Virus record (IMG/VR): IMGVR_UViG_3300020731_000051
Span: 1-32,952 of that record
Length of the DNA: 32,952 nt
From: a virus
Direction: 5' to 3' (one strand)
A program made the translations under genes and the position numbers. The notes below the pieces were generated by a model that was given only the letters and a program-made list of their open reading frames with translations, was not told the DNA's origin and made no database searches. How positions within the stretch are numbered: the first letter of the stretch is position 1; each line of letters starts with the position of its first letter. Below, piece after piece: positions 1 to 32,952 of this stretch.

Positions 1-93
1 TTACCAAATGCGCTAGTTCTTAGCGGAGCGTTGATCTGGTTGTTTGGCAACGGTGCTTTGATGGTATGGATTGCTTGCAACTTTAGCAAGTAG
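1..93 (+). CDS. C-terminal end of a small membrane protein (partial)
   Basis: The window opens inside an open frame that reads 30 residues and stops at TAG 91-93. The readable part is hydrophobic (leucine, isoleucine, tryptophan, glycine) and ends with a short polar tail, so it looks like the last transmembrane segment of a small protein. The start lies outside the window. It sits just upstream of a micro-ORF and a terminator, at the end of a rightward late unit. No family can be assigned from this fragment. Confidence 0.4.
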   Translation, partial: LPNALVLSGALIWLFGNGALMVWIACNFSK

Positions 94-116
94 CACACTC
101 CACAGAGAGTTAAAGC

Positions 117-194
117 ATGATTGACGAGATTGTCCCTCTGCGCCGTACAGTAGAAGACGGCGTAGAGTATTTTGAAATAAACGAATATCTGTAA
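117..194 (+). CDS. 25-aa hypothetical micro-protein
   Basis: A 25-codon frame with ATG at 117 and TAA at 192-194. A GAGAG purine stretch lies 6-10 bases upstream and could be the ribosome binding site. The product is acidic (several Glu and Asp) with no membrane segment. It is followed within 5 bases by an intrinsic terminator, so it would be the last gene of its unit. No family is recognised, and a chance ORF cannot be excluded. Confidence 0.4.
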   Translation: MIDEIVPLRRTVEDGVEYFEINEYL

Positions 195-198
195 TACC

Positions 199-224
199 AG
201 CCCCGCCCCGTGCGGGGCTTTTTT
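199..224 (+). terminator. Intrinsic terminator
   Basis: Perfect 8-bp stem AGCCCCGC (199-206) and GCGGGGCT (212-219) with loop CCCGT, followed by a run of T to 224. It separates the micro-ORF from the 761-aa virion gene. Confidence 0.9.
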
Positions 225-248
225 ATTGGAACAAACTAAGGAGTAGAT

Positions 249-2534
249 GTGGCACTTGACGGTTTTCGACATATAGCCGAACGGCCAACTGATCCGATTG
301 GCCAGCCCAATTCAGCTGGCAGTACCTTCGTAAACACATCTAATTCTTATGACTGCGCTATTGCCGGATTGCCGTTCTTCTTCGGCGTAAACGACAAGGC
401 TCCATACAAGCGTGAAACTGCACAGTATCGTAAGCAACAGATCGATCAGCAGAAAGAACCAGGCGAGCAGACCCTTACAGGTTGGTGGCTACGCTCACAG
501 TCCAGCTTCCACTATGGCGCTGGTATTCGCTACGAAGAGCCAGTAGAAGGCGACTCAGTAAGCCTACGCTTTAACAAGTCTGCTGGTGTGGATGTATTTA
601 ACATCGGTCGCGTTGACCTGCTTCCAGATGTAGACCAGCTTTACTCAACCAGCGGCACAAACATTATGTTTGAAGGTGGCAACGACGGCACGAACGACTT
701 TGCTCTTGTAGCCGATGGCTCAACAGTTAAGAAACTTACGCAGGGTCTTAGCCCTATTACTGTCACATGGGGCGGTTCTGGCACGATCCTGGACATTACC
801 CATGACGGAACTTACTATTATGTAGCCAACGCTACAGGCATTTACAAAGGTCCGCTTACCCTTGCAACCAGCGGTACGCTGGTCTTTACCCACCCAACCT
901 CAGCCACTGGCACAGTTAATTCTGTCAAGATGAGTTGGGTCAAGCAACGCTTGATCGTAGGCGTAAACAACTACCTTTTTGAGGTAACGCCAATCACTTC
1001 TTACAATGTCACTACAACAGTTCTTGGCGCATACAGCCAGAACAACATGAGCTACACAGGCAATGTGGCAATTATCGGCACAGGTCCTGTAGCGCATAAC
1101 TTCACCATTGGTTCTCTTGTAACCGTTGCGAGCGTAGGCTCGCCATACAACGGCACATGGCAGGTCATTGATGTGCCTACTCCAACGAGCGTAGCGCTCA
1201 ACATTCAAAATGCCAATGTGGCTCCAAACAACTCAGCCAGTGGCACAATCGTTCTTGCAAGCAACAACACAACGCCAATCTATGCCCACTCTAACTTAGG
1301 CTGGATCTGGACTGGCATTTGTGAAGGTCCTAACGCCATCTACGCTTCTGGCTATGTGGGCGATGTATCAAGCGTGTATCGCCTTGTCCTCGATACAACC
1401 GGTGCTGTCCCACTATTGAATAAGGCTGTTACTGCAGCTGATATGCCACGCGGCGAAATTGTCTTGGCACTTGGATCATATGTTGGTAAGTACATGGTCT
1501 TTGGTACAAACCGCGGAGTGCGTGTAGGCCAGATTGATACATCAGGTTATCTATCTTCAGGCTACATCACCTACGGTCCAATGACTGTTATCACGCAAGG
1601 TTATGACCCAGCCACAGGCACATACCGCACCCCTGCGGGAACCGATGGTTGGGTCAACTACGTGACATTCAACGATCGTTTTGCTTACTGCACCATCACC
1701 AACTACATCGACAATGGCGATGGCACATACTCATCAGGCTTGGTCAAGCTAGATCTTGGCAAGGAAATTACAACCAACCAGGTTGCTTGGGCTACCCACC
1801 TTCGTGCGCCAGCAGGCATTACTGCTACTGCACAAGACGCTGCCGTCTATGGCAAGTCCAACCGCTTAATGTTCTCGATCCAAGGTCATGGCATTTACAT
1901 CCAGACCGACCCAACAAACTCCAACTCTAGTGGCAAGCTCTGCACCAGTGGCTACCTACAGACTGGTCAGATCCGCTACTTGACCTTGGAAGATAAGCAC
2001 TTCAAACTTATCAAGGCTCGCGTTACTGCTCCTATCAACGGTGTAGTCAATGTATCTTCCGTTGATCCGCAGATGAATGTCATCAGCCTTATCAACATCA
2101 CATCTAACTTTGATATTACCAATGACATTTCCACTGGTATATCTGCACCGCTTGAGTCAGTAGGTTTTAGATTTACCCTGTACTCAGATGCGGCAACAAA
2201 CCTTACCGCTACCACATTCAACGGCTATCAACTCAAGGCACTTCCAGCCGTTGCCCGTGAGCGTGAAATTACTGTACCGGTGATGATTTACGACTTTGAC
2301 AAAGATCGTTACAACATGGAAATTGGTTACGAAGGATGGGCGTACGAACGACTATCTGCTCTTGAATCTATTGAGTCGAACGGAGATGTAGTTGTTCTGC
2401 AAGATTTTACAACCGGTGAGCAAGTCCAAGGAGTTATCGAAGCTCTCTCCTTTTCTCGCATGCAGGCACCTGACCGCCGCTTCAGAGGATTTGGCGGTCT
2501 ATGCCAAATCATGTTCCGCACCGTCAACTCATAA
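249..2534 (+). CDS. Large virion protein, probably minor tail protein or receptor-binding tail component
   Basis: 761 residues. The start is GTG 249, preceded by a strong AAGGAG (238-243) with 5-base spacing; the ATG at 247 is in another frame. The protein has no signal peptide. It is rich in Gly, Thr, Ser, Asn and Val, with repeating short beta-strand-like blocks of G-T-Y/W character across about residues 120-560, as expected of a beta-propeller or beta-sandwich virion protein. The last 150 residues are less repetitive. It lies directly upstream of the lysis genes, the usual place for distal tail genes in actinophages. The exact role (baseplate hub, fibre or adhesin) is not shown by any motif I can name. 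The virion assignment rests on size, composition and position. Confidence 0.6.
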   Translation: MALDGFRHIAERPTDPIGQPNSAGSTFVNTSNSYDCAIAGLPFFFGVNDKAPYKRETAQYRKQQIDQQKEPGEQTLTGWWLRSQSSFHYGAGIRYEEPVEGDSVSLRFNKSAGVDVFNIGRVDLLPDVDQLYSTSGTNIMFEGGNDGTNDFALVADGSTVKKLTQGLSPITVTWGGSGTILDITHDGTYYYVANATGIYKGPLTLATSGTLVFTHPTSATGTVNSVKMSWVKQRLIVGVNNYLFEVTPITSYNVTTTVLGAYSQNNMSYTGNVAIIGTGPVAHNFTIGSLVTVASVGSPYNGTWQVIDVPTPTSVALNIQNANVAPNNSASGTIVLASNNTTPIYAHSNLGWIWTGICEGPNAIYASGYVGDVSSVYRLVLDTTGAVPLLNKAVTAADMPRGEIVLALGSYVGKYMVFGTNRGVRVGQIDTSGYLSSGYITYGPMTVITQGYDPATGTYRTPAGTDGWVNYVTFNDRFAYCTITNYIDNGDGTYSSGLVKLDLGKEITTNQVAWATHLRAPAGITATAQDAAVYGKSNRLMFSIQGHGIYIQTDPTNSNSSGKLCTSGYLQTGQIRYLTLEDKHFKLIKARVTAPINGVVNVSSVDPQMNVISLINITSNFDITNDISTGISAPLESVGFRFTLYSDAATNLTATTFNGYQLKALPAVAREREITVPVMIYDFDKDRYNMEIGYEGWAYERLSALESIESNGDVVVLQDFTTGEQVQGVIEALSFSRMQAPDRRFRGFGGLCQIMFRTVNS

Positions 2535-2540
2535 AGAAGC

Positions 2541-2846
2541 ATGATGAGCAGCGCAGATCTAACCACCATCCTCTACAACACCGTCTTTACGCTAGGCGCT
2601 ACAGCCACAGGTGTGTGGTATGTATTCAAGCATGGCGTTAAGAATGTTATGCGTGAAGAGTTTGAGGACATTAAATCTATCAAGCATGAAGTAACGCCCA
2701 ACACTGGCAGTTCACTCAATGATGCTATACGCAAGCAGGTCATCCCAATGGTTCAGACCTTGATAGAGAAGCAGCAGAATATAGCGGTAGATGTAGCAAC
2801 ACTTAATGGCAAGTTTGAGCAGCACATTAGGGAGCACAATGCTTAA
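2541..2846 (+). CDS. Membrane-anchored coiled-coil protein, holin-like candidate
   Basis: 101 residues starting at ATG 2541, six bases after the tail protein. One hydrophobic segment lies at about residues 8-28, followed by a charged amphipathic region (about 35-101) with heptad-like hydrophobic spacing and an acidic and basic tail. Such N-terminal single-span proteins with a coiled coil are common next to phage lysis genes. A holin or holin-accessory role is inferred only from topology and neighbours (the membrane protein at 2839, the NlpC-like protein at 3189 and the amidase at 3668). The stop overlaps the next start, indicating translational coupling. Confidence 0.65.
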   Translation: MMSSADLTTILYNTVFTLGATATGVWYVFKHGVKNVMREEFEDIKSIKHEVTPNTGSSLNDAIRKQVIPMVQTLIEKQQNIAVDVATLNGKFEQHIREHNA

Positions 2847-3192
2847 AAATTTTTTTAAGAAAAAGTTTATCCACCCAGACACAGGCGATGTTTTAACCTT
2901 TGCCGAGCAAGCATCATGGAAAGTCCAAAGCATTATCCGCAACTGGTTCTTTGTATGTCTTTGGTCTGCTGTTACTTTTATCTGGTGGTTCCAACCAACT
3001 TGGTTTACTGATACTCATGCTTACATCAAGTGGATGAACCTAGCCTCATGGCTAGCTGTAACAGTAGAACTTATCATCGGTATTGCCATGATCGGTCAGA
3101 CCAAGCGTGATGCTCTTATCATCCGTCACATTCTCAAATTAGAGAAGCAAGAAATTGAACATCTGGAAGATTTGATCGAGGACAAGAAATGA
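2839..3192 (+). CDS. Two-span membrane protein, holin-like candidate
   Basis: 117 residues from ATG 2839. This start has AGGGAG (2829-2834) at a good distance, whereas the longer frame start at 2806 has no site. The N-terminus is basic (LKNFFKKKF), followed by hydrophobic segments at about residues 34-53 and 65-87 and a charged helical C-terminus (about 88-117). Two spans with cytosolic charged ends is a class II holin-like layout, but the family is not recognised. It overlaps the preceding gene by 8 bases and the following gene by ATGA, so the block is co-translated. Confidence 0.65.
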   Translation: MLKNFFKKKFIHPDTGDVLTFAEQASWKVQSIIRNWFFVCLWSAVTFIWWFQPTWFTDTHAYIKWMNLASWLAVTVELIIGIAMIGQTKRDALIIRHILKLEKQEIEHLEDLIEDKK

Positions 3193-3671
3193 CCTATGAG
3201 CCACGCATCGGAGACTACGGCTGTGTCAAGACCAACGGATTTTTCGGATGGCTCATCCGTCTCGGAACTTTTAGCCGATGGAACCACTGCTTCATTTACA
3301 TTGGTAATGGAGAAATTATTGGAGCAGATCCACAAGGCGTAAAAAAAAGCCCGCTGTCTAACTACACCAATGTGGCTTGGAACCAGCACGAAGAGTTGAC
3401 AGATAAGCAACGTGACGCGATCTTCTTCTACACTCATCAAGCGCTAGGCAAACCTTACAACTTCTTCACCATTGCCGATCTTGCCCTGCGTATCCTCGGG
3501 CTAAAGATCTTGGCTAACACATGGCTTGCCAAGAAGTTGGCTACAACTCAAGGCTATATCTGCTCTGAGCTTGTATCAGAGGTTTACAAGAAGGCCGGCG
3601 TTGATCTATGCCATAAGGAAGATTACTTGGTAGTACCTGGCGATCTAGCAGAACGGTTGATCTGGCAATGA
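3189..3671 (+). CDS. Permuted NlpC/P60-like (YiiX/YaeF-type) papain-like hydrolase
   Basis: 160 residues. The motif WNHCFIYIG (His33) comes near the N-terminus and QGYICSELV (Cys125) near the C-terminus. This reversed order of catalytic His and Cys is the hallmark of circularly permuted NlpC/P60-superfamily proteins, which act as amidases, peptidases or acyltransferases. No signal peptide is seen. The start ATG 3189 overlaps the previous stop, and the gene ends overlapping the endolysin start by ATGA. The context suggests a cell-wall or membrane-directed role at lysis, possibly a peptidase acting with the amidase next door. The substrate cannot be read from sequence. Confidence 0.75.
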   Translation: MTYEPRIGDYGCVKTNGFFGWLIRLGTFSRWNHCFIYIGNGEIIGADPQGVKKSPLSNYTNVAWNQHEELTDKQRDAIFFYTHQALGKPYNFFTIADLALRILGLKILANTWLAKKLATTQGYICSELVSEVYKKAGVDLCHKEDYLVVPGDLAERLIWQ

Positions 3672-4207
3672 CCTACCCATTGGTACAAGCAAAGCATTAC
3701 ACACCTGGACTAAACAAACGTGAGCCGATCCGACTCATAGTTCTACACAGCGCAGAGAACAACGAACTGCCAGACGCAGCACACAACCTAGCCCTTTGGT
3801 TCGCAGGCCCTACTGCCCCGCAGGCTAGCGCTCACTACATGGTGGACTACAACACCGTCGTCCAGTCTGTAAAGAACGAGGACATTGCGTGGCACTGCGA
3901 TATATGGGACAGGAATGTCGAATCTATTGGCATTGAGCTGACTGGTCGGGCTGCGCAAACCCCTGCCCAGTGGGCGGACAGTTATTCAGAAGGGGTGCTT
4001 AGGCAGGCTACAAGCCTCTGTAAAGGGCTTATGAGCCAATATGGCATACCTGCTACCCATCTGACCTATGAGCAGATCCTAGACGGCAAGACAAAGGGTT
4101 TTTGTACCCACGCCGATATTACCTATGCTCACAAAATTGCCGGTGGTCATACTGACCCTGGCGTTAACTTCCCTATGGTAAACTTTTTGAAGGGCCTAAC
4201 GGCTTAA
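3668..4207 (+). CDS. Endolysin, N-acetylmuramoyl-L-alanine amidase (Amidase_2)
   Basis: 179 residues with the Amidase_2/PGRP fold signature. The motif IRLIVLHSAE holds a first zinc ligand at His27. SAHYMVD lies at about 55-60 and IGIELTG at about 87-93 (Glu90). FCTHADIT (His148) and GGHTDPG (Asp163) supply the other likely zinc ligands. The enzyme would cut the amide bond between MurNAc and L-Ala of peptidoglycan. It consists of the catalytic domain only, with no obvious separate wall-binding domain and no signal peptide, so release would need a holin. Candidates flank it at 2541, 2839 and 4223. ATG 3668 overlaps the preceding stop. Confidence 0.9.
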   Translation: MTYPLVQAKHYTPGLNKREPIRLIVLHSAENNELPDAAHNLALWFAGPTAPQASAHYMVDYNTVVQSVKNEDIAWHCDIWDRNVESIGIELTGRAAQTPAQWADSYSEGVLRQATSLCKGLMSQYGIPATHLTYEQILDGKTKGFCTHADITYAHKIAGGHTDPGVNFPMVNFLKGLTA

Positions 4208-4222
4208 CTTAAAGGAGAACCT

Positions 4223-4411
4223 ATGAAGATCAACAAGACAATCGTTGAGCATTACCTAGCTTCACTTGTAGTCGCATCTGTTGCCATCTGGCAGACAGGT
4301 AACCACCACCTCAAGACAGTTGCTTGGGGAGCATTGGTTGCAGTTCTTGGACCAGTTGCCGTTGGTGCGTATAACCACTTCAAGGCAGTAGCAAACACAA
4401 CAACTAAGTAA
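4223..4411 (+). CDS. Small two-span membrane protein, holin candidate
   Basis: 62 residues from ATG 4223 with a strong AAAGGAG site just upstream. Two hydrophobic stretches (about 12-25 and 31-48) are separated by a short turn with His and Lys residues, and a polar tail follows. Directly after the endolysin and before a terminator, this is a typical position for a phage holin. Whether this protein or those at 2541 and 2839 is the actual holin cannot be decided from sequence. Confidence 0.65.
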   Translation: MKINKTIVEHYLASLVVASVAIWQTGNHHLKTVAWGALVAVLGPVAVGAYNHFKAVANTTTK

Positions 4412-4429
4412 AACTTAATAAGATTAAAG

Positions 4430-4460
4430 GCCCCGCTTAATTGCGGGGCTTATTTTTTTT
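4430..4460 (+). terminator. Intrinsic terminator ending the late and lysis unit
   Basis: Stem GCCCCGC (4430-4436) and GCGGGGC (4443-4449) with loop TTAATT, then a T-rich tract to 4460. It closes the rightward late transcript after the small membrane protein. Confidence 0.9.
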
Positions 4461-4606
4461 TGCTTTTTTGCTTGTGTAATGCTCGCTATCGGCTTTGCCG
4501 CTCGCTGTCGGTGGGCGCTCTGCGCCCCAACCCTTTTACTCGCTCCCGTGCTTACGCTCGTAGTATAACCATAGGCAAAAAATTTCTGCAAAATTGAAAC
4601 ATTAAC
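4461..4606. other. Non-coding spacer with GC-rich hairpins upstream of the early promoter
   Basis: No credible gene. A perfect hairpin GGGCGC-TCT-GCGCCC lies at 4513-4527. The 13-mer GGCGCTCTGCGCC within it recurs with one change at 18021-18033, and ATAACCATAGG (4565-4575) recurs exactly at 18057-18067. The spacer therefore shares elements with the control region upstream of the terminase. An open minus-strand frame here (4424-4798) has no coding character. Confidence 0.5.
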
Positions 4607-4638
4607 TTGACAAGCCATACATACCCCCCTGCTATGAT
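4607..4638 (+). promoter_or_regulatory. Early rightward promoter with a leaderless start
   Basis: TTGACA at 4607-4612 and an extended -10, TGC-TATGAT, with the hexamer at 4633-4638. The spacer is 20 bases, longer than ideal, but the TGN extension can compensate. The ATG at 4645 is only 7 bases past the -10, so transcription would start at or next to the A of the ATG. There is no Shine-Dalgarno sequence. Leaderless mRNAs are common in Actinobacteria. Confidence 0.7.
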
Positions 4639-4644
4639 CCAGCC

Positions 4645-4848
4645 ATGAACATAGAAACAAAAACAACAGTAGGTCACAGGTCGTTTTCCTCGTTTGCTTC
4701 ATGGGTGCGATGCGGTAAAGCATGGCAACTAGAACGCCAGCTGGGTGTAACGACTGCACCAGCTTGGTGGTTTGTCGCCGGCTCTGCGTTCCACTCATCG
4801 GTCGAACGCTGGTTACTAGAATCGCTAAAGCAAAATGACCAAGCCTGA
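4645..4848 (+). CDS. N-terminal fragment of a RecB/Cas4-like PD-(D/E)XK exonuclease
   Basis: 67 residues. The sequence HRSFSSFASWVRCGKAWQ with Cys23, followed by PAWWFVAGSAFHSSVERW, matches the N-terminal module of phage RecB/Cas4-type (PDDEXK_1) exonucleases. It carries the first Cys of the Fe-S cluster and the conserved GxxFH histidine. The nuclease core and the remaining three cysteines are missing here and occur in the frame at 5368-6030. The frame ends within an inserted cassette; its last six residues (after Leu-Lys) are cassette-derived. ATG 4645 is the leaderless start of the early unit. It could be a working half that assembles with the downstream half, or the dead stub of a disrupted gene. 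Confidence 0.7.
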   Translation: MNIETKTTVGHRSFSSFASWVRCGKAWQLERQLGVTTAPAWWFVAGSAFHSSVERWLLESLKQNDQA

Positions 4849-5062
4849 GCCAACGCCTATTAAGAACCTTGTGGTTCTCAAGGGCGATAAGGCGGATTAC
4901 ACATCGCTTGGTCCTATCCGTATCTGCCCATGCGGGTCAGATACATGGCACTTGAAAGTTAAATTTGATGAGGACAACACGATTGGTTTGTACTTCACAG
5001 ATATGCAATGCGTGTTATGCTCCAGCCTCGCACAGGCACCTACACCGGAATGGGGAGAATAA
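4835..5062 (+). CDS. 75-aa zinc-ribbon-like hypothetical protein
   Basis: 75 residues from ATG 4835, which overlaps the end of the truncated exonuclease frame. It contains CPCGS (about 32-36) and CVLC (about 59-62), two cysteine pairs spaced like a small zinc ribbon, with beta-strand-like sequence between them (WHLKVKF, TIGLYFTD). The tail is Pro-rich. It is the first gene of the inserted cassette and ends TAATG on the next start. The function is unknown; nucleic-acid or protein binding is only a guess from the zinc-ribbon pattern. Confidence 0.7.
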   Translation: MTKPEPTPIKNLVVLKGDKADYTSLGPIRICPCGSDTWHLKVKFDEDNTIGLYFTDMQCVLCSSLAQAPTPEWGE

Positions 5063-5187
5063 TGTTTGGCTTATGGATAAGATTTTTAACAGAAATAAAT
5101 CTTTGGTCATCCCGCAAGTTGAATGAGATTTTTGAATGGGATGCAAATGATGTTGACTGGGATGACGAATGTGAGGATTGCGCATAA
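5062..5187 (+). CDS. 41-aa acidic hypothetical protein
   Basis: ATG 5062 overlaps the preceding stop (TAATG) and the frame ends at TAA 5185-5187, again overlapping the next ATG. The N-terminus is hydrophobic (FGLWIRFL) and the C-terminal half is strongly acidic, with a closing CEDC pair. GGGGAG upstream (5052-5057) can serve as the ribosome binding site. No family is recognised. Tight coupling on both sides supports it being real. Confidence 0.6.
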   Translation: MFGLWIRFLTEINLWSSRKLNEIFEWDANDVDWDDECEDCA

Positions 5188-5375
5188 TGGGACAAAAGCG
5201 AGCAAAGATTATTACAAAGGTAGCCTTTGAGAAGGCATTTGTAGAGGCAGAGATTATGATGCGCAAAGCTCTTGGCGACATGATTGCCAAGGAGATTTTG
5301 ACAGAGACTAACCCAGCAACTATCGTTGGCCTAAAGCGAGCGCAAGAAATAGTGATTGGCCAAAAGGTTGAGTAA
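5187..5375 (+). CDS. 62-aa helical hypothetical protein
   Basis: ATG 5187 is chosen because it overlaps the previous stop (TAATG); a TTG at 5178 would add three residues. The product is charged and mostly helical (KVAFEKAFVEAEIMMRKAL and similar), with no Cys and no membrane span. The motif TNPATIVGLKRAQEIVIGQ near the end resembles small phage proteins that sit beside exonucleases, but I cannot name a family. Its last codons overlap the TTG start of the exonuclease C-half. Confidence 0.6.
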   Translation: MGQKRAKIITKVAFEKAFVEAEIMMRKALGDMIAKEILTETNPATIVGLKRAQEIVIGQKVE

Positions 5376-6030
5376 TCTAAAAGAGATTTGGGAACATGCG
5401 TTCCTATCTGAGATTGGCGTTGTTGAGCAACGCACCGGCACTAACCCAGTTGACTGGCGTGTGGGCGGTCGTGCATCTAAAGCCAACCCAGATAAAGAGA
5501 ACAAGGCTTGGTGGGACGAGAATGGTCTTCGCATGTTCGAGGACTTTGTTACCGCCTTTACCAACAACAAGTGGAAAGTCTGGATTGCGCCAGATGGCGT
5601 ACCAGGTGTTGAAATGGAATTTAATGTTCACTTTGGCGATGTGCTTATCAAAGCCTTTGCCGATCTGATCCTTGAGAATGAGGATGGATCGCTCACAGTA
5701 GTGGACTTAAAGACCGGTGCCTACACACCAGACTCAGCCATGCAGCTGGGTGTGTACGCATCCTGCATTGAGTCTGTCTATAGCGTTCGCCCGCAGTACG
5801 GTGCATATTACAAAGCCCGTGATGCAATGCTTCAGCCTAGCCCAGGACTTGAACTATGGACTATCCCCGTGCTGACCGAGATGTTTGCTCAGTTCGAGCG
5901 TGGTCTACAGGCAGAGATTTTTCTACCTAATATCAATATGATGTGCGGATCTTGTGGCGTAAAGGATTATTGCCATGCTCTTGGTGGTAGTCTTGCCCAT
6001 ACCGTTGATCCACTGGCACAATTAAAATAA
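5368..6030 (+). CDS. C-terminal catalytic part of a RecB/Cas4-like PD-(D/E)XK exonuclease
   Basis: About 220 residues from TTG 5368, which overlaps the upstream stop; TTG 5356 is the alternative, and no ATG occurs before residue 56. The nuclease core is complete: Asp99 (KAFADLIL), Asp113 and Lys115 (VVDLKTG), and Gln126 in QLGVYA. It is followed by CGSCGVKDYC (Cys193, 196, 202), the C-terminal cysteines of an AddB/Cas4-type Fe-S cluster. The fourth Cys is in the separate N-terminal ORF at 4645-4848. RVGGRASKANPDKENKAWW is typical of actinophage exonucleases. Expected role: end resection and recombination with the neighbouring ATPase. It could be active as a two-chain enzyme or impaired by the split. 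Confidence 0.8.
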   Translation: MSNLKEIWEHAFLSEIGVVEQRTGTNPVDWRVGGRASKANPDKENKAWWDENGLRMFEDFVTAFTNNKWKVWIAPDGVPGVEMEFNVHFGDVLIKAFADLILENEDGSLTVVDLKTGAYTPDSAMQLGVYASCIESVYSVRPQYGAYYKARDAMLQPSPGLELWTIPVLTEMFAQFERGLQAEIFLPNINMMCGSCGVKDYCHALGGSLAHTVDPLAQLK

Positions 6031-6067
6031 GTTTATACAACCAAACACACAAACAAGGAGAAAGAAA

Positions 6068-6481
6068 ATGGCAGCAAATAACAACGATACAAAGCTCCAA
6101 GTCAACTTCAAGTTGTCTGACGGAACTTTGATTAACCTCTACGCTAACTCACAAAAGGAACTTGAAGAGCAACTTCAGTCCATTGCTGATCTAGCAAACC
6201 TTATCCTGCTTACCGGTGGCGATCTATCCAAGGGTGCAAATGTTGCATACGCAACCAAATCACTTGGACTTACACCGGTGGAAGATGATGCACCAGCCTG
6301 GGCTGCTAAGTCAGCATCACCAGCACCTGCTGCTCCTGCTGGAGCAAGCAACACTTGTAAGCATGGCGAGATGATTTTCCGTCAAGGAGTAAGTGAGAAG
6401 ACTGGTAAGCCTTGGAAGGGTTACTTCTGCCCTTCACCAAAGGGTACGCCAGATCAGTGCTCAGCTAACTTCGTACGATAA
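6068..6481 (+). CDS. Zn-finger protein, ssDNA-binding or recombination accessory candidate
   Basis: 137 residues from ATG 6068 with a strong AAGGAG site. The N-terminal half (1-70) looks like a small beta and helix domain (LQVNFKLSDGTLINLY, then a helix). A Pro/Ala linker (about 76-93) follows, and the C-terminal module has Cys97, His99, Cys121 and Cys131 in KHGEMIFRQG..GYFCPSPKG..C, a zinc-finger layout. It sits between the exonuclease and the RecA-like ATPase, the position of an ssDNA-binding or recombination mediator protein in many actinophages. That function is inferred from context. Confidence 0.65.
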   Translation: MAANNNDTKLQVNFKLSDGTLINLYANSQKELEEQLQSIADLANLILLTGGDLSKGANVAYATKSLGLTPVEDDAPAWAAKSASPAPAAPAGASNTCKHGEMIFRQGVSEKTGKPWKGYFCPSPKGTPDQCSANFVR

Positions 6482-6484
6482 CCG

Positions 6485-7303
6485 ATGTTATCGCTGTCGC
6501 AAGCGGCAGCAAAGTCAGCCTCTGACCACGCCATCTTGCCGGATCTATTTCCAGTTCTACAGAACGAAGGAATTAGGTTCAGGCGTGGTCAACTGACAAT
6601 GATTGCCGGTGCTCCTAACGCTGGTAAATCTTTGTTAGCACTTCACTTTGCTGTTAACATGAAAGTACCTACGCTTTATATCAGCGCAGATACTGATGCT
6701 TATACGACTGCGATTCGAGCTGCTGCAATGGTCAGCGGACATACAGTAGCCAACGTCGAAGAGGCGTTTGCTAGTGAAGTAGGAGTTGAGTTTTACCAGA
6801 GTGAGTTGGAAAGTATCAACCACTTGAAGTTTGACTTTGCTCCATCCCCTACCCTTGATGAAATTGATCTATCTATACAGGCTTACGCTGAAGCATATGG
6901 CGAATATCCTCACCTGCTGATCGTGGATAACGCGATGAATGTAGTGTCTATGCATGAGAATGAATGGTCGGGATTGCGTGAGATTGCTAAGGCTATGCAT
7001 CACATAGCAAGAGAAACAGAAGCTGCGGTATTCCTGCTACACCACACCAGTGAAGGTGAAGGTCAGGCAGATATGCCACCGAGTCGCAAGTCCATTCAAG
7101 GCAAAATTTCCCAGTTGCCTGAAATGATTATTACTGTAGCCCTGCTGCCGTACACCGGTGAGTTTAGGATTGCAGCCGTTAAGAACCGCTTTGCCCGCAA
7201 TAGTGCCAGTGGCGCACAGTATGTGTCCTTATGGACAGATGCATCGCGTATGTCTATCTGGAACTACAGGCAGAATAGTCAACAGAACTGGAGTTATGAA
7301 TAG
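6485..7303 (+). CDS. RecA/DnaB-like AAA+ ATPase
   Basis: 272 residues. Walker A is GAPNAGKS (42-49) and Walker B is LLIVDN (144-149). The downstream VFLLHHTSEGEG (about 182-193) is the sensor-like strand typical of RecA/KaiC/DnaB-fold ATPases. There is no N-terminal DnaB dimerisation domain, so this is a short RecA-fold enzyme: a replicative helicase-like loader, or a recombinase of the kind phages place beside exonuclease and primase. It starts three bases after the zinc-finger gene, and its TAG stop overlaps the GTG of the next gene by one base. Helicase versus recombinase cannot be settled from motifs alone. Confidence 0.85.
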   Translation: MLSLSQAAAKSASDHAILPDLFPVLQNEGIRFRRGQLTMIAGAPNAGKSLLALHFAVNMKVPTLYISADTDAYTTAIRAAAMVSGHTVANVEEAFASEVGVEFYQSELESINHLKFDFAPSPTLDEIDLSIQAYAEAYGEYPHLLIVDNAMNVVSMHENEWSGLREIAKAMHHIARETEAAVFLLHHTSEGEGQADMPPSRKSIQGKISQLPEMIITVALLPYTGEFRIAAVKNRFARNSASGAQYVSLWTDASRMSIWNYRQNSQQNWSYE

Positions 7304-7449
7304 TGGCAAGTTTTGCAGATGTGTTTGTCGAAGGCAACAATGTCCTCGAGAACATTAAGATCGTTCTTACCGAACGAGATTACGAACTAGCTCGGCGCTA
7401 CTTGATTAAGCATAACGCCCAGGACTTGTTTGGTATGCTCGGCCTATGA
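7303..7449 (+). CDS. 48-aa hypothetical protein between ATPase and resolvase
   Basis: GTG 7303 overlaps the upstream TAG and the stop TGA 7447-7449 overlaps the ATG of the resolvase (ATGA). The product has a mixed strand and helix composition (FADVFVEGNNV, then a basic helix ERDYELARRYLIKHN). No family is recognised. The tight double overlap is the main evidence that it is translated. Confidence 0.6.
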   Translation: MASFADVFVEGNNVLENIKIVLTERDYELARRYLIKHNAQDLFGMLGL

Positions 7450-7811
7450 GTACCTATGGCAAGCGCAAAGGTTCTAAGTTTGAGACAGATGTTCTTGGGT
7501 GGTTAAGGGGAAGACTACCCAAGGCAATGACAGAAAGGCTTGCCCTCGCGGGGGCTAATGACGAGGGTGATTTAGTCCTTATCGTTGCGGGCAAGCCTTA
7601 TGTCTTTGAGTTGAAGGCAAGAGCCAAGTTGGATCTGCCACAGTTCTGGCGTGAAGCGGTAGTCGAAGCACAGAACTATGCCAAAGCTCGCAATCTTACT
7701 GAAGTTCCCCCATCGTATGTGATTGTCAAGCGCAGAAGCGCCGGCATTGAAGATGCGTGGGTCATCCAAACACTAGACCAATGGGCAAGGATCCATGATG
7801 ACCAAGCCTGA
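7446..7811 (+). CDS. PD-(D/E)XK nuclease, Holliday junction resolvase-like
   Basis: 121 residues. The order of motifs fits archaeal Hjc-like and phage resolvases: GSKFETDVLGWLR (Glu13), NDEGDLVL (Asp42), YVFELKARAKLDL (Glu55-x-Lys57) and a following helix with EAQNY (Gln76). It would cleave branched DNA arising in replication or recombination, or act as a general endonuclease. The start ATG 7446 overlaps the previous stop. The gene lies in the replication block between the ATPase and the primase. Confidence 0.8.
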   Translation: MSTYGKRKGSKFETDVLGWLRGRLPKAMTERLALAGANDEGDLVLIVAGKPYVFELKARAKLDLPQFWREAVVEAQNYAKARNLTEVPPSYVIVKRRSAGIEDAWVIQTLDQWARIHDDQA

Positions 7812-8166
7812 TCTTGGAGCAATACTCGAAGCGTATGGATTGAATGTATCGGCGCGGTATGGCTGGGTGCCATGCAAGTGTGTAGTGCATGACGATAGCC
7901 ATGCCAGTGCCGCATATAACTTAGACAAGCAACAGTACAACTGTCTTGTTTGCCAATTACTTGGCGATGTGTATGATCTGGTCGCCCGTAAAGAAAACTT
8001 AAAGGAGTTTACCGATGTTAAACGCAGAGCAGAAAGCCTTGCTAACGGAAGCAGCGCAAAGGTACGCGGACCACATAGAGCCGCAGGCTCTGTCCTACCT
8101 ACAGGAGCGCGGAATAAGCCCGCAGGTGGCAAGTACCTACCAGCTTGGAAGCGTGGTAGAGCCTAG
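7798..8166 (+). CDS. Primase zinc-binding (CHC2-like) ORF
   Basis: 122 residues from ATG 7798, chosen over ATG 7795 because AAGGA (7787-7791) is better spaced. VPCKCVVHDDSHASAAYN with Cys26, Cys28 and His31, then YNCLVC with Cys49 and Cys52, matches the CHC2 zinc ribbon of DnaG-type primases, which recognises template DNA. The TOPRIM catalytic part is a separate ORF starting at 8015 in another frame, so the last 152 bases are read in two frames. The tail (GKYLPAWKRGRA) is basic. The protein probably works in trans with the TOPRIM chain. Confidence 0.8.
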   Translation: MTKPDLGAILEAYGLNVSARYGWVPCKCVVHDDSHASAAYNLDKQQYNCLVCQLLGDVYDLVARKENLKEFTDVKRRAESLANGSSAKVRGPHRAAGSVLPTGARNKPAGGKYLPAWKRGRA

Positions 8167-8650
8167 TGTTGGTCATGAGCATGCTGTGGGCATGCTTAGT
8201 ATTCCTTATCGCACTCCTTCTGGAGTGGTTGGAATAAAGTTTCGCCGGATTGATGGCGGTACACCGAAGTACCTATGGCCAACAGGTCAAAAGATTGGAC
8301 TATTTAATGTGCAAGACTTGCATAAATCATCAAACACAATCGCTATCTGCGAGGGAGAGATTGACACAATCATTCTTTCTGGGTGTGTTGGTATTCCTAG
8401 CGTGGGCGTGGCTGGTGTTAGCCAATGGAAAGCGCACTTTCCTAAACTCTTTGAGCCGTATACGAAAGTCTTAATCTTTGCTGATAACGACGTGAAGGAA
8501 GATGGTCGTAACCCAGGACAAGAGCTGGCCAAGCGGATCAAGGAAGATCTGCCAGCTGCCATCGTGGTGGGTCTGCCAGGCAATGAGGATGTGAATGATC
8601 TATACTTGCATTATGGCAAAGAGTGGTTTGATGAACGGATCGCAGCATGA
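8015..8650 (+). CDS. TOPRIM primase catalytic ORF
   Basis: 211 residues from ATG 8015, with AAAGGAG at about 8000-8006. The TOPRIM core is visible: ICEGEIDTI (Glu113, Asp117) and LIFADND (Asp157, Asp159), the acidic metal-binding residues of DnaG-type primases. Upstream lie a helical part (1-45) and the strand-rich linker found in phage primases (IPYRTPSGVVGIKFRR). It lacks a zinc domain, which the overlapping upstream ORF supplies. With the RecA-like ATPase it makes a minimal primase and helicase set. The stop overlaps the methyltransferase ATG (ATGA). Confidence 0.85.
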   Translation: MLNAEQKALLTEAAQRYADHIEPQALSYLQERGISPQVASTYQLGSVVEPSVGHEHAVGMLSIPYRTPSGVVGIKFRRIDGGTPKYLWPTGQKIGLFNVQDLHKSSNTIAICEGEIDTIILSGCVGIPSVGVAGVSQWKAHFPKLFEPYTKVLIFADNDVKEDGRNPGQELAKRIKEDLPAAIVVGLPGNEDVNDLYLHYGKEWFDERIAA

Positions 8651-9465
8651 GTACATTCGTTAGTTTGTTTGCTGGCGTTGGTGGTTTTGATCTTGGACTT
8701 GAACGATCAGGTCACACATGCGTTGGTCAAGTGGAAATTGACAAGCATGCACAAAAGATTTTGAAGAAGCATTGGCCTGATGTACCGATGCATGATGATG
8801 TAACTACTGCTGTTGAATGGGCAAAGGAGATTGATTTAATTGGACGAGTTGACATTGTTTGCGGGGGCTTTCCCTGCCAAGATGTATCCGTTGCTGGCAA
8901 ACGTGCTGGAGCAGGAGCTGGGACACGAAGTGGATTATTCTGGGACGCTATACGATTTGCGCAAGAAGTTAAAGCAAAAACAATCCTCTTGGAAAATGTC
9001 CCAGGACTTTTATCAAGCAACCAAGGACGCGATTTTGGAACAGTCCTCACTACATTGGCCGACGCAGGGTATAGCCACATCGAGTGGAGAATTTTGGACA
9101 GCCAATACTTTGGAGTACCCCAACGCCGTCGTCGAGTCTTCATTGTCGGAAGTGTTACAGACAGAAGCGCCAACCCGATATTCATTGAGCGCAAAAGCAG
9201 CCGAGGGGATACTACGCAGAGCCAACAAGCGGGGCAAGACTTTACCAGAAGCGCTACAAAAAGCGCTAGAAAAAGTAGCCCAAGCGTAGGCAACTTTGAA
9301 TTGTATGACTTTCCCGCTGAGGATGTTGCACCAACTCTAAGTGCTATGCGCACTAGAGACATGATGGCATTTGGTCAGACAAGTTTTGCTGGCTATTCCA
9401 ATGGCGTAACCACTCTTACAGCTACATCCTACAAGCGACCAGAAGACAATGTTGTGGTTCACTAA
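8647..9465 (+). CDS. C5 cytosine DNA methyltransferase, catalytic part (split gene)
   Basis: 272 residues. Motif I is FAGVGGFD (8-15), motif II VEID (29-32), motif IV GGFPCQDV with catalytic Cys77, motif VI ENV (116-118) and motif VIII QRRRRVF (159-165). A target-recognition region follows. The frame then stops at TAA 9463-9465 before motifs IX and X, which are in the +1 frame at 9449-9841. It would methylate cytosine C5 in phage DNA, presumably protecting it from host restriction. It is either a natural two-chain enzyme like M.AquI or a frameshifted gene. The part at about 9167-9290 has Ser/Arg/Gln-rich wording and is overprinted by another good frame. Confidence 0.88.
   Translation: MSTFVSLFAGVGGFDLGLERSGHTCVGQVEIDKHAQKILKKHWPDVPMHDDVTTAVEWAKEIDLIGRVDIVCGGFPCQDVSVAGKRAGAGAGTRSGLFWDAIRFAQEVKAKTILLENVPGLLSSNQGRDFGTVLTTLADAGYSHIEWRILDSQYFGVPQRRRRVFIVGSVTDRSANPIFIERKSSRGDTTQSQQAGQDFTRSATKSARKSSPSVGNFELYDFPAEDVAPTLSAMRTRDMMAFGQTSFAGYSNGVTTLTATSYKRPEDNVVVH
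8882..9289 (+). CDS. Putative overprinted ORF inside the methyltransferase gene
   Basis: An open frame of 135 residues in the +1 frame relative to the methyltransferase, from ATG 8882 (TTG 8840 gives 149 residues). Unlike ordinary shadow frames it looks protein-like: helical LRKKLKQKQSSWKMSQ, then WPTQGI, NTLEYPN, SSLSEVL and a closing KAAEGILRRANKRGKTLP helix. I recall phage proteins near C5 methyltransferases ending in a similar K-A-C-x-GILRRAxKRGK-x-LP motif, but cannot verify this here. No ribosome binding site is evident. It could be a genuine dual-coding gene, or a shadow made regular by conserved methyltransferase motifs. Confidence 0.4.
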   Translation: MYPLLANVLEQELGHEVDYSGTLYDLRKKLKQKQSSWKMSQDFYQATKDAILEQSSLHWPTQGIATSSGEFWTANTLEYPNAVVESSLSEVLQTEAPTRYSLSAKAAEGILRRANKRGKTLPEALQKALEKVAQA

Positions 9466-9841
9466 AGGTCGCAGAGCGCAAAGCGTTGACGATTATGAAA
9501 CATGGATAGCGGGGGGGGTAATGCCTACATTGAACGCATTTGATAACGGCGATGTTCGCACGACTATTCTCATCATAGACGGCACCCGCGTGAACGATGT
9601 ACGAGTGTATGATGATCCTATTATTCAGACAGTTATATCCAGATGGGGAACAGGTGGTGGCAACGTGCCAGCAATTCAACAAGAAGGTACTGTAGTGCGC
9701 CGACTTACTCCAGTAGAGACTGAACGCTTGCAGGGCTTTCCAGATAACTGGACAGATGGGCAAGCTGATAGTCATCGGTATAAGCAGATGGGTAACGCAG
9801 TTACTGTCAATGTTATTGAATGGATTGGCGCTCGACTGTGA
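9449..9841 (+). CDS. C5 cytosine methyltransferase, C-terminal part (motifs IX and X)
   Basis: 130 residues in the +1 frame relative to the catalytic part, overlapping it by 17 bases. RRLTPVETERLQGFPDNW (84-101) is motif IX and QMGNAV (113-118) is motif X of C5 methyltransferases. Read together with 8647-9465 it completes a normal methyltransferase of about 400 residues. ATG 9449 could be its own start, with only a weak upstream AGAAG. Otherwise the chain would need a +1 frameshift near 9449-9463, or the base count there is wrong. It ends overlapping the GTG of the Ntn hydrolase gene. Confidence 0.8.
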   Translation: MLWFTKGRRAQSVDDYETWIAGGVMPTLNAFDNGDVRTTILIIDGTRVNDVRVYDDPIIQTVISRWGTGGGNVPAIQQEGTVVRRLTPVETERLQGFPDNWTDGQADSHRYKQMGNAVTVNVIEWIGARL

Positions 9842-10395
9842 CAACCATTGTGGGCATACAGGGACCAACATGGGCTGTCATCGGTGGTGACAGTCGTGTT
9901 GTGGACGGCGGAAAGATAACCGACTTGCCCAAAAATGCTGGAAAAATTTTTAGAAAAAATGAATACATCGTTGCCATTGCCGGTGACTTTCGCGTGGGTC
10001 AAATCCTGCAACACGCCTTTGACTATCCCAAGCCGCCAGACAATTTAAACCAAGAAGGCATGGATCGTTGGATGACTGCTGAGTTTATCCCGCTGCTCCA
10101 AGAGCATTACAAAGAAATGAACTACACAGTTGATAACGATTTGGGAAGTGAGGTTCTCATTGCAATCTCAGGAATTATCTACGCCTTGGATCAGGACTGG
10201 ACTTGGGCAAGAGATAGACGAGGCATTTATGCAGCTGGTTCAGGACAGGCTTATGCCTACGGCGCACTCAGTGCTTACAATTTCCCTAAGTCTGCAAGTG
10301 ATGCAACTAGCATCATCAAGCAAGCAATCAAAATCTCAGCTTCATATGATGTTAACACAGCCGAGCCAGCCATCGTCTTTAGCCAGGAGCCATGA
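9838..10395 (+). CDS. HslV/proteasome-like Ntn hydrolase
   Basis: 185 residues. The start GTG 9838 (overlapping the previous TGA) is preferred over the longer frame start at 9820 because it gives Met followed by TTIVGIQG, matching the N-terminal TTIV of mature HslV and 20S beta subunits. Counting that Thr as 1, GGDSR places Asp at 17 as in HslV, and a Lys follows in the LPKNAGKIF segment. A later IAISG..GIYAAGSGQAYAYGA segment matches the second half of the fold, including the GSG turn. It is probably a self-processed peptidase. Its target and any partner are unknown. No unfoldase is encoded nearby. Confidence 0.75.
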   Translation: MTTIVGIQGPTWAVIGGDSRVVDGGKITDLPKNAGKIFRKNEYIVAIAGDFRVGQILQHAFDYPKPPDNLNQEGMDRWMTAEFIPLLQEHYKEMNYTVDNDLGSEVLIAISGIIYALDQDWTWARDRRGIYAAGSGQAYAYGALSAYNFPKSASDATSIIKQAIKISASYDVNTAEPAIVFSQEP

Positions 10396-10589
10396 CCGAG
10401 TATTATGATCCGCATTTCATAGGCGGACCGCTAGATGGCGGGCGTGTATCTATGGCGTACTGGATCTTAGATGAAGTGCAATATGTGATGCACGACGCAG
10501 GGGGAAACAATATGTTATTCTTATACCAATTGGACGAATCGGACAAAAATTACCATTACGTAAACCCAGCAAAGGAGCACAATGACTAA
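10392..10589 (+). CDS. 65-aa hypothetical protein with a GGPLDGG motif
   Basis: ATG 10392 overlaps the upstream stop (ATGA), and its end overlaps the next start by 8 bases. FIGGPLDGG near the N-terminus is a motif found in many small phage proteins of unknown function. The remainder is strand-like (YVMHDAGGNNMLFLYQL) and acidic. No enzyme signature is seen. Confidence 0.7.
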   Translation: MTEYYDPHFIGGPLDGGRVSMAYWILDEVQYVMHDAGGNNMLFLYQLDESDKNYHYVNPAKEHND

Positions 10590-10869
10590 AGAACGTGATT
10601 TTGCCGCAGATGTTTGGGCAATTATGGACGATCTTGGTAACCTGCTCATTAGCAAGCAAGAGGATTACGGCCCAGGTAATGTTAACAATGCCTACGGCGG
10701 ACCGATCAATGGTCTACTTGTGCGCATTGGAGATAAGTTCGAGCGACTCAAGCACCTTTATGGCAATGGCATTGAGCCAAACCATGAATCGATTGAAGAC
10801 TCGTTCAAGGACATGGCTAACTATGCCATCATCGCCCTGATGGTAGAACGCGGGCTTTGGCCGAAATGA
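10582..10869 (+). CDS. DUF1599-like protein (nucleotide modification-associated domain 1)
   Basis: 95 residues from ATG 10582, with AAAGGAG just upstream. KQEDYGPGN (about 26-34), then RIGDKFERLKHL (47-58) and ESIEDSFKDMANYAIIALM (about 69-87), matches the all-helical DUF1599 family, which is predicted to be linked to modified nucleotides or nucleotide pyrophosphohydrolase-like folds. The acidic and Lys-rich helices agree with a metal-dependent nucleotide-binding site. It sits a few genes after the methyltransferase. The exact substrate is not known. Confidence 0.75.
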   Translation: MTKERDFAADVWAIMDDLGNLLISKQEDYGPGNVNNAYGGPINGLLVRIGDKFERLKHLYGNGIEPNHESIEDSFKDMANYAIIALMVERGLWPK

Positions 10870-11018
10870 GTCAGGATATTGCCAAGGCAAGGCAGAAGAT
10901 TGAAGATGCTAAAACATCAGTTCCATTGGATCACAAAGATTACGAATGGATGGATGGCTTTAATCACGGACTTGACTGGGCAATTCGCATACTTGATAAA
11001 GATAAGAGCGCATCGTGA
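10866..11018 (+). CDS. 50-aa hypothetical protein
   Basis: ATG 10866 overlaps the DUF1599 stop and TGA 11016-11018 overlaps the GTG of the endonuclease gene. It is helical and charged, with HKDYEWMDGFNHGLDWAI in the middle, a wording often seen in short phage proteins. No family is named. Double overlap with real genes supports it. Confidence 0.6.
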   Translation: MSQDIAKARQKIEDAKTSVPLDHKDYEWMDGFNHGLDWAIRILDKDKSAS

Positions 11019-11305
11019 CCGCATCGTATGAGTTAAAGCGCAAACATAATTTCATGCATCGCTATGGAATTACCATTGAAGAGTATGAAGCAATCTTTGA
11101 GCAACAGAATGGCCTATGCGCCATCTGCGAGCAACCCGAAAGCCATGGGCGTAACGGCAAGATCCACCCGCTATCGGTCGATCATAACCATGTTACCGGT
11201 CATGTGCGTGGTTTGCTATGCAATAACTGCAATACCAAACTGGGCTACTTCGAGAGCAAACATATCATCATGCGCTTGATCGCATACTTAATGAGGCAAA
11301 AATGA
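11015..11305 (+). CDS. Recombination endonuclease VII-like HNH nuclease
   Basis: 96 residues from GTG 11015. YGITIEEYEAIFEQQNGLCAI leads into CAIC (Cys35, Cys38), then LSVDHNHVTGHVRGLLC with the DHNH catalytic motif (56-59) and CNNC (Cys69, Cys72). This is the endonuclease VII form of the HNH/zinc fold, which cuts branched DNA and can also act in packaging. It is complete for the family. A PD-(D/E)XK resolvase is also present at 7446, so the phage carries two different junction-type nucleases. ATGA-type overlaps flank it. Confidence 0.9.
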   Translation: MTASYELKRKHNFMHRYGITIEEYEAIFEQQNGLCAICEQPESHGRNGKIHPLSVDHNHVTGHVRGLLCNNCNTKLGYFESKHIIMRLIAYLMRQK

Positions 11306-11769
11306 GCATTATCGTTCCCCTAAGCATTGGCGATGTAACCTACTCAACCATCGAAGCAGTTGAGCGTTACAACTTTAACCGCGACAACGGCAGTTCTTGG
11401 TCAAACATTAGCAAGTCATGGCCAGAGGCTATCGCCCGTGAGATTAACGGCGTACTGGCTGAGATTGCAGTAGCTCGTTGGATGGATCGCTACCCATTCA
11501 CACTCTTTGCTGATCGCAAAGAAGGCGATGTTGGCGGACATGAAGTTCGATCAACCGCTTACTCATACGGCAAGCTGCTTTTCCAGAAAAAAGATCCAGA
11601 AGATCGCAAGTATTTTTTTGTAACAATTGATGGTCATTATGAAGCAACCATCGTGGGTTGGCTATGGGGCTGGGAAGGTAAGCAGGATCATTTCTGGGAC
11701 GAGAAAATGCCTGTGCCTTGCTACGCAGTACCGCAAAGCGCACTGCATGATCCAGGAGATTTGAATTGA
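11302..11769 (+). CDS. Hypothetical protein, possible PD-(D/E)XK-like fold
   Basis: 155 residues from ATG 11302 (ATGA overlap). REINGVLAEIAVARWMD, then EGDVGGHEVRSTAY and KYFFVTIDG, resembles the helix-Glu, Asp, Glu-x-Arg and strand order of PD-(D/E)XK enzymes, although a Lys is replaced by Arg at the ExK position. The tail is aromatic (GWLWGWEG). This reading is a guess from pattern. The protein could equally be a non-catalytic phage protein. It is followed by the sigma-like gene, whose TTG overlaps its stop. Confidence 0.6.
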   Translation: MSIIVPLSIGDVTYSTIEAVERYNFNRDNGSSWSNISKSWPEAIAREINGVLAEIAVARWMDRYPFTLFADRKEGDVGGHEVRSTAYSYGKLLFQKKDPEDRKYFFVTIDGHYEATIVGWLWGWEGKQDHFWDEKMPVPCYAVPQSALHDPGDLN

Positions 11770-12389
11770 GTTGGCTTGAAGATGCGCAAGAGATTGCCGG
11801 CACAGTCGCCCGCCAAGTCCACAAGCGTTACCACACGTATTTTGACATTGCGGATGTTAAACAAGAACTTATCGTCTGGGTCTTACGGCGTGAAGGTAAA
11901 TGTAAAGAGTGGCTTGACCATGAGCCAGGTACTGAAGATTACAAGTCTGGTGTTAACCTGCTTGCTAAAACTCTGCAACGCCATGCTGACAAGTATTGTC
12001 GCAGAGCTAAAGCGCAAGCGGTAGGTTACGAAACTCGGGATGAGGCGTACTACTCACCAGAGATGCTCGAAACTATCCTGCCATTTGTCTGGCAATCTGT
12101 CATTCCTACCAGCAACCCTGCTGGAGAGCGCGTTAGCGGGGGTGGAGCGCCTTCTGAGGGCGGTAACTACATCATCTCGGTCATTGATGTGCGCAAGGGC
12201 GTGAAGCGCTTAGAACCGGACGATCAGCTGATTTTGCACATGAAGTATGTTGAGCAAATGACCTATGAAAAGGTCGCTGAAACGCTAGAAGTATCACGCT
12301 CGTCTGCTGAGCGTAAGATCAAAGGCGCGTTGCGCCGGTTGGTAAAGGAACTAGGCGGGCAAGACCCGTGGGCAAGGAGCAAAGAGTAA
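11766..12389 (+). CDS. Sigma-factor-like HTH protein
   Basis: 207 residues from TTG 11766, with AGGAGA immediately upstream. The N-terminal half (about 10-85) is helical with DIADVKQELIVWVLRR, similar to sigma region 2. The C-terminal part (about 148-195), LEPDDQLILHMKYVEQMTYEKVAETLEVSRSSAERKI in pieces, is a clear region 4-type helix-turn-helix. A Gly/Pro-rich linker (about 115-135) joins them. It may direct host RNA polymerase to late promoters or act as a terminase-like or regulatory HTH protein. It is near the end of the early unit, a fitting place for a late-gene activator. Confidence 0.7.
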   Translation: MSWLEDAQEIAGTVARQVHKRYHTYFDIADVKQELIVWVLRREGKCKEWLDHEPGTEDYKSGVNLLAKTLQRHADKYCRRAKAQAVGYETRDEAYYSPEMLETILPFVWQSVIPTSNPAGERVSGGGAPSEGGNYIISVIDVRKGVKRLEPDDQLILHMKYVEQMTYEKVAETLEVSRSSAERKIKGALRRLVKELGGQDPWARSKE

Positions 12390-12574
12390 TGGCTACATAT
12401 GAATATCGCTGCAGTGTATGCAATATCGAGCTAGATGTTGAGCGTTCAATGTTTGAAGAAGCTATTGACCCGCAATGTTGCGGCATTGCTATGCGCCGCA
12501 CCTACTCTAGCCCACCGGTGAAGTTTAACGGCTCTGGCTTTTACTCTACTGATAACGCCAACCCACGGGCATAA
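12389..12574 (+). CDS. FmdB-like zinc-ribbon protein
   Basis: 61 residues from ATG 12389 (TAATG overlap with the sigma-like gene). ATYEYRCSVCNIELDVERS with Cys8 and Cys11, then CC at 30-31 and a closing VKFNGSGFYSTD, is the typical FmdB/CxxC_CXXC_SSSS regulatory-protein pattern. FmdB-type proteins bind zinc and are thought to be regulatory or DNA-associated. It is the last gene of the rightward early unit and is followed by a hairpin shared with the convergent leftward unit. Confidence 0.85.
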   Translation: MATYEYRCSVCNIELDVERSMFEEAIDPQCCGIAMRRTYSSPPVKFNGSGFYSTDNANPRA

Positions 12575-12579
12575 ATAAA

Positions 12580-12604
12580 CCCCGCGGACAGGAATGACGC
12601 GGGG
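12580..12604. terminator. Bidirectional terminator between convergent units
   Basis: Stem CCCCGCG (12580-12586) and CGCGGGG (12598-12604) with an 11-base loop, between the rightward FmdB-like gene and the leftward gene ending at 12613. The flank is more T-rich for leftward transcripts (the left flank reads taaataaa on the plus strand), so it probably works best on that side. Confidence 0.75.
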
Positions 12605-12612
12605 CTTATCTG

Positions 12613-12903
12613 TTATACAGTAGGCGATGACGGGTCGCGTACCTTGGCTATTATGCCATAACTATCGTCAACTGACAAAACATGCTTGCCGTAATCCTTA
12701 CGCAAGTTATTGACAGTGTTATATGGACCGACTGCGATAGCTGTTTTAAGGCTTGGATAGATCGCTACAGCCATCCATTGCTCGCGTTGGGCAGTCAGTT
12801 CCTCGACCAGTTCCCAGACGCGCTTAGCCATATCCTCGCTTGACTCTGCATCCTCTTCAAGCAGGGCGGCCATCTTTTTAATCTCGCTTGGCTTAGCTTT
12901 CAT
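12613..12903 (-). CDS. 96-aa hypothetical helical protein
   Basis: ATG 12903 overlaps the stop of the upstream gene (ATGA). The N-terminal half is a charged helix (KAKPSEIKKMAALLEEDAESSEDMA in pieces), followed by a strand-rich part (WMAVAIYPSLKTAIAVGPYNT). It has no Cys and no membrane span. It is the last gene of the leftward unit, before the terminator at 12580-12604. Function unknown. Confidence 0.65.
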   Translation of the reverse strand: MKAKPSEIKKMAALLEEDAESSEDMAKRVWELVEELTAQREQWMAVAIYPSLKTAIAVGPYNTVNNLRKDYGKHVLSVDDSYGIIAKVRDPSSPTV

Positions 12904-13112
12904 GCTAACTTTCTTTCAATAGATTGGATAATGGGACAAGGGTAGTCAATGCTTTCGCAATGAGAGCAGACGATGACTGGATCATCTGTAAGCACAATTA
13001 CTGGCTTATGCAATTCCACGACTGCTCGAAGTGCAGCCCATGCTTTGCTATCAAGCATAGACGCACCTTTGGCATATCTATCTATCTTTGCTAGCAATTC
13101 ATCGTGGGTCAT
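12900..13112 (-). CDS. Small Cys-containing protein, paralogue of the next gene
   Basis: 70 residues from ATG 13112, with a GGGAG site, beginning MTHDELLAKI. The longer frame to 13154 is less likely because it overlaps the upstream gene further and lacks a site. It shares with the 13109-13336 product the pattern MTHDELLA-x-I, AW-x-ALR-x-VVELH-x-P, two Cys pairs and a final (Y/W)PC-x-I-x(2)-I. It is a tandem duplicate. Cys at VCSHCES and YPCP suggests a metal site. Function unknown. Confidence 0.65.
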   Translation of the reverse strand: MTHDELLAKIDRYAKGASMLDSKAWAALRAVVELHKPVIVLTDDPVIVCSHCESIDYPCPIIQSIERKLA

Positions 13113-13336
13113 TGTAATCTCCCTTGAATGGCGCGGATAGTTTGGCAGGGCCAAACAACAGTATGTTCATCTTCGTTGCAGGTGCAGGCATAGCAAAGCG
13201 GTCCAAACGGCTCATGTAGTTCCACTACTGTGCGAAGGGCTAGCCAAGGAGCATTAGCCCATCGATGTTTATTACATTCAGGTTCGCAAACCTCTATCTC
13301 ATCATTAATAAGTGCTAGCAATTCATCGTGTGTCAT
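13109..13336 (-). CDS. Small Cys-rich protein, paralogue of the 12900-13112 gene
   Basis: 75 residues from ATG 13336 with AGGTGG upstream. It begins MTHDELLALI and carries CEPEC, CYACTC and WPCQTI, with WLALRTVVELHEP aligned to the same segment in its neighbour. Duplication followed by divergence is the simplest explanation. The several Cys and His residues suggest zinc binding. ATGA overlap with the next gene shows coupling. Confidence 0.65.
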   Translation of the reverse strand: MTHDELLALINDEIEVCEPECNKHRWANAPWLALRTVVELHEPFGPLCYACTCNEDEHTVVWPCQTIRAIQGRLQ

Positions 13337-13476
13337 TAGTAGCCACCTAGGCAATTTTTAGATTTGGTATGCCGCCGGTACTGCAAGGCGTACATGGTCT
13401 TAGTCGGGGCAAATAGTTCTACCTTGCAAGCACCACAGGTACCATACCATTCATCAGTTTCAATATCGTGTGTCAT
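13336..13476 (-). CDS. 46-aa zinc-ribbon-like micro-protein
   Basis: ATG 13476 overlaps the glycosyltransferase stop (ATGA) and TAA 13336-13338 overlaps the next ATG (TAATGA). It starts MTHDIETDEW and contains YGTCGACK and KNCLGGY with His between, a small metal-binding pattern. It also begins with the MTHD wording of the two paralogues that follow, which may reflect a shared gene start or codon copying. Function unknown. Confidence 0.55.
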   Translation of the reverse strand: MTHDIETDEWYGTCGACKVELFAPTKTMYALQYRRHTKSKNCLGGY

Positions 13477-14306
13477 TTAATTAGTTTTCCCATCCAGTAT
13501 TTGCATGCACCGACATTTTCGGTAAGAGTAAGATAGCCGTAAATCTGCCGGTTATCAAGGTACTGCGGGGTTTGACTTGCCCGCCAGTTACGAGCTACGC
13601 GGACGTATTCATAGTCCTGCGTACCATCGAAGTAGTTGGTGTTTGCTAGGGCGTTTGGGTGGATGAGATAGGTGCAATGCACCAGATCAACCTCGTTTAT
13701 CCCGCGTCTAATGCCATTGAGCAGGGCAAAGTACTCATCGCTATCTTGGTAGTAGCCAGTCTTGGTGACCGGATGGTGATAGTTGCTGTACCCAGCGCGG
13801 TTCTCCTCGCCTTCTGCCACTGCATAGCGCAATAGCGGGGCAATGACGGGGCGATTAGCCTCGACCAATGCTCGCAGTGTGCCAGGTAGCAGGAAATTGT
13901 CCACATCGCAGACAAAGTAATGCGCGCCGTACTCTTTTGCCTCTTCAATGCCTTCTTGACGTAGTTTCGCCAGCACATCAAAGCGTTCAGCGTTCCACTC
14001 ATGCACATCAAAGCGTTGTACCTGCTCCGGCACATCTTCATCGTTAAACCAGATCGATCGCCAGTTGTATAGGTGTTCGTCTGACTCATAACCATTTGCA
14101 GCGCGGACAGGCAATTCATCTATCCAGTCTTGGATAATCTCAGCCGTATTGTCGTTATTGTTGTTAGTTCTAAAGCTGAGAATGATTTTACTGCGCGGGT
14201 AATCAATGTTATCTAGGTTCTGTTCTAGCCAATAGGGCAACACCTTTGCCTTATCCTTAGCGAGAATGTGAAAGTAGACAACGGGTAAATCCCAATCAGT
14301 CTTCAT
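13473..14306 (-). CDS. Glycosyltransferase with GT-A-like fold
   Basis: 277 residues from ATG 14306. The N-terminus (VVYFHILAKDKAKVLPYWLEQN) is typical of GT-A enzymes that begin with a strand and a donor-binding helix. CDVDNFLLPGTL (DVDN, 134-137) supplies the DXD-type metal and nucleotide-sugar motif, followed by VIAPLLRY. The layout resembles the GT25/PLOD-like and Anp1-like groups. Phage glycosyltransferases modify virion or host surface sugars, or modified bases. The target here is unknown. It overlaps the HTH gene by 11 bases and the Zn micro-protein by 4. Confidence 0.75.
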   Translation of the reverse strand: MKTDWDLPVVYFHILAKDKAKVLPYWLEQNLDNIDYPRSKIILSFRTNNNNDNTAEIIQDWIDELPVRAANGYESDEHLYNWRSIWFNDEDVPEQVQRFDVHEWNAERFDVLAKLRQEGIEEAKEYGAHYFVCDVDNFLLPGTLRALVEANRPVIAPLLRYAVAEGEENRAGYSNYHHPVTKTGYYQDSDEYFALLNGIRRGINEVDLVHCTYLIHPNALANTNYFDGTQDYEYVRVARNWRASQTPQYLDNRQIYGYLTLTENVGACKYWMGKLIK

Positions 14307-14487
14307 CAGTCACCCACTTGTACATACTGTAATAGGCAATGCGGCGTATCGTTTCCTGGCTCACGCCGTATCGCTTGGCTAGTTCAATCACATTGATAGC
14401 GGTAGCTCCGCGACCTTCACTGGTCGATGCAACCTTGTACTCCTTGCGGATAGTCCGCACCGCTTCTTCGTTTAGTTTTAGTACCAT
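14296..14487 (-). CDS. Small HTH DNA-binding protein
   Basis: 63 residues from ATG 14487. NVIELAKRYGVSQETIRRIAYY (roughly 32-53) is a clear helix-turn-helix with the common VSxxTIRRI recognition helix, preceded by a basic helix (VRTIRKEY). This resembles phage HTH proteins that recognise DNA during homing, replication or regulation. Its start overlaps the SLT gene stop, so it is translated with it. Confidence 0.8.
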   Translation of the reverse strand: MVLKLNEEAVRTIRKEYKVASTSEGRGATAINVIELAKRYGVSQETIRRIAYYSMYKWVTDED

Positions 14488-14846
14488 CCCACCCTCTTTT
14501 CATGTTTTAATGCGTTACAGGCGTTATTGTTCCAATGAGTCTTGATATAACGCAAGCCCCAGCGGATTTGAGTTTGATAGTCATACTTGTAATCATTGCC
14601 GAATTGAGCCATCTTGTTAGCCGGCAGTGCTTGCGGAATACCCCGCGCCCCGCCGTGCTTATTGACCGCAGTTACCCGCCAATTACTTTCCATGGTCCAG
14701 AGTTTAACTAAGCAGCCCCACTGACGGGCGTTGCCACCTTGACGCAGGTATAAAGTATGGGCGAATTGCTTTGCGGGCGTTAAATGCTCGTTTGCAGCCT
14801 TTGTAGGGCAATTGCTGACCCAGGTTGCGACCACGACTAATCCCAC
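14478..14846 (-). CDS. SLT/lysozyme-like protein with a hydrophobic N-terminus
   Basis: 122 residues from GTG 14846. After a hydrophobic start (GLVVVATWVS) comes WGCLVKLWTMESNWRVTAV (catalytic Glu53 in the MESNW context), then GARGIPQALPANKMA and KYDYQTQIRWGLRYI, which is the standard layout of soluble lytic transglycosylases. It would cut glycan strands of peptidoglycan, and the N-terminus suggests export. The in-frame codons upstream (RRKRYIIGF) would extend the signal peptide but offer only ATT or ATC as starts. It is separate from the lysis block and in the opposite orientation. Confidence 0.75.
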   Translation of the reverse strand: MGLVVVATWVSNCPTKAANEHLTPAKQFAHTLYLRQGGNARQWGCLVKLWTMESNWRVTAVNKHGGARGIPQALPANKMAQFGNDYKYDYQTQIRWGLRYIKTHWNNNACNALKHEKRVGWY

Positions 14847-15292
14847 AAATCCGATGATGTATCTTTTACGGCGTGTAACCGATCGAGAAATTGAAATGTT
14901 GATGTTTTTGGCCTTTCCCTAGTTGTTACCTTCACTGGCAGTACGCCAGCTCGGGTAGCCTGTTGCCTAATACGGACCCAAATCAAAGATCGATCGTTCA
15001 CGCCTTGCGGCATGCCAACCGACTTGCGCCGTTCCACCGGCAGTGTGCCACCGAAAATGCCATAGTCAATTGTATGCGTATCTTTCATCGCATATTCAAG
15101 ACATGAGTTATCTCTAAATAGGGGACATTCTTGGCAGATCTTCATTGCCAGAACCGCGTTAGCGATAGTGCGTTCTTGCTGTTCTCTCGCTGCTGGTGAT
15201 GGCTTACCGCCTCGAAATGCGTGTTCTGGGAACCACCACTCTGGGTCGTATTCTTTATTCGCGCAAGAGGGCTTAGCCCCTGGCTTAGTCAT
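14837..15292 (-). CDS. WhiB-family Fe-S transcriptional regulator
   Basis: 151 residues from ATG 15292 (TAATG overlap). Cys10 (PSCANKE), Cys53 and Cys56 (CQEC) and Cys64 form the WhiB four-Cys set, although the last spacing is 7 rather than the usual 5. YGIFGGTLPVERR is the family's G-[IV]-[WF]-G-G turn followed by a basic patch. WhiB proteins are found only in Actinobacteria and their phages, where they bind sigma factors and alter transcription, including superinfection immunity in some mycobacteriophages. The C-terminal extension of about 50 residues is basic. Confidence 0.9.
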   Translation of the reverse strand: MTKPGAKPSCANKEYDPEWWFPEHAFRGGKPSPAAREQQERTIANAVLAMKICQECPLFRDNSCLEYAMKDTHTIDYGIFGGTLPVERRKSVGMPQGVNDRSLIWVRIRQQATRAGVLPVKVTTRERPKTSTFQFLDRLHAVKDTSSDLWD

Positions 15293-15567
15293 TACTTATC
15301 GCTCATCTGCGCGACAGCGCGGGCGATGATCTGTACTTCAGTTTTATCACGATTAAGAGTAGATAGTGTGTCTAATCGGTTGGCCAGGATTGACAATACT
15401 TCCTCGACTGCCTTATTCCAGCCTAGTCCGTAGCCTTGCGAATGAGCTAGGTCTAATTCATCTGATGTTGCCGTCCCTACCGCCTCTGTAGTCGGTTTAG
15501 TAGTTGCGCCGGTGATGAGTTGTCGCCACGCGTTAACTGCAAAGCTGCTTGTTTCGTATTCTGCCAT
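15292..15567 (-). CDS. 91-aa hypothetical protein, first gene of the leftward unit
   Basis: ATG 15567 has an AGGACGGAAGA purine stretch upstream. A central GYGLGWNKAVEEVLSILANRL helix follows a Thr-rich stretch. No family is recognised. It is the first gene downstream of the promoter at 15660-15688. A copy of the TACCGCCTC repeat (15478-15497) lies inside the coding region. Confidence 0.7.
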   Translation of the reverse strand: MAEYETSSFAVNAWRQLITGATTKPTTEAVGTATSDELDLAHSQGYGLGWNKAVEEVLSILANRLDTLSTLNRDKTEVQIIARAVAQMSDK

Positions 15568-15598
15568 TCTTCCGTCCTGTCTAGTAGTTTGCGCTCCG

Positions 15599-15651
15599 TA
15601 CCGCCTCTAACCGCGGTAAATTACGCCTTCATACCGCCTCTGGTGGCGGTA
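15599..15651. repeat. Two dyad operator-like sites, TACCGC-N8-GCGGTA
   Basis: 15599-15618 and 15632-15651 each have TACCGC and GCGGTA arms around an 8-base centre that begins CTCT. The starts are 33 bases apart, about three helical turns. They lie just downstream of the -10 of the leftward promoter, across the likely transcription start and leader. Further copies sharing TACCGCCTC are at 15205-15213, 15478-15497 (right arm CGGTT) and 17705-17724 (right arm CGGTG). Confidence 0.7.
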
Positions 15652-15659
15652 GAGTGCTT

Positions 15660-15688
15660 AAAATAGCGATAAGGCGCGAGAGTGTCAA
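15660..15688 (-). promoter_or_regulatory. Leftward promoter for the WhiB and glycosyltransferase unit
   Basis: On the minus strand TTGACA (15683-15688), a 17-base spacer, then TATTTT (15660-15665). The transcript would begin near 15653, inside the right-hand TACCGC dyad, and lead into the gene starting at 15567. The overlap with the dyads implies repression. Confidence 0.75.
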
Positions 15689-15731
15689 CCCCCGCGCCCG
15701 TGTCGTGTCAGCTCGTTACCGGTTCCGACAG

Positions 15732-15757
15732 TTGCACCCCTCAGAAAAGGGGCGCAA
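15732..15757 (-). terminator. Hairpin between the two leftward units, possible terminator
   Basis: Arms TTGCACCCCT (15732-15741) and AGGGGCGCAA (15748-15757), a 10-bp stem with one mismatch (G-U wobble in minus-strand RNA) and a 6-base loop. It falls after the gene ending at 15772. No T run follows, so it may act as a processing or attenuation hairpin rather than a strong terminator. Confidence 0.5.
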
Positions 15758-15771
15758 GCAATCGCCACACA

Positions 15772-16077
15772 TTACGCCACCTCGCTTTCGTCGTTCCAAT
15801 CGCTTTCAATGTCACTAGGCTTGTAGCCAAATCGTTCAAATTGCGAGGGTGTGGCACGGTGTGGGCGAAATTGCCAAATCTCAAAAAGGGCGCTATCTGG
15901 CAAATTGCTTATTGCGCAATTGTCGTTTTCGCAATCCTCGTTTTCTTCGCACCCGTCGTGAAAGTCGGGAAAATCGCGGATAGTGTCGGCAATCTCTTTT
16001 TGGGTGGCGAATAGCCCCCAATTCTCGATCTGGAAAAAGTAATTGCCCTGCAAATCCTCTACAAAATAACCTTTCAT
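15772..16077 (-). CDS. 101-aa acidic hypothetical protein
   Basis: ATG 16077 with AAGGGG a few bases upstream; the longer frame to 16188 reads into the neighbouring gene and is rejected. KGYFVEDLQGNYFFQIENWGLF begins a strand-rich N-terminus. The middle is very acidic (DGCEENEDCENDNC) with four Cys, and FEIWQFRPHRATPSQFERFGY follows. No family is recognised. It is the last gene of the promoter-distal part of this leftward unit. Confidence 0.7.
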   Translation of the reverse strand: MKGYFVEDLQGNYFFQIENWGLFATQKEIADTIRDFPDFHDGCEENEDCENDNCAISNLPDSALFEIWQFRPHRATPSQFERFGYKPSDIESDWNDESEVA

Positions 16078-16223
16078 TTGCTTAGCCCCTTTACATATTC
16101 GCGGAATAGGCTTGTTGCCTCTTTTTTGGTGTATCCCATAAATTGTTTTTCTTCGTAGTATCCGCCAACAAAAGCAGACAAAACCCATGCGCCCTGAAAT
16201 GTCTTGCGGTAAGAAATGGTCAT
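16074..16223 (-). CDS. 49-aa basic hypothetical protein
   Basis: ATG 16223 lies one base after the upstream stop. The product starts TISYRKTFQGAWVLSAFVGG and ends in a basic helix (KKEATSLFREYVKGLSK). It looks like a short strand-hairpin followed by a helix, common in small phage proteins of unknown function. The frame continuing to 16271 has no support. It overlaps the next gene by ATGA. Confidence 0.65.
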   Translation of the reverse strand: MTISYRKTFQGAWVLSAFVGGYYEEKQFMGYTKKEATSLFREYVKGLSK

Positions 16224-16224
16224 T

Positions 16225-16527
16225 TTATGCAACCGCCATTTCTGCCTTGAATAGTTCGCTTTTCTTGCCATAGGTGGCGGATTTGTAAATATCGATTTTC
16301 AGCTCATCACGCAATTCCCACATGGTAGGCACTTTTTCACCCGTGAGATAACCGCGTGAATGTAGTTCTTGAATAGCGCGGTAAGAATACTGTTCGTCAT
16401 ATCCATATTCCATGCCCATTGTGAAAGCGATCTTGCCATTGACCCACACGCGGTTGGAGAAATAGGTATTCCCACCGGTTTTGTCGAACCACAGGTGACC
16501 CTCAATAAAGATTGATCGTGTTTCCAT
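16225..16527 (-). CDS. 100-aa hypothetical phage protein
   Basis: ATG 16527 preceded by GGGAAACGAAAAA. EGHLWFDKTGGNTYFSNRV followed by GMEYGYDEQYSYRAIQELHSRG is a conserved-looking strand and helix pattern I associate with actinophage hypothetical proteins. The C-terminus is charged (TMWELRDELKIDIYKSA). No catalytic motif is seen. Confidence 0.7.
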   Translation of the reverse strand: METRSIFIEGHLWFDKTGGNTYFSNRVWVNGKIAFTMGMEYGYDEQYSYRAIQELHSRGYLTGEKVPTMWELRDELKIDIYKSATYGKKSELFKAEMAVA

Positions 16528-16571
16528 TTTTTCGTTTCCCTGTCTAATAGTCAGATGATTAGGCTCATCAG

Positions 16572-16605
16572 TAGGCGCGTCACGCCTAGACGGGCGTTAG
16601 CCCGT
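16572..16605. other. Two adjacent short hairpins between leftward genes
   Basis: TAGGCG (16572-16577) pairs with CGCCTA (16583-16588), and ACGGGC (16590-16595) pairs with GCCCGT (16600-16605), both perfect 6-bp stems. They lie in the 84-base gap between the genes ending at 16612 and starting at 16527, and could limit read-through or protect the transcript. Confidence 0.5.
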
Positions 16606-16611
16606 TTCGCC

Positions 16612-16695
16612 TTAGCGCTTGATCTTTTCGACCATGTACAAATAACTTAGATATAAACCTGTGCCAACAATTAGCCATGAATGAAATGCGTCCAC
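16612..16695 (-). CDS. 27-aa micro membrane protein
   Basis: GTG 16695 overlaps the preceding TAG (the minus-strand reads TAGTGG). The product is VDAFHSWLIVGTGLYLSYLYMVEKIKR, written here in pieces: a hydrophobic core of about 16 residues followed by a basic end, with the Lys and Arg tail placed as expected for an inside-oriented C-terminus. Too short for family assignment. Confidence 0.5.
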   Translation of the reverse strand: MDAFHSWLIVGTGLYLSYLYMVEKIKR

Positions 16696-16775
16696 TAGTT
16701 GCCCACTTTCTTGTCAATGAATGAGAGTGCGGAGATAGCTATTGCAAGGGTCAAAAGATATTGAAAAACGCTCAT
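16695..16775 (-). CDS. 26-aa micro membrane protein
   Basis: ATG 16775 follows directly on the stop of the upstream gene (TAA then ATG). The sequence begins MSVFQYLLTLAIAISALSF and ends DKKVGN: one hydrophobic span and a short basic tail. Its TAG overlaps the GTG of the next micro-gene, so the pair would be made together. Confidence 0.5.
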   Translation of the reverse strand: MSVFQYLLTLAIAISALSFIDKKVGN

Positions 16776-17060
16776 TTATTTGCCCCCGCAATACTTGCAG
16801 ATGAATGACTTGTGATCTGGTGAGTCTTGTGTGACTGTGCCGTCTGAGGCATTTCCAATGCCCCCACACATTCCACAGGCATATTCTTCTTGAACCTCGT
16901 CAATGTCTGAGCCGATGATTGAGGTTGAAAAGTCTGCAGGCTCACCGCCGAAATATGGCTCGTCAATTTGAGCCACGCAATCGTGTTGCAGATAGCCCAA
17001 TTCTTCTTCTGTTAATTCGCGTGATGTATCAAATGAAATTGTAAGGTTGTATTTTGGCAT
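16776..17060 (-). CDS. 94-aa acidic protein with a C-terminal zinc ribbon
   Basis: ATG 17060 with AAAGGAG upstream. An N-terminal strand (YNLTISFDTSRELTEEEL) precedes an acidic centre (GSDIDEVQEEY). Then come CGMCGGIG and FICKYCGGK, two CxxC pairs about 24 residues apart, forming a zinc ribbon. It overlaps no other gene but touches the micro-ORF start. DNA, RNA or protein binding is possible. Confidence 0.7.
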   Translation of the reverse strand: MPKYNLTISFDTSRELTEEELGYLQHDCVAQIDEPYFGGEPADFSTSIIGSDIDEVQEEYACGMCGGIGNASDGTVTQDSPDHKSFICKYCGGK

Positions 17061-17288
17061 TTACTTTTCTCCTTTCCATGTGAGGTTGTCGTAGGTGTGC
17101 AATCCGTCAATGTTTTGGGTGAGTGATACAACGATTGAACCGTCCTCATTTTCCCAACGGAAGAATTGATTGTGGCAATTTGGGCAACCGCCGTCCATGT
17201 CATTAAGAATTGTGATTGTCTGCTCATCGGTTATCTTCCAACCGCACACAATGCAATCAACCTTGATTAATCCGTGATAAGTAGCCAT
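17061..17288 (-). CDS. 75-aa zinc-ribbon protein, first gene of the leftward unit
   Basis: ATG 17288 is chosen because an AAGGACGGG purine stretch lies upstream, while the longer frame to 17363 would run through the promoter. CIVCGWKI and GGCPNCHNQFF give two CxxC pairs of a zinc ribbon, followed by a strand-rich segment (DGSIVVSLTQNI). It is followed directly by another zinc-ribbon gene. Function unknown. Confidence 0.7.
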   Translation of the reverse strand: MATYHGLIKVDCIVCGWKITDEQTITILNDMDGGCPNCHNQFFRWENEDGSIVVSLTQNIDGLHTYDNLTWKGEK

Positions 17289-17333
17289 TTTTTTCCCGTC
17301 CTTTTGGCAGATCGTCCGTCTGCCCGTAGGGCA

Positions 17334-17363
17334 ATCATAGGCGCGATCTATCCCGCGTGTCAA
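17334..17363 (-). promoter_or_regulatory. Leftward promoter for the zinc-ribbon unit
   Basis: On the minus strand TTGACA (17358-17363), an 18-base spacer, then TATGAT (17334-17339). Transcription would begin near 17327 and run about 38 bases to the ATG at 17288. Confidence 0.75.
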
Positions 17364-17410
17364 TTCTCCCGCGTGTTTTTCTTTTGGCGTGTTTCAGCTC
17401 ATGCGACCCC

Positions 17411-17430
17411 GCAAATCTTGCAAATCTTGC
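17411..17430. repeat. Tandem 9-bp direct repeat GCAAATCTT
   Basis: Two head-to-tail copies at 17411-17419 and 17420-17428, followed by GC. Iteron-like, located upstream of the leftward promoter. Two copies only, so significance is uncertain. Confidence 0.5.
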
Positions 17431-17863
17431 CAATGATTGCGCCCCAATGGGTCAATCCTTGATCTGGACAATTACCAGGAAAATGTACAAGGCGCGAGAC
17501 GCGCCGTTAGACCTAAATTTGTCTCCATATTTAGCGCCATTGGGTCATTGGATTGGCTACCGGTGCGCCTAGTTGGGTCAGTTGTTGCCGTATGGACAGT
17601 TCCACCAATAACCAACCAACACACAGAACAATCCCCTAATCCATCTTTATTTGTCTGTATTCAATAAAGATCAAGCCCCAAATCAACACAAAAATCCGCA
17701 ACCGTACCGCCTCGCAGGTCGGTGTTAGCCGTAAATCAAAACCGATTGCGCGTTTAGAATAGGTTGATCGACTCGGGGGGTTTTAAATATACGTAAGGTC
17801 GTATTGTATTATCAACCCAATTATTTTTTCTAAATATAGGCTCTGACCTGCGGTTTTACTTAA

Positions 17864-17879
17864 TGTGACAAAGATCACA
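17864..17879. promoter_or_regulatory. CRP/GlxR-like operator, TGTGA-N6-TCACA
   Basis: Perfect arms TGTGA (17864-17868) and TCACA (17875-17879) around CAAAGA. This is the consensus of CRP-family sites, including actinobacterial GlxR and Crp. The centre (17871.5) is about 56 to 61 bases before the likely start of the rightward transcript at 17916-17933. Confidence 0.65.
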
Positions 17880-17890
17880 CACCTCAAAGC

Positions 17891-17911
17891 GGGAAATGTG
17901 TCTAATTTCCC
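17891..17911. promoter_or_regulatory. GGGAAAT-N7-ATTTCCC dyad at the late promoter
   Basis: A perfect 7-bp inverted repeat at 17891-17897 and 17905-17911, just before the TATACT/TATATA -10 candidates. It replaces any good -35, so it could bind the phage regulator or activator of the packaging unit. Confidence 0.55.
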
Positions 17912-17915
17912 ACCT

Positions 17916-17926
17916 TATACTATATA
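17916..17926 (+). promoter_or_regulatory. Candidate -10 region of the rightward late promoter
   Basis: TATACT (17916-17921) and TATATA (17921-17926) overlap. No -35 match exists, and the TGTGA and GGGAAAT dyads occupy the space. An activator-dependent promoter, or one read by the phage sigma-like factor at 11766, would explain this. The leader before the ATG 18118 is about 185-190 bases and structured. Confidence 0.45.
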
Positions 17927-18020
17927 GGGGGTTTTGTTCGCAGACGGCTGTCGGCCGGCTGCTCACCCTACCCCAACGGGGCGTAGGCTACGCCGTAGCC
18001 CCTTATTGCTACCCATCGGC

Positions 18021-18099
18021 GGCGCTCCGCGCCACCCATAGGATATTTACATAGGGATAACCATAGGGCGCTTGGCAGCGCCAAAAGTATCACCATAGG
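18021..18099. repeat. Structured leader with CATAGG repeats and hairpins
   Basis: GGCGCTCCGCGCC (18021-18033) is a hairpin also found, with one change, at 4514-4526. CATAGG occurs at 18037, 18050, 18062 and 18094, and ATAACCATAGG (18057-18067) matches 4565-4575 exactly. A hairpin GGCGCT-TGGC-AGCGCC lies at 18067-18082. The function is unknown; transcript control or protein binding is plausible. Confidence 0.5.
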
Positions 18100-18117
18100 A
18101 ATTAAGGCGGGTGGAGT

Positions 18118-20034
18118 ATGGCCAATGGGCCAACTGGTCGACCATCGGCCAACAAATATAAAGTCGCGCCAGAGAGCAAAGTCTCAGCCTCTCAGGCTAA
18201 GCAGACGATTATCGAGCTAGTCACTAAGGGCTACAGCATCGCAGATGCTGTCAAGGTGACGGGTAAGTCAATCAAGTCCTACGAGTATTACCGTATGTCG
18301 GACGAGGATTTTAAGTCCGCGATTGACCTTGCTCGCGCCGTCCAGCGCCGAGACGGCGTGATTAGCGACGAGGACAAAGCGATCAGCTTTGAGGACTTTC
18401 GTGAGAAGTACCTAAACAGCAAGACCTTCGATCACCAGAGAAATATCATCTCGATGCTTGAGGAAGGTAAGCCTGCTTGGCTTCACGGCAGCATGACTTA
18501 CGAAGAAGGTTTTAGCAACTATGTGCTGGTGAACATGCCACCGGAACATGCTAAGTCGATGACAGTTTCAATTGACTACATTACCTATCGGATTTGTATT
18601 GACCCAAATATCCGTATCAAGATCGTGTCCAAAACGCTTACGATGGCAAAGGACTTTCTTTATGCGGTTAAGCAGAGGCTTACCCAGCCCGCTTACGCTG
18701 AACTTCAACGGCGCTATGCGCCCGCCGATGGCTACAAAGAGTCGGCAGATAAGTGGACCCAAGATGCGATCTACCTTGAGCGTGACTCAGGTGAAAAAGA
18801 TCCAACCCTTCAAGCATTGGGTATTGGCGGTCAGATCTATGGTGCCCGCGCAGACTTAATCGTTCTTGACGACTGCGTTACCTTGGCTAACGCCAACGAG
18901 TACGAAAAGCAGATTCGTTGGATCCAACAGGAAGTTTTGACCCGTGTTGGTCCCACAGGCAAGATCCTGGTAGTTGGCACTCGCGTAGATCCAGTGGATC
19001 TATACCGAGAAATGCGTAACCCAGATCGCTACCCTGAAGGTCGCTCACCTTGGACATATCTGGCTATGCCAGCGGTTCTTGAGTTTGCAGATGACCCAAA
19101 GGATTGGAAGACCTTGTGGCCACGCTCTGACAAGCCTTGGCTTGGAGATGACGCAAACCTAGGCGATGATGGATTGTATCCACGCTGGGACGGTCCGAAC
19201 CTTCGCAAGCGTCGCGGTGTTCTTGACCCAAAGACTTGGGCGATGGTTTACCAGCAACAGGATGTGGACAGCGAGGCTGTCTTTGCACCTGAGTGCGTTC
19301 GCGGTTCTGTTTCAGGTATGCGGTCATTTGGCCCGTTACTTTTAGGCGCACCTGGTCATCCAGCTGTACTCAACAGCAGTTACACGATTTGCTCTATGGA
19401 CCCAGCAATGTCCGGCGATACATTCTCGATCGCCTATGCTGGCGACAAGACAACCCAGAAGCGTTATGTGCTAGAGGCAAGCCGTATGCCTGCTCCTACA
19501 CCACAGCGCATCAGAGACTTGATCTTTGAATGGACTGAGAAATACAAGCCATCGGTCTGGGTCATTGAAAAGAACGCCTTTCAGTTGTTCTTGACAATGG
19601 ATGAAGAGATTAACCGATTCTTAGCCTCACGCGGTATTCGCCTTGTTCAGCACTACACCGGTGCCAACAAGATGGATGCTGAGTTTGGCGTAGCCTCAAT
19701 GGCTCCGCTCTTTGGTACTGTCGATAAACTCGGCAACCACATGGGCAACAACTTAATAGACTTGCCACGGTCAGACAATGAAGGCGTAAAATCGCTCATA
19801 GAGCAGCTCATCACTTGGTCCGCTGGCACCAAAAATAAACAAGACGGTTGCATGGCGCTTTGGTTCGCAGAGACTCAGATGCGCGATTACATCAACCAAG
19901 CAGGAGCCTATGGCGGCTCCTTTATCAAAAACCCATTCCAGACCCGCGATCAGCAAGCTCGTCGTCGGGTAATTAACATCGAAGAATATCAGCGTGAAAA
20001 AGAAAGATTAGCGGCTAACGGGGGTTACTTATAG
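18118..20034 (+). CDS. terL: Terminase large subunit with N-terminal HTH-like segment
   Basis: 638 residues from ATG 18118 with GTGGAG upstream. The ATPase has a degenerate Walker A in PPEHAKSMTV (about 141-150) and Walker B LIVLDD (247-252). The nuclease half begins near SMDPAMSGDTFSIAYAGD and continues with VWVIEKNAFQLF and a closing ITWSAG, as in RNase H-like terminases. Residues about 28-75 (TIIELVTKGYSIADAVKVTG and following) look like a small HTH domain, which could take the role of a separate small terminase; no terS gene is seen nearby. It pumps DNA into proheads. The TAG stop overlaps the portal GTG by one base. Confidence 0.9.
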   Translation: MANGPTGRPSANKYKVAPESKVSASQAKQTIIELVTKGYSIADAVKVTGKSIKSYEYYRMSDEDFKSAIDLARAVQRRDGVISDEDKAISFEDFREKYLNSKTFDHQRNIISMLEEGKPAWLHGSMTYEEGFSNYVLVNMPPEHAKSMTVSIDYITYRICIDPNIRIKIVSKTLTMAKDFLYAVKQRLTQPAYAELQRRYAPADGYKESADKWTQDAIYLERDSGEKDPTLQALGIGGQIYGARADLIVLDDCVTLANANEYEKQIRWIQQEVLTRVGPTGKILVVGTRVDPVDLYREMRNPDRYPEGRSPWTYLAMPAVLEFADDPKDWKTLWPRSDKPWLGDDANLGDDGLYPRWDGPNLRKRRGVLDPKTWAMVYQQQDVDSEAVFAPECVRGSVSGMRSFGPLLLGAPGHPAVLNSSYTICSMDPAMSGDTFSIAYAGDKTTQKRYVLEASRMPAPTPQRIRDLIFEWTEKYKPSVWVIEKNAFQLFLTMDEEINRFLASRGIRLVQHYTGANKMDAEFGVASMAPLFGTVDKLGNHMGNNLIDLPRSDNEGVKSLIEQLITWSAGTKNKQDGCMALWFAETQMRDYINQAGAYGGSFIKNPFQTRDQQARRRVINIEEYQREKERLAANGGYL

Positions 20035-21818
20035 TGCTAGAGATTGACCAGATCGGAGATAAACTCCGTAAACTGCGCGCTCACTATTTCGCACGTGACT
20101 CGCGTTATGATGACCTATTGGCCATCCGTCAAGGCAAAATCGATCAAGTGTTTCCTGGCATGTTCTCAGAGGACTATCCAAAGCCAATGATCGCTAACTT
20201 CATCGATGTTGCCGCCCGCGACGTTGCTGAAGTTATTGCTCCGCTTCCTGCTTTCAACTGCATGACAACCAACACCACTTCGGATGCTGCTCGTCGTCGT
20301 GCTGATAAGCGCACCATGATTGCCGCTGGTTACCGCGACACGGCCAACCTTCAGACCATGATGTACACCGGTGCTGATCGTTACCTTACCTTTGGCTGGT
20401 TGCCATTCATCATTGAGCCAGACTTTGAGAACAAGCGCCCAATGATCCGCATTGATTCACCTATCGGTGCCTATCCAGAGTTTGATAGATTCTCACGCCT
20501 TGTCTCTTACTCAAAGCGTTATGTCAAGACTGTTCGTGAATTGATTAACGACTTTCCTGAGCATGAGTCTGTTATCCGCGGTCAGTATGAGAACCGCAAC
20601 TCTGAGCGCATCCTTGAGATGTATCGCTACCAAGACAAAGATCAGATGGTCTTGTTCTTGCCAGAGCGTAACAACTTTGTTCTTTCACGCGTTGAAAATG
20701 AACTAGGTGAAATTCCTGTAGCCATTGCGCTACGCCCAGGCGTTGACTCAGATGAGCACCAACGCGGTCAGTTCGATGACATTATGTGGGTACAAGTTGC
20801 TCGCTCACGCTTTGCTTCGCTCACACTTGAAGCAGCACAGAAGGCAGTTCAAGCACCGTTTGCTTTGCCTTCAGATGTTAATGTGCTTGAGATTGGCCCA
20901 GATGCAACTATCCGCTCTGCCAACCCACAGCAGATCCGTCGTGTAGATCTTAACCTTCCAGCCAATATCTTCCAAGAGAACGAGATTCTCGATCAGGAAA
21001 TGCGTACTGGCTCACGCTATCCAGAAGGCCGTCTAGGTCAGCAGTCTGGTTCGATCGTTACAGGTCGTGGCGTAGAAGCATTGATGGGTGGCTTTGATAC
21101 TCAAGTCAAGACAGCCCAAGGTGTATTTGCAGAAACATTCCGTGAGGTTATTCGTCTGTGCTTTATGATGGACGAAAAGATGTTTGGCGATGTTACAAAG
21201 GAAGTTCGTGGCATTAATGCCGGTGCTCCTTATGTCGTCACCTACACACCAAAGGAAGACATTAAGGGTGACTACACCTGCGATGTAACCTATGGCATGA
21301 TGGCTGGTCTTGATCCAAACCGTGCGCTTGTCTTCGGACTACAAGCCCGTGGCGACAAGCTAATCAGCCGTGACTTTTTGCGTCGCCAAATGCCTTGGGA
21401 AATGAACGTTACCCAAGAAGAAGAGCGAGTCGAAGTAGAAGAACTGCGCGATAGTTTGATGCAAGCAGTTGCATCTTATGCCAATGCTCTTCCACAAATT
21501 GCAATGCAAGGTGGCGATCCTTCAAAGGTTATTAACGCCATTGCTAAGGTTATTCAAGGTCGTCAAAAAGGCGATCCAATTGAAGAAATTGTAGCTGAAG
21601 CATTTGCTCCTGAACCAGCACCAGAACAGCCACAAGCTGCTGGTCTGCCAGGACAACCACCTCAAGCACCTGGAGCACAACCAGGGCAACCACCGATGGC
21701 TATGCCGGCACCTCAACAAGGCCAAGGTGGCTCTGCTTTGCAACAACTACTAGCCGGCCTTTCGTCTTCTGGAGCACCGCAGTTAGCTGCGTCAGTTTCC
21801 AGAAGGTCGCCAGCCTAA
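20034..21818 (+). CDS. Portal protein
   Basis: 594 residues from GTG 20034. The helical N-terminus (KLRKLRAHYFARDSRYDDLL) and the PKPMIANFIDVAARDVAEVIAP segment are typical of actinophage portals. The middle holds clip and wing-like regions, and the C-terminal 80 residues are Pro, Gln and Ala rich (PEQPQAAGLPGQPPQAPG). Position right after the terminase agrees. It forms the dodecameric vertex through which DNA passes. The low-complexity tail may contact the scaffold or internal proteins. Confidence 0.88.
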   Translation: MLEIDQIGDKLRKLRAHYFARDSRYDDLLAIRQGKIDQVFPGMFSEDYPKPMIANFIDVAARDVAEVIAPLPAFNCMTTNTTSDAARRRADKRTMIAAGYRDTANLQTMMYTGADRYLTFGWLPFIIEPDFENKRPMIRIDSPIGAYPEFDRFSRLVSYSKRYVKTVRELINDFPEHESVIRGQYENRNSERILEMYRYQDKDQMVLFLPERNNFVLSRVENELGEIPVAIALRPGVDSDEHQRGQFDDIMWVQVARSRFASLTLEAAQKAVQAPFALPSDVNVLEIGPDATIRSANPQQIRRVDLNLPANIFQENEILDQEMRTGSRYPEGRLGQQSGSIVTGRGVEALMGGFDTQVKTAQGVFAETFREVIRLCFMMDEKMFGDVTKEVRGINAGAPYVVTYTPKEDIKGDYTCDVTYGMMAGLDPNRALVFGLQARGDKLISRDFLRRQMPWEMNVTQEEERVEVEELRDSLMQAVASYANALPQIAMQGGDPSKVINAIAKVIQGRQKGDPIEEIVAEAFAPEPAPEQPQAAGLPGQPPQAPGAQPGQPPMAMPAPQQGQGGSALQQLLAGLSSSGAPQLAASVSRRSPA

Positions 21819-21859
21819 CGTTATTGGCGATCAACTCAATTCCCTATAGGAGAAATAAA

Positions 21860-22066
21860 ATGGCAGTATTCAAATCAAGTCTACAATCACCACCAGTTAA
21901 GGTGAAGCTACAAGGCGGACACTCATCTTCTGACGCAACAACACAGAAGACAAAGATCCAATCTGCTCCATCCGTTAAAGCAACAGGTAAGTCAGATGTT
22001 AAGTACACAGTTCAGCCTTCAGGAACAAAAGGCACAGGCACAACTGCCGGAAAGCCAATGAAGTAA
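21860..22066 (+). CDS. 68-aa basic hypothetical protein
   Basis: ATG 21860 with AGGAG at 21848-21852; the frame start at 21824 is not supported. The product is Lys, Ser, Thr and Gln rich with no hydrophobic core (TTQKTKIQSAPSVKATGKS), probably disordered. It lies between the portal and the other putative virion genes. Function unknown; a DNA- or portal-associated role is possible because of the charge. Confidence 0.65.
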   Translation: MAVFKSSLQSPPVKVKLQGGHSSSDATTQKTKIQSAPSVKATGKSDVKYTVQPSGTKGTGTTAGKPMK

Positions 22067-22069
22067 ATT

Positions 22070-22288
22070 ATGCACGAAGAAGAGAGCGATGAGTTTGATG
22101 GCGTACTTTCCGCTTGGGATATATTCGCTCTCTTTGCGCATTTATTAAAAGATTTGTTTGTAAGTTTTGCAAAGTTTTTTGATGTATTGAGCGACATGGC
22201 TCTGCATCAAGCAAATGTCGTGGAAGACCAAAAGTTGTTCCACGATGATGTTGTCCGTACCATTGAGACTATTACAGAGGGTGAGTGA
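22070..22288 (+). CDS. 72-aa helical hypothetical protein
   Basis: ATG 22070 is three bases after the previous stop. The protein has an acidic start (EEESDEFDG) and an amphipathic to hydrophobic helix (WDIFALFAHLLKDLFVSFAKFF) that may associate with membrane or protein. No clear ribosome site is present beyond GAAG in the previous stop region. No family is recognised. Confidence 0.55.
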   Translation: MHEEESDEFDGVLSAWDIFALFAHLLKDLFVSFAKFFDVLSDMALHQANVVEDQKLFHDDVVRTIETITEGE

Positions 22289-22290
22289 TT

Positions 22291-22770
22291 ATGGCAGGCA
22301 AAGGTGGCTATCAAGCTCCAGCACGTCCAGCTGTTCAATCAGGCCCAGGGGCTTTAAGCCAACGCACCGATGGCGGACCTGCATCTAAGCAAGCAATGCG
22401 CTATGTCAGTGGCATGCCAAACTACGGCGATGGCACAGATATGATGCAGATTCAAAGCGGTGCTCCGATGGCTGCTACGCCATCTCCAACGCCAGTATCG
22501 CCATCACAGATGGCGCAGGCAGCACAGCAACAACAACCACAAGGCCAACCACAAGCGCCTATCACACCACTGACTGCTCCAACACAGCGTCCTAATGAGC
22601 CAGTTACTGCTGGCGCAGCGCTTGGCCCTGGTCCTGGACCAGAAGCACTTGGCATTATGCCAGGCATGCAACAAGGTGGTACATCAGCAAAGCAAGTAGT
22701 TCAAGCATTGGCAGCGCATCCAGACGCATCGCCAGAATTGCAGAGTCTTGCAGCAGCATTGGGGAAGTAA
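22291..22770 (+). CDS. Pro/Gln-rich hypothetical virion-region protein
   Basis: 159 residues from ATG 22291, with GAGGGTGAG upstream (GTG 22285 is the alternative). It begins MAGKGGYQAPARPAVQSG and continues GALSQRTDGGPAS, a wording I associate with actinophage proteins encoded after the portal. The middle is Gln and Pro rich, and the C-terminus (KQVVQALAAHPDASPELQSL) is a short helix pair. It may be a scaffold-like or virion assembly factor. Function unknown. Confidence 0.65.
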   Translation: MAGKGGYQAPARPAVQSGPGALSQRTDGGPASKQAMRYVSGMPNYGDGTDMMQIQSGAPMAATPSPTPVSPSQMAQAAQQQQPQGQPQAPITPLTAPTQRPNEPVTAGAALGPGPGPEALGIMPGMQQGGTSAKQVVQALAAHPDASPELQSLAAALGK

Positions 22771-25700
22771 TTGTCAAACACAATGCCACTTCCACCATCA
22801 AATCAGCCTACCGTCGCGTCGGCTAACGCAGCAGCAAAAGGCTACCCAGATGCTGTACAGAAGGCACCAGTTGAAATGGCTGGCGCTATTCAGTCAGGCA
22901 ACTCAGATGCTCCTGGCGCAGTAGCCGCTACAACACATGTTATTGCCACATCAAATGCTGTTGACCAACACCAACAGATGTACAACTCAAAGTCATGGTG
23001 GCAGACAGCCCTTGGCGATGTAGGTAAGGTTATTACCGCAACGCCTATCATTGGCACGGTTGCTCGCTGGGCAAACAAAGGTTTGCAAGAAGTACAAAGC
23101 GACTACAAGTTTATTCACTCAGTTTATACAGATCATGGTTTTGCACAGGGCTTGCTAGCAACGCTAGGCGTTGGTCTTGGTGCGACCGTTGGTTCTCTTG
23201 CAGGTCCAGAAGGTACAGCGCTAGGCGCTGCCTTTGCCGCATCTTTAGAGCGTGACATTGGCGGTCAACTTATTCCGTCATATCAAAAGTCTTACCAAAA
23301 GTCTATCGATCCAAACTATCAAGTTTCTATTGGTCGTGACCTTTCCAACCTTGCCGGTGACTTGCCAGGCTTACATACTTTGAAGAATACAAACTACGGC
23401 CTTGGTCAGTTTGTATCTGGCGTAACCGATGCTGCATTTGACTTTGAAGCAGATCCGCTAGCCAACGCAGGTAAAGTTGCTGGCGCACTTAAGTCAGGCA
23501 AATACCTTGAGTATAAGCCAGCAGTTGACTCTGAAGGCCAGATTATTAAGAACGCCAATGGCGATCCTAAGTTAGTTCTGGACGGCAACGGCAAGCCAAT
23601 TATTCAGGCTACCATTCCTTTGGCTCGCAACTCAGAGGCTGCAACTAACTTCTTGATGAGCCTATCTTCAGGTCGTGCTTTGAGCAGCGAGATGGTGCAA
23701 GCAGCCTACGATGGTTCACTTGTATCTAACGCACTTGGCGGTAAAGTACTTAACCCAGTCAAGCAAGCCTTTGACCATATTGCCACACTCAATAACCCAG
23801 TAGAAATTCAACTGGCTTACCCTGGCTCTAACTTTGACCAAGTCATGCTTACAAAGTTGGCTAACGCTAAGACCGGTCAAGAAGTTGCTGATGAAATTGG
23901 CAAGTCTATTTACTCAGGTGAAATGGACGAGCGGGCTATGCCTGCTACTGCAATTTCTCTACCTACCCGTACTCTTGCTCGTCAGTTTGGCGGAACAGTA
24001 CAGCAAGCAATTCTTAAGCGAGCTGGCGATACAACAGTAGCCAACGAGCGCAACCTGCTATTGCCAAAGGCTATGCCTGTGCTCGATGAGCAAGGCAATC
24101 AGGTTTACAAGACCGTTACCAAAGATGGCGTAGACACTCAAGTCCCACAAATGAAAATGCAATGGGGCGGGTTGTATACTAAGAACGCAGATACTTGGAA
24201 TGGTTGGAACGCTCTTGCTGGCAAGATCCGTACCTTTACCGGTTACAAGGCTCTGACAATCAACAAGAAGTTGCTTGAGCAATCAGGAGAGAAGTTTAAC
24301 TTTGATGACCACGGTGCTGGTACTGCTCTGTATAACATGTTCTATTACGCCATGCCACGTGATGTTGCATTGGAAAAAGCATCTGCAATTATGGCTGCGC
24401 CTACTGAAGGTGCAAAGCAAGCGCTTTACGCTCAAGGCGTTAAGGAAGTAATTAAGGCTGCTGGCTTGCCGGATGACAGCAACATTGTGGATCGTGTTAT
24501 GTCCCACGCTCAACGCATCACCACAGGTGGTATGCGCAACAGCGGTAACTACGGCAACGACACAGATGGCAATGTGCTAGGCACAATTGCTCCTAAGCAG
24601 AACTACACCGTAGATGGCGTAGATGCTATTCCCAACGATGAATTTGAAGCAGCACTGTGGGCATACCAACGCGGTGCTAACGCATTTATCAACTTCAAAG
24701 AGTTGCGCAACGCTATGCGCCAAACAACAGTACACGGCATGATGTACTCAAAGGCTGACGATTTTTGGTCTTATTACACCGACAAAATCTTTGCACCACT
24801 TAGCCTTTTCACAACAGGCTTTGGTCTTCGCGTAGCCGGTTCTGAAGCACTACACCAAGTTATCCGTAATGGTCTTGGTTCATACATCGGTGACCGCATT
24901 GCGTTCAGCGGTGCTAAATACAAGTTTAAGAACATGTCTGCCGATGAGTTGGCTGCTGCTAGAGAGCGTCTAGCCATGAAGGGTACGCCTGCTGCGCAGG
25001 CTCTTGCCGATCATGCTGCTCAGATGTTGACAGATGAAGACCATGCTGGTCTTGTTGAAAACCCAGATAAGGCGATCAACGAAAACTCAATCACAAAGAT
25101 GATTGATGAGAAGAACGATGTAGCAGATCAGCTGCAAGCGGTTGCGGATAAAAACCCATTGGTTAAGCAGATCGCTGCTGCCCGTGGCTTGATCCGCCCA
25201 TTTGGCTATATCTCAAGCAAGGTTGCTCCTTACCTTCCTAGCAACAAGCTAGATGTTATGTTGGACTGGTTGGTCCACATGCACGGTTTGAGCATCCCAG
25301 CTGGCGTTGCATCAGATCACTTGGCTCACTACTCACTCAATGCTGCAGAACGCGCATCACAGTTTGCAGAGCAATACGGTCATGGCGCTACAGGTATGGA
25401 TGACATTACATCCCTTACCGGTCAAGATCCTCATTACCACATTTACTGGGCGCAGAATTTGTCCAAGTTGCGTAACGAGAAGATGGCTCAAGATATTGCA
25501 AATGATTATTTGCGTCTATCAAAAGACCCACAATTCCAAGCATTGTCTAACCAAGATAAATGGGCGCAAGTTCAGCAACTCCATCAGGCTCGCATTGAAA
25601 ATCCTAAGAACTATGCAGATCTACGCGACACAATGGTTGGTCTACGCAACGGCGATCCTGCTTCGTTCTCAAGCAACCAAGTCAAGGCTTTTGCCGGACT

Positions 25701-27618
25701 TGTGCAAGGTAAAGATGGAACTATCCACGACAACCTTATTCAGAACATTGCAGATGGCATGCCTACAAAGGCTGTCGATCTAAAGCAAATTCCTGCTATC
25801 CAAAGCCCGCTCAAGGTTCTTGGTCGTGAGCCACGCAACACTTACGACAATCCGCTACAGCGTGTTATCCAGATGGGTTATCGCACATTTATCAATCCAG
25901 TAATGGATGGCATTTCACGTGAGCCTATCTTTGGTCATTACCTATATGAAAATTACCGCAGCCTGCAACCATTGCTAGATTCTGGCAAGATTAGCAAGGC
26001 AGAGGCTTTGCAGTTTGCGGGTCAAAAGGCAGTTATCAACATGGTGCCTTTGATCCACAACCCTGCTTTGCGTAGCCAGTTCTCAGTTCTATCTCGTAAC
26101 TTGCTACCGTTCTACTTTGCTCAAGAGCAGGCTATTAAGCGTTATGGTCGCTTGGCTTATCAAGCCCCACAGGCGTTTCGTGACTTTCAGATGATTAACC
26201 ATGGCATTAACAACCCTGGCTTTGTTCACACCGATTCAAGCGGTAACAAGTACATGGTTTATCCGCTCATTGGTGAGTTTGGCAATGCCGCTGTACGCGG
26301 TCTAAATGCCCTTGGCATTAGTTCATTTGATGGCTTGCCAGAGTCTGTTACCGGCAATGTCAACTCACTTGCCTCAGTTTTGCCAGAAGCAAAAATGCCA
26401 GGACTTAACCCATTGGCAACCATCCCACTTGGCGCATTGTCTAATCACTTCCCATGGGCAAGCAAGATTACAAATGTAGCCACAGGTGGTTATCCTGCTA
26501 GCAACTGGCTAGATGCAATTCTGCCTAACTCAGCCATGCGTGACATTTTCAACGGCATGATGATGGATGACAAGGAAAGCAGCGTTCACAACGCCATCCT
26601 TTCAGCCATTGCCGCTGCTTACTACCATGGCGATTTGCCAGATAACTTCTCGTCCTTGCCTGCTTCGGTTCAACAGCAGTACATGGATCGTATCGACAAC
26701 AACGCTCGAACAAACTTGTTCATGAAGGGCATTTTGTCGTTCTTCCTACCGCTTGCTCCGAATGTCAGCAACGACTATTACGACAAGAACTTGCAAAGCC
26801 TACGCTCTGAATTTCAAAGCCTGCAAAGCCAGATCAATCCAGATACAGGCAAGCAGTACACATTGCCAGAGGCAACCAGCAAGTTCCTTGCTGAGCATGG
26901 TAGCCGTGCAGTTTCCTACACCGCTTACACAACCCAGACTGGCACCTCTGGTGCCGATCTGCCATTAAACGATCAGACCCTTACTTGGTTAAACCAAAAC
27001 GGCGATTTGATGAACAAGTACAAGTTTGGTGCTGCTTATCTCATCCCACAGACCAAAGCTGGGGCAGATGCTTTGCAGGTTGAAAATGATTTGCTGACAA
27101 AGCAACTTCGCTCAAAAGATACACCACAAGATTTTCTTGATTCTGTGTATATTCAAGCAGGTTGGGCAGAGGTAGCGCCAATGTACAACGCTTACCAGAC
27201 TGCGCTTAAGCAAGCCCGTGATAGCGGCAACCGTCAGGCTGTATACCAATACACTCAAGAGTGGAATAACTACGCTTCAACGGTAGCTGCGCATAACCCA
27301 ACATGGTATGCAGATTATCAAAACCCAAGCCGCAAAAATATGGCTAGCCAATCGCTAGCAGATTTTGAGGCTATGGATAAGGCTGGCAAGTTGACTGGTC
27401 CACAGGCTCAAGGCATTAAGTCTTTGATGACCGAGTATCAGGCTTATCATCAACTTCTACTTAACAACACAATTACCGTTGGCGGTATAACAAAGCACAC
27501 TGCTGAGTACTCAAATATCCAGAACGAATGGTTTAATTACCTAACCGCTCTCGAGGCAAACCCAGCAACTGCAAATTTAACAAATGTAATTAACGGCGTA
27601 TTTAAGAGGGTGAGTTAA
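22771..27618 (+). CDS. Very large (1615-aa) putative internal virion protein
   Basis: TTG 22771 directly follows the previous stop; ATG 22783 (MPLPP) is the alternative. A Gly/Ala-rich hydrophobic stretch (LLATLGVGLGATVGSLAG) at about residues 130-150 is followed by long helical, mostly soluble regions. Toward the C-terminus come LLPFYFAQEQAIKRYGRLAY and amphipathic helices. The size, the hydrophobic stretch and the position before scaffold suit an ejection or internal virion protein (gp16-like role) or a tape-measure-like protein. No protease, transglycosylase or polymerase motif was recognised by eye. It stands in an unusual place, between portal and capsid. Confidence 0.6.
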   Translation: MSNTMPLPPSNQPTVASANAAAKGYPDAVQKAPVEMAGAIQSGNSDAPGAVAATTHVIATSNAVDQHQQMYNSKSWWQTALGDVGKVITATPIIGTVARWANKGLQEVQSDYKFIHSVYTDHGFAQGLLATLGVGLGATVGSLAGPEGTALGAAFAASLERDIGGQLIPSYQKSYQKSIDPNYQVSIGRDLSNLAGDLPGLHTLKNTNYGLGQFVSGVTDAAFDFEADPLANAGKVAGALKSGKYLEYKPAVDSEGQIIKNANGDPKLVLDGNGKPIIQATIPLARNSEAATNFLMSLSSGRALSSEMVQAAYDGSLVSNALGGKVLNPVKQAFDHIATLNNPVEIQLAYPGSNFDQVMLTKLANAKTGQEVADEIGKSIYSGEMDERAMPATAISLPTRTLARQFGGTVQQAILKRAGDTTVANERNLLLPKAMPVLDEQGNQVYKTVTKDGVDTQVPQMKMQWGGLYTKNADTWNGWNALAGKIRTFTGYKALTINKKLLEQSGEKFNFDDHGAGTALYNMFYYAMPRDVALEKASAIMAAPTEGAKQALYAQGVKEVIKAAGLPDDSNIVDRVMSHAQRITTGGMRNSGNYGNDTDGNVLGTIAPKQNYTVDGVDAIPNDEFEAALWAYQRGANAFINFKELRNAMRQTTVHGMMYSKADDFWSYYTDKIFAPLSLFTTGFGLRVAGSEALHQVIRNGLGSYIGDRIAFSGAKYKFKNMSADELAAARERLAMKGTPAAQALADHAAQMLTDEDHAGLVENPDKAINENSITKMIDEKNDVADQLQAVADKNPLVKQIAAARGLIRPFGYISSKVAPYLPSNKLDVMLDWLVHMHGLSIPAGVASDHLAHYSLNAAERASQFAEQYGHGATGMDDITSLTGQDPHYHIYWAQNLSKLRNEKMAQDIANDYLRLSKDPQFQALSNQDKWAQVQQLHQARIENPKNYADLRDTMVGLRNGDPASFSSNQVKAFAGLVQGKDGTIHDNLIQNIADGMPTKAVDLKQIPAIQSPLKVLGREPRNTYDNPLQRVIQMGYRTFINPVMDGISREPIFGHYLYENYRSLQPLLDSGKISKAEALQFAGQKAVINMVPLIHNPALRSQFSVLSRNLLPFYFAQEQAIKRYGRLAYQAPQAFRDFQMINHGINNPGFVHTDSSGNKYMVYPLIGEFGNAAVRGLNALGISSFDGLPESVTGNVNSLASVLPEAKMPGLNPLATIPLGALSNHFPWASKITNVATGGYPASNWLDAILPNSAMRDIFNGMMMDDKESSVHNAILSAIAAAYYHGDLPDNFSSLPASVQQQYMDRIDNNARTNLFMKGILSFFLPLAPNVSNDYYDKNLQSLRSEFQSLQSQINPDTGKQYTLPEATSKFLAEHGSRAVSYTAYTTQTGTSGADLPLNDQTLTWLNQNGDLMNKYKFGAAYLIPQTKAGADALQVENDLLTKQLRSKDTPQDFLDSVYIQAGWAEVAPMYNAYQTALKQARDSGNRQAVYQYTQEWNNYASTVAAHNPTWYADYQNPSRKNMASQSLADFEAMDKAGKLTGPQAQGIKSLMTEYQAYHQLLLNNTITVGGITKHTAEYSNIQNEWFNYLTALEANPATANLTNVINGVFKRVS

Positions 27619-28109
27619 TGTCTGGTAGCACTGGTTCAGCTGGTACATCTGGTTCTGGCAATACAGGAGCAACAGGTTCAGCTGCTGCTGCCTTGGCGGC
27701 ATTTGATTCAAACGCCAACAGCCCTTACTTCACTCCTTCAACTTACAAAGTAAGTCAACTTACTCAAACATCACAGCCTGACATTACTTCTCTTGTAAAC
27801 AGTGCTATGCTTAACCTTGTAGGTCGTGCTGCTACACCGCAAGAAATTGCCACATATGGCACAGAACTTCTTGCTGCCGAAAAAGCCAATACTGGGCTTG
27901 AAAGCACACAAACCACCTACCAATCTAGCGGTGCTGGATATGGCAAGAAGGGTGCAACCACTGGTCAAACATTATCAACCGGCGTTGACCCAACGGCATT
28001 TATCGAAAACTTGATCCGAGGTACAGCAGATGCTCGCGTATATCAAGCAGCAACTCAATACATGCAAGCAATCCAAGAGTCTAATAACAAGTATAAGGGT
28101 GGGTTTTAA
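27618..28109 (+). CDS. Gly/Ser/Thr-rich small virion-region protein
   Basis: 163 residues, ATG 27618 overlapping the previous stop (TAATG). It starts with SGSTGSAGTSGSGNTGATG, a disordered linker, then a helical domain with AMLNLVGRAATPQEIATYGTEL, a pattern also present in the 424-aa neighbour's style. The end (RVYQAATQYMQAIQESNNKY) is a long helix. It ends TAATG on the next gene. Unknown function; likely part of the same virion complex as the neighbours. Confidence 0.6.
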   Translation: MSGSTGSAGTSGSGNTGATGSAAAALAAFDSNANSPYFTPSTYKVSQLTQTSQPDITSLVNSAMLNLVGRAATPQEIATYGTELLAAEKANTGLESTQTTYQSSGAGYGKKGATTGQTLSTGVDPTAFIENLIRGTADARVYQAATQYMQAIQESNNKYKGGF

Positions 28110-30226
28110 TGGCTAATCAAATACCTGCTGGTTATTTAGACGCTAGAGATTTTTACATTTGGGCGCAGGAACAAGCCAAGAGGCACGGCGCAAAAAGTGA
28201 AATTTCTGAATGGAGCAGCGTAAGCAGCCCATACATCATTAAAGATTTTAACACCTGGGGCGATGTTCTTGCTGCTGCTCAATCACAATTTGAGCCATAT
28301 AAGCAATACACCGCTCAAGATCCAAAGTATGCTTCATTGGAAGCGCAGGCATTGGGCCAGAACAACACTGGCTCAACAGGATCAACAGGTTCTGCACAAG
28401 CCATTGACCCAAATCAACTACCTCAAACTTTGCGTCAATTGCAAAATCAATTGCTTCAAGCCAAGGGAAATGTAGACAACGCCCAGCTTGAAATGAATAA
28501 CTCCACCCCAGGCTCACCTGCGTACAACAAGGCAAAATCAGATTTTGACGCAGCTGTTGCACAGCGCGATTCTTTGCAAGCACAAATTCAAGCAGATCAA
28601 ACATCTGCGCAAAACGCAGCTACTGCTAAGCAGGCTCAGGCAGACGAAGCAACCGCCAATCAGCGCGTAAAAGATTTACAGAACCAACGCCAACGCGCTC
28701 AAGATCAAGGCTTGCCTACCGCAGGCATTGATGCAGAAATTGCAGCAGAACGAGCAAAGGCTGCAGCCGCTCAAAAGGCTATTCAAGCCAATACACCAGC
28801 GCCTGCACCTACTGGACCATCTGGAGCGACAGGAGCGCCTACAGGGCCTTCTGGAGCCGCTATAAAGCCATCTGGACCATCTGGCGCAGCAGTTAAACCT
28901 ACAGGTCCTAGCGGTGCTGCAGGTAAGCCACCAGTGGCTACTGGTGGTACAGCCCCAACTGGCGCAGGCAACAAGCCTGCTGCTACTGGTGGATCAGCAG
29001 GCGGTACTGGTGGCGGTACAGCAGGTGGTGGAACATCGGGAACTTACTCTGGCAACCGCATGCCATCAGGTGCCGTAGGCATTAACGGTGCTGGTCAATG
29101 GGTGGATGCTAACGGCAAAGTTCTTGGCACACTGCAATCTTCAAACATTTCACAGGCACCTAAAGGTGCTGTAGCAATTAGCAGTGGCAACTGGGTAGAC
29201 GCTAACGGTAAGATCCTCGGATCTGCCGCTGTTCCAGATGGTGCTAACGCAAACGCATATCAGCAATTTATTAAGCAATATCCTTCTGAAGCAGCGATTA
29301 TCAATTCAGATAACACGCTTAAGAAGATGTTTACAGATGCGATTAACGCCCCTGGCGCCGCGCTATCCAACCAAGATTTTCAAGCGCTTTACGAGAACAG
29401 CAACTATTACAAAAACTCGTACAGTTCTTACCTACAAGCTGAACAAGCCCGCCTTGCAGACCCTGGTTCATATGCTCAGCAGTACAATCAAGCATTGCAA
29501 GATATTAAGAACTATGCTGCTCAAGCCGGTATTTCTTTAGACCCAAATGCTTTGGGTCAACCGCTTGAATTAAACCCAGCAAACACAACAAACCCATTGG
29601 CTACACACGCCTTCAACGGCAATACGCCAAACATTGTTGATGACATTTTGCACAAGTATTGGGACACAGGTTCTGGTAACCAGCAAGCAATTACCCAGTA
29701 CCTTGCAACCAAAGGCACAATTGATCCAACCATCATGGGCGGTCAGGCTCAAACCGATACACAGACTATTAAGGGCTGGATGCAGGATTACGGTCTAAGC
29801 AACCTTGGCGACACATATGTAAACAACTATGTCAAGCAGATCGAAGAAGGTGGCTTGGCTGGCGGTACGCCAATTGACCTTAACTATGTCAAGCAAGACT
29901 TGATTAACAAGGCAACCGCTTTATATCCAACAATGGCAAAGCAACTTCAGGCTGGTCAAACAGTTACCGGTGAAGCAGGTCAGTACATTAGCGCACTTCA
30001 AAATACCCTTGAATTAACGCCAGATCAGATTGACCTTTCAGATCCTAACCCAACCAGCTACGGAGCAATGGTTCGCAACGCTGCTCAAACAGGCATGTCA
30101 ATTGATGCTTTCACAAAACAAGCCATGAACAACCCACGCTGGAACCAAACTCAAGGAGCCAAGCAGGGCTTGTCAAGTTTCGGTACATCACTATTGAACG
30201 CCTTTGGCGTAAACCCACTAGGATAA
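28109..30226 (+). CDS. 705-aa virion-region protein with coiled coil and collagen-like repeats
   Basis: ATG 28109 overlaps TAATG. N-terminal domain (1-85), then a charged coiled-coil helix (about 110-230, for example QRVKDLQNQRQRAQDQ). Next come collagen-like GPSGA/TGPSGA repeats (about 235-285) and a Gly-rich stretch. Two copies of WVDANGKxLG (WVDANGKVLG and WVDANGKILG) follow at about residues 330-375, then a globular C-terminal region of about 330 residues. A coiled coil plus a collagen-like rod suggests a fibrous trimeric part of the virion. Function inferred only. Confidence 0.6.
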   Translation: MANQIPAGYLDARDFYIWAQEQAKRHGAKSEISEWSSVSSPYIIKDFNTWGDVLAAAQSQFEPYKQYTAQDPKYASLEAQALGQNNTGSTGSTGSAQAIDPNQLPQTLRQLQNQLLQAKGNVDNAQLEMNNSTPGSPAYNKAKSDFDAAVAQRDSLQAQIQADQTSAQNAATAKQAQADEATANQRVKDLQNQRQRAQDQGLPTAGIDAEIAAERAKAAAAQKAIQANTPAPAPTGPSGATGAPTGPSGAAIKPSGPSGAAVKPTGPSGAAGKPPVATGGTAPTGAGNKPAATGGSAGGTGGGTAGGGTSGTYSGNRMPSGAVGINGAGQWVDANGKVLGTLQSSNISQAPKGAVAISSGNWVDANGKILGSAAVPDGANANAYQQFIKQYPSEAAIINSDNTLKKMFTDAINAPGAALSNQDFQALYENSNYYKNSYSSYLQAEQARLADPGSYAQQYNQALQDIKNYAAQAGISLDPNALGQPLELNPANTTNPLATHAFNGNTPNIVDDILHKYWDTGSGNQQAITQYLATKGTIDPTIMGGQAQTDTQTIKGWMQDYGLSNLGDTYVNNYVKQIEEGGLAGGTPIDLNYVKQDLINKATALYPTMAKQLQAGQTVTGEAGQYISALQNTLELTPDQIDLSDPNPTSYGAMVRNAAQTGMSIDAFTKQAMNNPRWNQTQGAKQGLSSFGTSLLNAFGVNPLG

Positions 30227-30239
30227 GGGAGGGCGATCA

Positions 30240-31514
30240 ATGGCTAAACTTTCACAAGCGCAAGTAGATTTTGCTAATGAGTTTTCATCTCAAACAACCG
30301 CACCAGCAGCGCCTGCTGCACCCGCTGCGGCAACACCAGCAGCAGCAACAAATAATACTTACGCAACTAACCCAAACACGGGCTATGTTGAGGGCGGTTC
30401 ACAACCAGCGGTAAGCGCAACCAACCCTGCCGCTGCGTCAGCAGCCGGCATTGCTGCTGAAAATGCACAGTTGCAAAGCCTAGTCAAGGGATTGCAAACT
30501 CCACAACAGGTTGCAACGGCCATTGGCGGAACGGTCGTCAACGGTCAGGTTGTAGCACCGCCAAGTGGTAATACATCTGGTGGATCAAGCGGAACATTAA
30601 CGCCAGGAACAGCACAAACAGATGCAACCCTTGCGTTTATGCAACAGTTGTCACAGGGCATTACTGGCTTGCCAGCAGACTTTGGTAGCCTCGTAGCAAC
30701 GCTTTACAAGAATGTGTCTACAGATCCATCGGTTATCGCTCAGTTGCTTCAAAACCCAAGCGGTTACACCAGCAATGACCCAACGGTTACCGCTGCTTTG
30801 CAAGCAGCAAGTTCAGCATGGCAAACCCGCTTTGCGGGTAATACAGCCCGTCAAGCCGCTGGCCTTAACCCACTTACAGTTTCACAGTACATCTCAGCAG
30901 AGCAGGCTTACAAGCAAGTTGCAGCCCGTGCTGGTCTACCAGCCAGCTTTATGACAACTGATTATCTTGGCAAGTTGATCGCCGCTGACGTTGCACCAAA
31001 TGAAATGAACGATCGCGTAAACGCTGCCATGACAGCAATTACCAACACAGATCCTTTTGTTACGCAACAGTTACAACAGAACTTTGGTCTTACCACTGGC
31101 GATATGGTTGCCCATCTGCTTGACCCTGCTACCTCTGCCGAGGTTATCCAGCAGAAGGTTAATGCGTCGCAACTACAGGGCGAAGCAGGTCGTGAGAACC
31201 TTGCCCTTAACCAGCAGAACGCCATGACTCTTGCTGCGCAAGGCGTAAGCCAAGCACAGGCTCAAGCCGCTTACCAGAACATTGGTACACAGATTGGTCA
31301 AACACAGACCTTGGCCAACATGTACGGCATGCAACCATCACAGGTAGGTAACGAACTTCTTGCCGCCCAGACTGGCGCTAACATCAATGGCATGACCGCT
31401 GCGCAAGCAACGCTCAACCTACAGCGCCTACAGCAACAAGAAGTTAATCAGTTCTCTGGTTCTTCTGGCGCATCAAAGGGCAGCCTCTACAGCGAGCAAG
31501 AAGGCGTTTCCTAA
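30240..31514 (+). CDS. 424-aa Ala/Gln-rich virion-region protein
   Basis: ATG 30240 with AAGGGAGGG upstream. A low-complexity Ala/Pro N-terminus (APAAPAAPAAATPAAA) precedes a helical domain (LTVSQYISAEQAYKQVAARAG, MNDRVNAAMTAITNTD), then a Gln/Ala-rich helix (SQAQAQAAYQNIGTQIGQTQT). A similar AARAGLP and helical style occurs in the neighbouring 163-aa protein, so the two may be parts of one assembly. It is the last gene before scaffold and capsid. Function unknown. Confidence 0.6.
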   Translation: MAKLSQAQVDFANEFSSQTTAPAAPAAPAAATPAAATNNTYATNPNTGYVEGGSQPAVSATNPAAASAAGIAAENAQLQSLVKGLQTPQQVATAIGGTVVNGQVVAPPSGNTSGGSSGTLTPGTAQTDATLAFMQQLSQGITGLPADFGSLVATLYKNVSTDPSVIAQLLQNPSGYTSNDPTVTAALQAASSAWQTRFAGNTARQAAGLNPLTVSQYISAEQAYKQVAARAGLPASFMTTDYLGKLIAADVAPNEMNDRVNAAMTAITNTDPFVTQQLQQNFGLTTGDMVAHLLDPATSAEVIQQKVNASQLQGEAGRENLALNQQNAMTLAAQGVSQAQAQAAYQNIGTQIGQTQTLANMYGMQPSQVGNELLAAQTGANINGMTAAQATLNLQRLQQQEVNQFSGSSGASKGSLYSEQEGVS

Positions 31515-31641
31515 CAATTAACTTCCACACGGACTGACCAGCATCCGGCGTGTGTAACACAGACTGGTAGTAGGAGCTAACACCTCTTCCCCTGGAGAAT
31601 GTTATGGCCTGCGATCAACCAAAGAGAAAAGGGAGTGCCAC
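31515..31641 (+). other. Spacer with hairpin before scaffold gene
   Basis: CACACG (31526-31531) pairs with CGTGTG (31549-31554), and a small dyad TGTGTAACACA follows. No U tract, so not a standard terminator. It may adjust read-through to the scaffold and capsid genes. GGGAG (31631-31635) serves the scaffold start. Confidence 0.35.
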
Positions 31642-32124
31642 ATGGCAAACCAATACGACGAAGATGAAGACGACCTAGACCTACTTGATACTAACGATCA
31701 AAATGGTCCGGCAAACCTACGCAAGGCTTTGAAAAAGGCTGAGCGTGAAAAGAAGGAACTGGCTGAACAGCTAGCAACCATCCAGGCTGACCTTCGTGGT
31801 CGTTCTGTCAAAGAAGTGTTGGAACAGAAGGGCGTATCTAACAAGATCGCCAAGTTCATTCCTGGCGACGTAAGTACGCCTGAACAGATTGATGCATGGC
31901 TTAGCGAGAACGCTGATGTGTTCGGCTTTGCTGTACCTGAATCTGCTCCGTCCGATGAACCATCTCCGAATGTCCGTGAAACTCAGCGTATCAATGCTGC
32001 TCTTCAAAACGCAAATACCCCGTCTCGAGATGCAGATACTGCCTCGAAACTGGCTGGCGTTAAATCCAGAGAAGAACTTGACATGCTTGTTTTTGGACAA
32101 AAGATCACTGGTCGCGGACGTTAA
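31642..32124 (+). CDS. Capsid scaffolding protein
   Basis: 160 residues from ATG 31642. A very acidic N-terminus (DEDEDDLDLLDTNDQ) is followed by a basic coiled-coil helix (KALKKAEREKKELAEQLATI) and then a helical domain with KFIPGDVSTPEQIDAW. This is the standard layout of phage scaffolds, and the major capsid gene follows directly, 45 bases later. It would direct prohead assembly and then leave or be degraded. No protease domain is fused. Confidence 0.85.
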   Translation: MANQYDEDEDDLDLLDTNDQNGPANLRKALKKAEREKKELAEQLATIQADLRGRSVKEVLEQKGVSNKIAKFIPGDVSTPEQIDAWLSENADVFGFAVPESAPSDEPSPNVRETQRINAALQNANTPSRDADTASKLAGVKSREELDMLVFGQKITGRGR

Positions 32125-32169
32125 TCAAACCCATTCGCACATTAACCCTATAGAAAGTAGGTGACACAA

Positions 32170-32952
32170 ATGGCAAATCAATATACAGACTCGATCGGTT
32201 CTACCTCTGGTATTCCAGGATTAGTACAAACCGCTTATGATCGCTATGTAGAGTTTGCTCTCCGTGCTGTCCCACTTATCCGCGACGTTGCAGATAAGCG
32301 CCCAGTACAACAGGCTATGCCTGGTTCATCTGTTGTATTCCAGATCTACACAGATATGTCAGCTGTTACTTCTTCACTCTCAGAAGACGTTGATCCAGAT
32401 GCTGTAGCTCTTGGTAACACAACACCAATCACCGTTTCACTCCTTGAATACGGTAACGCTTCTCTTGCTACTCGTAAGCTCGAGTTGTTCTCACTCTCAG
32501 ATGTAGACCCAGCTATTGCAGACATTATTGCCTTCAACATGGCTGACTCTCTTGACACAGTTGTTCTCAACACACTCGTTGGTGGACCAAACGCTATTGC
32601 TGAACTTACAGGTGGATCAACCGCCCCAGTTTCAACATATGCTGGCACATACACCAACGGAACAACACAAGCATCTATCGATGGAACATCAGTCATTCGC
32701 TCACGCGACATTCGTACTGCTGTTGCTAAGCTACGTGCTAACAAGGCTGTCCCACGTCAGGGAGAATACTACTGGTGTGGTATTCACCCAGAAGTTTCAT
32801 TCGACCTTCGCTCCGAAACTGGCGCAGGCGGATGGCGTGATGACCACAAGTATGCCGAGAACGGTGCATCTGAGTTTTGGCCAGGCACCATCGGCACATA
32901 CGAAGGTGCTATGTTCGTAGAGTCACCACGTCTCTACAACACAACTGACGGT
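32170..32952 (+). CDS. Major capsid protein (cut by the window end)
   Basis: 261 readable codons from ATG 32170, with AGGTG upstream; the frame is open to the last base, so the C-terminus is missing. GIPGLVQTAYDRYVEFALRAV, then a hydrophobic spine strand (VVFQIYTDMSAVTS) and TTPITVSLLEYGNASLATRK, fits the HK97-fold capsid of the N4-gp56-like group. GEYYWCGIHPEVSFDLR follows further on. It is preceded by the scaffold gene as expected. The first residues MANQY match the scaffold N-terminus, probably by convergent gene starts. Confidence 0.85.
   Translation, partial: MANQYTDSIGSTSGIPGLVQTAYDRYVEFALRAVPLIRDVADKRPVQQAMPGSSVVFQIYTDMSAVTSSLSEDVDPDAVALGNTTPITVSLLEYGNASLATRKLELFSLSDVDPAIADIIAFNMADSLDTVVLNTLVGGPNAIAELTGGSTAPVSTYAGTYTNGTTQASIDGTSVIRSRDIRTAVAKLRANKAVPRQGEYYWCGIHPEVSFDLRSETGAGGWRDDHKYAENGASEFWPGTIGTYEGAMFVESPRLYNTTDG

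Follow-up and report, generated by a model that had tools for sequence, protein, structure and literature searches.

A RecB/Cas4-family exonuclease encoded by two genes, with small genes between them, in aquatic actinophages

The exonuclease encoded by IMG/VR virus record IMGVR_UViG_3300020731_000051 (32,952 bp; this whole stretch is the window analyzed here) is in two pieces. As the original prediction had proposed, an N-half at 4645-4848 and a C-half at 5368-6030 both match profiles of the RecB/Cas4 family, and three small genes, designated sA, sB and sC, lie between them. The two-gene arrangement is conserved among related phages, many of which have nothing between the halves. We consider it likely that an ancient gene fission gave rise to two co-translated subunits, which would form one nuclease with an inter-chain [4Fe-4S] cluster, and that small genes entered the junction later. 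The features of the locus are listed here.

4633..4638, + strand: -10-type element TATGAT, 6 nt before the N-half ATG
4645..4848, + strand: N-half, putative subunit (67 aa) of a RecB/Cas4-family exonuclease, with Fe-S Cys23 and GxAFH His50
4835..5062, + strand: sA, a four-cysteine protein (CPCG...CxxC, zinc-ribbon-like), with a 14-nt overlap with the N-half end
5062..5187, + strand: sB, acidic, 41 aa, with a TAATG overlap with sA; a replaceable slot
5187..5375, + strand: sC, predicted helical, 62 aa, with a TAATG overlap with sB
5368..6030, + strand: C-half, putative subunit (220 aa) with the PD-(D/E)XK core (D, DxK, QxxxY) and three Fe-S cysteines

All five genes (N-half, sA, sB, sC and C-half) overlap their neighbors, and the sC stop and C-half start read TTGAGTAA. 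Since start and stop codons overlap along the operon, co-translation of the products would be expected. The C-half ORF opens at 5356, where there is an in-frame TTG; a second TTG, at 5368, is the likely start. The window has no ATG close to the C-half start, whereas most relatives use an ATG here, just ahead of a conserved TGG. Both halves of the window are in the same frame, and 15 in-frame stops separate the two ORFs. A profile search of the near neighborhood identified an L5 gp49-like protein and a DnaB-like helicase downstream of the exonuclease genes. The same search revealed no cas1 or cas2 beside the exonuclease, which is therefore not classed as a CRISPR-associated Cas4.

All 81 distinct window-type upstream sequences have TANNNT at exactly -12 of the N-half ATG, whereas in the background it occurs in 17 of 243 seven-offset windows. 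TTGACA is present at 4607-4612, 20 nt upstream of TATGAT, a long spacing for a -35 element. The conserved -10 element suggests a promoter, from which a leaderless transcript would begin at the N-half. Just ahead of the operon, at 4424-4460, a run of T follows an inverted repeat rich in G+C, an arrangement that is terminator-like by eye.

The family assignment of each half was examined by profile comparison. The N-half matched PHROG_69 (exonuclease; E = 1.9e-9) and PHROG_1870 (E = 4e-7), and its similarity to PF12705 (E = 0.013) was below the cut-off. The C-half matched PHROG_1870 (E = 1.9e-36) and PF12705 (E = 2e-10). Matches to PF12705 and PHROG_1870 are those expected of a RecB/Cas4-like [4Fe-4S] exonuclease, and the characteristic residues (GxxxH, D, (D/E)xK, QxxxY and four cysteines, one N-terminal and three C-terminal) are all present, distributed across two ORFs rather than carried by the single polypeptide typical of such enzymes. 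The predicted N-terminal Cys and GxxFH module at 4645-4848 and the nuclease core with three cysteines at 5368-6030 were thus both borne out by PHROG and Pfam matches. In the Cas4 family the four cysteines bind an Fe-S cluster (PMC4625639, citing Cas4 structures); with one cysteine in the N-half and three in the C-half, the residues of this site lie on two chains, as the original prediction anticipated.

These residues are retained almost without exception. Among 196 distinct split pairs, the N-half cysteine was kept in 196 and the GxxFH histidine in 195; in the C-half, D, D, K, Q and Y were each kept in all 196, and the three cysteines in 196, 196 and 195. Pooled dN/dS values for window-type relatives were 0.13 for the N-half, 0.136 for the C-half, 0.135 for sA and 0.118 for sC. 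By this measure, N-half and C-half are under similar purifying selection.

In a first set of 80 related viral contigs, every contig with both halves was split, and sA, and mostly sC, was recognized between them. The same gene order was obtained in two further scans, one started from sA, with 80 of its 138 loci kept, and one from sC, with 80 of 119 kept. Altogether the order N-half, sA, sC, C-half was observed in at least 208 loci, 117 of which are distinct by the DNA of both halves. In these 117 relatives the frame offset of the C-half to the N-half is 0 in 30, 1 in 45 and 2 in 42, and the spacer between the halves ranges from about 360 to more than 800 nt among relatives. In most relatives the N-half has its own C-terminal tail, often ending in PF.

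The small genes themselves resemble little that is cataloged. sA had no Pfam match and an insignificant PHROG match (E = 0.23), sB and sC had no family match in Pfam or PHROG, and a tblastn comparison of sA and sC with isolated phages gave no match. It had been noted that the insert lacks a transposase or homing gene, and we agree. In the window clade sA stays between the halves and sC stays next to the C-half, while sB is found in only some relatives and is elsewhere absent or replaced. We also considered that the same small genes might always stand outside the exonuclease in related phages. In the scans started from sA and sC, they lay between the halves wherever a locus bore both. One distant sA-like four-cysteine protein is encoded outside the halves, upstream of the N-half (L543, 1276-1482).

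Relatives without the segment were sought and found, and the nearest of them are still two overlapping ORFs. In OX376641 (Caudovirales sp. ct2KA10; LanE43-AprF5; 38,889 bp) the halves overlap with nothing between. Its name and length agree with those of the cultured Planktophila phage LanE43AprF5 (38.9 kbp), which in culture infects its host and lyses it (PMC10202952); the main text of that paper does not mention an exonuclease. Of the 66 distinct loci in the LanE43AprF5-like clade, 63 have halves that overlap by a few bases, and the remaining three carry other genes. A scan with the most divergent window-type sequences as queries recovered both overlapping, insert-free halves (L442, L449, L458, L462 and L466) and an arrangement with sA alone between the halves (L445, L447, L460, L463 and L464). 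A wider scan added further lineages with overlapping halves, in other frames, as well as intact single-ORF relatives (L488-L534). That many related phages have the split without an insert indicates that the small genes entered an existing junction. Fission thus came first and the small genes later.

The junction has also been loaded several times. It is occupied by a protein with an SLT domain in L543 (1852-2202), by an unrecognized 114-aa protein in L514 (3127-3471), by a protein with a DUF7574 match in L120 (3045-4017) and by a hydrophobic 64-aa protein in L495 (793-987). Because unrelated genes separate the halves in these other phage lineages, the junction is a recurrent landing place. A first scan of bacterial genomes, with the window-clade profile, revealed no relative; the second revealed only L544, a Phytoactinopolyspora halophila contig in which about 1.9 kb, containing several small ORFs, separates the N-half (1357-1557) from the C-half (3489-4133). 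This split exonuclease in an actinobacterial genome is probably that of a prophage. At about position 2251 of L525, unlike in its sister loci, the two halves are in the same frame with a single stop between them, which reflects either an error in sequencing or a re-fusion under way.

The original prediction offered two readings of the locus, a split enzyme or a new kind of cassette insertion, and only the former has held up. In its full form the latter would mean that a recent mobile 552-bp cassette of three genes interrupts one gene, and that the exonuclease is restored when the DNA is excised, or the RNA spliced, between the CTAAA repeats. The window does have its halves in one frame and CTAAA at 4825 and 5377, in frame and 552 bases apart, exactly as described. 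If removal of one unit restored the gene, a constant frame would be anticipated among relatives, and this is not what was observed: because the relatives cover all three frames, frame-preserving excision or splicing is not a property of the locus. The split is more than chance; judging from these comparisons, neither the agreement in frame nor the CTAAA repeat is, and the window is just one of the in-frame cases. CTAAA is frequent in the window, with 40 occurrences (68.6 expected), and occurs also at 5331 and 5477, making four in this stretch. The three genes do not behave as a unit, given the variable spacer length and the replaceable middle gene; each half is delimited by a start and a stop of its own; and the split exists in relatives without any insert. 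A self-splicing intron is opposed by a scan of 4400-6100, which gave no meaningful Rfam match in the spacer, intron families included, even at a permissive E-value, and by the nearest insert-free relatives, which are two overlapping ORFs and not one uninterrupted gene. We regard excision or splicing of a cassette as refuted by the frame data as a general mechanism, and as scarcely credible overall. Still less can be said for a frameshift or assembly error in metagenome contigs, to which we give practically no weight. Most loci are metagenomic, and a few contigs (L057 and L071) do look frame-shifted, but hundreds of independent contigs show the arrangement, as does the genome of a bacterial isolate, and since a cultured lytic phage, LanE43AprF5, has the split, it is not an assembly artifact.

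A single chain might instead still be produced if ribosomes crossed the junction by programmed +1 frameshifting or by bypassing. The +1 relation seen in 64 of 66 distinct loci of the LanE43AprF5-like clade, and likewise in the L442-L466 group, is what this would require, and programmed frameshifting could make some fused product in compact relatives. Other compact lineages, however, are in another frame, or in frame but with a stop codon separating the halves; the overlaps resemble ordinary start-stop overlaps (e.g., ATGNNTGA); and the halves of the window clade are separated by three genes and many stops, so we judge this route highly improbable. It is also quite unlikely that the halves no longer cooperate, one of them having been repurposed in the manner of TP1 of the archaeal virus TTV1. 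There is a precedent in that split Cas4, which became a nucleocapsid protein (PMC4625639), yet TP1 lost its catalytic residues, whereas here the Fe-S and catalytic positions are kept in 195 to 196 of 196 pairs, selection on the halves is equal and gene order is retained. A further variant accepts an obligate two-chain nuclease whose inter-chain [4Fe-4S] cluster joins the subunits, and adds that sA (with sC) delivers or protects the cluster or regulates assembly. If true, such a role would explain why both genes stay between the halves throughout the window clade; we rate it as rather doubtful.

In order to determine the history of the split, trees were built from two sets of sequences. In a 35-sequence tree, all split enzymes fell on one side and the classical intact phage enzymes on the other (100/100). 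When the newly found intact group was added, the resulting 52-sequence tree required a minimum of three changes between split and intact, and a tree with all splits together was not rejected (AU p 0.16). The arrangement with sA and sC formed one clade (100/96) in the 52-sequence tree. These trees are compatible both with one fission followed by re-fusions and with two to three fissions at one place. The split is probably old in this phage group.

Structure models were made of both halves in one chain by translating across the spacer and replacing each stop with Gly, and the alignment for modeling used read-through rows of in-frame relatives. With split relatives only, the pTM was 0.53. With intact relatives added it was 0.64; most N-half blocks then had pLDDT values of 86-97 and most C-half blocks 85-98, and the spacer was mostly below 50. 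Foldseek comparison of both models with the PDB retrieved members of the RecB/Cas4 nuclease group, namely the Cas4-family nuclease ACE1, AdnAB, Dna2, Cas4, AddAB, MGME1 and EXO5, with modest TM-scores (0.47 of the best target), and a profile search of PDB sequences retrieved AdnAB, ACE1 and SSO0001. Because the halves were forced into one chain and intact homologs entered the second model, these models speak for compatibility with one fold and not for assembly. Alignment to intact relatives, which had been suggested as a means of mapping the junction, showed that the N-half and C-half together align with them end to end, and placed the break in the loop that connects the GxxFH helix to the following one.

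The nearest known counterparts are the Cas4-family exonucleases of actinobacteriophages (PHROG_1870 / PHROG_69), such as Rhodococcus phage Espica gp57 and Gordonia phage MinecraftSteve gp82. These have the same residues, occupy the same place just before a DnaB-like helicase and align end to end with the window enzyme; they are one polypeptide, whereas the window enzyme is two with genes between. The best fold matches of the joined halves, the Argonaute-associated Cas4-family nuclease ACE1 (PDB 9iab, 9iac), AdnAB and Cas4 SSO0001 (4ic1), are also single-chain nuclease domains, unlike the window enzyme, and given the modest TM-scores the likeness is in fold alone. A split viral Cas4 is already known. 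In Thermoproteus tenax virus 1 (TTV1) a Cas4-like gene is split as TP1 and gp7, with the break within the QhxxY motif and loss of catalytic residues, and TP1 is a nucleocapsid protein (PMC4625639). As in TTV1, the first cysteine is on the first ORF and three are on the second; unlike in TTV1, the window break lies after GxxFH and no catalytic residue is lost (D, DxK, Q and Y are invariant). In the open-access literature, no description of the present two-gene exonuclease was found, and TTV1 was the only case retrieved of a split viral Cas4/RecB enzyme. The enzyme family is likewise known; what is new is a break site differing from that of TTV1, with all residues kept. One fold built from two encoded chains, as proposed here, has a parallel in the two-subunit C5 methyltransferases M.AquI and M.EcoHK31I (PMC3404938), which are an unrelated enzyme without an Fe-S cluster, unlike the window exonuclease.

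The window itself contains a second two-piece enzyme, a C5 cytosine DNA methyltransferase, whose N and C parts (8647-9465 [+], PF00145, 7.6e-54; 9449-9841 [+], PF00145, 6.7e-15) overlap in different frames. It is also in two ORFs in the five relatives checked (L030, L033, L054, L055 and L469), and two-subunit C5 methyltransferases such as M.AquI are already known (PMC3404938). The primase of the window is in two ORFs as well, 7795-8166 and 8015-8650 (+), encoding a CHC2 zinc-ribbon protein and a Toprim protein. Two-ORF primases are known in mycobacteriophages.

We propose that a RecB/Cas4-family exonuclease gene of aquatic actinophages broke, probably long ago, at the loop after the GxxFH helix, leaving two separately translated genes in one operon. 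The N-half would supply the first Fe-S cysteine and the metal-site histidine, and the C-half D, DxK, Q and the other three cysteines. The two chains would then assemble into one nuclease, in which the [4Fe-4S] cluster and the metal site would each span both chains. Once it was an ordinary gene boundary, the junction would have been entered repeatedly by unrelated small genes, in the lineage of the window by sA and later by sC, with one slot whose gene is replaceable. Because intact actinophage exonucleases also have the DnaB-like helicase as a neighbor, the enzyme likely takes part in the replication or recombination of phage DNA.

Two points concern annotation: an N-half of 61-67 aa is easily missed, and in the collection searched the record of the cultured phage LanE43AprF5 is without gene annotation. 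The series from intact genes through overlapping halves to halves with one or several genes between them is a record of how phage genes are broken and loaded. For the enzyme family, the locus is a widespread natural case of an Fe-S nuclease broken at a single, defined position. Because catalytic and cluster residues are retained in both pieces, these phages provide a ready system for testing whether a [4Fe-4S] cluster can form between two chains of the RecB/Cas4 fold, and whether activity is controlled by it.
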